Below, in pieces: positions 1 to 49,228 of a stretch of 49,228 nucleotides of DNA. The notes under the pieces are model-generated. The model was not told the origin of the DNA. It searched no databases and was given only the letters and a program-made list of their open reading frames with translations. Source of the stretch: an uncultured bacterium (GTDB taxonomy: Bacteria > Verrucomicrobiota > Lentisphaeria > Victivallales > UBA1829); assembly GCA_949297765.1 (NCBI GenBank), contig CASFTV010000040.1, positions 1 through 49,228 of the forward strand, read 5' to 3'. Positions within the stretch are counted from its first letter, which is position 1; the number at the start of each line of letters is the position of its first letter. The translations under genes and the position numbers were made by a program.

Positions 1-300
1 ATTTTCCTGTCTGCCGTTTGCTTTCGCCGTCGCGATCTGCCCGTCCATGTGATAGGTGAACGAGGCAACTTCCACGCCATTCTCTTTCACACTGCTCACT
101 TTGTCCAGCCACGAATAACTATAACTCCGCTTTCCCTCTTTTACAAGCCGGCCGGCGGCATCATATTCCTATTTCGTGATTTTTCCGTTGCATTCGCTCG
201 ACACAAGCTGATTGGCTTTGTCATAGGAGATATGGTCCTGTCATGGGGCTCCAATATTGCCCGGTGTGAATGGGAACAAGAACAGATATTGTCTCCATGT
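1..300 (-). pseudogene. Rhs/YD-repeat protein remnant
   Basis: Reading the minus strand from about 300 down to 1 gives a typical Rhs/YD-repeat run, with segments such as SYDKANQLVSSECNGKITK, EYDAAGRLVKEGKRSYSYSW and FTYHMDGQIATAKANG. The frame is broken by a TGA at 241-243 and a TAG at 169-171. The TAG sits just before EYDAAGRL, where repeats of this kind usually carry a coding residue. The remnant runs off the left edge, so more of it lies outside. Rhs proteins are large surface or toxin-delivery shells; with two stops in 300 bases this piece cannot make an intact one. Sequencing error at both stops is possible but less likely than decay. Confidence 0.7.
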
Positions 301-515
301 TTTCCTTTCTTTTGATTACGGAGAAATCTCGATAATCAAATCAGGAAACAGCCCCTTTCAAGTGCCTTCTCTTAAAATGTGCGAAATTTTCCGGCCGTTA
401 TCACCTGAGCAGTACAAATCCCTGTATCAAGATTCATATAAGGAATCGAAATAAAAACAAGATTTTGGATTGTCTCTGAAAAACTGTCCAGAATCTCATT
501 CTGACTACGTCCGCG
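301..515. other. Intergenic, no gene recognised
   Basis: Between the Rhs remnant and the terminator of the transporter operon I see no convincing coding region in any frame. The stretch is more AT-rich than its surroundings, which fits decayed mobile DNA. Confidence 0.4.
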
Positions 516-556
516 GAAAAGAAATCCCGATCCCCGAAGATGCGGAGATCGGGATT
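516..556 (-). terminator. Rho-independent terminator of the transporter operon
   Basis: A perfect 10-bp inverted repeat (AATCCCGATC at 523-532, GATCGGGATT at 547-556) with a 14-base loop lies 24 bases past the transporter stop. On the minus strand it is followed by TTCTTTTCC. This is a good intrinsic terminator for the IIA-CBS/transporter pair. Confidence 0.8.
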
Positions 557-580
557 GTCCGACCAGTCGTTTCCCTGGAA

Positions 581-2086
581 TCAGAGGCAGAAATAGCGGA
601 TCGTAATATATACGGACGATGCCAGAAGAGCGCACGCAGTCACGGGAACACCATAAGAGGCAAAAATCCGGAAGTTGACTTTGTGGCCGGATTGCTGAGC
701 CAGTCCGGCGGTCACCAGATTCGCCGCGGCACCGTAGAGCGTGAAATTCCCACCGAGACAGAGCGCCAGCGCCACACCCCACCAGAGCAGATGCTGAAGC
801 GGAACATTGCCCTGAAATGCGGGTACCGTTTTCAGAAAACCGAGGATGATCGTGACCGCAACCGCTGTGAAGGAGACATTGTTGATGACTGCAACTGCGA
901 GTCCGCAGATCCACATCAGCGTCAGGATGATCGCCAGCGGATGCCAATCCGCCGTGAACTGGAGATAGCTTCCGACTTTCGACATCACGCCCGCATAGTC
1001 CGCTCCCGCCACGATGATGAACAATCCGAGGAAGAAGAAGAGGGTCCCCCACTCGATCTTCTCAAGCATCTGATCAACATTCACGCGGCAGACCGCAAGA
1101 CAGACCGCCGCGCCTGTCATGGCAACCACGCAGGGCTGGATGCCGAAGATCCCGTGAACCAGAAATCCCAGAATTGTCAGCAGCATGATGATTCCGGCTT
1201 TTTTCAGCGTTGCGGCATCGGTGATCGACTGGCTCTCATCCATTTCCATAATCCGCGCACGCTGTTCCACGGTAACGGTCATTTTGCGCCCGTAATAGAA
1301 AAAGAGCACGGTGCAGTAGAGCAGCAGGATCAGAAGAATGAACGGCGCAAGATTGATCAGGAACGCCATGAAGTTCAGGTTCACCGTCGATCCGATGATC
1401 AGGTTCGGCGGATCTCCGATCAGGGTGGCGGTTCCGCCGATGTTGGAGGCAAGGGTCTCCGCCATGATGAACGGGACAGGGGATACTTTCATCTGGGAGG
1501 CGACGATGAAAGTCACCGGAATCACCAGAAGAACCGTCGTCACGTTGTCGAGGAACGCCGAGAGAATCGCAGTTGCCATCACCAGCAGGATCATGGTGCG
1601 GGCCGGATAGCCGCGCGCCAGTTTGACGGCTTTGATCGCAATAAACTGAAAAAGTCCGGTTTTGCTCAGAATGTTGACGAGCAGCATCATGCCGGCCAGC
1701 GTGAAGATCACGTCGAAATTCACATATTTGGAGTAGTTGTCGAGAGCGTTGTATTTCCGGGCGGCATCCAGAATTTCCGGAGCGGCTTTCGGTACGACGT
1801 TCGCCTGAATGGACGGACCTTTTACCTTCCCGGAAGCCGAGATCTTCTGCTCAATGGCAGGAGGGGTCTGCTGTTCATCGGGGGACTGGGCTTCATGACC
1901 GGCGGGAAGCACGAAAAGAAGCATCAGTGCCGAGCCGACAAGCACACAGGCCGTCTTATGGATTTTCTCCGTCGCAATCACGGCGAAGGTAATGACGAAA
2001 ATGGCTGCCGCCGCCCAGAATTTGAACGCCGACGGCGTTTCCGCCACGGTGGCGAGCAGTGGAGTGAACGAACAAAGAGTCAGCAT
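581..2086 (-). CDS. ArsB/NhaD-type (SLC13-like) ion transporter
   Basis: 501-residue integral membrane protein of the ion-transporter superfamily (ArsB/NhaD/SLC13/P-protein). Many hydrophobic helices are visible from residue 20 onward. The hallmark loop SAFLDNVTTVLLVIPVT, followed by ETLASNIGGTATLIGDPPNLIIGS, is the conserved DN...GG.ATLIGDPPN signature of this superfamily. A second repeat carries AVINNVSFTAVAV and GGNFTLYGAAANLV, as expected for two inverted halves. An insert after helix 2 (about residues 65-110) is polar and proline-rich. The gene starts 6 bases after the IIA-CBS gene and is surely cotranscribed. The substrate cannot be read from sequence: Na+/H+ exchange, arsenite or dicarboxylate are all possible. 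Confidence 0.85.
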   Translation of the reverse strand: MLTLCSFTPLLATVAETPSAFKFWAAAAIFVITFAVIATEKIHKTACVLVGSALMLLFVLPAGHEAQSPDEQQTPPAIEQKISASGKVKGPSIQANVVPKAAPEILDAARKYNALDNYSKYVNFDVIFTLAGMMLLVNILSKTGLFQFIAIKAVKLARGYPARTMILLVMATAILSAFLDNVTTVLLVIPVTFIVASQMKVSPVPFIMAETLASNIGGTATLIGDPPNLIIGSTVNLNFMAFLINLAPFILLILLLYCTVLFFYYGRKMTVTVEQRARIMEMDESQSITDAATLKKAGIIMLLTILGFLVHGIFGIQPCVVAMTGAAVCLAVCRVNVDQMLEKIEWGTLFFFLGLFIIVAGADYAGVMSKVGSYLQFTADWHPLAIILTLMWICGLAVAVINNVSFTAVAVTIILGFLKTVPAFQGNVPLQHLLWWGVALALCLGGNFTLYGAAANLVTAGLAQQSGHKVNFRIFASYGVPVTACALLASSVYITIRYFCL

Positions 2087-2092
2087 TTGCGT

Positions 2093-3007
2093 TTAACCTC
2101 GAAGTACATTGGTTACCAGTTCGATGTAGGTGATGACACCCAGCAGTTTCCGGTCCTTTCCGACCACCAGAAGAGAGGGAAGGGAGTTCTTGACGATGTT
2201 GACCGTAAGCTGGAACAGCGGAATTTCCGGAGATACCGTGTGCTTCGGTTCGGTCATGACATCCTTCACCAGCAGTTTCCGTTCCTCCTTCAGAAGCGTT
2301 TCAAACGGCTCAAACTGATTGAGGAAGGAGAGGTTGTCGAGCATCATGATGTATTCGGGGATCGCCCGGCGGATGATGTCCTCGCAGGAGATCACTCCCC
2401 GGATGACGCCGTCGTCATCCACAACAGGTACTTCGCGGCGTTTTTCTTCCGAGAGCAGGTCCAGCGCGGCGCTGAGCGGATCTTCCGGCTTCACCACCCG
2501 CGGATTCTTCAGCATTACATCTTCCGCCGTCAGCGTGTGTTTGATTTCCACCCGGTCCGCGTTCAGAACGCTGATGAAGCCCTGCGCCGATTGCGAAGAG
2601 GTCAGTTTGTTGATTGCCTCCGGGTCCAGAAGCAGATATTTTGAAAACGCCGCGAGCGCCTTCAGATAGACAACCGAGGTCGTTTCCGAAATCATGCAGC
2701 AGAGAATCAGACGGGTTTCCGTCTTGTCGTTCTCCTGAAGTTTCACCGGCGTTTTCAGAATACCGATTCCGATGTCCAGATCCTGCAGTTCCGGGTGACG
2801 CATGTGGGGAAACGCAAGTCCGGAATCGTATGTGATGCCGCAGGCATCTTCCCGTTCGATCATCTCCTTCGCCGCAACGGACGGAGGAAGCGGAAGCCGG
2901 ACGACCTTCGACATTTTCATCAGAAGGTTCGTGTAGAGCTCGGAACGGGTGGTTCCTTCAAGATTGAAAAAGATCAGGCTTTGGTTCAAAAGCGATGACA
3001 GTTTCAT
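2093..3007 (-). CDS. PTS EIIA-like domain fused to two CBS domains
   Basis: 304-residue cytoplasmic regulator. Residues 1-150 are a type-2 (fructose/mannitol, PtsN-like) EIIA domain; the phosphorylatable His is H68 in AFPHMRHPEL. Residues 160-215 and 245-304 are two CBS modules (AEDVMLKNPRVVKPEDPLSA...VVDDDGVIRGVIS and VKDVMTEPKHTVSPEIPLFQ...VVGKDRKLLGVITY), which usually bind adenine nucleotides. The start has a TAGGAG Shine-Dalgarno. It lies immediately upstream of the ion transporter, so it plausibly tunes that transporter according to phosphorelay state and energy charge. No EIIB or EIIC is nearby, so a sugar-transport role is unlikely. Confidence 0.85.
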   Translation of the reverse strand: MKLSSLLNQSLIFFNLEGTTRSELYTNLLMKMSKVVRLPLPPSVAAKEMIEREDACGITYDSGLAFPHMRHPELQDLDIGIGILKTPVKLQENDKTETRLILCCMISETTSVVYLKALAAFSKYLLLDPEAINKLTSSQSAQGFISVLNADRVEIKHTLTAEDVMLKNPRVVKPEDPLSAALDLLSEEKRREVPVVDDDGVIRGVISCEDIIRRAIPEYIMMLDNLSFLNQFEPFETLLKEERKLLVKDVMTEPKHTVSPEIPLFQLTVNIVKNSLPSLLVVGKDRKLLGVITYIELVTNVLRG

Positions 3008-3174
3008 CTTCCTTACTCCTATTTGTTTGTGTTCTGATCATCCGCCGCAGCCGACGGATCTATTGCAGGAAACTTCCGGCCTGTTCTCTTCCGTCCCCGT
3101 CCGCGGAGAAACGGTTTCCCGCCGCGCGGAGGAAACGGAAGCCGGAAGTCCGTTGAATTCCTTTCCTCTGGAAA

Positions 3175-4146
<972 letters not shown>

Positions 4147-4160
4147 GGCGTTGCCTTTCG

Positions 4161-7100
4161 TTATTTTGCAAGATCAATTCGAGTCATGTGTCCGTTCAGA
4201 TCCCCGTCGGAGGACTTGAGCGCCGCGGGATCGCTTCCTTCCGAGATCGCTGTTGCGAGTGTCTCGTTGGAAATATAGGATTCGAAGCGTTCCACCGCCT
4301 CCCGGACGATCGCATCCGCGGAGTGATAACGCAGTGTAATCCGGTCGGAGACCTGCAGATCCGCCTCCTTGCGCATGTTCTGCACCCGGCTGACGAATTC
4401 CCGTGCAATGCCTTCCAGAATCAGCTCGTGCGTCAGTTCCGTGTCGAGCGCGAGGGTGATGCCGTGATCGGTGGCAACCGTGACGCCCGGTTTTTCCGCC
4501 CGGTTGATGCTGAGATCGGCTGCCGTGATCGTGACGGAGGTCCCGTCGCCGAGGTCCAGTTCATGCGATCCGCCGTTCTCCAGCGCGCGGATCTGCTGCG
4601 CGGAAAGTGCGGCGATGCGCGCGGCGGCGTTCTTCATCTTCGGCCCGAGTTTCGGCCCGAGCTGCTTGAAGTTCGCTTTGGCGGAGAGTTCGACCAGTCC
4701 GTCGTCGGAGTCCTGAACGAGAATCTGCTTGACGTTCAGCTCCTCCGAGATGATGTCGGCGGTTTCGGAGAGCATCGCGCGGACTTCCGGATCGGCCGCC
4801 ACGAGAATCGCCTTCGAAAGCGGCTGGCGGATTTTCAGATTGCGCTGGGTCCGCAGAAAACGGCCGAGCGTCACCGCGTTCATGGTGCTTTCCATCTGCC
4901 GTTCCAGACGGGGATCGCGTTCGGTCGCCTCTTCCGGATAGTCGCACAGATGGACCGACTCCGGCATCTCCTCCGTCCGGAGCGCCCGGTAGATCTCCTC
5001 CGTCAGGAACGGAATGAACGGCGCCGCGCATTTGGCGAAGGTCAGGAGAACGTAGTACAGTGTGGAATAGGCGTCGAGCTTGTCGTTGTCGTTCTGGCTT
5101 TTCCAGAAACGGCGGCGGCTCCGGCGGATGTACCAGTTCGTCAGGTCTTCCGCGAACTTCTCGAACCGGTTCGCGGCCTTCTGAAGATGGTAGGAATCCA
5201 TCGCGGTCCGGATTTCCGAAACCATGTCCGCCAGCGAGGAGAGAATCCAGCGGTCGAGCGGATTGGACGGATGTTCCGGCGCTTTGAGTCCGCCTTTCGG
5301 CGGCTCCCAGTGATCCACGTTCGCATAGGTCGTGAAGAAGCTGTATGCGTTCCAGAGTGGGAGCATCACCCCGCGCAGAACCTCCTTGATTCCCTCTTCG
5401 GAGAATTTGAGGTCTTCCGCGCGCACCACCGGCGAGCCGAGGAGGAAAAGACGCAGCGCGTCGGCTCCGTAGGTGTCGATCACATAAGCCGGATCGGGAT
5501 AGTTCTTCTTGCGTTTGGACATTTTCTGTCCGTCCTCCGCAAGAATCAGTCCGTTGACCACCACGTTCTTTGCCGGCGGTTCGCCGAACAGGGCGGATGA
5601 AAGCACCACCAGCGTGTAGAACCATCCGCGGGTCTGATCGAGTCCTTCCGCGATGAAGTCCGCCGGGAAGTGCTCTTCGAAGTGATCCTTGTTTTCAAAC
5701 GGATAGTGTTTCTGGGCATAGGGCATCGAACCGCTTTCGAACCAGCAGTCGAGGACCTCGGGAACACGGGTCAGAACCGCGCCCGATTTCGAGCGGATCG
5801 TGAGTTTGTCGACAAAGTGCTTGTGAATGTCGTCGATCTTCTGCCCGGTCAGCTCCTCCAGCTCGGCGACGGAGCCGACGCAGACCGCTTCTCCGGTTTC
5901 CTTGTTGCGCCAGATCGGCAGCGGACAACCCCAGTAGCGGTTGCGGCTGATGGCCCAGTCGCGGGCGTTTTCGAGCCATTTCCCGAACCGTCCGTCCTTG
6001 ATATGTTCGGGAACCCACGACATCCCGGCGTTCGAGCGGAGCATCTTCTCCTTGATGCGGTCGATGCGGACGAACCAGGTGGAGATCGCCTTGTAGATCA
6101 GCGGCGAGTCGTCACGCCAGCAGTGGGGGTAGTTGTGTTTGATGGTGCCGCGGTGGACGAGTTTTCCCTCTTCCTTCAGCCGCTGGATGATGGCTTTGTC
6201 GGCATCCTTCACATAGACTCCGGCGTAATCGGGAATTTCGGCGGTGAATCTGCATTCGTCATCCAGCGGACAGACCTCCGGAATTCCGTTGGCTTTCCCC
6301 GCGACGGCGTCGTCCTCTCCGAATCCCGGAGCGATGTGGACGATGCCCGTTCCGTCCTCGGTGCTGACGTAGTCGGCATTGATCATCCGGAACGCTCCTT
6401 CCGCTTTTCTCGCCGCAAAGTAGGGGAAGAGCGGTTCATAGGTCATCCCGGCCAGATCGCGCCCTTTGAAGCGGGCAACGACCGGAGGAACCTCTTTCCG
6501 GTAATAGGCGCTCAGGCGCGATTCGGCGAGAATATAGAATGTCCCGTTGTCGTTGACTTTGACGTAATCAATCTCCGGCCCCGCGGCGAGTGCCATGTTG
6601 GAGGGCAGGGTCCATGGAGTTGTGGTCCACGCGAGGAAGCAGGTGTTCTCCTCCCCGTCGATTTTGAAGCGGATCGTGATGGCGGGATCGTCCACCTCCT
6701 GATAGCCCTGATTGGCTTCAAAATTGGAGAGCGGCGTGGCGCAGCGCGCGCAGTAGGGGAGGATCTTGTGCCCTTCGTAGATCAGCCCCTGATCCCAGAG
6801 CTGTTTGAACACCCACCAGATGGATTCCATGTAGTTGCGGTCCATGGTGCGGTATCCGTTTTTGAAATCCACCCAGCGTCCCATGCGTTTGACGATCTGT
6901 TCCCATTCCGCGGTGTAGCGGAGGACGATGCCGCGGCAGGATTCATTGAATTTGTCGATCCCGTAGGTTTCGATTTCGCGTTTGCCGGAGAGATGGAGCA
7001 TTTTCTCCATTTCATATTCAACGGGGAGTCCGTGGCAGTCCCACCCGAACCCGCGTTCGCAATATTTCCCGCGCATGGTCTGGTACCGGGGAACGACATC

Positions 7101-7292
7101 CTTGATGGTCCCGGCGAGGAGATGACCGTAATGCGGAAGTCCGGTCGCAAACGGAGGCCCGTCGTAGAAAATGAATTCCGGGGAGCCGATACGGTTCTCC
7201 TTGGATTTTTCAAAAATCTTGTTCTGTTCCCAGAATGCCAGCGTATCCTGCTCCATCTGCGGAAAGTTTGCTTGTCCGGCCGGTTTAAACAT
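4161..7292 (-). CDS. ileS: Isoleucyl-tRNA synthetase, eukaryotic-type
   Basis: 1043 residues; class I synthetase that charges tRNA-Ile. The HIGH-equivalent is GLPHYGHLLAG at residues 51-61, followed by TIKDVVPRYQTM and RFGWDCHGLPVEYE-like text; KMSKR starts near residue 590. The CP1 editing domain lies around residues 190-390, and an anticodon-binding domain follows the core. GLPHYGH with DVVPRY is the pattern of the eukaryotic/archaeal-like IleRS clade (often called IleS2), not of the E. coli-type enzyme, which has HIGH followed by NKILKD. This clade commonly resists mupirocin. Head gene of an ileS-trpS pair. Confidence 0.96.
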   Translation of the reverse strand: MFKPAGQANFPQMEQDTLAFWEQNKIFEKSKENRIGSPEFIFYDGPPFATGLPHYGHLLAGTIKDVVPRYQTMRGKYCERGFGWDCHGLPVEYEMEKMLHLSGKREIETYGIDKFNESCRGIVLRYTAEWEQIVKRMGRWVDFKNGYRTMDRNYMESIWWVFKQLWDQGLIYEGHKILPYCARCATPLSNFEANQGYQEVDDPAITIRFKIDGEENTCFLAWTTTPWTLPSNMALAAGPEIDYVKVNDNGTFYILAESRLSAYYRKEVPPVVARFKGRDLAGMTYEPLFPYFAARKAEGAFRMINADYVSTEDGTGIVHIAPGFGEDDAVAGKANGIPEVCPLDDECRFTAEIPDYAGVYVKDADKAIIQRLKEEGKLVHRGTIKHNYPHCWRDDSPLIYKAISTWFVRIDRIKEKMLRSNAGMSWVPEHIKDGRFGKWLENARDWAISRNRYWGCPLPIWRNKETGEAVCVGSVAELEELTGQKIDDIHKHFVDKLTIRSKSGAVLTRVPEVLDCWFESGSMPYAQKHYPFENKDHFEEHFPADFIAEGLDQTRGWFYTLVVLSSALFGEPPAKNVVVNGLILAEDGQKMSKRKKNYPDPAYVIDTYGADALRLFLLGSPVVRAEDLKFSEEGIKEVLRGVMLPLWNAYSFFTTYANVDHWEPPKGGLKAPEHPSNPLDRWILSSLADMVSEIRTAMDSYHLQKAANRFEKFAEDLTNWYIRRSRRRFWKSQNDNDKLDAYSTLYYVLLTFAKCAAPFIPFLTEEIYRALRTEEMPESVHLCDYPEEATERDPRLERQMESTMNAVTLGRFLRTQRNLKIRQPLSKAILVAADPEVRAMLSETADIISEELNVKQILVQDSDDGLVELSAKANFKQLGPKLGPKMKNAAARIAALSAQQIRALENGGSHELDLGDGTSVTITAADLSINRAEKPGVTVATDHGITLALDTELTHELILEGIAREFVSRVQNMRKEADLQVSDRITLRYHSADAIVREAVERFESYISNETLATAISEGSDPAALKSSDGDLNGHMTRIDLAK

Positions 7293-7337
7293 GGTCCATT
7301 CCTTACGTTTCAGTTGAAAATTTGTTATTTATGCGGT

Positions 7338-7366
7338 AATATACATCCATTTCCCCTGTTTTTACA
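7338..7366 (-). promoter_or_regulatory. Possible promoter for ileS-trpS
   Basis: On the minus strand TATATT (7338-7343) lies about 45 bases before the ileS start, the same -10 hexamer as at other genes here. The -35 is poor: TGTAAA at 17-base spacing. It is divergent from the promoter of the metallopeptidase gene. Confidence 0.4.
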
Positions 7367-7405
7367 GCCGGGAAAGCGGAAAATGGCGAAAATAATTCAA
7401 ATCCC

Positions 7406-7434
7406 TTGTTTTCTCCGGAACGGCGTGGTATACT
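7406..7434 (+). promoter_or_regulatory. Promoter of the LIM-like metallopeptidase gene
   Basis: TTGTTT (7406-7411), 17-base spacer, TATACT (7429-7434), about 25 bases before the GTG start at 7459. An AGGGGAA ribosome site sits between the two. Confidence 0.5.
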
Positions 7435-7458
7435 TCCGGAAAACAGGGGAAAAATGGT

Positions 7459-8376
7459 GTGCGGATGATGAAACGATTGTGGATGCTTTTTCTGATCGTT
7501 CTGCCTCTGCTGCTCGCGGCGGCGGAACGGTGTGCGGTCTGCCGGAAAAAGCTCTCCGGAGAGGTGCTGAAGTACAAGGACCGGTGGTATTGTTCGATCC
7601 GGTGTCTGAAGAAAGTTCTTCCGAAATGCGCGGTCTGCGGGGAGCCGATCGCGGGAACCTACGCTGTCTTTCCCTCTCCGGACGGGAAGGAACGGATTCT
7701 CTGCCGCCACTGTTCCCGTCTGACCCGCTGCTTCTCCTGCGAACTGCCCGGCCGGACAAAGCGTCTCCCCGACGGCCGCTATCTCTGCGACGAGTGTGAC
7801 CGGCAGGCCATCCGCTCTCTTCCGGAGGCGGAAAAACTGCTGGAGGAGGTCCGCGGGAAACTGGAAGACCTGCTCGGCGACCCGGTCCCTGCATTGTTCC
7901 GTTTCCGGATGGTGGACTACCCGGAACTGCTGAAAACCGCAGATCTGCGTTCCGGGGATACCGCCATTGAGCTCGGGCTCTGCCACGCGAATTTTTTCGA
8001 ACGGCGGATCGGCTCTCTCCGCAAAATCGTGAAGATTGAATCGGAAATTCTGATACTGGACCATCTTCCCCGCTGGCGGTTCATCGAAATTGCCGCGCAC
8101 GAGCTGGCGCATCACTGGCAGTACCACGCCGCGCCCTATCTGCGGGATCGCGTTCTGCAGGAAGGATTCGCCGAATATATGGCATCGCTCGTGAACCGGG
8201 AGTTCGGACAGGAACACCTGAACCGGCGGATCGAACAGCGCCGCGATCCGGTGTACGGCACCGGATTCCGCCGGATTCGCACTATCGCCCGGAAGCAGGG
8301 ACTCGACGGCGTCAAAAAAGCGATTCGGGAAGCGGGCGGAAATGCCGCGGCGTCCGCCTCCGCGTCCGCCCGCTGA
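7459..8376 (+). CDS. Exported LIM-like zinc-finger protein with DA1-like HExxH metallopeptidase domain
   Basis: 305 residues from GTG 7459; ATG 7465 and 7468 are alternatives. A short signal peptide (KRLWMLFLIVLPLLLAAAE) suggests export or lipid-independent membrane anchoring. Residues 25-113 hold three consecutive Cys pairs of pairs: C25/C28 with C45/C49, C57/C60 with C82/C85, and C91/C94 with C110/C113, a LIM-like zinc ribbon array. The rest is a zincin-type domain with HELAH at 214-218 and a candidate glutamate ligand in EGFAEY (E235 or E239). LIM fingers followed by HExxH and a downstream EEG/EGxxE block is the arrangement of plant DA1 peptidases. No substrate can be inferred. It converges on the oxidoreductase operon and has no partner gene. 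Confidence 0.75.
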   Translation: MRMMKRLWMLFLIVLPLLLAAAERCAVCRKKLSGEVLKYKDRWYCSIRCLKKVLPKCAVCGEPIAGTYAVFPSPDGKERILCRHCSRLTRCFSCELPGRTKRLPDGRYLCDECDRQAIRSLPEAEKLLEEVRGKLEDLLGDPVPALFRFRMVDYPELLKTADLRSGDTAIELGLCHANFFERRIGSLRKIVKIESEILILDHLPRWRFIEIAAHELAHHWQYHAAPYLRDRVLQEGFAEYMASLVNREFGQEHLNRRIEQRRDPVYGTGFRRIRTIARKQGLDGVKKAIREAGGNAAASASASAR

Positions 8377-8402
8377 CCGTTTTTTGCGTTCCCGTTGTCC
8401 CG

Positions 8403-9881
<1,479 letters not shown>

Positions 9882-9882
9882 T

Positions 9883-10953
9883 TCAACATCCTCCTTTCAG
9901 AAGCGCGAGGGCTTTTTCACAGATTTCCCGGACCGACGGAATATTGCCGCCCATGCGGTACGCAAGATGCACGGGAATCCGGCATTCGATCGAAAGTTTG
10001 ACATCTTCGATCATCTGCCCCGGACTCAGTTCCACGCAGAGGAAGTTCCGGACCTTCCCTCCCGCAACGATCCGGTTCAGCGCCCGCTCGGGGAACGGAA
10101 ACACCATTTTCGGCCGCAGAAGCCCGACCCGGTATCCCTGTTTCCGCAGTTCGGTGACGGCGGTGCGGGCGATCCGGGCGGAGATCCCGTAGGCAACGAA
10201 GACCAGTTCCGCATCGTCGGTCATGTATTCCTCGGCGCTCTGTTCCAGCTCCTGAATCCGGCGGTATTTTTCCTGAAGAAGATTGTTCCGCTGTTCCAGA
10301 TCGTCGTTTTCCAGATAGATCGTGGTCAGGTAGTTGGCTTTCCCGTCGGTTTTCCCGGAGATCTTCCAGTCGGGATCGAACACATAGTCCGTCGGCTCGG
10401 GGAGGGTGACCGACTCCATCATCTGGCCGATCACGCCGTCCGCGAGAATGTAGCCGGGAATCCGGTATTTTTCGCAGAGGGCGAACGCATTGTATCCGCA
10501 GTCGCACATCTCCTGGACGGAGTCCGGCGTGAAGACCAGACAGTGATAGGCTCCGTGTCCGCCGCCTTTGACCACCTGAAAATAGTCGCTCTGCTCCGGA
10601 CTGATGTTGCCGAGTCCCGGTCCGCCCCGCATGATATCGACGATCACCGCGGGCAGTTCAAAGGCCGCCAGATAGCTGACCGCCTCCTGCTTGAGGCTGA
10701 TTCCGAGTCCGGAACTTCCTGTCATGACCCGTTTCCCGGCCGCGCTTGCGCCGATGACCATGTTGATCGCACTGATCTCCGATTCCGCCTGAAGAAAGGT
10801 CCGGTGGAGTTTCGGGAAGAGGGCGGCGGAGGAGTGGGCCACTTCGCTGGCGGGTGTGATCGGGTATCCGTAGAAGGCGTCGCATCCGGCAAGCAGCGCT
10901 CCGTAGACGACGGCTTCGTTCCCTTTGAGAAGAAGACGGTTCAGATATTCCAT
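9883..10953 (-). CDS. 2-oxoacid:ferredoxin oxidoreductase alpha subunit (VorB/KorA-like)
   Basis: 356 residues. The N-terminal pyrimidine-binding domain shows LLKGNEAVVYGALLAGCDAFYGYPITPASE, AESEISAINMVIGASAAGKRVMTGSSG and IMRGGPGLGNISPEQSDYFQ, all in separate conserved blocks; the transketolase C-terminal domain II follows after about residue 220. Length matches the VorB/KorA class. The stop is one base before the beta-gamma start and the start is nine bases after the ferredoxin stop, so the subunits are translationally linked. The AGGTG ribosome site overlaps the end of the ferredoxin gene. Confidence 0.92.
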   Translation of the reverse strand: MEYLNRLLLKGNEAVVYGALLAGCDAFYGYPITPASEVAHSSAALFPKLHRTFLQAESEISAINMVIGASAAGKRVMTGSSGLGISLKQEAVSYLAAFELPAVIVDIMRGGPGLGNISPEQSDYFQVVKGGGHGAYHCLVFTPDSVQEMCDCGYNAFALCEKYRIPGYILADGVIGQMMESVTLPEPTDYVFDPDWKISGKTDGKANYLTTIYLENDDLEQRNNLLQEKYRRIQELEQSAEEYMTDDAELVFVAYGISARIARTAVTELRKQGYRVGLLRPKMVFPFPERALNRIVAGGKVRNFLCVELSPGQMIEDVKLSIECRIPVHLAYRMGGNIPSVREICEKALALLKGGC

Positions 10954-10962
10954 GATTTCACC

Positions 10963-11190
10963 TCAGCCTTCCTGTTCCGCAAGTTCGTAGACCGTGACCG
11001 CGCCGGGCTCCGGACACTGATAAAAGCAGGAGCCGCAGCCGATGCAGCCCTCTTTGACCACGGTCACATAGGCGTAGCCCATTTCGTTGAGTTTCCTGCC
11101 GGTTTCAAGGATGGAACGGGGACAGGCAAGCACACAGCGGCCGCAGCCCTTGCACTCCTCCGGTTCGATTTTGACTTTGTAACGCTTCAT
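10963..11190 (-). CDS. 2x[4Fe-4S] ferredoxin subunit of the oxidoreductase
   Basis: 75 residues from ATG 11190, chosen because AGGAG lies 8 bases upstream and the longer in-frame extension overlaps the nitroreductase gene without homology. Two cluster motifs are present: CKGCGRCVLACP and CIGCGSCFYQCP, each CxxCxxCxxxCP. This is the delta (ferredoxin-like) subunit that carries electrons from the ThDP site to free ferredoxin. First of three oxidoreductase genes. Confidence 0.93.
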   Translation of the reverse strand: MKRYKVKIEPEECKGCGRCVLACPRSILETGRKLNEMGYAYVTVVKEGCIGCGSCFYQCPEPGAVTVYELAEQEG

Positions 11191-11215
11191 ACTGCAATCT
11201 CCTGAAAAAGAGTCG

Positions 11216-11800
11216 TCACAGGACGGTGAGAATGTCGTCCGTGGTGTATTTCGGAACGTGGATGACGTCGTCCGCATCCAGATGATAGGGGGTCGGTTCC
11301 CCGCTGCGGATCCGGTAGAGAACCGGAGCTTCCGCCGGATATCCGAGCCCGACCAGATAAAGAACGGTACGGCTCTTCAAGCCGAGCAGGTGATTGACCT
11401 CCCGGCGGTTGAATGCGCCGATCCAGCAGCCGCCGAGTCCGAGATCCACCGCCCGGAGCAGAAGACTCTGGATCGCGGCTCCCGCATCAACCTCCGCATA
11501 GACCGACGGTTTCCCGTCCTCCCGGATCTCCGTGCAGACCGCGAGAAACGCCGTCGGCGCGGTCACTCCGAATTCCGGATTGCGGCGCGGTTTGACATGT
11601 CCGCCCCACGCGGTCTGTTCCAGCACGGCTCTGAGCAGTTCCTTTTCCCGGATCAGAACATAGCGGAGCGGCTGGGCGTTCGCTGCGGAAGGCGCCAGTG
11701 CCGCCGCGTCCACAAGATCTTTCAGAATTTCCAGTGGAATCTCTTCCTGCCGGAAGCGCCGGATGCTTCTTCGCTGTTTCAAAATTTCGGAAAATTCCAT
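11216..11800 (-). CDS. Nitroreductase-family flavoprotein
   Basis: 194 residues. The FMN-binding start MEFSEILKQRRSIRRF, the mid-region LAPSAANAQPLRYVLI, GAAIQSLLLRAVDLGLGGCWIGAF and the LVGLGYPAE block are typical of the NADH-dependent nitroreductase family. Such proteins reduce nitro-compounds, quinones or flavins with NAD(P)H; the physiological substrate here is unknown. It sits 25 bases before the ferredoxin gene inside the same run, so it may share electrons or regulation with the oxidoreductase, but this is only context. Confidence 0.88.
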   Translation of the reverse strand: MEFSEILKQRRSIRRFRQEEIPLEILKDLVDAAALAPSAANAQPLRYVLIREKELLRAVLEQTAWGGHVKPRRNPEFGVTAPTAFLAVCTEIREDGKPSVYAEVDAGAAIQSLLLRAVDLGLGGCWIGAFNRREVNHLLGLKSRTVLYLVGLGYPAEAPVLYRIRSGEPTPYHLDADDVIHVPKYTTDDILTVL

Positions 11801-11831
11801 TTGCCGTTCTCCCGGTTTTGTGTTGATGGTG

Positions 11832-12305
11832 CTAAAATTTCAAGTTGTCGAGAGCGCTCCAGGGGGAGTCCTCCGGCGGGAGGGGGGTCTCCTCCGCGCA
11901 GCGGCAGGGGCCTTTGTTCAGATCCGCGCCGCAGCGGGGACACAGCCCCTTGCAGCTCTTCTTGCAGTGAAATGCGACCGGGAGCGTGAGCAGAAGATCC
12001 TCCCGGATTTCGTTGGAAATATCCACGATCTGCCCTGCGACCCCTTCGTAGAGGTGGCAGACATCCGGCACGTTGATTTTCACTTTGAGCTCCTTGAGGC
12101 AGCGCGCGCATTCCGCCGCGAGCCTTACGCACACCGATCCGGTGACCAGCAGATCGCTTCCCGCCATGGATGCGGTCAGTTTGTAGGAGACCGGTCCGTT
12201 CGGGTGCGGATAGGAGTTCGGATCCAGCTCCAGAAACTCTCCGTTTTCTTCTCCCTCCAGGAGCAGGGGCTGGTCTTCGATGTGGGTGGTGTTGATCCTG
12301 ATCAT
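11832..12305 (-). CDS. YceD/DUF177 family protein (large-rRNA accumulation)
   Basis: 157 residues from ATG 12305, which overlaps the coaD stop as ATGA. The conserved core is CVRLAAECARCLKELKVKINV, followed by a C-terminal cysteine set CKKSCKGLCPRCGADLNKGPCRC that probably binds zinc. DUF177/YceD proteins assist 23S rRNA accumulation and usually precede rpmF (ribosomal protein L32). Here no rpmF follows; the next gene, 31 bases on, is the nitroreductase. The longer upstream reading runs within coaD and is not supported. Confidence 0.85.
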   Translation of the reverse strand: MIRINTTHIEDQPLLLEGEENGEFLELDPNSYPHPNGPVSYKLTASMAGSDLLVTGSVCVRLAAECARCLKELKVKINVPDVCHLYEGVAGQIVDISNEIREDLLLTLPVAFHCKKSCKGLCPRCGADLNKGPCRCAEETPLPPEDSPWSALDNLKF

Positions 12306-12787
12306 TTTCCCAGTCCGAACTTTCTCCTCATCGCCTCCGCGACGACCGGCGGGACAAAGGCGGAAACGTCTCCTCCGCACTTGGTGATCTCCTTGATCAG
12401 GCGTGAACTGACGAACGAATATTCGGGACTGGGCATCATGAAGAGTGTTTCGCACTTGTCGTTCAGTCCGCGGTTCATCAGGGCCATCTGGAATTCGTAT
12501 TCAAAATCGGAGACCGCGCGGAGACCGCGGATCACGGCTCCCGCGTCGAAGCGTTCCAGCGAGTGCGCGAGCAGACCGTTGAAGCTGGATACTTCCAGAT
12601 TCGGAATATCGCTGCATGCGGCGCGGATCAGGTCGATCCGCTCCTGCGTGGTGAACAGCGGATTCTTTTCCGCATTGACCGCGACCGCGATCACGACTTT
12701 GTCGAAGATCTTGCCCGCGCGCCGCGCCACGTCGATGTGTCCGTTTGTGACGGGATCGAAACTCCCGGGATATAAAACCGTTCTCAC
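12302..12787 (-). CDS. coaD: Phosphopantetheine adenylyltransferase
   Basis: 161 residues, the family length. It transfers AMP from ATP to 4'-phosphopantetheine in coenzyme A synthesis. Diagnostic motifs are LYPGSFDPVTNGHIDVARRA (nucleotidyltransferase TxGH), the middle FNGLLAHSLE and the C-terminal SSRLIKEITKCGGDVS. It lies 28 bases after the monooxygenase gene and overlaps the DUF177 gene by 4 bases. Confidence 0.97.
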   Translation of the reverse strand: MRTVLYPGSFDPVTNGHIDVARRAGKIFDKVVIAVAVNAEKNPLFTTQERIDLIRAACSDIPNLEVSSFNGLLAHSLERFDAGAVIRGLRAVSDFEYEFQMALMNRGLNDKCETLFMMPSPEYSFVSSRLIKEITKCGGDVSAFVPPVVAEAMRRKFGLGK

Positions 12788-12815
12788 TGACAGCCTCCTT
12801 GGATTCTCTGAATTT

Positions 12816-13124
12816 TCAGGCGGGTGTGACCACGTTCAGCGTTGAGGATTTCCGCAGTCCGCTCACTTTCGTGCGGAATTCCGCCATGTGTGCGGACTGG
12901 AGATGGCGCATCAGATGTTCCATGCTCTCCCATCCCTCGATGATGGTCACGGTGTTCGGGCGGACCTCCTTCTGCGCCGAGAGCCCGGAATCAAAATCCA
13001 CATTGGGAACGTACATGACGCATCCCTCCTCCGCCCGGACCAGCGGGACGTTGGCCTTGAGTATTTCGAGAAATTTTTCTTTGCATCCTTCCTGAATCTC
13101 CGAGGTGGCGAGAACATAAATCAT
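12816..13124 (-). CDS. Antibiotic-biosynthesis-monooxygenase (YgiN-like) domain protein
   Basis: 102 residues from ATG 13124, set by AAGGAG 8-10 bases upstream; the in-frame extension to 13259 crosses the promoter. The fold is the small ferredoxin-like ABM dimer: MIYVLATSEIQEG at the start, REEG/AEEGCVMYVPNVD in the middle and IIEGWESMEHLMRHLQSAHM toward the end. Such proteins include quinol monooxygenases and heme-degrading enzymes, but most are unassigned. It opens the seven-gene minus-strand run that ends with the oxidoreductase. Confidence 0.85.
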   Translation of the reverse strand: MIYVLATSEIQEGCKEKFLEILKANVPLVRAEEGCVMYVPNVDFDSGLSAQKEVRPNTVTIIEGWESMEHLMRHLQSAHMAEFRTKVSGLRKSSTLNVVTPA

Positions 13125-13164
13125 GGCGGCAGCTCCTTCTTTTATGTTTTTTGTGTTTTCCGGT

Positions 13165-16517
<3,353 letters not shown>

Positions 16518-16533
16518 TCCGGAGAAGCGGGAA

Positions 16534-17340
16534 ATGGAAAAGAATACCACTCCGATCATGCTCTGGAACGAGCAGAAGAGCGCTCCGGGATCGGAGGACT
16601 CTTTTCAACCGTACCTGGTTCCCTGTCTTCTGCCGGGCGACGAAGTGCGCGGCTGCGTACTGGTGTTCCCCGGCGGCGGTTACACGATGCGGGCGGATCA
16701 CGAGGCCTGGCCGGTTGCAGAACGGTTCAATGCGCTTGGATTCCATGCGGTTGTTGTTCAGTACCGTGTGTCGCCGTACCGGTATCCCGGTCCGGTGGAG
16801 GATGCGCTTCGCGCCGTGCGGATCGTCCGTGCCCGTGCGCCGGAGTGGAGGATTGATCCGTCGAAGATCGCGGTTCTCGGATTTTCCGCCGGCGGACACC
16901 TCGCCTGTTCGACAGGAATTCTGTTCGATCAGGTGCCGGCCGCCGCGGGAGATGAAATGGATTCCGTTTCCGCTCGTCCGGATGCGATGATCCTCTGTTA
17001 TCCGGTGATTACCTGCCGGGAAAAGCTCGCCCATTTCGGATCGTTCGAGAACCTTCTCGGGACAAGGAACCGGGACGAGTTCCCCGCCTGCTCCTGGGAG
17101 CTGCATGTGAGTTCCACCACGCCTCCGGCCTTCCTCTGGCATACCGCGGAAGATTCCGCTGTGCCGGTGGAGAACTCCCTGCTGTTTTCGCTTGCTCTTC
17201 GCGCCTGCGGAATTCCCTTCGAACTGCATGTGTTCCCATACGGACATCACGGACTCGGACTCGGAACAAAAGAGGAATATTCCGAAATACGGGTCTGGCC
17301 CGAACTTGCCGCTGTCTGGCTGCGGAAAATGGGATTCTGA
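16534..17340 (+). CDS. Alpha/beta-hydrolase esterase (acetyl-xylan/BD-FAE-like)
   Basis: 268 residues, no signal peptide. The oxyanion loop is VFPGGGYTMRA, the nucleophile S118 lies in GFSAGGHLA, the acid is in HTAEDSAVPVENS and the base in YGHHGLGL. This matches the lipase/esterase group that deacetylates xylan or other acylated oligosaccharides. It is 16 bases behind the GH2 gene and is closed by a strong terminator, so both act in the cytoplasm on the same imported sugar. Exact ester substrate unknown. Confidence 0.88.
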   Translation: MEKNTTPIMLWNEQKSAPGSEDSFQPYLVPCLLPGDEVRGCVLVFPGGGYTMRADHEAWPVAERFNALGFHAVVVQYRVSPYRYPGPVEDALRAVRIVRARAPEWRIDPSKIAVLGFSAGGHLACSTGILFDQVPAAAGDEMDSVSARPDAMILCYPVITCREKLAHFGSFENLLGTRNRDEFPACSWELHVSSTTPPAFLWHTAEDSAVPVENSLLFSLALRACGIPFELHVFPYGHHGLGLGTKEEYSEIRVWPELAAVWLRKMGF

Positions 17341-17378
17341 AAACTCTTCTGCCGCCGGATGCAGGAGGCGGATGTGAC

Positions 17379-17432
17379 AAAACGGGGAAGAACTGAAAAA
17401 TCCTTCCCCGTTTTGTTTTTTCTGTTTTTTCC
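17379..17432 (+). terminator. Rho-independent terminator after the GH2-esterase pair
   Basis: Perfect 12-bp stem (AAAACGGGGAAG at 17379-17390, CTTCCCCGTTTT at 17403-17414), 12-base loop, then GTTTTTTCTGTTTTTT. A near ideal intrinsic terminator. Confidence 0.95.
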
Positions 17433-17442
17433 TTCTGATGAT

Positions 17443-17470
17443 TTGACAACACCGGAAGGACGGGTATATT
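17443..17470 (+). promoter_or_regulatory. Promoter of the IclR-GH10 pair
   Basis: TTGACA (17443-17448), 16-base spacer, TATATT (17465-17470); shifting two bases gives TATTAT at 18. It is 40 bases before the ATG and just downstream of the terminator of the previous operon. Confidence 0.75.
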
Positions 17471-17510
17471 ATCTCTTGTGTTCAATAATAATGAACGGAG
17501 GTTTTTTATA

Positions 17511-18287
17511 ATGAATAAACCGGCGATTCAATCGGTGGCGAATGCGTTTTCCGTTCTGGAGTATGTTCTTGGCTGTTCCATGATTTCCGAAGGAACCGGA
17601 CTAGCCGATATTGCCCGGAAATTCGGGATGCGCAAGACGACCGCACGCAATATGATGCAGACTCTGGAATACTGCGGTTACATTCGCCGGACAGCCCGCG
17701 GAGTTTATGCGCCCGGAGAAAAATGTGCGATGCTTTCCAAGGCGGGATGCTTTGCCGGACAGATTCGGGAACATTCCGTCGGACTGCTGAAAGAGGCGGC
17801 GGAAAGGACGGAGGAATCCTTTATTCTGACAACGCTGTTCAACGGACAGCGTCTGATTGTGGCCTCCGTTTCGGGGAATTCCGTGATCTCCGTGAATCCG
17901 GAAGCCATCGAACGGGAACAGAAACACAACTATGGCCGTGTTACAACCCGTCTGCTTCTGGCATACTGCAATCCGGAAGAACGGGAGTCGTTCCTTCTCC
18001 TGAACGGTCTGCCGGAGGAGAGACAATGGCCCCGGGCGCGCGCTTCCCGGGAAGGAATGGAGGCCGAACTGGAAGCCATCCGCCGGAAGGGATTCTGCGA
18101 GGCGGTTGATGCGGGATTTTTCTACGCCGCCGCCTTTCCTGTTTTCGACTCCGGAAATCATTTCATTGCCGCTCTCGGAGCGTATTCCCCCTCCTTCCGG
18201 ACCGATGAGGCAAAACGGAATCTTCTGCTCGAAACCCTGCGGGAAACCGCAGAATCCATACAATCAAAACTCATAAAAAGGGATTGA
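17511..18287 (+). CDS. IclR-family transcriptional regulator
   Basis: 258 residues from ATG 17511 (GGAGG at 9 bases). The N-terminal winged helix (IQSVANAFSVLEYVL...GLADIARKFGMRKTTARNMMQTLEYCGYIRR) is followed by the IclR effector-binding domain from about residue 80. The gene directly precedes, with 2 bases between stop and start, a GH10 gene, so it most likely controls that gene and perhaps the GH2-esterase operon. Effector unknown; IclR regulators here would respond to a sugar or aromatic breakdown product. Confidence 0.9.
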   Translation: MNKPAIQSVANAFSVLEYVLGCSMISEGTGLADIARKFGMRKTTARNMMQTLEYCGYIRRTARGVYAPGEKCAMLSKAGCFAGQIREHSVGLLKEAAERTEESFILTTLFNGQRLIVASVSGNSVISVNPEAIEREQKHNYGRVTTRLLLAYCNPEERESFLLLNGLPEERQWPRARASREGMEAELEAIRRKGFCEAVDAGFFYAAAFPVFDSGNHFIAALGAYSPSFRTDEAKRNLLLETLRETAESIQSKLIKRD

Positions 18288-18289
18288 AA

Positions 18290-19586
18290 ATGAACGAGTT
18301 GGCTCGGAATCTGTGCCAGTGGCTTGTCAAAGAGGATGCGGAAGTCGATTTCCGCATCAAAACGGGAACCGAAATGTATCGGAAAGGATTCGGACATATC
18401 GAACTGCGGTATGCGGACGGATCCATGGTCGAAGATGCTTCGCTGACATTCAAACAGATCTCCCACGAATACCTGTTCGGATGCAATGCGTTCATGTACA
18501 ACCAGTTCCCGACAGAGGAACAGAACCGGAAATACGAGGAGGTTTTTGCCAATCTCTTCAACGAGGCGGTCGTGCCGTTTTACTGGTCGGATCTGGAGCT
18601 TGAAGACGGCAGTCCCCGCTTCGCCTCCGGAAGCACTCCGGTATACCGCCGTCCGCCGACGGATGAGGTGGTCGCATTCTGCAAACGGAACGGCATCACC
18701 CCGAAAGGCCATCCGCTCTGCTGGCATCTGTTTGTTCCGGAATGGGCGCCGAAAAAGAAATCGGACATGATGAAACGGCTGGACCGCCGCATCCGGGAAA
18801 TCGCGGAACGGTACGGCGATGACATCCCGATCTGGGATACCGTCAACGAAGCGCAGTCGCGCCATCCGGTCCGGCGGGGCTTCCGCAATCCCGCGTTCCC
18901 GGACAACCATGTGGAAGAGGCGTTCCGGATCGCGGAACGATATCTCCCTTTCGCCACACTCCTCTATAACGATGACAACAAATGGTGGCAGTACAACGGC
19001 GATTACACCCCGGTCTACCTGCTGGTGAAAACGCTTCAGGATCGCGGCTGCCGTGTCGGCGGACTCGGACTCCAGTATCACATGTTTGAACGTTTGCTGG
19101 AGCAGGCGAATCTGTTTATGAATCCGCGCCAGCTGTTCAAATGCCTGGACCAGTACGGCAAACTGAACATTCCGGTGAACTTTTCAGAGGTCAGCATCAT
19201 CAGCCGCCGCGATCTCGGCGATGGAGACGAATTCCAGAGACTGGTAACCGAAAAACTCTATCGCCTCTGGTTCAGCCACCCTGCGACAAACTCCATTGTC
19301 TGGTGGAATCTTGTGGACGGCACCGCCGCCTACGCCCCTCTCGGCAGCGAGGAGGGGGAAAATTCTCTTCGAGCCGGACTTGTGAACTTCGACTTTACCC
19401 CCAAACCCGCCTACCGGATCCTGGAACAGCTCATCAACCTCTCTGGACTACCATCGCCCGGCAGAAAACATGTTCCACGGCTTCTACGGCGACTACGAAA
19501 CCACCATCAAAACCAATCACGGAACCTGCACCAGAACCATCTCTCTCAGCAAAGACAGCGACAATATGATCTGCATCACACTCTAA
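18290..19586 (+). pseudogene. GH10 xylanase-type glycosidase with C-terminal frameshifts
   Basis: Start ATG 18290, 2 bases after the IclR stop. A GH10 TIM barrel is evident: GHPLCWHLFVPEW, acid/base E187 in WDTVNEAQ, GGLGLQYHMF, nucleophile E300 in VNFSEVSI and WWNLVDGTAA. No signal peptide, so an intracellular oligoxylosidase-type role is likely. Near the end the frame breaks: after RILEQLIN the plausible continuation LWTTIARQ lies in a second frame (about 19440) and the tail ENMFHGFYGDYETTIK...MICITL, which ends at TAA 19584-19586, lies in a third frame (about 19463). Two single-base losses would explain this. All catalytic residues precede the breaks; the unbroken frame would instead read junk to 19777. 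Real lesion or sequencing error. Confidence 0.8.
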
Positions 19587-19596
19587 CTCGAACAGA

Positions 19597-19677
19597 GCCG
19601 CCGGAATTTGAAATTCCGGCGGCCGGGTGCAGGGCTCATGGAGTCCTGCCGGGGGTGTTGGGGCGAGGAGCCCCAAC
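19597..19677 (+). repeat. Three tandem hairpins behind the GH10 gene
   Basis: Three adjacent inverted repeats: 13-bp stem with one-base loop (19597-19609 with 19611-19623), 9-bp stem with one wobble pair and loop ATG (19629-19637 with 19641-19649), and 8-bp stem (19657-19664 with 19670-19677). No U-run follows, so this looks like a folded repeat element rather than an intrinsic terminator; it may still protect the 3' end or end transcripts from either side. Confidence 0.75.
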
Positions 19678-19719
19678 TCAACCATCAACCATCAACCATC
19701 AACCATCAACCATCAACCA
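19678..19719. repeat. Six perfect tandem copies of heptamer TCAACCA
   Basis: Six identical TCAACCA units in a row, 42 bases, starting right after the third hairpin. The TGA stop of the AraC-type gene (19713-19715, minus strand) lies in the last unit, so repeat-length changes could alter its C-terminus. Slippage-prone. Too short and spacer-free to be CRISPR. Confidence 0.95.
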
Positions 19720-20591
19720 TTATCCCCCCACTTCTTCTTCAACCTATTCCGAAAGAGGCTTGGGGGGATTCCTTTGACCCGTTTAAACATCCTGCTCAGA
19801 TGGAATTCGCTGGAAAAGCCGCATAAATCCGCGGTTTTCCGGAGGGGGAGATCGGTTGCGGAGAGATATTGAGCCGCGCGATCGACTCTTCGGAGGATCA
19901 GATATTCCGAGAAGGATCTTCCGAGGAGTTTTCGCACCAGAACACTGGTATGGGAGACCGAGAGCTTCAAATGAGCCGCCAGATCGGGCAGACCGATGGA
20001 ATTTTTCAAATTTGCGGCAACAAACTCCGTAATCCGGAATTTCCGCAAGTCATAAGAATCATTGACAATATTCGCTGTGCGAAGAAAAGAAATAATACCT
20101 TCCGCCTGAATGCGAAGAAGAGGGAAGAGTTTTCCAATTTCCGTCCGGTCGAGGAGAGGAAGCTCCCTGTACGCCCCGGAAAACGACAAATTCTTCATAA
20201 CACTTTCGTCCGGAGCGAGTTCCGGATCCCGGAAAACGCCCGCATATAACATCCCGTAATGAATGGATGCGAACTTGAGCGGAACGACGATCTGAAAGAT
20301 TCCCTTCCAGCAGGAGGAGAGAAAGGGATCATCGGCCTGCAGGCACAAACGGTTCATTTCGAATCGACAGTGCGCAATGCAGCGCTCAGAAAAACCGCAG
20401 CGGCAGACCGCATTTTTCTTGTGCGATGCGCGATCCGGAGAAAAGACCGCGCGCCGCTGCTTGAAATTAAAAATCCCGTCATTGTCAATAATCGTAATCT
20501 TCATTCCGATCATGGATTCCAGAGTCCGCAAGCTCTGTTCAGGAAGATCAAAAGGCTCCACAGGATTTCCCTCATACATACCGTTTAACAT
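19713..20591 (-). CDS. AraC-family regulator with PocR-like sensory domain
   Basis: 292 residues. The N-terminal half contains a PocR-like ligand-binding domain with the cysteine signature CRCGFSERCIAHCRFEMNRLC and the IVVPLKFASIHYGMLYAGVF block; PocR-type domains bind small metabolites such as diols or sugars. The C-terminal half has two AraC helix-turn-helix units (LPDLAAHLKLSVSHTSVLVRKLLG and LPLRKTADLCGFSSEFHLSRMFKRVKGIPP). No strong Shine-Dalgarno, so the ATG at 20579 is an alternative. It is divergent from the large uncharacterised gene at 20717 and may control it and the genes behind. The stop codon lies in the heptamer repeat. Confidence 0.85.
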   Translation of the reverse strand: MLNGMYEGNPVEPFDLPEQSLRTLESMIGMKITIIDNDGIFNFKQRRAVFSPDRASHKKNAVCRCGFSERCIAHCRFEMNRLCLQADDPFLSSCWKGIFQIVVPLKFASIHYGMLYAGVFRDPELAPDESVMKNLSFSGAYRELPLLDRTEIGKLFPLLRIQAEGIISFLRTANIVNDSYDLRKFRITEFVAANLKNSIGLPDLAAHLKLSVSHTSVLVRKLLGRSFSEYLILRRVDRAAQYLSATDLPLRKTADLCGFSSEFHLSRMFKRVKGIPPSLFRNRLKKKWGDNG

Positions 20592-20716
20592 GATTTACCA
20601 TATCAATATATATGAAAACCGAAAGAAATGCCATTCCAAAATCAGAAAAAAACACTAAATTAAATCATATCCCATGCAGAAACGCCGTTTATCCATCGTC
20701 ATGAAAGGAGCAGAAG

Positions 20717-22840
20717 ATGTGCAATGTTACCAATTTCAAATCCTCCGCCTATCTGTCGCTGATGGTTCCATTCCTGAAGGTTCTTCCGCAGTTCCTTCGG
20801 GAGTCGGAGGCCGGGCGATGGTACGGGACGGGAGAAAGCGCCCACTGGCCGGTCCAGAGCAATATGAATGTGTGCGCGGCGCTTGCGGTGATGGCGGAAG
20901 ATCCGGATTTCGAAACATACAATCCCTCTCTCCCCCGGGAAGAGGTCCTTGCAATCTCGCTGGACCTTTTCCGCTACGCCATGCGGACGCATCTGACCGG
21001 AGACCGGAAAGCAACGGACGGGAAATCATGGGGACATCACTGGATCAGCGTTCTCGGTGCGGAACGGATGACCCATGGAGTCAATGCCCTTTTTCCCCAT
21101 CTGAGCGAAGAGGAGAGGGAACGTTACAAACAATTCCGTATCTCCGAATCCGACTGGCTTCTGGAGGAATATCCGGTTGTTGCGGGAATGGAGGGGAGAT
21201 CGGGAAAGAACAAACCGGAATCGAATCTCTGGAACGGCGGATTCCTTCTCCGGACCGCCATGGACTATCCGGATCTTCCGCGCCGGGAGGAGTATCTCGA
21301 CAAAGGAACCCGCTTTCTCCTGAACGGGATCTCCCATCCGTCGGATGCGGCGTCGGAGCGGGTGTTCCGCGGACGCCCCCTGCGCGAATGGAGCTGCGGA
21401 TTCAATTTCACCCCGAACTATTCGCTCGACCATCACGGCTATCTGAACGTGGGATACATGGTGATCTGCCTTTCAAACATCGCAATGCTCCACTTCAACT
21501 TCCGGGAACGGGGACAGGCGGCTCCGCCGGAGCTGTACCATCATGCGGAGGATCTCTGGAAAGTCGTCAAAAATTTCACGTTCCCGGACGGACGGCTTCT
21601 CCGGATCGGCGGCGATACCCGCGCCCGCTACACCTACTGTCAGTGCTATGCGATTCCTGCATGGCTGCTGGCGGCGGATCTCTTCGGCGATCACGAAGCC
21701 GCGCGCTTTGAAAAAAACTGGCTTGCAACCGTCCGGCAGGAAATGGCGTACAGCAATGACGGCTCCTGCTACGCGAAGCGTCTGAACAACATCCGCAAGA
21801 CAAGCTACTACTACTTCTGCCGTCTGGAGTCGGATTCCGTTCTTTCCCTGTCCTACGGCGCCCGGTGGCGGCGGGAATTCCAACTCGCGGCGCCGGCGGA
21901 AAAGGATTCCGAAACACCCGCTCTCTGGGAGGACGACTACCACGCCGCCGCAATGATCCGGACGGAAAAGACCATCCGCTCCTGGGTGAAAGCCGGCGCC
22001 CAGGGGCCGACCGGTCTCTGCATCCCTCTGAATGCCAGCGACATGGCGGAATGGCAGGGCAACCTCAACGGCTGCGTGACCGGCAACCGGATCGAGGAGG
22101 AAAACCGGAAAGGCAAACAGAAGACCTTCCCCGGCGGTTTTTTGTATGCGGGGAAAACCGATCTGGTCGAGACCCTTCCGCTGGGGGAGGGGGAGGAACA
22201 CTACACCGTCGCGGAACATCGAAGCGTTGCGGCGGCTCTGCCGGACGGACATACCCTGCTGACGGCCGGACGCTGCATCATGAAAAAAGAGGCGACCATC
22301 AACGGTATTGCAAGTCTGAATCTGGAAATTCCGAACGACGTGTTCAACAACTTCCAGCGGCATTACCGTTCGCCGGAATTCGACAGAATCCTTCGAATGC
22401 CCGAAGGGAAGGAGTCCGAAGTCCTGGATACGGGGGCGCAGATCCTGAGCATTGACGGAAACGTGTGCGTTCGTCTGCTTTCCGGCGGAGCGAGTCTGAA
22501 GATCGTCCGGGCAGGAGGACGGAACATCCGTCTCCAGAAGCCGAGTCCGCCGGATCTGCTGTCGCTCTATGCGGATGTGATCGCCGCGGACGCCGATTTC
22601 GAGTCGCGGCGCCGGATGCCGGGCGAACTCCTCTTCGAAACGGTCTGCGCACTGTCCGCCGGAACAGACTTGAAGGAGATGGAAGACCGGATTGCCCGCG
22701 TTTCGACGACCGTAGAAGGAGAGGTTGTTGCGGAAATCTCCGGAGCGGACGGTGTCCTCTACCGCTGCACAATCTCCTGGCGGGACGGCGATGACATCCC
22801 GGAGATCGCTCTTTTCCGCGGAGAAGAACGGATCGGATGA
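20717..22840 (+). CDS. Large uncharacterised protein, possibly an (alpha/alpha)6-barrel sugar enzyme
   Basis: 707 residues, no signal peptide, with AAAGGAG at the start. I do not recognise the family. Blocks rich in W, N, H and Y recur: SAHWPVQSNMNVCAALAVMA, SWGHHWISVLGAERMTHG, NLWNGGFLLRTAMDYPD, FNFTPNYSLDHHGYLNVGYM and GGDTRARYTYCQCYAIPAWLL. This helical, aromatic-rich style resembles (alpha/alpha)6 toroid lyases and glycosidases, with a beta-rich C-terminal half after about residue 400. That assignment is an impression only. Context (PocR-AraC regulator, TIM-like protein, sugar isomerase) supports a carbohydrate role in the cytoplasm. Confidence 0.55.
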   Translation: MCNVTNFKSSAYLSLMVPFLKVLPQFLRESEAGRWYGTGESAHWPVQSNMNVCAALAVMAEDPDFETYNPSLPREEVLAISLDLFRYAMRTHLTGDRKATDGKSWGHHWISVLGAERMTHGVNALFPHLSEEERERYKQFRISESDWLLEEYPVVAGMEGRSGKNKPESNLWNGGFLLRTAMDYPDLPRREEYLDKGTRFLLNGISHPSDAASERVFRGRPLREWSCGFNFTPNYSLDHHGYLNVGYMVICLSNIAMLHFNFRERGQAAPPELYHHAEDLWKVVKNFTFPDGRLLRIGGDTRARYTYCQCYAIPAWLLAADLFGDHEAARFEKNWLATVRQEMAYSNDGSCYAKRLNNIRKTSYYYFCRLESDSVLSLSYGARWRREFQLAAPAEKDSETPALWEDDYHAAAMIRTEKTIRSWVKAGAQGPTGLCIPLNASDMAEWQGNLNGCVTGNRIEEENRKGKQKTFPGGFLYAGKTDLVETLPLGEGEEHYTVAEHRSVAAALPDGHTLLTAGRCIMKKEATINGIASLNLEIPNDVFNNFQRHYRSPEFDRILRMPEGKESEVLDTGAQILSIDGNVCVRLLSGGASLKIVRAGGRNIRLQKPSPPDLLSLYADVIAADADFESRRRMPGELLFETVCALSAGTDLKEMEDRIARVSTTVEGEVVAEISGADGVLYRCTISWRDGDDIPEIALFRGEERIG

Positions 22841-22983
22841 GATCCGTCTCCTCCCGCTCCCCCGGAACGGTTTTGCCGGGACCGCAGACCGGAAATCATA
22901 CATTTTATTGGACAATATTACGATTCGATGGAAGTTTTTTCTGTTTTCTCCCGATTGTCCAAGCGGATTTCCGGAAAACGGTG

Positions 22984-22989
22984 TATAAT
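22984..22989 (+). promoter_or_regulatory. Possible -10 element for the 23.0 kb gene
   Basis: TATAAT at 22984-22989 preceded by GTG, 33 bases before the ATG at 23023. No matching -35 at normal spacing was found, so this is weak. Confidence 0.35.
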
Positions 22990-23022
22990 ATCCGGAGTGA
23001 ACCAACAGGGAGTGATCGAGTC

Positions 23023-25485
23023 ATGCATCTGAAAAATGTAACACTGGAACTCAGTTCCAAACCGTTTACGGACGAGTCGGAAAACACCATGTACTCCGTC
23101 TGTCGGAAGATGTTTACGCAATGGCTGGACCTGATCCGGACCGCGGACCAGGTCTCCGTGATGCTCTGGACCGCCGACGGCAGCGAGATCTTTGAATACA
23201 TCGGCGATATGAATCAGAAATTCGAATGGGCCTACTGGTGCGGCTGCGCCAACCACTGTCCCCGTCCGGACCATCCGACCGACCGCCAGAAACGCAATAC
23301 CCACTCCTATCCGGTCAAATACCGCTCCGATGCCGGCCCCCGTCCATACGCCTGGCTGAAACGCCTGATCGAAGTGATCCGGGAAACCGGAACGGAAATC
23401 ACCGGGAAACCGGTCCGGATCGGCGCGACCTACGACAACGGACCTGAATTCGCCATTTCCCCTTTCAAATTCAAAAAACACCGCGAGATCGCCCAGGCCC
23501 ACACGATTTACCCGAACAGCTTTGTGACCTGCACCGCCCGTCTGCATGCAGATCCGGCGCCGTACGCGGCTTTTCCGGACGGTATTCCGGAAGGGACGTC
23601 CGTCGGGACCTTTCTCGGCCGCCAGTTCCGGGTGTTCGCAAAAGACTTCGGATTCGACTATCTCTGGCTCTCCAACGGCATGGGGTTCGGAACCGAAACC
23701 TGGGGAATCACCGGAATGCTCTTCGACAAACACTCCTTCCATCCCGAAAAGGCCGCGGAGGCCGCCGGTAAAATGCTGGAGTTCTGGAAGGATTTCTACG
23801 ACGCATATCCCGACTGCGTGATCGAGACAAGAGGAAGCAATTTCTCCGCCGGAGTCGAGATCGCGACCGACGCCTGTCCGCTCCGGGAACTGTATTACGA
23901 CCGCAAAATCGCTCCGCCCGTGAACTCGCCGTGGGCGGCGCTGAATTTCAATACGGGACTGGAGATCGTCGCATGGATGTCGCATGTCGCGGAGCTGCCC
24001 GATGACCGCTTCCCGTTCCGCTTCTATATTCATGATCCATGGTTCATGAACAGTCCGTGGCTCGATCGCTACGGACGGGAAGGGTGGGATCTCTTCCTGC
24101 CGCTGAGCATCGGCCGTGTCGACGGAAATGGAACGGTCTCCATGACGAACAGCATTTCCATTCTTTCGGTGGACGACACCTGGGGCCGTCTTCCGGATCA
24201 GGTTCCGCGCGAAGTGATCCCGCTGCTGTACGACGCTTTCGACAACGGTCCCGATCGGCCCGGTCCGCTGCTCTGGGTCTATCCGTTTGACGAATACACC
24301 GATCTTGTCCGCGGAAAAGATCCGCACCCGGAAACGGTCTTTGCCGAGGAGATTTTCATCGGCGAATGCGTCCAGGAGGGACTTCCGCTGAATACCGTCA
24401 TCAGCACTGGAAACTTCCGCCGTCTGGCCGCATCGGGAAAAAACCTGTCGGGAGTTTCCGTGCTTGTTGTCCCGCTTTCCGCCGCGGAGGGGGCTACAAT
24501 GGAGGCTTTGGAACAATTCCTCGCAAAAGGCGGAAAAATCCTCTTCTACGGAGCGCTTCAGGGCGCTTCGGATCGAGTCCGTTCCCTGCTCGGACTGAAG
24601 ACCGGAACGCCGCTTACCGGAGATGCGCAGATCGAAAATAAAATGGACGAGGACCGGATCCTCTCTTCCACCTTCGTCCGGACCGCCCATATCCTTCCTC
24701 AGTACGCATGCGGAGGGTTGATCGAGGAACTCGCGGAAGGAAGCGGAAGCGAGGTGCGCGCCCGGGCTTGCATGAACGGCGGACACCGTGTGGCCGCGCT
24801 GCGCCGGAAACTCGAAAATGGCGGAGAGGTCGGATTTGTCCGGGCAATCCTGCCCGCTTCTGCCGATATTTCCCAGTTCCGCAATTTCGATCATGGCGGT
24901 CCGGATGACATCTATCCGACTCCCCGTCTGATGCGGAATCTTCTGGCGGAGTTCGGCTGGAAAATCTCCTGCCGCATGTTCGAGCGGAAAACCCGTCCCG
25001 TGCGCAGCTGCATATCGCGGCACGACAACGCCTTTTTCTTCTCGGTCTACGCTCCGGATACGACGGTGGAAATGCATGTGAACACCCCGTACGGCGCGCC
25101 GCTGCTCGACGAGATGGAAACCCGGATCGACGAAACCGGCGATGCCGTCTGGCATCCCGGAAAATGCTGGCACAAGGCATGCCGCTGTTTTGTGAAGCAG
25201 TCATCGGCATCGGTCCTTTCGGCGAAGATCCTTCTTCAGGCGTATCCCTGCTATTCGGAAGTCGGACGCCGCTGCTACTCCGGATTCCGCGATGCCGAGG
25301 TCCGCTTCTTCCTTCCGGAATCGGTCCGCGGGAAACTGGAGATCATCCAGCTCCCGCAGCCCATGGAATGGATGCTGTTCGACAGCACCCCGGCAGAGTT
25401 CGAGTGGGAGCGGACTCCGGCCGGTACATGCGCTCTCCTGAAACATGTGAACGGAACCCTTTACTTTGCAATGGTGAATGAATGA
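23023..25485 (+). CDS. Uncharacterised TIM-barrel-like protein with glutamine-amidotransferase-like domain
   Basis: 820 residues from ATG 23023, after AGGGAGTG. No family recognised by eye. The first half has barrel-like stretches with acid clusters: GATYDNGPEFAI, LWLSNGMGFGTETWG, IETRGSNFSAGVEIATD, RFYIHDPWFMNSPW. Residues about 475-560 read VLVVPLSAAEGATMEALEQFLAKGGKILFYG, a class I glutamine-amidotransferase-like fold of the kind found as domain 2 in GH42 enzymes. Hence possibly a new glycosidase. The start is preceded by a 182-base gap with a possible promoter. Its end overlaps the isomerase start as ATGA, so those two work together. Confidence 0.6.
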   Translation: MHLKNVTLELSSKPFTDESENTMYSVCRKMFTQWLDLIRTADQVSVMLWTADGSEIFEYIGDMNQKFEWAYWCGCANHCPRPDHPTDRQKRNTHSYPVKYRSDAGPRPYAWLKRLIEVIRETGTEITGKPVRIGATYDNGPEFAISPFKFKKHREIAQAHTIYPNSFVTCTARLHADPAPYAAFPDGIPEGTSVGTFLGRQFRVFAKDFGFDYLWLSNGMGFGTETWGITGMLFDKHSFHPEKAAEAAGKMLEFWKDFYDAYPDCVIETRGSNFSAGVEIATDACPLRELYYDRKIAPPVNSPWAALNFNTGLEIVAWMSHVAELPDDRFPFRFYIHDPWFMNSPWLDRYGREGWDLFLPLSIGRVDGNGTVSMTNSISILSVDDTWGRLPDQVPREVIPLLYDAFDNGPDRPGPLLWVYPFDEYTDLVRGKDPHPETVFAEEIFIGECVQEGLPLNTVISTGNFRRLAASGKNLSGVSVLVVPLSAAEGATMEALEQFLAKGGKILFYGALQGASDRVRSLLGLKTGTPLTGDAQIENKMDEDRILSSTFVRTAHILPQYACGGLIEELAEGSGSEVRARACMNGGHRVAALRRKLENGGEVGFVRAILPASADISQFRNFDHGGPDDIYPTPRLMRNLLAEFGWKISCRMFERKTRPVRSCISRHDNAFFFSVYAPDTTVEMHVNTPYGAPLLDEMETRIDETGDAVWHPGKCWHKACRCFVKQSSASVLSAKILLQAYPCYSEVGRRCYSGFRDAEVRFFLPESVRGKLEIIQLPQPMEWMLFDSTPAEFEWERTPAGTCALLKHVNGTLYFAMVNE

Positions 25486-26942
25486 AAATCGAACGCAGAA
25501 AACCTCTTGCCGCCAATGTCGGAGTCCTCTCGGTCGGACTTGACACCTACTGGAGCCAGTTCCCCGGACTCCTCGATGAAATGAACCGGAAAACCGCATG
25601 CCTGATCGGCAAGCTCGAACGCCATTCCGTCTCCGTGACGGATTTCGGGATGGTCGACAACGCCCGGAAAGCCTATGAGGCCCTTCCGAAACTGAAGGCC
25701 GCCGACCTGGATCTCCTGTTTGTCGACATGGTAACCTATGCGACCAGTTCCACGTTCGGAGCGGTGGTCCGTGAAATGAACTGTCCGGTTGTCCTGGTCG
25801 CGCTTCAGCCGCTCAAGGCGATGGATTATGCCCGCGGCACCACGTTCATGCAGCTCTGCAACGACGATCTCTGCTCCGTTCCTGAATTCACCGGCGTCGC
25901 ACTCCGGATGGGAAAGGCGGTCGATGATGTCATCATCGGCATGCTGGAAGGCGACGAAACAGCCGATTCCGCGCTCGCCGAATGGTGCCGGATCGCCCAT
26001 GTGCGCCACGACCTGCGCCGCGCCCGCCTCGGACACATGGGGCACGTTCTGGAGGCCATGCTCGACATGCAGACCGATCCCGCCGCTGTGACCGCTTCGT
26101 TCGGCTGCCATGTGGTCCAGTGCGAACCCGACGAGATCATGCAGGAGTTCGCTCCCCTGACCGGAGACGATCCCGCGGTTCAGGCGATGTCGAAACGGAT
26201 TCTGGAATTCTTCGACACCCCCGACCCGGTCTCCGATCCCGTCACGACCAAACTGACCGACGCCGATCTTCTGACCGCGTCGCGCGCCGCCGTGGCCCTT
26301 GAACGCTTCATCGCCCGGAAACAGCTGGACGGCTTCGCCTACTATTATGAGGCCGCTCCGGAATCGGAAATGCGCAAGCTCGTGACCAATTTCATCGTGG
26401 GCAACTCCCTGCTGACCGGTGCCGGATTCCCGATGTGCGGCGAGTTCGACATCAAAACCTGCATCGCCATGCTCATCATGGACCGTCTGGAGATCGGCGG
26501 CAGTTTTGCCGAGTTCCATCCGATCGACTTTGAACGCGATACGGTTCTGGTCGGTCACGACGGACCCCACCATCTGAACATTGCCGACCGTAAACCGGTT
26601 CTCCGCAGCCTGAAGAAATATCACGGCAAACCCGGCAGCGGCGCCGGAGTGGAATTCAATATCAAAACCGGTCCGATCACCATGCTGAGCATCGGCGTGA
26701 AGGCGGACGGGAAATTCAAATTCATCGTTGCGGAAGGGGAATCGGTCGCCGGGCCGATCCCCCCGACCGGAAACACCAACACCCACGGTCGTTTCCGTCC
26801 GGATGTCCGCACATTCCTGACACGGTGGTGCATGGAGGGGCCGACCCATCATTTCGCTCTCGGCGTCGGACATCACGCCGCAACCATCGCGAAAATTGCG
26901 AAAACGTTCGGCGTCGAGTGTGCAATCGTCTCTCAGGACTGA
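25482..26942 (+). CDS. L-arabinose/L-fucose isomerase-superfamily protein
   Basis: 486 residues, length close to AraA. The start NVGVLSVGLDTYWSQFPGLLDEM, the domain-2 region LKAADLDLLFVDMVTYATSSTFG and C-terminal blocks such as GGSFAEFHPIDFERDTVLVGHDGPHHL, split as read, match the L-fucose/L-arabinose isomerase superfamily. The usual metal-binding Glu/Glu/His set appears as E(FHP), H(DGPHH) and the HFALGVGHH block. It would isomerise a free aldose made by the two upstream enzymes. Whether arabinose, fucose or another sugar is the substrate is unknown. Translation is coupled to the 23.0 kb gene. Confidence 0.75.
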   Translation: MKIERRKPLAANVGVLSVGLDTYWSQFPGLLDEMNRKTACLIGKLERHSVSVTDFGMVDNARKAYEALPKLKAADLDLLFVDMVTYATSSTFGAVVREMNCPVVLVALQPLKAMDYARGTTFMQLCNDDLCSVPEFTGVALRMGKAVDDVIIGMLEGDETADSALAEWCRIAHVRHDLRRARLGHMGHVLEAMLDMQTDPAAVTASFGCHVVQCEPDEIMQEFAPLTGDDPAVQAMSKRILEFFDTPDPVSDPVTTKLTDADLLTASRAAVALERFIARKQLDGFAYYYEAAPESEMRKLVTNFIVGNSLLTGAGFPMCGEFDIKTCIAMLIMDRLEIGGSFAEFHPIDFERDTVLVGHDGPHHLNIADRKPVLRSLKKYHGKPGSGAGVEFNIKTGPITMLSIGVKADGKFKFIVAEGESVAGPIPPTGNTNTHGRFRPDVRTFLTRWCMEGPTHHFALGVGHHAATIAKIAKTFGVECAIVSQD

Positions 26943-26964
26943 GAGATTCTCTGCCGGAAAATCT

Positions 26965-26993
26965 GCCGCTCTTCCGGGACCCGGAAGGGCGGC
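26965..26993. terminator. Hairpin between convergent isomerase and sbcD genes
   Basis: A 13-bp stem with one wobble pair (26965-26977 with 26981-26993) and a 3-base loop in the 57-base gap. On the minus strand AGATTTT follows, so it probably ends sbcD transcripts; on the plus strand no U-run is visible. Confidence 0.6.
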
Positions 26994-26999
26994 GCATTG

Positions 27000-28232
27000 T
27001 CATCTGCCGGATTCCTCTCCGGAGTCCGGGGTCTCCTCTTCCCGGACCGCAAGAACGGTCTTCCGGTAGAGTTCGCGCAGAAGATCGGCCGTCTCGCCGG
27101 AAAGTCCTTTGCGGTCGAGAAGAAGATCGAACACCTCCGATTCCTTCATCTCCGCAACTTCTTCCGGAGCAACCGTTTCCGTTGAATGTTCCCCGGGGAG
27201 CGCGGAACGGACGATCAGCGGATGGTTTTTCATGTGCCCGCGGAAGAGAGCGTCAAGACGGTTCATCAGCTCGGTCCCGTTCAGATCGTCGACCGTGACC
27301 TCGCAGAGGATTTCATGTCCGGCTTCCGCGATCTCCCGCAGTTCCGGTTCCAGCGTTTCCCAGCTTCCGCGCAGCCGCCGGATATCCGAAAAGGCGGGAA
27401 CGGTCAGAAGCTCGATCTGCGGGGTCCTTCCGGTGAATTCCACTTCGCAGACCGCCCGCGGAGCCGTGTCGGAAAAGGACATCTTCAGCGGAGAGCCGGA
27501 ATAGCGCACCGTCTCCGATCCGATCTTCTGCGGCTGGTGGAGATGCCCGAACGCATAATAGTCCGGCGTCTCGGGAAGAAGCGACGCGTCGAACGCGCCG
27601 ATCCCTCCGATGTATTCCCGCATGCCGTCGTTGGGGAGAAAATGTCCGCCGGAGAGAAACAGATGTCCCGTCAGAACAACGGGAATGTCGCGTCCCGCTC
27701 GGATGGATTCCGCTTTTGCGGCGACTCTGCGGTAATGTTCGCGGACCCCCTCCGCCAGTTTTTTCTCCCGTTCCTCGGGAGCCTCTCCGAATGCGAGCGT
27801 TGCAAGGTCGGCATCGCGCAGATACGGCACCGCTCCGACGATCAGGGCAGGATCTCCGTTCCGGTCCGGAAGCACCGCGATCTCCTCCTCCGCTTCCGGC
27901 ATCGCCGCTCCGAAAATATGGATCGGAAAAGCCGCTTTCAGAAGTTCCCGCGGAGCGTTCAGAAAAGACGGCGAATCATGATTCCCCCCGGTGAGAACGG
28001 CAAGTCTGCACGGCGTTTTCTGAAGATTCCGGAGAAATTCGTAGTACAGCCGCACCGCCGCGTTGGATGGGGCGGAGGAGTCGAAGATATCCCCCGCGAC
28101 GATCAGTGCGTCAATGCGGTGTTCCTCAATGGTGTGCAGAAGCCAGTCGAGGAACGCCGCGAACTCCGCATCGCGTCTGCGGTTGTGAAACTGGTGGCCG
28201 AGGTGCCAGTCGGAGGTGTGGAGAATCTTCAT
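27000..28232 (-). CDS. sbcD: Exonuclease SbcD (Mre11-like nuclease)
   Basis: 410 residues from ATG 28232; the in-frame extension overlaps aroE and reads as shadow. Mre11-type metallophosphoesterase motifs are complete: HTSDWHLGH (D8, H10), VAGDIFD, GGNHDSPS, TGHLF and FGHLHQPQ. SbcD with the SMC-like ATPase SbcC cleaves hairpins and protein-blocked DNA ends. The sbcC gene normally follows, but here the next gene is convergent, so sbcC must be elsewhere. It starts 23 bases after aroE. Confidence 0.93.
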   Translation of the reverse strand: MKILHTSDWHLGHQFHNRRRDAEFAAFLDWLLHTIEEHRIDALIVAGDIFDSSAPSNAAVRLYYEFLRNLQKTPCRLAVLTGGNHDSPSFLNAPRELLKAAFPIHIFGAAMPEAEEEIAVLPDRNGDPALIVGAVPYLRDADLATLAFGEAPEEREKKLAEGVREHYRRVAAKAESIRAGRDIPVVLTGHLFLSGGHFLPNDGMREYIGGIGAFDASLLPETPDYYAFGHLHQPQKIGSETVRYSGSPLKMSFSDTAPRAVCEVEFTGRTPQIELLTVPAFSDIRRLRGSWETLEPELREIAEAGHEILCEVTVDDLNGTELMNRLDALFRGHMKNHPLIVRSALPGEHSTETVAPEEVAEMKESEVFDLLLDRKGLSGETADLLRELYRKTVLAVREEETPDSGEESGR

Positions 28233-28255
28233 GTCCGCCGCCGTTTCCCGATTCG

Positions 28256-29104
28256 TTACGAATGCGCCTGCCGCTCCGCATACGCCTTGTACAGCGCCTC
28301 GCGCATGGCCTCGACCGGGGCCGGTTTCCGCGTCCAGATTTCGAGAGAACGCGCTCCCTGATGCAGAAGCATCGCCAGCCCGTTGGCGAACGGAATGCCG
28401 CGCTGTGCGCACGCCCGGGAAAGAGCGGTTTCCTTGTAGATCGTGTCATAAATCCGGAGGGTCGCCGGGAGAAGAGCGGGATCGACAGGAGAGGGATCGC
28501 CGGGTGCCAGCCCGAGGCTGGTGCATTGAATCGCAACGTCGGACTGCTTCAGAAACGGCGCAATCTTTTCCCGGTCGTTCATGGCGCAGACTTCGACCTC
28601 CGTCCCGTAGGCGCTCCGGAGTTTTTCCGCCAGCTCCTCCGCCTTGGAGACGGTCCGGTTGATCAGAAAAATCCGTCCGGCTTTCCGGGAGGCGAAGAAG
28701 GCCGCCGCGGCATGGGCGGCTCCGCCGCAGCCGATGAACGCAATGCGTCCGTTTTCGACTTCAAACGAAAAGGCTTCCCGGAGAGCCATTGCCAGTCCGA
28801 AGCCATCGGTCGTATCGCCGTAGAGCCGTCCGTTTTCGACCGTCACGGTATTGACGCTTCCCGCGACCTCCGCCTCTTTGGAGATCCCGTCCAGAAACGG
28901 TATGACCGCATTCTTGTGCGGGACCGTGATGTTGAAGCCGGCAAGACCGCGTCTTGCCCGTTCGGTAAATTCCCTCAGATCGTCGTGTTTCACATGTTCG
29001 GCAAAGTATTCGGCGTCCAGCCCGAGCGCCCGGATCCCCGCATTCTGCATCGCCGGAGAAAGGGAATGGGCGATCGGATCGCCGATAACGGCAAATTTTA
29101 TCAT
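28256..29104 (-). CDS. aroE: Shikimate dehydrogenase
   Basis: 282 residues, family length. Reduces 3-dehydroshikimate with NADPH in aromatic amino-acid synthesis. Substrate site: GDPIAHSLSPAMQN (SLS), NITVPHKNA with the catalytic Lys, NTVTVENGRLYGDTTDGFG with the catalytic Asp. Cofactor site: FIGCGGAAHAAAAF, then INRT. It is divergent from the polyprenyl synthase and shares its upstream region. Confidence 0.95.
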   Translation of the reverse strand: MIKFAVIGDPIAHSLSPAMQNAGIRALGLDAEYFAEHVKHDDLREFTERARRGLAGFNITVPHKNAVIPFLDGISKEAEVAGSVNTVTVENGRLYGDTTDGFGLAMALREAFSFEVENGRIAFIGCGGAAHAAAAFFASRKAGRIFLINRTVSKAEELAEKLRSAYGTEVEVCAMNDREKIAPFLKQSDVAIQCTSLGLAPGDPSPVDPALLPATLRIYDTIYKETALSRACAQRGIPFANGLAMLLHQGARSLEIWTRKPAPVEAMREALYKAYAERQAHS

Positions 29105-29124
29105 GTTTTTTTCCTCTGTTCGGA

Positions 29125-29152
29125 TTGTTTCACCGCATTTTTCGTGTATATT
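29125..29152 (+). promoter_or_regulatory. Promoter of the polyprenyl synthase gene
   Basis: TTGTTT (29125-29130), 16-base spacer, TATATT (29147-29152), 25 bases before the ATG. It fits the pattern seen at five other starts in the window. Confidence 0.6.
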
Positions 29153-29177
29153 GCTCCTATTAAGATAGGTGTGATTT

Positions 29178-30254
29178 ATGAAAAGTCAATTGGAAAAGGA
29201 GCTCGCCATCGCACGCGGACTGGTGGAAGAGTTCCTTATGGACGATCCGTTCCCTGCAAAGGTGCGGCCCGCCGCCCTGCAGGAGGCGGTGCGTCTCTAC
29301 CCGTTTCGAGGTGGAAAACGGCTCCGTCCGGTTCTTGCTCTCTGGAGCTGCGGTGCGGCCGGAGGCGAGCCTGTTCGTGCGCTGAACGCGGCTGCCGCAG
29401 TGGAAATCTATCATAACTGGACCCTCGTCCATGATGATATTATCGACTGCGATGAACTGCGCCGCGGAAAACCGACCTGTCATGTGGAACTCCGGAACCG
29501 CGGCGCCGGAGAACTCGGCCTTGATCCGGTCCGCGCACGGAAATTCGGGACGGATTTTGCCATCCTTGCCGGAGATCTCCAGCAGAGCTGGGCGCTCGAC
29601 GTGATGCTCCGTTCGACGGATCGCGGTGTCTCGGCGGAAACAACGCTTGCAATGGCGCGGCGGATGCAGTCGTTTCTCGGCCGGGAACTGATCTCCGGAG
29701 AGGCGATGGATGTGGAATTCGAATACCGCAGCGGCAGGCCGTCGCTCCCGGAACTGACGGAAATGATCCGGGGCAAAACCGGGGCGCTGCTCGCCTTTTC
29801 GGCGGAATGCGGCGCGATGGCCGCTCTCGATACGCCCGACTGGAATGCTCCTGACGTCGCCGCACTTTCCTCGTTTGCTTCGGAACTCGGCTTTGCATTC
29901 CAGCTCCTCGACGATCTGCTCGGTGTGTTCGGAGACGAACAGACCTTCGGAAAACCGCTCTTCTCGGACTTCCGCGAAGGGAAACCGACTCTTCTGTTCC
30001 TCCGCGCAATGGCGGCTCTCCCGCCGGAAGAACAGGCGGAACTCGACTCCATGATGAATCGCGCATCCTACTCTGCGGAGGACGGCCGGCGCATCCGGTG
30101 TCTTCTGGAGAAATCCGGAGCGCGCGATGCGCTGGAACGCGATGCGGCGGAATCATCGGAAAAAGCGCTTGCATCTCTCGCCCGCCTTCCTGAAAACCGC
30201 TTCCGCTCTCTGCTGGAAGCGCTTGCGGAGCATCTGCTGAAACGAAACGTCTGA
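29178..30254 (+). CDS. Trans-polyprenyl diphosphate synthase
   Basis: 358 residues. The first aspartate-rich motif is HDDIIDCDELRRG (D86, D87, D90, RRG 95-97); the second is FQLLDDLLGVFGD (D245, D246), with Gly in place of the last Asp, a variant also seen in actinobacterial GGPP synthases. KxxRP-type text GGKRLRPVLAL at 45-55 binds IPP. It condenses IPP with allylic diphosphates; the product length (C15, C20 or longer, for quinones or carrier lipids) cannot be read. The RBS is AGGTG. Next gene is 42 bases away. Confidence 0.9.
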   Translation: MKSQLEKELAIARGLVEEFLMDDPFPAKVRPAALQEAVRLYPFRGGKRLRPVLALWSCGAAGGEPVRALNAAAAVEIYHNWTLVHDDIIDCDELRRGKPTCHVELRNRGAGELGLDPVRARKFGTDFAILAGDLQQSWALDVMLRSTDRGVSAETTLAMARRMQSFLGRELISGEAMDVEFEYRSGRPSLPELTEMIRGKTGALLAFSAECGAMAALDTPDWNAPDVAALSSFASELGFAFQLLDDLLGVFGDEQTFGKPLFSDFREGKPTLLFLRAMAALPPEEQAELDSMMNRASYSAEDGRRIRCLLEKSGARDALERDAAESSEKALASLARLPENRFRSLLEALAEHLLKRNV

Positions 30255-30296
30255 ATCAATAAAAAATCATAACACCCAACAGGGAGAAGAACAACA

Positions 30297-31175
30297 ATGG
30301 CACACAAAAAGGTGAAATTCCAGGGATGGAAAAACTGTCTGGAGATTTCCAGCGGCAAACTGAAACTGATCGTGGCAACCGAAATCGGACCGCGCATTCT
30401 GGGCGCGTTTTACGACGGCGGAGACAACCTTTTCCATGTGTTCCCGGAAACCGCCGGTCAGACCGGAGGAGATGAATGGAACAATTACGGCGGCCATCGC
30501 CTTTGGCACTCCCCCGAGGACGACGCCCGCACCAAGACAATCGACAATTTCAAGGTCGATGTGAAAGATACCGCGAAAGGCATCACCCTCCACACAGGTC
30601 CGGACGCCGCCGCCGGAATCGAAAAGACTATCGAAATCATTCCGATGAAAGGCGATTCCTTCAAGATCGTCCATACGCTCCGCAACTGCAATCTGTGGGA
30701 TGTGGAGCTTGCCGCATGGGGCATCACCGTGATGGCGCCCGGCGGAAAGGCAATCATCCCGATGCCGCAGGGCGATCCGGAGGCGCTGCTGCCGAACACG
30801 TTCATCTCCCTCTGGCCCTATGTGAATCTCGCGGACGGAAGAATCCGCTTCGGATCAAAATATTCCATCGTTCAGCAGGACAGCAAATGCGGTCCCGCCA
30901 AGATCGGATGCAACTGCGAGGACGGATGGATCGCCTATCAGAACAAAGGCGTGACGTTCATCAAGAAATATGAACACTTTGTCGATGCGGAATATCCCGA
31001 CAACGGCTGCAGCGTGGAATGCTATACGAACGAGGAAATGCTCGAAATCGAAACGCTGAGCCCGCTCTATCAGCTCGCTCACGGAGAGGAAGTGCGGCAT
31101 ACGGAGATCTGGACCGCTCTGCGTCTCTGCAAGGAAATCCTCGACGAAAAGGACGCCGAACTGATTTTCGGCTGA
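30297..31175 (+). CDS. Galactose-mutarotase-like protein (DUF4380-type)
   Basis: 292 residues, GGAGAAG ribosome site, no signal peptide. Beta-sandwich text: LEISSGKLKLIVATEIGPRILGA, a central GGHRLWHSPEDD, AWGITVMAPGGKAIIPMPQ and IETLSPLYQLAHGEEVRHTEIWTA. This pattern belongs to the mutarotase-like superfamily that includes aldose 1-epimerases and uncharacterised DUF4380 proteins. The usual catalytic His/Glu pair of GalM is not obvious, so a true epimerase role is uncertain; sugar-binding is likely. Confidence 0.7.
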   Translation: MAHKKVKFQGWKNCLEISSGKLKLIVATEIGPRILGAFYDGGDNLFHVFPETAGQTGGDEWNNYGGHRLWHSPEDDARTKTIDNFKVDVKDTAKGITLHTGPDAAAGIEKTIEIIPMKGDSFKIVHTLRNCNLWDVELAAWGITVMAPGGKAIIPMPQGDPEALLPNTFISLWPYVNLADGRIRFGSKYSIVQQDSKCGPAKIGCNCEDGWIAYQNKGVTFIKKYEHFVDAEYPDNGCSVECYTNEEMLEIETLSPLYQLAHGEEVRHTEIWTALRLCKEILDEKDAELIFG

Positions 31176-31185
31176 AAAAACGACC

Positions 31186-31947
31186 ATGCGGAAACCGGAG
31201 GCATCCATTCTGCCGATCCTTCTCTTTTTCTTCCTGCTTCTCCCCCGGGGAGAGGCAGGCGGAGGGGAGGGAAGGGAAGATCATTGGAATGTCCGGATGG
31301 CCCCTTCTCCGGATGCGTCCGTTGTCGCTTCGGTGAAACGGGGAACGCCGCTGACGATTCTCGGCAGGGCAGGGGCGTGGTGCGAAATCCCCGCTCCCGC
31401 CAATGCGGAGGTGTGGGGCGCATCCTGTTTTCTGGACGCTGACGGATCTCTGAAAGCCGGCGCCCGTCTTCGTTCCGGTCCCGGCGTGATCTATCCGGAA
31501 TACCGCTATGTCCCGTCTTCCCCCGGCCCGGTCCGGATTGTCGAGCAGGAACGCGCATACGACGGCGGCTGGCGGAAAATTCTTCCGATTCCCGGATTGC
31601 GCTGCTATATTCATCAATCCTTTTCCGACGGGGAAAAACGTCCGGCAGCGGCGGTCTCTCTCCCGCCGAGGCGGATTTCTCCGGAAAAGAAGAGCCGCCG
31701 GGAACTTCACTCAATCACCGTTGAAGGAATGCCGGTACGCCTGAACCGCAGGACCGAAAATGCCGATTACGAACTGATTCTTGAGATCAACGGAAAAAAA
31801 ACACCGATCTGCTATCTGGTTTCCCTCCATTTGAACCTGACTCTCTGGGAAAACCGCATGGTCCGGATTGTGGGACGCTTCCGCTGGATTCAGGGATTTT
31901 CCCGCCCCTTCCTGGAAATTGAAAAAATTTCTCCGTCGTGGAAATGA
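31186..31947 (+). CDS. Exported protein with SH3b-like repeats
   Basis: 253 residues. An N-terminal hydrophobic stretch (ILPILLFFFLLLPRGEA) is a signal peptide. Two SH3b-like segments follow: WNVRMAPSPDASVVASVKRGTPLTILGRAGAWCEI and AGARLRSGPGVIYPEYRYVPSSPGPVRIVEQE, split here for reading; SH3b modules bind cell-wall peptides. The rest is unrecognised, with an OB-like C-terminal part (TVEGMPVRLNRR...YLVSLHLNL...NRMVRIVGRFRWIQG). It follows the mutarotase-like gene by 10 bases and leads into a second exported protein. Confidence 0.65.
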   Translation: MRKPEASILPILLFFFLLLPRGEAGGGEGREDHWNVRMAPSPDASVVASVKRGTPLTILGRAGAWCEIPAPANAEVWGASCFLDADGSLKAGARLRSGPGVIYPEYRYVPSSPGPVRIVEQERAYDGGWRKILPIPGLRCYIHQSFSDGEKRPAAAVSLPPRRISPEKKSRRELHSITVEGMPVRLNRRTENADYELILEINGKKTPICYLVSLHLNLTLWENRMVRIVGRFRWIQGFSRPFLEIEKISPSWK

Positions 31948-31967
31948 ACCGCAGCGGGAAACGTTCC

Positions 31968-32648
31968 ATGCGCATCCTTTTCTTTTTTGCGATCATCCTG
32001 ACATTTCCGCTCCATCTTCCCGGAGAGGAATTTGATCCTTCCGCGTGTCCGGATCTGAAGCTCGAACTCCTTCCCGGGAACAACGGATTTTCTCTTTTTC
32101 ATGCGACATCCCGGAACTATCTCCGAAACGACATCGGCTACGATTATGCGGGAATTTCCACCGCAGGAAAACCTTCCCGGAACCGATGGTCCACCCGACT
32201 GCTTCTGCAAATGGCTCCCGGGAAAAGCAAACACCTGAATTTCCTCATGACGATCTCGGAACACGCCACCAAGGGAAGCGACCGCTTTTTCCTCCAGCTG
32301 GACCGCCCCCTCCTGAGCGCTCCGCGCAAACTGATCCCGATCAAAATGAACCGTTCTCCGCGGAAAACACTCACGTTTGAATCCGGAACGGAAACATTGA
32401 CGCTCCACCTGCCGGAACAGAGTGCGGCATTTTCCTCCCGCCCCGACGAACATTGGAGAATCCTCTGGCGCAAAGACGGACTGGACCTGATCTCTCCTTC
32501 AGGAGCGAGAGAAACATGGGACTTTGATCTTCCATTCCGAGTCGGTTTCCGCGGCGCCGAACAGGGAATCACAACCCTTCACCGCCGAAACACATCGACC
32601 AGATATTCCCTAACCCTGTCCCCATCTCCGCCTCCGCCTTTTCCGTGA
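31968..32648 (+). CDS. Exported hypothetical protein
   Basis: 226 residues from ATG 31968, chosen because it gives a clean signal peptide (MRILFFFAIILTFPLHLPGE) and GGGA lies 8 bases upstream; GTG 31938 or ATG 31944 would overlap the previous gene. No family recognised. The body reads as beta-rich, with LLLQMAPGKSKHLNFLMTISEH and LFLQLDRPLL-like text, and ends in a proline run (SPSPPPPFP) just before a 72-bp repeat. Probably cotranscribed with the SH3b-like gene. Confidence 0.55.
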   Translation: MRILFFFAIILTFPLHLPGEEFDPSACPDLKLELLPGNNGFSLFHATSRNYLRNDIGYDYAGISTAGKPSRNRWSTRLLLQMAPGKSKHLNFLMTISEHATKGSDRFFLQLDRPLLSAPRKLIPIKMNRSPRKTLTFESGTETLTLHLPEQSAAFSSRPDEHWRILWRKDGLDLISPSGARETWDFDLPFRVGFRGAEQGITTLHRRNTSTRYSLTLSPSPPPPFP

Positions 32649-32660
32649 AGGAAAAGGCTT

Positions 32661-32732
32661 TCGAAAAAGGTTTGGAAAAGGAAGAGCGCGAGAAGGAAAG
32701 AACCTTTCCTCAAAAGGTTTTTCCTTCTCGCA
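32661..32732. repeat. 72-bp hairpin repeat, copy 1
   Basis: Identical over 72 bases to 40128-40199, same orientation. Bases 32688-32731 fold into a near perfect 19-bp hairpin: outer 12-bp arm 32688-32699 with 32720-32731, inner 7-bp arm 32701-32707 with 32713-32719, one bulged G and loop CCTCA. It lies about 95 bases past the stop of the giant GH2 gene (minus strand) and just past the end of the preceding plus-strand gene. Read on the minus strand, a pyrimidine-rich tract follows the hairpin, so it may terminate transcription. Confidence 0.95.
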
Positions 32733-32782
32733 CCGCCTTTCCGCATCTGCCTTTCTGCATCCGTCTTCCCGTCTTTCCGCAT

Positions 32783-32819
32783 CCCTCCACCGCCATCTTT
32801 TACTCCATGCGGTGGAGGG
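32783..32819. terminator. Hairpin past the giant GH2-like gene
   Basis: Perfect 11-bp stem (CCCTCCACCGC 32783-32793, GCGGTGGAGGG 32809-32819) with a 15-base loop, 8 bases beyond the stop at 32827. No U-run follows on the minus strand, so it may act with the nearby 72-bp repeat rather than alone. Confidence 0.6.
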
Positions 32820-32826
32820 CGGAAAT

Positions 32827-35800
32827 TTACCAGTGATAATACCGATAGGGATCATCCTCCGGGATTGCCTGATCGGCGTGCATCCGGAAGACATCGCGAA
32901 TGGAGAACAGGCGGGGAGAGCCTGCGATTCCCCCTACGTTGAAAATATCGTTGCAGAGGATGACGATTTCATGGCGTCCGGGCTTCAGTTCTCCCGGGGC
33001 GAAACGGTATTTCCGGGAGACATTCCAGTAATCTTTCGGATTGGTCTTTTTTGTAATTTCCCCGAGGAATTTTCCATCCATCCAGATCCAGCTTTCGTCA
33101 TCCACGGCGCCGATTTCCAGTTCGAGGGGTTCCGCGGCAAGAGCCGGAGCGAGATCAAAGCTCTTCCGATACCAGAAATATCCGTTTTTCCCTTTCAGCT
33201 CCGGAATATCCTGATTGAACATGCCGGGGACATTGACCTTTCTCCAGTTCCGGACGTTTCTGAAATCCGGGAGATTGTTTCCTTTGCGAAGAGTCCCTTT
33301 GAGATCCTCCATGCCTTCCCAGGAGCCGGAGAGGGCGAGCGACATACTGGTCTGCGCTGCGGCCGCGCGGAACTGATCGGCCAGACCGGTTTCCGCTTCT
33401 GCTCCGAGATTGGCGAGCAGACGCGACGCGGTATAAAGTCCCCGGCGGATCGTAGTCCTCTTGATATACTCTTTTCCATTGATCCGGTACGGCGGCATCT
33501 GATAAAACACAACCGTTCCTTTTCCGATCCGGACGCTCCGGAGCAGACGTCCTCCGGCGGAGTCCGCGGGGAACGCCGCAAACGTTTCCTCATAGCGCAG
33601 ATGGAGATCCGCATCGCAGAGGCCCTCGAATTCCGGCGTTTCCGCCAGCTGCGGGACGCGGTCGGTGTAAAAATTCCCCTCTTCCACGGCGAGATCCGGC
33701 ACAAGACGGCGGATTTCCGCGGCGTTCCATCCGAGCGCAAGGACCTTTCCTCCGCCGTTCAGCGTCTGCAGAAGATTCTCCGGAAGAGCCTCTCCGGAAG
33801 AAACCACCAGAAGTGCATTCCCGGGCAGAGGTTCGGACGCCGGCGAAGCGGGAATCCGCAGCTGTTCCAGCAGTTTGCGCGCATCCTGCCCCCGGTAGAA
33901 GACCGGGCGCGTTTCGGGCGTTGCACAGTTCTCCAGAAGAGCGAGAAGTTCCGCCAGAGTATTTTCCGCCTGCGGCTCATTGCGGGTGCGTCCCGAAACG
34001 TTGAGCTGACAGAAAAGGATTTTCACCTTTCCTTCGCGGAAGAGAAGCGCCGGGGCGTACTGGAGATCGAATCCGCCGTGGTAGATGGGCAGCCAGTTTC
34101 CGCGCGACGGCTTTTCCGGCAGAAACTCGGCGACATTTCCGCGCTGTCCGCTGTACCAGATGTGCGTATTCATAAATCCGTTCCAGGAACTCTTCGGGTA
34201 TTGGCGGTTGATCTCCGCGCCCGCCATGAAATAAGGACGCAGAGTCGAACTACCCCTCCAGTCGGAGAGGACGGCCGATGCTGTATTCCCGACCGGGAAC
34301 AGAGTCCGCAGTCCGTGTTCCGCTCCCCGGATTCCCAGACGGTTCAGCTGTTCCAGTTTCTGCTCCAGAACAAAAAGCCGGAGTCCTTTCTTCAAACGGT
34401 CGGAAAGCGGGAAGGGGATCGAATCCATTCCGCCGCGTCCGATCACCAGCATGTCGATTCCGTCCAGATCGCTCTCTTTCCGGATCTCTTTTGTCCGTAT
34501 TCCCAGCGTTTTCATCAGAGGCGCGGCCGTTTTTTCAGGATCCCACACGCCGATCCGTCCCCGCAGACGCACCGCGGGCGGAGGCAGTATGGAGAAGGAA
34601 AACGAATCCCGGAGAACATCCCCTTCCGCAAAGCGGAATTCCGCATCAATCTGTCCGCGTCCCGCCGGAGCCTTGTCCGGAATTCTGAACTGGATCGGTA
34701 TTTCCGCCCGTTCGCCGGGCCGGATCCGGACGGAGGAGGCAATCCATTTTCCCGTTTTCCCGGTTTTCCAGCGGTATTCGACCGTCTGATCGTGCCGGGT
34801 GTCATTGAGAATCAACAGAGATTTTTCCACCGTCTCCCCCGGACGGAAATGGGAGGACTGTTCCGTGAAATCTCCCGCTTTCCCCGCAATCCATCCAAGC
34901 TGTTCCCGATACCCGTACTCCAGCGCTTTTCCGGTCGGATTCACGCGGAACGTGCTGAACGGATCGCTCAGGAGATAGCTGGACGGACGAATCCGGTCGG
35001 CAACCGGCCCCGGCGCCTTCAGATTTTTGAACCGGTCGGGATGAAGGGAGACATTCACCGCTTTGACTATATCGTGAAAACTGGAATGATCCCACGGCTG
35101 GAATCCGGAAAGTCCCCGGGCCCGCAGATCGCGGAGATTGCGCGTCAGCATCATGGAGCGCACCTTGTGTGTGGACGGATCGCGCAGGACATCCCCGGCA
35201 GTCAGAAAGCGGGTCGGCGTATTGTTCTTCGCGGCGGCGTATTCCCGCCGGAACATCCGCATTTTCGCTTCATTGAGCGTGTAGGCTTCCTCGCCGAGAT
35301 ATTCCGCGTTGAATTCATCCAGCCAACTTCCCTGCACTTCGGGAGAGCGCCAGATAAACGCGGGTCCCCGGTTGCTCGACCAGCTCGCCACATGCGGAAT
35401 GCCGTATTCCACGAAAAGGATCGGCATGGTTCCTTTCTTCTCCCAGTGTTCCAGCCAGTCGGAGCGTTCCTGGGCGGGTACCCAGTTCAGATAGAAATTC
35501 TGCGCGGAGATTCTGCCCAGATTGCCGGCGTCGTGATGGTAGACGGGCCGGGTCGGATCAATGGATCGGATGATCGCTTCCGCCTTGAGTCCGGCGGCCC
35601 GGCGTTCGGTTCCGAGTCCGGCATCTTCCGGACGCCAGTCGGTTCCCATTGTCAGCGGATTCTGCATGTCGGCATAGCCGAGCGCGTTGTGGTTGACCGC
35701 GTAAAGAACCAGTCCGGGAACGTTCTGCACGCGGCGGATCCGGTAGAGACAGAGTTTCCGGTAGGCAGCGGCCGTTGCGGGATCATCAAGATTCCCGCCG

Positions 35801-38004
35801 AAATCGGTGATCGCATGCGGCATCGCAAGCGAGGTGAGAATCCCGTATTTCGAAAGGACCGTGCGGAACTGATCGTTGTAGCTGTTGCCGCCGATCCGGA
35901 AATTGTAGCAGCGGTCGCCGTCGAAGAGATAGTTGATGCCGATTGATTTCGCCGTGCGGGCAAGATGGACATACTTTTCCCGTGTCGCATCCGCGGCGGA
36001 ACCCGTGTGGTTGATCGGAAGGGAGCGGAGATGGATCGTTTTGCCGTTGAGAACCAGGTTCCGTCCTTCGATCGCGAATTCCCGCACCCCGAATTCCTCT
36101 GGATACAAGCGGTCCAGTGCGTTACCGGAGGCATCCCGGAGGGTCATGTCGAGCGTATAGAGGTGGTCCGGCGTGTCGATGTCCCAGAGTTTCGCATCCC
36201 GCCAGATGGAGCGGAAGGTGTGACGGAACTCTGCTTTCCCGTCGGTTTGGAAGGGAGCCGAGCGGAAGGTTTTGACGATTTTTCCGTTCTCGCGGATGAC
36301 CGCCTCCAGCGTATAGCGTCCGGCGGGAAGTTTGTTGAATCCGGTGTCGAAGAGGATGGAGCCGTCGGAAACCGGACGGGTTTCGATGCGCACATCGCTG
36401 ATCTCATGCCGCGCCGGGACCGAGAGCAGCCACGCATCGCCGACAAGTCCCTTGTTCGGCAGCTCCAGACGGGCTTTGTATTCCCGGCTCATCCCCATGA
36501 AATGACTGAATTCAGCCGGGTCGGCGGAAAGACGGATCCGCAGCTTCTGCTTTGTTCCCGGTTTCACCAGAGAGGTGATTTCCAGTTCTCCGCCCGGGAA
36601 GGTCAGCTCTCCCGCGCGGACCCCGTCGACAAAGAAGAGTGCGACGCCCTGAATCAGGTCAAAATCCAGCTTGATTTTCCGTCCCTTCCATTCCGCGGGG
36701 ACGGTGAATTCCCGCTCATACCATCCGCAGCGGAGATCCTGTTCCCGGACACCTCTCATCTCCCGCGCAGGCAGATAGAAAAGATGATCGCAGGCACGGT
36801 TGGTCCGGTCGGGCCAGGCCGCCGGAACTTTGAACCATCCCCATCCGTCGTTCGGCGGGTTTTCCCGCTCCGCCGCGAGAAATGCCGGACGGAAACGCCA
36901 CAGTCCGTTCAGCGACACCTTTTCCCGGAACGGTGTTGTCACGCGCGCCGCATCGTCAAGACGGAACAGCGCTTCGGGTGCCGATCCGTCCGGCGGCGGA
37001 AGATTCCGGATTTCCCGGATCAGTCGAACGTCCACATCCTCAATCGCCACCGTTCCCGAAGCACCGTAATTTGCCGGAACGACCTGGAGAACCGGCGCTC
37101 CCCGGGGAATCGCGTATGTCCGGTCAATCTCCTGGCGCTCATAGGTGCCGAGAAAGGTCGGAATTTCCAGATATCTGCCGAAGAGTTTTCCGGAACGATC
37201 CCGGAACATCATATCCAGTCTTGCGTTCTGCCAGCTCAGCTTTCCCCGGACAACGCGGTCGGTCCGGATGCTGTACCGGACCCGGACCTCCGCTCCGGGA
37301 TGATCGGCGGGAAGCGCGGAAAGCTCCGGCGGAAGCGGGATTGGAATGGAGAGAATGCACGATCCGCGATCCATGTAAAACGATCCCTTCCCGTTCCGCC
37401 ACTCTACGCGCATTCCCGGCGGAATCGCCCGTTTTCCGAGCGCCTGCGGCGTCAGGAGATTGGTGTCGAACGGAATTTGCGAAACGAGAAAATCCCGGTA
37501 CTCCTGTTCGGAGAGCGCACGCAGGACCAGATCCGAAAATTCAATTTTTCCGCCGGTCCCGAAATTGCCCGGGTCCAGACGCAGCTCCGCCGCCCCCTCC
37601 GGAACCGGATAGGCGCGCAGACAATTCACAAACTCCTTCTGCGTTCCGGAAGCCCCGAACACCGCCGGCCATTCGCCGACCGCTTCGCCGTTCCGGGAGT
37701 GGAACCGCATTGCCATGCGTCCGTTCCGCCAGCCTTCTTTCCCGGGAGTCAGTCCGGTCGCGCGCATCTTCATGGAAAGCAGAAGAGCTTTGCAGTTCCG
37801 GGGAATGCGGAGACGAAAACCGGTCCGGCCTGGCCCGTCGACCGCGATCCGGAGCCGTCCGTTTTCAGCGGAAAGAGTCACATTTTTCTGCGTTTGCCAT
37901 CCGTTCAGCGGCCGGTCGCCCGGTGAGAGCAGAAGATTCCCGCTCTCCGCAAACACGGAAAACGAAAGCGTCAGAAGAAGGAGAAGTCGTTGTTTCAGAT
38001 TCAT
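32827..38004 (-). CDS. Giant exported GH2-like multidomain protein
   Basis: 1725 residues with a signal peptide (about 1-19, SFSVFA/ESG); AGGAGG before the start. Order: two CBM-like beta domains (about 25-165 and 200-340), GH2 sugar-binding domain (about 355-510, SLNGLWRFRPAF), Ig-like domain (510-610), GH2 TIM barrel (620-1000), beta domain, a glutamine-amidotransferase-like Rossmann region (about 1150-1530), and a second GH2-type jelly roll at the C-terminus (about 1580-1700). The nucleophile is kept (VEYGIPHV, about E866), but where the acid/base GNE normally sits the text is VLYAVNHNALGY (about 771), with no Glu. So it may be an unusual or non-canonical glycosidase, or a binding protein. 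It follows the pseudopilin gene on the same strand. Confidence 0.8.
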   Translation of the reverse strand: MNLKQRLLLLLTLSFSVFAESGNLLLSPGDRPLNGWQTQKNVTLSAENGRLRIAVDGPGRTGFRLRIPRNCKALLLSMKMRATGLTPGKEGWRNGRMAMRFHSRNGEAVGEWPAVFGASGTQKEFVNCLRAYPVPEGAAELRLDPGNFGTGGKIEFSDLVLRALSEQEYRDFLVSQIPFDTNLLTPQALGKRAIPPGMRVEWRNGKGSFYMDRGSCILSIPIPLPPELSALPADHPGAEVRVRYSIRTDRVVRGKLSWQNARLDMMFRDRSGKLFGRYLEIPTFLGTYERQEIDRTYAIPRGAPVLQVVPANYGASGTVAIEDVDVRLIREIRNLPPPDGSAPEALFRLDDAARVTTPFREKVSLNGLWRFRPAFLAAERENPPNDGWGWFKVPAAWPDRTNRACDHLFYLPAREMRGVREQDLRCGWYEREFTVPAEWKGRKIKLDFDLIQGVALFFVDGVRAGELTFPGGELEITSLVKPGTKQKLRIRLSADPAEFSHFMGMSREYKARLELPNKGLVGDAWLLSVPARHEISDVRIETRPVSDGSILFDTGFNKLPAGRYTLEAVIRENGKIVKTFRSAPFQTDGKAEFRHTFRSIWRDAKLWDIDTPDHLYTLDMTLRDASGNALDRLYPEEFGVREFAIEGRNLVLNGKTIHLRSLPINHTGSAADATREKYVHLARTAKSIGINYLFDGDRCYNFRIGGNSYNDQFRTVLSKYGILTSLAMPHAITDFGGNLDDPATAAAYRKLCLYRIRRVQNVPGLVLYAVNHNALGYADMQNPLTMGTDWRPEDAGLGTERRAAGLKAEAIIRSIDPTRPVYHHDAGNLGRISAQNFYLNWVPAQERSDWLEHWEKKGTMPILFVEYGIPHVASWSSNRGPAFIWRSPEVQGSWLDEFNAEYLGEEAYTLNEAKMRMFRREYAAAKNNTPTRFLTAGDVLRDPSTHKVRSMMLTRNLRDLRARGLSGFQPWDHSSFHDIVKAVNVSLHPDRFKNLKAPGPVADRIRPSSYLLSDPFSTFRVNPTGKALEYGYREQLGWIAGKAGDFTEQSSHFRPGETVEKSLLILNDTRHDQTVEYRWKTGKTGKWIASSVRIRPGERAEIPIQFRIPDKAPAGRGQIDAEFRFAEGDVLRDSFSFSILPPPAVRLRGRIGVWDPEKTAAPLMKTLGIRTKEIRKESDLDGIDMLVIGRGGMDSIPFPLSDRLKKGLRLFVLEQKLEQLNRLGIRGAEHGLRTLFPVGNTASAVLSDWRGSSTLRPYFMAGAEINRQYPKSSWNGFMNTHIWYSGQRGNVAEFLPEKPSRGNWLPIYHGGFDLQYAPALLFREGKVKILFCQLNVSGRTRNEPQAENTLAELLALLENCATPETRPVFYRGQDARKLLEQLRIPASPASEPLPGNALLVVSSGEALPENLLQTLNGGGKVLALGWNAAEIRRLVPDLAVEEGNFYTDRVPQLAETPEFEGLCDADLHLRYEETFAAFPADSAGGRLLRSVRIGKGTVVFYQMPPYRINGKEYIKRTTIRRGLYTASRLLANLGAEAETGLADQFRAAAAQTSMSLALSGSWEGMEDLKGTLRKGNNLPDFRNVRNWRKVNVPGMFNQDIPELKGKNGYFWYRKSFDLAPALAAEPLELEIGAVDDESWIWMDGKFLGEITKKTNPKDYWNVSRKYRFAPGELKPGRHEIVILCNDIFNVGGIAGSPRLFSIRDVFRMHADQAIPEDDPYRYYHW

Positions 38005-38066
38005 CGGGGATGCCTCCTGTTGATTCAGTTGATGTCCGGATCCGGCGTCTTCCTCCGTCTGGAGGG

Positions 38067-38885
38067 TCAGAGCCCGGATTGAAAAAGTCTCCCGTTCGGA
38101 TCAATGGTGCAGGTGATCGGAAGAGGAAGCCTTGCAAGATTCTCTCTGGAACGGCTTTCCACATGTCCGTCAAAAAAGAGAAGATTTCCGTAGTTGTTGT
38201 GCCAGAGTTTCATCGCCGCATTGCTTTCCGGTGTATCCAGTTTCACCGCCGCCGCTCCTTTTCGCAGGGAGTCGGCGGATGCCGCGGAGTAGCCGGAATC
38301 CGTAATCAGCGGAGAAACCGAAGGCCGCTTCGCCCGGGTGAACAGATAGAATTTGCTGTCCGCGCTGAGCCGTCTCCAGACATCGCCGAACGACGCGACA
38401 AATTCCTGCTCCGACGCCGCATTCTGCATGACCCCCGAATCTCCGTACTTTACAATTCCGTAGGTGAACAGATGCCGGGATCCTCCCTCCGATTCCGTAC
38501 TCGGACAGTGAAACAGCTTTTCCGGAAGATTCCCCGCAATCGGGAAGCCGGAAAGCGCATTCCCGTTGATGTCGTAATACCGGTATCCGAGGAACAGCGG
38601 CCAGGTGGTGTAGTAACTCTGATACTTCATCATAATCGGAAAGTACCCATCCGAATTTTCCGTATAAAGCTGGATTCCGATCCCGATCTGCTTCAGATTT
38701 GAACTGCAGCGGATCGCCCGTGATTTCTCCCTCGCTTTGCCCAGTGCGGGAAGCAGAAGCGCCGCAAGGATTCCGAGAATCGCAACAACGATCAGAAGTT
38801 CTATAAGCGTAAATCTCCATCCCGTTTTCCGGGATCTGTTCATGCCGTGTATGGAAACGCGGCTCCATCTGCGGATTCGTTTCAT
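38067..38885 (-). CDS. DUF1559-type pseudopilin with prepilin N-methylation signal
   Basis: 272 residues from ATG 38885 (AAAGGGTG ribosome site). The N-terminus carries the type IV/II prepilin signal [32 protein letters not shown]; residue -1 is Arg24, not the usual Gly, a form I believe occurs in this phylum. Behind it come [24 protein letters not shown] and [12 protein letters not shown], typical of the DUF1559 group. No pilus assembly genes are near, which fits the dispersed, multi-copy state of such genes. It sits between a LacI regulator and the giant GH2-like gene, so it may help deliver or dock that protein. Confidence 0.9.
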
Positions 38886-38966
38886 TTTCACCCTTTCTGT
38901 TGATTCTGGAGTTTTCCGGAAGGAAAATGCCGTCTGAGGACCGCGGTTTCCTCCGGCGCAGCCCGG

Positions 38967-39995
38967 TCAGGAAACCGTGCGGATTCTTTCATCGGAAAAG
39001 GAAACCGGAATTTTCATTTGAACCAGCTCTTTTTTTGCTTCCATCAGAGCAAGGAGCTGTTCCACGGCGTTTTTTCCGATTGCAACATCATTGGTCAGAG
39101 CAGAGATGAAGCGGTCCGATTCGAGACGGGTCTGCTTCTGTCCGTCGAAACACCCGATCGGAATGGAGAGCGAGTGCTGTTCCATGTATCGGGCCGCTCC
39201 TCTGGCAAGCTGAGGAGCGGTTGCGACAAGAGCGTCGTAAGTTCCGTTTTCCAGCAGCTCCGCGGCGAGCCGTTCTCCATCCGCCTCCGTGTAGTCGCTG
39301 TACCGGATGGCGTCCGGGGAGGGGATGACACCGGCGCTTTCCATTCCCGCGAGAAGCTGCGGAATGATGGAGGTGTCCGCTTTTCCCGCCAGCCAGCAGA
39401 AGGAGCGGCAGCCGTCCTCCTTCAGACGGGCGGCGATACCCCGGGCCGACTGCTCATAATCGCTCACAATGTAATGCAGCGGCGGATTTTCCTTTCCGGA
39501 ATCCGGAATCGAGGTCAGAAAAATCCGCGGACCGCTCAGCTCCGCCAGCAGTTCCAGATCCCGTTCCGACCGGTGCGCTCCCCAGATCAGCAGTCCGTCC
39601 AGCAGTCCCGAGCTGAACATCCCCGCATACCGGTTTTCCTGTTTGTATTCCGGACGGTTGAACAGCAGAAGCAGATTGTACGCCGTTCCGCACAACGCCT
39701 CTTCGATTCCGCTCATGATCTCGGCAAAATGCGTGTCGTGAAACACATTGTGCCCCATTTCGTCCTGCGACGGAACCAGAAGCCCGATGACAAAACTGCG
39801 CCGCATGAAAAACCGCTGCGCATTCACGTTCGGAACATAATTAAGTTCCCGCGCCGCTTTCCGCACTTTCTCCTGCGTGCTCTTTGGAATCGAAAGCTCC
39901 TCCGCCGGATAATTCAGAACCTTCGAAACCGTACAGGTGCTCAAGCCCACATGCCGCGCCAGTTCCCGTATTGTACAGCTCTTCCGCTTCCCCAT
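38967..39995 (-). CDS. LacI-family transcriptional regulator
   Basis: 342 residues from ATG 39995, chosen because GGAG lies 6 bases upstream; ATG 40007 has none. The DNA-binding headpiece is TIRELARHVGLSTCTVSKVLN with hinge NYVPNVNAQRFF, followed by a periplasmic-binding-protein-like effector domain (FVIGLLVPSQ, SDYEQSARGIAARLKEDG, ALTNDVAIGKNAVEQLL). It should repress its own promoter through the tandem sites just upstream, and by read-through control the pseudopilin and the giant GH2-like gene. Effector unknown, presumably a sugar released by that protein. Confidence 0.93.
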   Translation of the reverse strand: MGKRKSCTIRELARHVGLSTCTVSKVLNYPAEELSIPKSTQEKVRKAARELNYVPNVNAQRFFMRRSFVIGLLVPSQDEMGHNVFHDTHFAEIMSGIEEALCGTAYNLLLLFNRPEYKQENRYAGMFSSGLLDGLLIWGAHRSERDLELLAELSGPRIFLTSIPDSGKENPPLHYIVSDYEQSARGIAARLKEDGCRSFCWLAGKADTSIIPQLLAGMESAGVIPSPDAIRYSDYTEADGERLAAELLENGTYDALVATAPQLARGAARYMEQHSLSIPIGCFDGQKQTRLESDRFISALTNDVAIGKNAVEQLLALMEAKKELVQMKIPVSFSDERIRTVS

Positions 39996-40010
39996 CAGAA
40001 TCTCCATGAT

Positions 40011-40035
40011 TTAACACGTTTACTTAACACGTTAA
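40011..40035 (-). promoter_or_regulatory. Tandem operator-like palindromes
   Basis: Two similar 12-mers, TTAACACGTTTA (40011-40022) and TTAACACGTTAA (40024-40035), 13 bases apart; the second is a perfect TTAAC-2-GTTAA palindrome. They lie just downstream of the -10 of the LacI gene promoter, where bound repressor would block transcription. Confidence 0.75.
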
Positions 40036-40039
40036 CTTT

Positions 40040-40068
40040 ATTATACCATATTCCATTGAAAATGTCAA
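40040..40068 (-). promoter_or_regulatory. Consensus promoter of the LacI-pseudopilin-GH2 unit
   Basis: Minus strand: TTGACA (40063-40068), 17-base spacer, TATAAT (40040-40045), a full match to the sigma-70 consensus. An inverted repeat CCATTGA-5-TCAATGG (40053-40071) overlaps the -35. Confidence 0.9.
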
Positions 40069-40127
40069 TGGGGCAATACGAAAAAAACGGAAAATTTTTC
40101 CTTCCTGCGCGGAAGAAGAACAGAGGA

Positions 40128-40199
40128 TCGAAAAAGGTTTGGAAAAGGAAGAGCGCGAGAAGGAAAGAACCTTTCCTCAAAAGGTTTTTCCTTCTCGCA
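40128..40199. repeat. 72-bp hairpin repeat, copy 2
   Basis: Identical to 32661-32732, same orientation, 7467 bases away. The hairpin spans 40155-40198. It starts 17 bases past the stop of the acyltransferase gene (minus strand), so it probably ends the lipid-cassette transcript in the 200 bases before the LacI promoter. Confidence 0.95.
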
Positions 40200-40215
40200 G
40201 AAAGAAGAGAAATAT

Positions 40216-41097
40216 TCACTGCCATAAATCTTCAAAAATAAAACATTGATAAGGATACTTCCTGCTGAAATCTTCCAGTTTCCGGACATAGACTTCGAGA
40301 TAGGGAATGAGATCAGTTCGTTTTCTGGATTTGAGTTCCGGGCGGAGTTCGGGACCGTAGAAGGCGGAGAATTCCGTATGGCGGCGTGTCCGGATTGCAA
40401 AAAGGGGAAGGACGGCACAGCCGGTACGGGAGGCAATGTAGAAGGCGGCGGTCGGGAATTTCGCTTTTCCGCCGAGGAATTCCAGTTCGACGCCTTCTCC
40501 TTCCAGACAGCGGTCGCCCATGATGCAGACGATTTCGCCGCGTTCGATGGCGTCGAAGACCTCGATGAGTCCGCCCATGTCGGATTGGGTGGAGATGATC
40601 CGGACGGGGTTTTTGAGTCCGGAGAGCGCCAGCGTCTTATCGACATTCAGATTCCGGTCCGGAGTGACGAGGATGTTGACCGGTTTGCGGGCGACATGGA
40701 GTCCGCCCATGATCGCATTCCATCCTCCGAAATGGGAGGTCAGCAGGATAAATCCCTTCTCCTGATCCATCAGGCGTTCCGAAAGTTCCTCGTCGACGAA
40801 CTTCCAGCGGAGCTTTTTCCGGATCATCGCCGCATTTTCGACGAGGGCCTGTCCCTGACTGGTGAAGAGCGCCCATGTGTGATAGAACATCGCAAGGGGT
40901 CCGGCTCCGGGGAAACGATGGGAAAGATAGGGCCTTGCCGCCATTCTCGCCTTCCGGTCGAAACAGGTATAGAACAAGGCGATCACCCAGACGAATTCGC
41001 AGGTCCGGTTTGTTCCGAGGATCCTGAGCATCAGCAGGAAACAGCGGATGCCGAATGCGCTTCCTCTGGAATCACTGAGATTTTCCGTCTGCGCCAT
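40216..41097 (-). CDS. LpxL/HtrB-like lipid acyltransferase
   Basis: 293 residues from ATG 41097; the start overlaps the GT2-DUF2062 gene by 26 bases. Typical of the lysophospholipid/lipid A acyltransferase family: an N-terminal hydrophobic stretch, GFILLTSHFGGWNAIMGG at the active site, MGDRCLEGEGVELEFLGGKAKFPTAAF and FAIRTRRH. The catalytic H is H122; the fourth residue after the following FGGW is N127, where HX4D/E would be usual. It likely transfers an acyl chain to a lipid or glycolipid acceptor at the inner membrane. Last gene of the six-gene cassette. Confidence 0.85.
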   Translation of the reverse strand: MAQTENLSDSRGSAFGIRCFLLMLRILGTNRTCEFVWVIALFYTCFDRKARMAARPYLSHRFPGAGPLAMFYHTWALFTSQGQALVENAAMIRKKLRWKFVDEELSERLMDQEKGFILLTSHFGGWNAIMGGLHVARKPVNILVTPDRNLNVDKTLALSGLKNPVRIISTQSDMGGLIEVFDAIERGEIVCIMGDRCLEGEGVELEFLGGKAKFPTAAFYIASRTGCAVLPLFAIRTRRHTEFSAFYGPELRPELKSRKRTDLIPYLEVYVRKLEDFSRKYPYQCFIFEDLWQ

Positions 41098-42247
41098 TGC
41101 GCCTCCTCTGTAAAAACGATGTGATGAAATAGACCGCCGTTCCAGCGGCAAATCCCCAGAACGGCGCCAGCACCAGACTCCCCAGGAACCATTCAAACAA
41201 CCGGAAATGCAATTCCTTCACGCACGTTTGAAGCGTCAGTTCCGTCAGCCAGTGCCCGTTGCGCATCCGGAAGCCGAGTTCGATGCAGAGGAACGGGGAG
41301 AGCGGCGGCATATAGAGATTCTGAATCGCCAGCGCCATGATCTTGTTGAGATGCAGCCGCTCCGCCGTATAGAGAATCGCCAGAATGTGACAGCCGGGAA
41401 GCGGAAGCACCGCCAGAAACGATGCGATCCCCGCCGATGCCGCCAGCCCCTCCGGCGACGCATTCTCATTCAGCAGCGCCCGGAACAGCTCCCGCGGCCG
41501 GAAGATCGAATACGGAAACCGCGGCGACGGACGAAGTTTCCTCTTCGGAATCGGCAGCATCCGGATCCCGATCAGATGAATATGAAGGCACGTCAGGCGG
41601 AAGTTGTCCTTCCACGGATGAAAATGCGAGATCCTCTCCTCTTTCTTCGGATAATGCACATGGACCGGAACATCGTGAAGTTCAAGATTCGCCCATGCGG
41701 CGCGGGTCAGGACCTCCGTTTCAAAGGTGTAGCGGCGTGTCAGGAAATGAAGCTGTCCGATGTAGCGGACCGGATAGGCGCGGAACCCGCTCTGACAGTC
41801 GCCGACTTTGATCCCGGTCTCAATCCGCATCCAGAAATTGGCGAATCTTCGTCCGAACCGGCTGGAGTCCGGAATGTTCGGCCCGGAAAAGTCCCGGCAG
41901 CCGATCACCAGCGAAAAATCATTCCGCTCCAGGAAGGGGTAGAACCGGGGAATGTCCTCCGGATCGTGCTGTCCGTCGGCGTCGATCGTAATCATGTAGC
42001 GGACCTCCGGATCTTGCCTGAGATGGTTCAGCGCCGTCAGAATTGCCGCGCCCTTGCCGAGATTGCGGCTGTGGCGCAGAACGGTGACATCCAGTCCCGC
42101 GCAGCATTCGGCGAGATTCGCATCGGTGGATCCGTCATCGACCACCAGCACGTTCGGGAGGATGCTCCGGGCGCGCGCGGCGATGCCGGGTGCGGTGGCG
42201 GCATTGTTGTACGCCGGAATGACACACCAGATTCCCCGGAGATTCAT
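41072..42247 (-). CDS. GT2 glycosyltransferase with C-terminal DUF2062
   Basis: 391 residues. Residues 1-230 are a GT-A family 2 enzyme of the polyprenol-phosphate-mannose type: CVIPAYNNA, VVDDGSTD (about 35-42), SRNLGKGAAILTAL, IDADGQHDPEDIPRF (DxD about 98-104). The rest is a DUF2062 membrane domain with hydrophobic helices (SFLAVLPLPGCHILAILY, FEWFLGSLVLAPFWGFAAGTAVYF). This fusion is typical of aryl-polyene and related lipid gene clusters. It would add a sugar to a lipid carrier. Overlaps the radical SAM gene by 4 bases (ATGA) and the acyltransferase by 26. Confidence 0.88.
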   Translation of the reverse strand: MNLRGIWCVIPAYNNAATAPGIAARARSILPNVLVVDDGSTDANLAECCAGLDVTVLRHSRNLGKGAAILTALNHLRQDPEVRYMITIDADGQHDPEDIPRFYPFLERNDFSLVIGCRDFSGPNIPDSSRFGRRFANFWMRIETGIKVGDCQSGFRAYPVRYIGQLHFLTRRYTFETEVLTRAAWANLELHDVPVHVHYPKKEERISHFHPWKDNFRLTCLHIHLIGIRMLPIPKRKLRPSPRFPYSIFRPRELFRALLNENASPEGLAASAGIASFLAVLPLPGCHILAILYTAERLHLNKIMALAIQNLYMPPLSPFLCIELGFRMRNGHWLTELTLQTCVKELHFRLFEWFLGSLVLAPFWGFAAGTAVYFITSFLQRRRNGADGKSQ

Positions 42248-43566
42248 GCGTCCGCCCCTTTCCCGAACGAGCGCAGACGCGCGTAGCCGAGTTTGTGAAG
42301 CATCCGGAGTTCGTTGTTCTTCGCATCGGGCGGATAGATGCAGAAACGACTCCCCCGGAAGCCGTCCAGAAGAGTCTCATGAAGAAGTTCGGGATCCAGT
42401 CCGTCCGCGAAATAATAAAGCTCTCGGATCCCGTCCCATCCCTCCGGGATCTTTCCTTCGCGCCGTGCCGTTTCGCAGAGCGGTGTGCCGGGGAAAAGAC
42501 GGATTCCCGAAAACACCAGTGTATGGACCGGTTCGAGCGCCCGCAGATGGGCGATTCCCCGCCGGACGGTTTCCATCGTCTCGCCCGGCCCGCCGAACAT
42601 GACATTGGCGGTTACGGCGATTCCTGATTCCAGAAGCAGACGCGCGCTCCGTTCCGCTTCGGCGAAGGTGAAGGATTTGTCCAGTCCGCGCAGAGTTTCG
42701 TCGGTTGCCGCGTCGATGCCCAGTTCCGCGGCGATCATGCCGCACTCCCGCATCCGCGCGACGTCCGCGGCGGAGAGGTTCAACGGCGTGAGAAATGCGG
42801 CGAACGGAACATGGATCCGGCGTTCGTGCATCCGTTCCAGAAGGGAGAGATATTCCTTTTCCGGATCGTTGAATGTCGCATCGACAAAATAAAACATGGT
42901 GTCGGGCCAGTTTGCGGCGAGTTCGGAGAGCTGATCGAGCACGGCGTCGTTTCCGCGCTCCCGGACACGTCCTCCCTCCAGCGCCGGATAGGTGCAGTAG
43001 GCGCAGCGGAACGGACAGCCGCGTTTGGTCTGGATCGGAAGGAGGTGCGTCTCCCGGTGATAGTATGCAAGCAGATCGTCCGGATAGTGCGCGGCGGACT
43101 GGGGGCCCGGCCGTCCGAAGCGGAGTTTCGGCCCGTCCGTTTTTCCCTGTTCCAGTTCCCGGATCAGTTCGAGGACCGCGTGTTCGCCTTCTCCCGCGAT
43201 TCCCCGGTCGGCGCCGGAAAGACGGAGAATCGTTTCCGGAAGCAGGGAATATCCCGGTCCCCCGAGAAAAACCGGAGCATCCGTCTCCTCCCGGCAGACC
43301 TGGATCATGCGGAAAGCGTTTTTCAGAAATCCCTTCTCCGCACTCCGGCTGTTGACCGTGTCGAGATTGCGGATGCTGAAGCCGACCGCTTCCGGACGGA
43401 ATGCCCGGATTGTCCGCGGCAGATTCTCCGGTCCGTGAACGAGCGCATCAAACTGGAGGACCTCGTGTCCCGCTTCCGTCAGCGCGCCGGCAATCACGCT
43501 CATTCCGAGCGGATACACCGGATAGGGATCCGTGCAGAGATTGGGGGCAATCAGCAGAATCCGCAT
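42244..43566 (-). CDS. B12-binding/radical SAM protein of lipid-biosynthesis type
   Basis: 440 residues. The N-terminal Rossmann-like domain (ILLIAPNLCTDPYPVYPLGM...GPGYSLLPE) resembles cobalamin-binding domains of radical SAM methylases, though the DxHxxG motif is not clear. The [4Fe-4S]/SAM site is CPFRCAYC, C184, C188 and C191. The barrel shows FYFVDATFND and MFGGPGETMETVRRG. Such enzymes methylate, crosslink or rearrange lipid and polyketide chains. In a cassette with ketosynthase and acyltransferase, it probably modifies the acyl or polyene chain. Its start overlaps the previous gene by 16 bases. Confidence 0.85.
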   Translation of the reverse strand: MRILLIAPNLCTDPYPVYPLGMSVIAGALTEAGHEVLQFDALVHGPENLPRTIRAFRPEAVGFSIRNLDTVNSRSAEKGFLKNAFRMIQVCREETDAPVFLGGPGYSLLPETILRLSGADRGIAGEGEHAVLELIRELEQGKTDGPKLRFGRPGPQSAAHYPDDLLAYYHRETHLLPIQTKRGCPFRCAYCTYPALEGGRVRERGNDAVLDQLSELAANWPDTMFYFVDATFNDPEKEYLSLLERMHERRIHVPFAAFLTPLNLSAADVARMRECGMIAAELGIDAATDETLRGLDKSFTFAEAERSARLLLESGIAVTANVMFGGPGETMETVRRGIAHLRALEPVHTLVFSGIRLFPGTPLCETARREGKIPEGWDGIRELYYFADGLDPELLHETLLDGFRGSRFCIYPPDAKNNELRMLHKLGYARLRSFGKGADA

Positions 43567-44102
43567 TCCGTCACCGCCGAAACCTGAAGCGTTTCCGATT
43601 CAAATTCAAACAGCAGGAGGGCATCCGTTCCCGGATCGGCGAGCGAGAGCTTCAGATCGCGGATCAGCGTTTCGCGTCTGCCGTCCGTATCCAGATAGAA
43701 TGCCGGCCCGTGCAGGCCCAGCGCGATCGCGGCTTCGCAGAGCGGTGTTGTCGGCAGTGTCCCGACAAACAGCTGACCGCGTCCTCCGTCGCGCCCGTGT
43801 TCGATATAATCCTGAAAATAGGCGAGGTTCTCCGTGCGGCTTCCGTCTGTTCCGTATCCGGTCAGCACGATCCGGTCCGACGGCTCCATTCCGGCGTCGT
43901 ACAGCGCCGCTGCCGCCCCCAGCATCGCCAGTTTCACCTTGAGGCATCCTCTCCGGAAGTCCTGCGCATGGACAACCGGAACTCCCGGAAGCGCCGTCAG
44001 TTCCGTCAGCAGTTCCGCCGGGGAAGCTCCCCGGAGTTCAAGACCTCTCCTCTTCAGAAGAAGACGTGTGCCTGAAAGTTCCGCTTTTCCCGCGATGTTC
44101 AT
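43551..44102 (-). CDS. Truncated ketosynthase-like protein (chain-length-factor-like)
   Basis: 183 residues from ATG 44102, overlapping the ketosynthase stop as ATGA; the longer frame is shadow. Segments such as QDFRRGCLKVKLAMLGAAAALYDAGM, IVLTGYGTDGSRTENLAYFQDYIEH and FVGTLPTTPLCEAAIALGLHGPAFYLD look like the N-terminal part of a ketoacyl synthase. It stops before or without the catalytic Cys, His and His. A truncated partner resembles the chain-length factor in heterodimeric ketosynthases. This is an inference from weak similarity; it could instead be a regulatory or scaffold protein. Confidence 0.6.
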   Translation of the reverse strand: MNIAGKAELSGTRLLLKRRGLELRGASPAELLTELTALPGVPVVHAQDFRRGCLKVKLAMLGAAAALYDAGMEPSDRIVLTGYGTDGSRTENLAYFQDYIEHGRDGGRGQLFVGTLPTTPLCEAAIALGLHGPAFYLDTDGRRETLIRDLKLSLADPGTDALLLFEFESETLQVSAVTECGFC

Positions 44103-45175
44103 TCCAACCCCTCCAGAACGAGCGCCGTATTGAGTCCGCCGAATCCGGAATTCAGCGAGAGAACCCGCGGGCCGCGCAGCGGCTGGACGGACGGCGAGAC
44201 CATCTTTTCCGCTCCCTGTTCCGGAATCCGGAGTCCGGCCTGCGGAAAGAGTTCGCCCCTCCGGAGGACCTCCAGAGCCAGCACCGTCTGGACCATTCCG
44301 GACGCGCCGAGCGCATGTCCGCAATTCCCTTTGACCGATGCGAGCGGAATCTCGTCTCCGAAGACGGCACGGATCGCTTCGATTTCCATGTTGTCGTTGT
44401 AAAGGGTTCCCGTTCCGTGACCGAGGATTCCCCCGATCTGTTCCGGTTCCGTTCCCGCGAGGGCGGCGCGGATGGCGCAGGCAAGCATTTTTCCGTCGCT
44501 CCGCGGCGCGGTGATGTGCTGAGCGTCTCCGCTCATTCCTGTTCCCGTCAGACGGATCGGCTGTTCTCCGTTTCTCTGTGCGGAAAGCACAAGCACTCCA
44601 GCCGCCTCTCCGAGGAACAGCCCCGACCGGTCCCGGTCGTAGGGTCTCGGACGTTCCGCACTCATCGCGCCGAGCGAGGAAAATCCGGAAAATGTAAATT
44701 CGCTTACAAGATCACACGCCGCGACAATCACCCGATCCGCAATCCCGAGTGCGATCATCCGGTATGCGCGGTCCAGTGCGGCGTTGGTCGAAGCGCAGGC
44801 CGCCGAGACGATGCACCCGTTCCGTTTCCGGAATTCCCGGAGTACCGTCCCGAGCAGCGAATGCAGGGTATCGGGCCGGTCCGGCGAGAGACGGTCGATC
44901 TCTCCCACCGTACTCGCCAGCAGAAGCGGCGTATCATCCGGAAGATCCCGCACCGTCGCCGCGAGGAATCCGACCATCGGCCGGCAGAGCGACTCCTCTC
45001 CGGTGCATTCGAGTCCGGGAACCGTGGATGCCTCCCTGCATGCGAAATTTTCGGCGGGGAACCGGGTGATCGGAGAAAATGCCGTTTCTCCGCGGAAGAC
45101 CGCCTCCTGCGCGGCCTTTTTCCCGAAGCCGAATCCGCAGACGAGTTCCGCGTCTGTGAGAAACACGTCACGCAT
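44099..45175 (-). CDS. Beta-ketoacyl-ACP synthase (FabF/KAS-II type)
   Basis: 358 residues, shorter than FabF (about 410). The catalytic triad is complete: C127 in VSAACASTN, H253 in LGHGTGTLYND and H287 in VKGNCGHALGASG; FGGLN-type ending FGGLNTALVLE is also present. It catalyses decarboxylative condensation of an acyl group with malonyl-ACP. No acyl carrier protein, ketoreductase or dehydratase lies in the window, so these would be shared with the core fatty-acid pathway or sit elsewhere. Overlaps its neighbours on both sides (8 bases with the thioesterase). Confidence 0.92.
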   Translation of the reverse strand: MRDVFLTDAELVCGFGFGKKAAQEAVFRGETAFSPITRFPAENFACREASTVPGLECTGEESLCRPMVGFLAATVRDLPDDTPLLLASTVGEIDRLSPDRPDTLHSLLGTVLREFRKRNGCIVSAACASTNAALDRAYRMIALGIADRVIVAACDLVSEFTFSGFSSLGAMSAERPRPYDRDRSGLFLGEAAGVLVLSAQRNGEQPIRLTGTGMSGDAQHITAPRSDGKMLACAIRAALAGTEPEQIGGILGHGTGTLYNDNMEIEAIRAVFGDEIPLASVKGNCGHALGASGMVQTVLALEVLRRGELFPQAGLRIPEQGAEKMVSPSVQPLRGPRVLSLNSGFGGLNTALVLEGLE

Positions 45176-45641
45176 GGAACGCGCCTTCCCGCCAGCTTCT
45201 CCGACAGCGTTCCCAGAGGTCCGGCGGACAGAAGAGAGGCTCTCCCGTCCGGAGATCGGTGAACATCTGAACGGTATATCCGGTTCCGGCGGTCTCGCCG
45301 GTTTCGTTTTCGATCCGGTACTCGGTGTTCAGTCTGGCGCCGTCCGACCAGTGGAGCGAGGCCGTGACGGAAAACATTTCATCCAGACGCAGCGGTTTGA
45401 AATAATCCACATGAAACTGCACGACGGGGGCCGCCACACCGGCTTTCCGGAATGCCGCATAGGTCAGTCCCACCTTGTGTCCGAGTTCGGTATGGGCCTC
45501 CTCGAAGAACGCCGGATAGCGTCCGTGCCACGCAATGCCGAGCGCGTCGACTTCGCTGAACCGGAGACGGCGGCGGATCGTGACCGACACTTGTTCCGGA
45601 ACCCCCTCTTCTTCTGTAAAATAGGATTGTCGTCTGCGCAT
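45168..45641 (-). CDS. 4HBT-type hotdog thioesterase
   Basis: 157 residues; the core SVTIRRRLRFSEVDALGIAWHGRYPAFFEEAHTELG carries the YbgC/FcbC-type motif with the acidic catalytic region DALGIAWHGRY. Further downstream VQFHVDYFKPLRLDEMFSVTASLHW is the usual strand pattern. It hydrolyses an acyl-CoA or acyl-ACP thioester, or may act as a dehydratase-like hotdog protein. First gene of the six-gene lipid cassette, 3 bases after the DUF523 stop. Confidence 0.85.
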   Translation of the reverse strand: MRRRQSYFTEEEGVPEQVSVTIRRRLRFSEVDALGIAWHGRYPAFFEEAHTELGHKVGLTYAAFRKAGVAAPVVQFHVDYFKPLRLDEMFSVTASLHWSDGARLNTEYRIENETGETAGTGYTVQMFTDLRTGEPLFCPPDLWERCRRSWREGAFHA

Positions 45642-45644
45642 GAA

Positions 45645-46127
45645 TCACTCTTCCATCAGGCGGAGCAGTTCCGGAAAATCGGTCTCCTCCACCACCGGGA
45701 GGTTCGGAAAACGGCGTTTCACGAGAGCCGCAAACAGTCCCTGGCCCGAGGCGCTGAGACACCGTCCGCTCCGATTGAACTTCTCCACATTCGCCCAGCC
45801 GCAGGAGGGGGATTTCGATTTGAAAATATAAGCGTCGATCTTGAGCCGTTCGAGTTTGTCCAGCTTGGTCTGCGCCCAGTCGAGCATCTCCGCCGTGACG
45901 TCCTCCCCCGTCTCGATCACCCGCAGGCGCGTTCCCGACGCCGATGCCTCCAGGCGCATCGGCGGCCGCGGAATCGACAATCCGCATTCCACCTCCGGAC
46001 ACACCGGAATGAAATCCACTTTGTCCTTCAGCGCCTGAATAATCTCCGGATTCATTTTCGAGGTCCCGTCATAGCGGTACTTGAGTCCGATCAGACACGC
46101 GCTGACCGCCACCCTGATCTTTTTCAT
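45645..46127 (-). CDS. DUF523 protein (TudS-like thiouracil desulfidase family)
   Basis: 160 residues. Conserved cysteines C11 (VSACLIG), C48 (ECGLSIPRP) and C109 (SPSCGW) match the three that bind a [4Fe-4S] cluster in DUF523/TudS proteins, where an open iron takes the sulfur from thiouracil-type substrates. Activity on thionucleobases is an inference from the family. It sits between cysS (18 bases) and the lipid cassette (3 bases), so it is probably cotranscribed with both. Confidence 0.85.
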   Translation of the reverse strand: MKKIRVAVSACLIGLKYRYDGTSKMNPEIIQALKDKVDFIPVCPEVECGLSIPRPPMRLEASASGTRLRVIETGEDVTAEMLDWAQTKLDKLERLKIDAYIFKSKSPSCGWANVEKFNRSGRCLSASGQGLFAALVKRRFPNLPVVEETDFPELLRLMEE

Positions 46128-46145
46128 CCCCGTTGATTCCTCCGT

Positions 46146-47558
46146 TTACAGAGGTGTGATCTCCGGTCCCGCCGGAGTATCCTTGATCGCCCATCCCAGC
46201 TCTTTCAGACGGTCGCGGATCTCATCCGCCTTCCGGAAATCCTTTGCTTTTTTCGCCGCGGCGCGTTCCTCCGCAAGAGCCTTCACCTCGTCCGGAAGAT
46301 CCGTTCCGCCTTTTTCCTCCGCCGCATCGACGTCGAATACCGCGAGAATGCGGTCGAAATCCCGGAAACAGTCCAGAACCGCCTTTCCTCCTTCGGACTC
46401 CAGCTCTCCTTTTGCTGTCAGCGCGTTGACCGCGTGTTCCAGCGTGTGAACCGCCGCGACGGCTTCCGCAACATTGAGATCATCGGCAAACGCCTTTTTG
46501 AAATGAGTCCGGGCGCTTTCGCAGGCGGCTTCGGCGGCCTCTCTGCCTTTCGCTCCGGCAGGGAGGGTTTTCAGACGCTGGAAGAACGCATCGAATTTCC
46601 GGAGCGCGGACCGCGCCTGATCCAGGGCGGCAAGACTGAAGTTCAGTTTGGAGCGGTAATGGGTCCCGATCAGCGTCCAGCGGATTTCACGTCCGCTGTA
46701 CCCCAGTTTCTCCAGATCGCGGATCGTGTAGAAGTTCCCGAGGGATTTGGACATCTTCTTCCCGTCGACAATCAGATGTTCGCAATGCAGCCAGTAGTTC
46801 ACGAACCGGCAGCCGTTCGCCGCCTCGCTCTGGGCGATTTCGTCCTCATGATGGGGGAACATGTTGTCGACGCCGCCCGTGTGGATATCAAACGTTTTTC
46901 CGAGATACTTCTGGCTCATCGCGGAGCATTCCAGATGCCAGCCGGGACGGCCCGGTCCCCATGGACTGTCCCATTTGACATCGCCGTCGTTTTCGTCCCA
47001 GGCCTTCCAGAGGGCGAAGTCCGCGACGGAATCCTTCGCGTATTCATCGGTGTTGATGCGGACCCCCGCCCGCTGGTTTTCCATGTCGATTCTGGCAAGA
47101 CGTCCGTATGCGGGAAAACGCGAAATGGAAAAATAGATGCAGTTGTCGGGTGCGCGGTAGGCGTATCCCTTCTCCAGAAGGACCTGGATCATTCCGATCA
47201 TCTCCGGAATGTGGGTGGTGGCCTCCGGATAGATTTCCGCCCGTTCGATCCGGAGTTTGTCCAGATCCTCGAAAAACGCTTTCTTGTAGATTGCCGTGAA
47301 TTCGCGAAGCGGCATGCCTTTCGCCCGGGAATCGCGGATCGTCTTGTCGTCGACGTCGGTCAGATTCATGACCTGTGTGACCTTGTATCCGTGGTATTCG
47401 AGCGTCCGCCGCAGCAGATCTTCGAACAGGTACGCGCGGAAATTGCCGATGTGCGCAAAATTGTAGACCGTCGGTCCGCAGGTGTACATGCGGACATTGG
47501 ACGCATCCATCGGTTCAAATTCCTGAATGTTCCGGCCGAGGGTGTTGAAGAATTTCAT
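46146..47558 (-). CDS. cysS: Cysteinyl-tRNA synthetase
   Basis: 470 residues, class I. Zinc and cysteine-binding signature C27 in MYTCGPTVYNFAHIGN (HIGN 36-39), then WHLECSAMS, HHEDEIAQSEA and the KMSKS loop KKMSKSLGNFYTI. Charges tRNA-Cys. No start anomalies. It lies 15 bases after a small hypothetical gene and leads into DUF523. Confidence 0.97.
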   Translation of the reverse strand: MKFFNTLGRNIQEFEPMDASNVRMYTCGPTVYNFAHIGNFRAYLFEDLLRRTLEYHGYKVTQVMNLTDVDDKTIRDSRAKGMPLREFTAIYKKAFFEDLDKLRIERAEIYPEATTHIPEMIGMIQVLLEKGYAYRAPDNCIYFSISRFPAYGRLARIDMENQRAGVRINTDEYAKDSVADFALWKAWDENDGDVKWDSPWGPGRPGWHLECSAMSQKYLGKTFDIHTGGVDNMFPHHEDEIAQSEAANGCRFVNYWLHCEHLIVDGKKMSKSLGNFYTIRDLEKLGYSGREIRWTLIGTHYRSKLNFSLAALDQARSALRKFDAFFQRLKTLPAGAKGREAAEAACESARTHFKKAFADDLNVAEAVAAVHTLEHAVNALTAKGELESEGGKAVLDCFRDFDRILAVFDVDAAEEKGGTDLPDEVKALAEERAAAKKAKDFRKADEIRDRLKELGWAIKDTPAGPEITPL

Positions 47559-47573
47559 GAAGCAGTCCTCTTC

Positions 47574-48071
47574 TTACCGGCTGAACAGTTTCTGGAGTTC
47601 GTCCTGAAACTCCATGATGTCCGTTTCCGTGGGTTTTCCCGTGGAGTTGGAAAGTCCGAGCCGTCCGGTCTGGTCCAGATACCAGTCCGCCGTGACGCCG
47701 GAACCGAATTTGACCGATCCGTTCGCAACCGTTCCCGGTTTGGCGATCGGACTGAGTTCCACGGTCGTTTTCCCTGTCTGTCTGGCGGGAGACGCTGGAT
47801 CTTCCGCGAGGTCATCCTCCGGTGCGGAGAGATCTTCGTCGTCCTCCTCTTCGAGTCCCTGCGGAGCCGGAGGCGGAACGGGTTTCTCCTGTTTCGGTTT
47901 GGGCTTGTTCAGCTTTTCCAGCTGAGCCGTTTCAATCTCCGACGCCAGAAGACGGATCTCCATATAGGTGACGTGGGTTCCTTTCTCCGCCAGTGCATCC
48001 TGGATTTTGGATAGGGAAAGCCCCTGGGCAATGCCTTCGGCGATGAACGACTTGATTTCTTCCTGTGTCAT
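47574..48071 (-). CDS. Hypothetical charged protein, linker-rich
   Basis: 165 residues from ATG 48071 (AAGGAG 8-13 bases upstream); the extension to 48326 is not supported. Unrecognised. N-terminal helical segment MTQEEIKSFIAEGIAQGLSLSKIQDALAEKG, which could be a small DNA- or nucleotide-binding helix pair, then a long Glu/Pro/Asp-rich linker (about 60-110) and a C-terminal segment with ADWYLDQTGRLGLSNST. Directly ahead of cysS. Cytoplasmic by absence of any signal sequence. Confidence 0.6.
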   Translation of the reverse strand: MTQEEIKSFIAEGIAQGLSLSKIQDALAEKGTHVTYMEIRLLASEIETAQLEKLNKPKPKQEKPVPPPAPQGLEEEDDEDLSAPEDDLAEDPASPARQTGKTTVELSPIAKPGTVANGSVKFGSGVTADWYLDQTGRLGLSNSTGKPTETDIMEFQDELQKLFSR

Positions 48072-48303
48072 AAACGGGTCTCCTTCCAGTTCAATTTTTC
48101 CAATGGAAATGTAACCTTGATTTTCATTTATGCAAGCCGTCCGCGCGAGATTTTCCCGAACTTCGGGAGAGGGAAAGGTAAATCGGCGTCTCTTCGGTTT
48201 CCGGGAACCGGTGCGGAGTGGAAAAACGGCCGGTCCGTCGAGGGGGAAAACTCTCTTCCGCTCCCCGGTTTCTTCTTCCTCCGTCTTTCCGGTGGATGCC
48301 CCG

Positions 48304-48921
48304 TTATGCCTGCGGTGCGACCGCAAGACGTTTCTTGTGGCGTTTCGCCGGAGGAATCCGGTAGTTGGTCTTGATTCCGCAGACCTTCCGTGCGGCCGCC
48401 CAGCTTCCTTCGCCGAGCTTTTTCATTCCGTAGGCCAGCAGATACTGATAGTTGGCGCGCATGTTGCAGTAGGAGAGATCGACATTCGCCTTGTAGAGCT
48501 TGATGATCTCCGCCTTGATCTCCATGACCGACATGCTTCTGCGTTCGCGGATCGTCGAATAGTCGATTCCCGCGGCCGCGACCGCTTTTCCCCAGGACTT
48601 GTAGTACCGGATCGCCGCCATGTAGAGCGATTTGTAATCCTGCTGAGCCTTCTGGCTGGAGACCGGTTTTCCGGAAGCGGCCATTTCGCGGATTGTCTCC
48701 GTCACTTTGCTCCGGTTCCAGACTTTGTATTTCCGGATTTCGTCATAATTGAATCCGCATGCGGTGATGGCTTCGCCCCAGGAGCCGAAGAGCCGTTCCG
48801 CCGCCGCGTAGACGCTTGGATAATGTGTCGCATAATAGTGGGAGTTCAGCGGTTCCTTGTTGCTGTGAGCCATATAAATATGCGACTCCACCATATCCGC
48901 GGACCAGACTTTTTTGAACAT
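48304..48921 (-). CDS. Three-repeat HNH-endonuclease-associated helix-turn-helix protein
   Basis: 205 residues. Three copies of a helical unit end in similar text: YAAAERLFGSWGEAITACGFNYDEIR, YMAAIRYYKSWGKAVAAAGIDYSTIR and LAYGMKKLGEGSWAAARKVCGI, all with the FGSW..A...AGI.Y core of the homing-endonuclease-associated (HNH_repeat) family. These units bind DNA beside HNH nucleases; here no HNH catalytic motif is visible, so it may be a stand-alone DNA-binding protein. Start ATG 48921 follows GAGGAG about 11 bases upstream. Confidence 0.7.
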   Translation of the reverse strand: MFKKVWSADMVESHIYMAHSNKEPLNSHYYATHYPSVYAAAERLFGSWGEAITACGFNYDEIRKYKVWNRSKVTETIREMAASGKPVSSQKAQQDYKSLYMAAIRYYKSWGKAVAAAGIDYSTIRERRSMSVMEIKAEIIKLYKANVDLSYCNMRANYQYLLAYGMKKLGEGSWAAARKVCGIKTNYRIPPAKRHKKRLAVAPQA

Positions 48922-48967
48922 GGGCAGAAGCTACTCCTCTTTATCCTTGTGACCTGTTGAATAAATT

Positions 48968-48995
48968 AATATAGCATTTCCCGGAAGTTTGTCAA
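48968..48995 (-). promoter_or_regulatory. Promoter of the HNH-repeat gene
   Basis: Minus strand: TTGACA (48990-48995), 16-base spacer, TATATT (48968-48973), about 47 bases before the ATG. Same form as the IclR promoter. Confidence 0.8.
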
Positions 48996-49147
48996 TTTGT
49001 TTTTCCGCAAAAAAAAACAAAAAGTGGTTTGATTGGTGTACAGGAAGGAATCCGGCCTTTCCGGAGATCCCTTCTTTTCTTTTTCCTCCGCTCTCCGGGC
49101 AGGGGAAAGCCTCATCCGGAACGGCGGATCAAAATAAGAACCTATCC

Positions 49148-49228
49148 CTAAATAACAGCAAGTTTTCGATAAATTATAACCGTTGCGGCAAGGTGTAGCA
49201 AAGCTTCATATGACGAGTTGCTCTTTTC
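49148..49228 (-). mobile_element. C-terminal end of an IS5-like transposase
   Basis: Minus-strand reading into the window edge gives SYEALLHLAATVIIYRKL before the stop at 49148-49150. This closely resembles the C-terminal tail of IS5-family DDE transposases (..LVHLAxIxIxYRRL). The bases past the stop on the minus strand (GGGATAGGTTC) look like the inner part of an IS terminal repeat. The 5' part of the gene is outside the window, so the element's completeness is unknown. Confidence 0.6.

Follow-up and report, generated by a model that had tools for sequence, protein, structure and literature searches.

A predicted exported DA1-like zinc peptidase with a modular LIM-like cysteine array in Lentisphaerota

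What is a peptidase of the plant DA1 kind, preceded by pairs of cysteines that recall zinc fingers, doing behind a signal peptide in a bacterium? The question is posed by a GTG-initiated ORF of 305 aa at positions 7459-8376 (+) of the window, the 49,228-nucleotide stretch of DNA analysed here. Taken together, our data are best explained by an exported DA1-like zinc peptidase with a docking zinc array, serving as an envelope endopeptidase (probability roughly 0.6). AGGGG at 7445-7449 (+), 9 nt 5' of the GTG, is a likely ribosome-binding site judging from the sequence; a promoter-like site at 7314-7342 (one found vs. 0.4 expected in a scan for promoters and terminators) is not relied on. An antisense open frame of 431 aa (7303-8598, -) covers the gene, and homology supports the plus-strand frame as the coding one. 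That a bacterial gene joining LIM-like and DA1-like parts is real, as the initial annotation held, is confirmed. Homologues at E<=0.001 were present in 48 of 61 genomes searched (own genome included), all four of the genus among them, and the family is common in the phylum.

Residues 119-299 (7813-8355, +) make up the DA1-like gluzincin domain. In a Pfam search the window protein scored 29.8 bits with PF12315 (DA1-like; cut-off 25), which agrees with the peptidase assignment made at the outset, and 27 of the 30 aligned homologues matched this profile at E<=0.1. The HELAH and EGFAEY motifs reported earlier are present at residues 214-218 and from residue 235, respectively, giving an active site HELAH-x16-E (H214, E215, H218, E235; 8098-8163, +); HExxH with a downstream Glu recurred in 83 of 83 family ORFs from the named loci, where L085 and L090 are without a complete family ORF. 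Invariant among the 30 aligned homologues were H214, E215, H218, E235, G236, Y266, G267 and G269, the last three lying in YGTG (residues 266-269; 8254-8265, +) within the best PF12315 stretch, together with C82, C85, C91, C94, C110 and C113; C25, C28, C45, C49, C57 and C60 were at least 90% conserved, and C175 was not conserved. Because the cysteine and catalytic residues are invariant or at least 90% conserved, we dismiss a chance origin of the pattern. Alignment A1 comprised 30 of the 31 proteins from L001-L030 (L011, a near-copy, was omitted), and A3 held 29 of these 30, the short paralogue from L028 being left out. A six-frame search with PF12315 at E<=0.001 was positive for 49 of 197 class genomes and for 36 of the 387 genomes sampled across the phylum; the same search missed the window's own gene and genome, so the sequence match is thin and in pieces.

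The AlphaFold2 model, calculated from a 30-sequence input (pLDDT 93.3, pTM 0.85), placed the peptidase domain close to M1-type gluzincins, with ERAP2 as the best match (6ea4_B, Z 11.1, rmsd 3.1 over 149 residues), and the alignment profile matched aminopeptidase N in the PDB around the HExxH (E 8.8e-5). The window protein thus shares the peptidase-domain fold and HExxH...E with M1 aminopeptidases such as ERAP2 and PepN; unlike these, it is much smaller, lacks the GxMEN motif (0 of 83 family ORFs) and scores below the cut-off of PF01433 (Peptidase_M1; 14.9 vs. 27.7 bits). No NCBIfam family came above its cut-off for the window protein, and no DA1 entry was present among the best 60 of the 115 PDB matches to the alignment profile. 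As modelled, the protein would have an M1-type gluzincin fold behind treble-clef-like units, with a weak resemblance to LIM. We hold it to be highly probable that it is a member of the DA1-like (PF12315) gluzincin-kind zinc peptidases, stand-alone and exported.

In front of the peptidase, the three CxxC pairs of the initial annotation proved to be six Cys pairs (C25/28, C45/49, C57/60, C82/85, C91/94 and C110/113), whose 12 conserved cysteines amount to three C4 units. The N-terminal unit, CxxC-x16-CSxxC (residues 25-49; 7531-7605, +), is a repeatable module in the alignment and is modelled as a beta hairpin with a short helix; the remaining four pairs form a LIM-like core (residues 57-113; 7627-7797, +) with the spacing CxxC-x21-CxxC-x5-CxxC-x15-CxxC. 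This core adjoins the peptidase in 78 of 83 family ORFs, with any further CxxC-CSxxC units situated N-terminal to it. Among 84 proteins counted, the window protein included, the majority (56) carry eight Cys pairs, the window protein and six others carry six, and the tandem paralogues of rumen bacteria carry four only, with one aligned protein, from L029, having three extra units. Judged from these sequences, the array is modular, with a four-pair core and 0-3 additional units.

A LIM domain follows the consensus CxxC-x-[HC]xxC, a two-residue linker and CxxC-x-Cxx[CHD]. This canonical spacing was absent from the window protein and from all 83 family ORFs, a pattern that must be considered strict since it also missed the protein encoded by L031 (751-1839, +; genome G078, same class), which lies above the LIM profile cut-off, with true LIM domains (PF00412, 71 bits in two stretches). 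The window protein itself reached 10.8 bits with PF00412 (cut-off 22.9), its genome yielded no PF00412 match at E<=0.001, and 9 of the 30 aligned homologues matched the LIM profile at E<=0.1. Of the LIM-type array claimed at the outset, what is supported is the place of LIM domains at the head of the structural neighbours, weak as these matches are; both the profile score and the spacing (0/83) fall short, in contrast to the DA1-like half of the profile check, which came out above cut-off. LIM domains occupied the first rows of the Foldseek search with the full model (E 6.6e-3) and the top of that with the array alone (E 7.5e-3, a weak match), the latter model (pLDDT 92.6) showing three units, each a hairpin plus a helix; VIA-align gave a best LIM match of Z 4.4 and rmsd 6.1, also weak, and neither model had a Foldseek match in the PDB at E<=0.001. 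With PF00412, whose members are its best structural neighbours, the array has in common a tandem of putative C4 zinc units that resemble treble clefs; it differs in that the linkers are 5-7 residues rather than 2, the Cys pairs of the window protein are without His and the score is below cut-off. The array is best described as LIM-like, as profile and spacing do not place it among LIM domains proper and the fold comparison points there weakly. These same two shortcomings, together with the matches of some family members to the zf-FLZ, DZR_2 and zf-FCS profiles, speak for an array of generic treble-clef zinc units, unrelated to LIM and fused to a DA1-like peptidase, an explanation that we find unlikely given that LIM chains lead the sequence-profile search of the PDB (Lhx4, E 8.5e-7) as well as the array structure searches, and that the L031 protein with its true LIM domains matched 33 of 33 family members tested (blastp E<1e-3), although the peptidase alone may suffice for the latter result.

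The genomic neighbourhood bears on what the exported peptidase with its zinc array might act upon. The window gene is a solitary one: its neighbours, ileS/trpS on one side and ferredoxin oxidoreductase genes on the other, are all encoded on the opposite strand. A conserved operon was considered and rejected, as the window's ileS, trpS and oxidoreductase had no blastp match at 1e-10 in the ORFs of the 74 loci; the largest neighbourhood ORF clusters, which mix real and shadow ORFs, were excluded from counts. A mraY gene in the same orientation is located upstream of the family gene at 9 of the 74 loci (L059, L068, L070, L050, L056, L057, L090, L052 and L081), its identity being confirmed by TIGR00445 with 285-346 bits in 3 of 3 proteins tested (L056, L059, L081). 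These loci are of Lentisphaerota and Delongbacteria type, i.e. two phyla; in L059, L068 and L070 mraY is separated from the family ORF by 1-4 nt, and L056 and L057 have a Peptidase_M55 (D-aminopeptidase) gene interposed. With neighbours otherwise not conserved, the mraY link is the sole functional hint that gene context appears to offer. It favors, along with the M55 gene, a cell-wall enzyme or regulator of wall synthesis, in which the exported peptidase would target peptidoglycan peptides or the proteins that build the wall; we regard this as improbable, since the DNA examined at 65 of the 74 loci is without mraY (flank lengths vary and some contigs are short), ptsI is found nearby at 14 of 74 instead, and the neighbours of the window gene are those named above.

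Support for an envelope endopeptidase comes from the N-terminus. The start of the window protein, MRMMKRLWMLFLIVLPLLLAAA (residues 1-22; 7459-7524, +) followed by ERC, reads as a signal peptide with Lys-Arg, a hydrophobic core and AAA, in keeping with the initial annotation. Under a crude hydrophobicity rule applied to the 83 family ORFs, a Lys/Arg-then-hydrophobic start was seen in 79 vs. 68 of 255 neighbouring control ORFs, and the controls dropped to 27 of 255 once later membrane segments were excluded, a later hydrophobic segment being found in only 1 of the 79 family ORFs. Four ORFs failed: those of L041, L086 and L107 appear truncated by contig ends, and that of L049 passes a looser scan. 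The export signal thus appears near-universal in the family. Zinc in an exported Cys-rich array is an assumption on our part, disulphides being a possible alternative. Twelve free cysteines would suit a reduced cytoplasm, as expected if the N-terminal segment were an uncleaved anchor holding the enzyme at the cytoplasmic face, like the intracellular plant DA1; this is quite improbable in our judgement, as the Lys-Arg before the hydrophobic stretch and the AAA at its end are in the style of a signal peptide. The positive-inside rule sets which side of the membrane flanking segments take, and because of it the remainder of the protein would lie outside even with an anchor.

Nearly all of the 74 loci in the named genome collection belong to Lentisphaeria or Victivallales (Lentisphaerota), with Victivallis vadensis DSM 14823 (L055) and Lentisphaerota strain zth2 among the carriers, and four are labelled Candidatus Delongbacteria. 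Contamination is an unlikely source of the latter because, of the 13 Delongbacteria genomes searched, 9 carry the family. In a quick tree of 83 rows, which has weak deep forks and omits L041, L086, L107 and L109 as truncated or outlying, six rows from Delongbacteria (three so labelled and three added via the phylum search) formed one clade (support 99) within the Lentisphaerota rows, a topology that suggests transfer. Two scans of viral contigs gave no relatives, plasmids held nothing matching the L031 protein, and a defence-system library had nothing for this protein or the window protein. Many loci derive from gut and rumen bacteria according to locus titles, yet a secreted effector against ubiquitin-type proteins of an animal host seems far-fetched, the family being present also in strain zth2 and in Delongbacteria.

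As to origin, which had been called unexplained, earlier literature offers a precedent. In Dong et al. (2017, PMC5322733), which cites Burroughs et al. 2011, the C-terminal region of the DA1 family is said to resemble predicted Roseiflexus proteins with four CxxC/H pairs; LIM-like DA1 peptidases were thus already on record for bacteria. With these Roseiflexus proteins the window protein shares, on that description, four CxxC/H pairs and a DA1-type peptidase in a bacterium. We found no published account of the exported, extensible form in Lentisphaerota or Delongbacteria, with Burroughs et al. 2011 known only via PMC5322733. What may be new here is the predicted exported form with its zinc-finger arm of variable length, bacterial relatives of DA1 being already known. 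Compared with plant DA1/DAR (PF12315), the gluzincin active site, the C-terminal YGxG stretch inside the profile match and the placement of LIM-like Cys pairs ahead of the peptidase (plant layout as given in PMC5322733) are alike; in contrast, the window protein is predicted to be exported, has CxxC/CxxxC pairs only, and possesses an extra N-terminal CxxC-CSxxC unit. A UIM was not found, none of the 17 Pfam matches at E<=10 for the window protein being to a UIM family and its N-terminus being signal-peptide-like.

For the exported DA1-like peptidase we propose the following mechanism, which we judge to have an even chance of being right. It builds on what computation supports, namely the family assignment, the zinc-ligand and catalytic residues, the predicted fold and the widespread export signal. 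The protein would be exported via Sec and have its signal removed. Each C4 unit would bind one structural zinc, three in the window protein, and one catalytic zinc would be held by H214, H218 and E235, with E215 as the general base. The zinc array may pack against the peptidase and dock a protein partner or substrate, a role proposed by analogy because plant DA1 activity needs its LIM-like domain: according to PMC5322733, cleavage by plant DA1 requires its HEMMH and is lost when a Cys of the LIM-like domain is changed. The enzyme would then act as an endopeptidase cutting envelope or secreted proteins, without ubiquitin. PF00240 (ubiquitin) had no match in the window's own genome, a null result shared by every control.

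This large exported bacterial branch probably acts without the ubiquitin switch of plant DA1. One may speculate further, against the odds as we see them, that DA1-like peptidases of the exported kind, with their extensible zinc-finger arm, represent an ancient, bacterial, ubiquitin-independent DA1 module, based in the envelope and linked to the wall via mraY in some lineages, with plant DA1 a later cytoplasmic, ubiquitin-wired use. The exported branch offers a simple system for asking what a zinc array does for its peptidase, with natural variants of zero to three extra units at hand. The L031 protein resembles the window protein in joining a zinc array to a DA1-like peptidase (PF12315, 74.3 bits) and differs in its true LIM domains and the absence of a hydrophobic N-terminus; since the former lacks the export start and the family has it, the module occurs in bacteria in both forms.

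At 12 loci, a tandem paralogue with the four-pair core only immediately precedes the longer family gene, with a membrane protein of ~296 aa downstream (tandem-paralogue loci: L064, L067, L071, L072, L076, L077, L080, L082, L099, L101 and L105). Separately, a Mem_trans transporter gene (auxin-efflux-carrier type) was noted divergent to the family gene in the Delongbacteria loci L052, L061, L065, L069 and L081. A Kiritimatiellae protein of 461 aa (L109:2900-4285, +) also matched PF12315, with 32 bits, and has a different Cys layout.

Follow-up and report, generated by a model that had tools for sequence, protein, structure and literature searches.

The six genes at positions 40216-45641 of the window, which is the whole stretch of 49,228 nucleotides analysed here, very probably represent the middle third (module B) of a type II polyene or fatty-acyl cluster of about 20 genes that is related to the aryl-polyene (APE) clusters, carries a ladderane-type TIGR04072 gene and is divided in this genome among three operons, which lie on two contigs. 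The view of a dispersed polyene-type cluster with an optional radical SAM slot is based on the presence of modules A and C in the same genome, the A-B-C synteny in relatives, a cluster without the radical SAM gene in sister genus g4, and the profile ties to APE proteins. An earlier note on this DNA had regarded the six genes as a minimal lipid pathway of a distinct class, an interpretation that is supported in part, but mostly refuted.

All six genes are located on the minus strand, and their reading frames, as seen from the ORFs of the window, are all intact. From gene 1 to gene 6, they code for a 4HBT thioesterase (TE, ApeK-like; 45168..45641; Pfam 4HBT_2, 59 bits), a full catalytic ketosynthase (KS1, ApeO-like; 44099..45175; Ketoacyl-synt_C, 79 bits), a half-size ketosynthase homologue (KS2 or half-KS; 43551..44102; ketoacyl-synt, 16 bits, which is under the cut-off), a B12-binding radical SAM protein of family TIGR04072 (42244..43566; Radical_SAM, 66 bits; B12-binding, 59 bits), a GT2-DUF2062 glycosyltransferase (41072..42247; Glycos_transf_2, 81 bits; DUF2062, 34 bits), and an LpxL-like acyltransferase (40216..41097; Lip_A_acyltrans, 66 bits). 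The Pfam and NCBIfam matches agree with the identities which the earlier note had assigned to all six genes, and the coordinates and junctions reproduce exactly its range of overlaps of 4 to 26 bases, with values of 8 (TE/KS1), 4 (KS1/half-KS), 16 (half-KS/radical SAM), 4 (radical SAM/GT2), and 26 bases (GT2/LpxL-like). Genes of an operon commonly overlap by short stretches, so the overlaps observed here indicate co-expression rather than novelty. The proposed synthesis as one unit is confirmed as far as a single unit is concerned, but a start of this unit at the thioesterase gene is improbable. A gene for a DUF523 or 2-thiouracil desulfurase-like protein (45645..46127, minus strand; Pfam, 133 bits) ends 3 bases before the start of the TE gene, and is itself preceded at a distance of 18 bases by a cysS-like gene for cysteinyl-tRNA synthetase on the same strand (46146..47558; assigned from ORF and sequence only), both being neighbours in the host operon outside of the cluster. 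No promoter-like site was seen on inspection of the junction between DUF523 and thioesterase, either.

The functions reported as absent by the earlier note, namely ACP, AMP-ligase, ketoreductase, dehydratase, and exporter, are indeed missing from this contig, but are all present elsewhere in the genome. Module A (contig C3, 43.8-55.5 kb) contains genes for FabG, a phytoene-desaturase-like protein, an ApeR-like KS, an ACP, PlsC, an FlxY-like ligase, a radical SAM-dehydratase fusion protein, LolA, MMPL, and an ApeI-like dehydratase, while module C (C3, 121.9-126.8 kb) codes for a further KS (KS3), a half-KS (ks4), an ACP, a WS/DGAT-like protein, and an acyl-AMP ligase, which brings the number of AMP-ligases in modules A and C to two. 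Genes outside the window were called with a simple in-house ORF caller using codon scoring, which replaced longest-ORF calling because antisense ORFs prevailed in this G+C-rich DNA. Both modules are complete operons whose genes are arranged as in the relatives, and the WS/DGAT-like protein, a ligase, and the product of the module A gene c8 show 63-67% identity to the copies from the same genus. The idea that the six genes form a minimal glyco-acyl lipid pathway of their own, which is separate from APE synthesis and borrows ACP and reduction steps from housekeeping fatty acid synthesis, would agree with the presence of just six tightly overlapping genes at this locus and of a housekeeping-like FabG-ACP-FabF set on contig C11. 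It appears very unlikely, however, in view of the dedicated ACPs, ketoreductase, dehydratases, ligases, and exporter on C3, which have cluster-specific relatives, and is largely refuted by the synteny, since the six genes lie inside a full cluster elsewhere.

Modules A and B adjoin in about 15 relatives, usually with module C following them, and the gene order is constant. A colinear cluster is also present in sister genus g4 of the same family, in which TIGR04072 is lacking and the GT2 gene directly follows that of the half-KS. L049 and G242:C50, whose contigs are of equal length (85,146), were taken as one genome, and L051 is labelled "minus" in the GT tree only since the radical SAM gene is truncated on its contig. 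The relatives thus hold the same genes in complete APE-like clusters and the remaining modules are found on C3, which leaves neither "minimal" nor "distinct class" as an adequate description; in substance, the window is a shifted fragment of a full cluster, a situation which the earlier note itself had named as speaking against its reading. As the three blocks are physically apart in this genome, we infer the joint action of modules A, B, and C from the relatives.

KS1 shows 34.7% identity to E. coli ApeO over 239 amino acids (E value 1e-39), and its Cys-His-Lys-His residues are kept in all 17 aligned rows of its family. The best NCBIfam match of KS1 is PRK09185, whose cut-off is exceeded by E. 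coli ApeO but not reached by KS1. Its pairing with KS2 is deduced from the adjacency of the genes, with the catalytic residues of KS1 intact and KS2 tied to ApeC only through KS4. By hhalign, the KS2 family (18 members) is connected at 96.6% with the other half-KS family found in the cluster (KS4), and the KS4 family matches the ApeC structures 7f28_A and 6qsp_B. Direct hhalign comparisons of KS2 with E. coli ApeC and with KS1 gave no match, and the KS2 profile retrieved nothing significant among solved structures; a predicted structure of KS2 and one relative (pLDDT 42) was discarded as evidence. KS2 is best regarded as a probable non-catalytic chain-length-factor (CLF) partner, with its link to ApeC running via KS4. 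Intact reading frames, the kept Cys, His, Lys, and His of KS1 and CxxxCxxC motif of the radical SAM protein, and the completeness of all three operons also argue against a decayed, non-functional remnant of a cluster broken by rearrangement, which we consider highly improbable even with the cluster in three pieces and module B sitting behind cysS.

Among the proposed anchoring genes of this dispersed polyene-type cluster, the GT2-DUF2062 protein resembles the N-terminal half of ApeJ plus DUF2062 (family profile against ApeJ of E. coli CFT073, 184 bits), while the LpxL-like family profile matches residues 259-550 in the C-terminal half of ApeJ (131 bits). In the LpxL-like protein, the position of the catalytic HX4D/E motif reads HFGGWN, i.e. 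the canonical acidic residue is missing. The earlier note had listed GT2-DUF2062, 4HBT thioesterase, ketosynthase, and LpxL-like acyltransferase as APE signatures; their kinship is borne out by the matches to both halves of ApeJ and to ApeK, but DUF2062 is not an APE hallmark in E. coli, as no match to this domain was found in ApeJ of strain CFT073.

As judged from homology and synteny, the combined gene complement comprises two full-size KS genes with a half-KS gene directly behind each of them (KS1/KS2 and KS3/ks4), the ApeR-like KS, ACPs, FabG, an ApeI-like and an ApeP-like dehydratase, TE, GT2, the LpxL-like acyltransferase, PlsC, LolA, and MMPL. The KS/half-KS pairs, together with ketoreductase and dehydratases, would form an ACP-bound unsaturated acyl chain, which may be modified by the desaturase-like and radical SAM enzymes via C-methylation or C-C bond formation and then be released or passed on by the thioesterase. 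The GT2-DUF2062 and LpxL-like enzymes would join the chain to a glycolipid serving as its anchor, a role also proposed for ApeJ, and LolA and MMPL would transport the product to the outer membrane. We tentatively consider that the product may be a new polyene glycolipid of the outer membrane with a chain remodelled by the TIGR04072 enzyme through methylation or carbon-carbon bond formation, a possible rather than a probable outcome.

The radical SAM protein was previously viewed as an odd addition, but is a member of TIGR04072 ("rSAM_ladder_B12"), a family which is called after ladderane-type lipid clusters and whose curated NCBIfam cut-off of 360 bits is clearly passed (466 bits); its [4Fe-4S] motif is intact and reads CPFRCAYC. 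TIGR04072 and the module A gene c8 occur together in 30 of 388 genomes, with 8 and 5 discordant cases (Fisher 3e-32, uncorrected for relatedness). A radical SAM protein encoded on C35 was dropped as candidate for a second cluster enzyme, being of a generic B12 type in another setting. The TIGR04072 gene appears to occupy an optional slot within the polyene-type cluster. We found no demonstrated reaction of a TIGR04072 protein in the literature, including that on anammox ladderane lipids, and its function has been in question since a comparative study of 2009. Because otherwise colinear clusters either have or lack a single TIGR04072 gene located between those for half-KS and GT2, the radical SAM reaction becomes testable: if the enzyme indeed remodels the chain, the clusters with and without the gene from the same family represent a natural plus/minus experiment, which makes the question approachable outside of slow anammox enrichments. 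These comparative clusters are the useful remainder of an operon which itself is mostly explained, and the case advises a search of the whole genome before any cluster is named "minimal".

A view on known systems shows similarities to several of them, and the literature searches yielded no dedicated description of a hybrid between APE and ladderane clusters from Lentisphaerae or Verrucomicrobiota. The module A ligase is nearest to FlxY of the flexirubin clusters of Bacteroidota (391 bits), and the ketoreductase matches FlxB (255 bits), both scores staying below the respective curated cut-offs of 520 and 340. The ladderane-type FASII clusters of Kuenenia stuttgartiensis and Desulfotalea psychrophila share the TIGR04072-family B12-radical SAM protein, a second radical SAM enzyme, proteins resembling phytoene desaturase and PaaK (here encoded in module A on C3), FabF and divergent FabF, FabZ, FabG, ACPs, and a glycosyltransferase (PMC2649909; PMC4790861). 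This composition and the TIGR04072 match might suggest a true ladderane pathway to cyclobutane lipids as in anammox bacteria, but ladderanes were not found in Desulfotalea despite its syntenic cluster (PMC2649909), many non-anammox phyla harbour such clusters, with ladderanes reported for none of them (PMC9902471), and the anchoring and export genes are APE-like in our case, rendering this pathway extremely improbable. Compared with the ladderane-type clusters (Kuenenia, with kuste2803 and kuste3335-3352, by its published gene list), the cluster described here differs by its half-size KS and its APE-type anchoring and export genes.

The polyene-type cluster is related to the APE clusters, with 13 of the 17 E. 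coli APE proteins tied directly to modules A, B, and C by profiles and two more weakly or indirectly; a weak tie of DUF3261 is located at the MMPL C-terminus, CLF is connected by a chain of matches, and counterparts of ApeB and ApeG were not seen among the three modules. The profile scores are 272 bits for the ketoreductase (ApeQ), 230 for MMPL, 94 for TE (ApeK), 91 for PlsC, 59 each for LolA and ACP (ACP1), 52 for ApeI, 49 for the AMP-ligase, and 42 for ApeP, and the KSs match ApeO and ApeR. Dedicated ACPs, the ApeQ-type ketoreductase and ApeI/ApeP dehydratases are present in modules A and C, and the whole anchoring and export set of ApeD, ApeJ, ApeK, ApeL, and ApeM is matched by family profiles; for E. 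coli, a role in anchoring the polyene is proposed for ApeD, ApeJ, and ApeK, and a role in its export for ApeL, ApeM, and ApeN (PMC8253772). The term "aryl" is unsupported here, since an enzyme for the supply of an aromatic starter (4-hydroxybenzoate) was not identified (without a dedicated ammonia-lyase or chorismate-lyase search). Features in common with the APE clusters of E. coli CFT073 (apeA-R), Xenorhabdus, and Acinetobacter are a KS beside a half-size KS, ApeR-like KS, ACPs, ApeQ-like ketoreductase, ApeI- and ApeP-like dehydratases, ApeK thioesterase, ApeJ-like GT2 and acyltransferase, ApeD-like PlsC, ApeL LolA, and ApeM MMPL (PMC8253772; PMC8358021). In contrast to these systems, ApeJ corresponds to two genes, with DUF2062 in the glycosyltransferase, the ApeP counterpart forms a fusion with a radical SAM/SPASM domain, the KS/half-KS genes occur twice, there are additional proteins of the TIGR04072, desaturase-like, WS/DGAT-like, and FlxY-like types, and the genes fall in three separate loci on two contigs instead of the single cluster of the aryl-polyene type.

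Six genes on the minus strand (45641-40216) encode, in order, a 4HBT thioesterase, a ketosynthase (KS1), a half-size ketosynthase homologue (KS2), a B12-binding radical SAM protein, a GT2 protein with DUF2062, and an LpxL-like acyltransferase, as judged from a family scan in which KS2 reached 16 bits against ketoacyl-synt, below the cut-off. Successive genes overlap by 8, 4, 16, 4, and 26 bases, which confirms the interlocked arrangement described in the earlier note. Because a DUF523 gene ends 3 bases before the thioesterase gene, with cysS a further 18 bases up, the transcription unit likely starts further upstream; it probably ends after the acyltransferase, since the lacI-type gene downstream is preceded by a perfect sigma-70-like promoter of its own (40068-40040). 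The window is the complete contig C40 (49,228 bases) of a 4.23-Mb genome (98% complete), so the operon edges are not contig edges. The region before the lacI-type gene (40068-40000) combines a 12/12 sigma-70 promoter with an extended -10 and, just before the start codon, a tandem AACGTGTTAA repeat (13-base spacing), likely an autoregulatory operator. The window also contains a very large minus-strand ORF (32827-38004, 1725 aa), resembling by eye a secreted beta-galactosidase-type glycoside hydrolase, and, close to the contig end (48304-48921), a protein with homing-endonuclease-associated HNH repeats.

With 466 bits, the radical SAM protein of this operon (module B) falls in the NCBIfam family TIGR04072 (rSAM_ladder_B12; cut-off 360), described as "lipid biosynthesis B12-binding/radical SAM protein." No other gene in the genome reaches this cut-off, which is passed in 37 of 388 genomes of the phylum, and TIGR04072 co-occurs with the module A gene c8 (P 3e-32, only nominal because the genomes are related). 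Many relatives carry a second B12-radical SAM gene (motif CRFNCFPCC) just before TIGR04072 (e.g., L054 8206-9459; L077 7540-8799), which matched no NCBIfam model above cut-off; in the window, no such gene adjoins TIGR04072.

Contig C3 of the same genome harbors two more operons, both on one strand. Module A, which runs from 55.5 to 43.8 kb, encodes FabG, a phytoene-desaturase-like protein, an ApeR-like KS (38% identity to E. coli ApeR), ACP, a PlsC-type acyltransferase, a FlxY-like AMP-ligase, a radical SAM/SPASM protein whose C-terminus carries an ApeP-like dehydratase domain (C3:47664-49118, L009 1665-3119, and relatives), LolA, an MMPL-type exporter, and an ApeI-like dehydratase. Module C, running from 126.8 to 121.9 kb, encodes KS3, a half-KS, ACP, a WS/DGAT-like protein, and an acyl-AMP ligase. 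Counterparts of the ACP, AMP-ligase, ketoreductase, dehydratase, and exporter previously regarded as absent are therefore found in these modules. In a radical-SAM-free sister genus (g4), the dehydratase stands alone, and its match to the fusion is confined to the final third. To judge by its HxxxD motif (FSHLLFDG), the WS/DGAT-C-like protein (C3:123336-124649, L007 5337-6650) may be an ester-forming acyltransferase.

Across the phylum, genes of about 40 TIGR04072 loci were called by codon score (mechanically outside the window), clustered, and mapped. Among genomes that have a strong TIGR04072 gene, modules A and B adjoin in about 15 (L053-L058, L063, L068, L070, L071, L073, L074, L076, L077, L080), usually ending in the order LolA, MMPL, ApeI, thioesterase, KS1, half-KS, (second radical SAM), TIGR04072, GT2, acyltransferase, followed, where the contig continues, by KS3, half-KS, ACP, WS/DGAT, and ligase. 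In G086, of the same genus, B and C are contiguous with A on a separate contig, and G046 has its break between KS1 and half-KS; the cluster is thus often split at varying points, the window being one extreme. The same order without TIGR04072, half-KS being followed by GT2, occurs in g4 genomes of the same family (G097, G100, G106, G120, G168) and in G014, G076, and G092. In a GT tree, clusters with and without TIGR04072 are intermixed, with 5 changes, 4 of them forced by well-supported branches, the true number being below 5 as L051, whose contig ends inside the gene, was mislabelled as lacking it. The radical SAM slot has therefore probably seen repeated gains or losses, or clusters moved between lineages. 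With its missing partners on C3 and next to it in relatives, module B does not hold up as the minimal, distinct pathway class proposed earlier, and is best read as part of a dispersed polyene/acyl-lipid cluster of the aryl-polyene (APE) type, in which a ladderane-type radical SAM occupies an optional slot.

A half-size chain-length factor is normal for APE clusters, ApeC having one thiolase domain, and 6qsp is named in the same study (PMC8358021). The Cys, His, Lys, and His of KS1 are kept in 17/17 aligned rows. The KS2 family matches the other half-KS family of the cluster (hhalign 96.6%, E 5e-10) and yielded no relative of its own among solved structures, so we only infer that KS2 may act as chain-length factor. 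The other half-KS family matches the ApeC structures 7f28_A (1e-7), which we take to be the Acinetobacter ApeO-ApeC entry, and 6qsp_B (0.004), with full-length FabF chains scoring equally or better.

Compared by published gene content rather than sequence, the clusters of Kuenenia and Desulfotalea comprise radical SAMs and proteins resembling phytoene desaturase and phenylacetyl-CoA ligase, together with GT, divergent FabF, FabZ, FabG, and ACPs, with no ladderanes found in Desulfotalea (PMC2649909); 34 Kuenenia genes were expressed in E. coli as an attempted test (PMC4790861). Ladderane-type clusters of unknown function are reported in Verrucomicrobiota and other phyla (PMC9902471). Run against the E. 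coli CFT073 ape cluster, profiles built from the proteins of this family gave matches for KR (272 bits), MMPL (230), thioesterase (94), PlsC (91), ACP and LolA (59 each), ApeI (52), AMP-ligase (49), and ApeP (42), and none for the TIGR04072, WS/DGAT-like, FlxY-like, and desaturase-like proteins. The LpxL-like acyltransferases of our clusters have HX4Q nearly throughout at the HX4D/E catalytic motif, and that of the window (40216-41097) has HFGGWN, the HX4N form of its genus, whereas E. coli ApeJ has HX4E; HX4Q is a lineage trait, since radical-SAM-free g4 relatives also carry Q. In E. coli, ApeD, ApeJ, and ApeK are proposed to act in anchoring and ApeL/M/N in export (PMC8253772), and the GT2 and acyltransferase profiles match the N-terminal (184 bits) and C-terminal (131 bits) halves of ApeJ, respectively.
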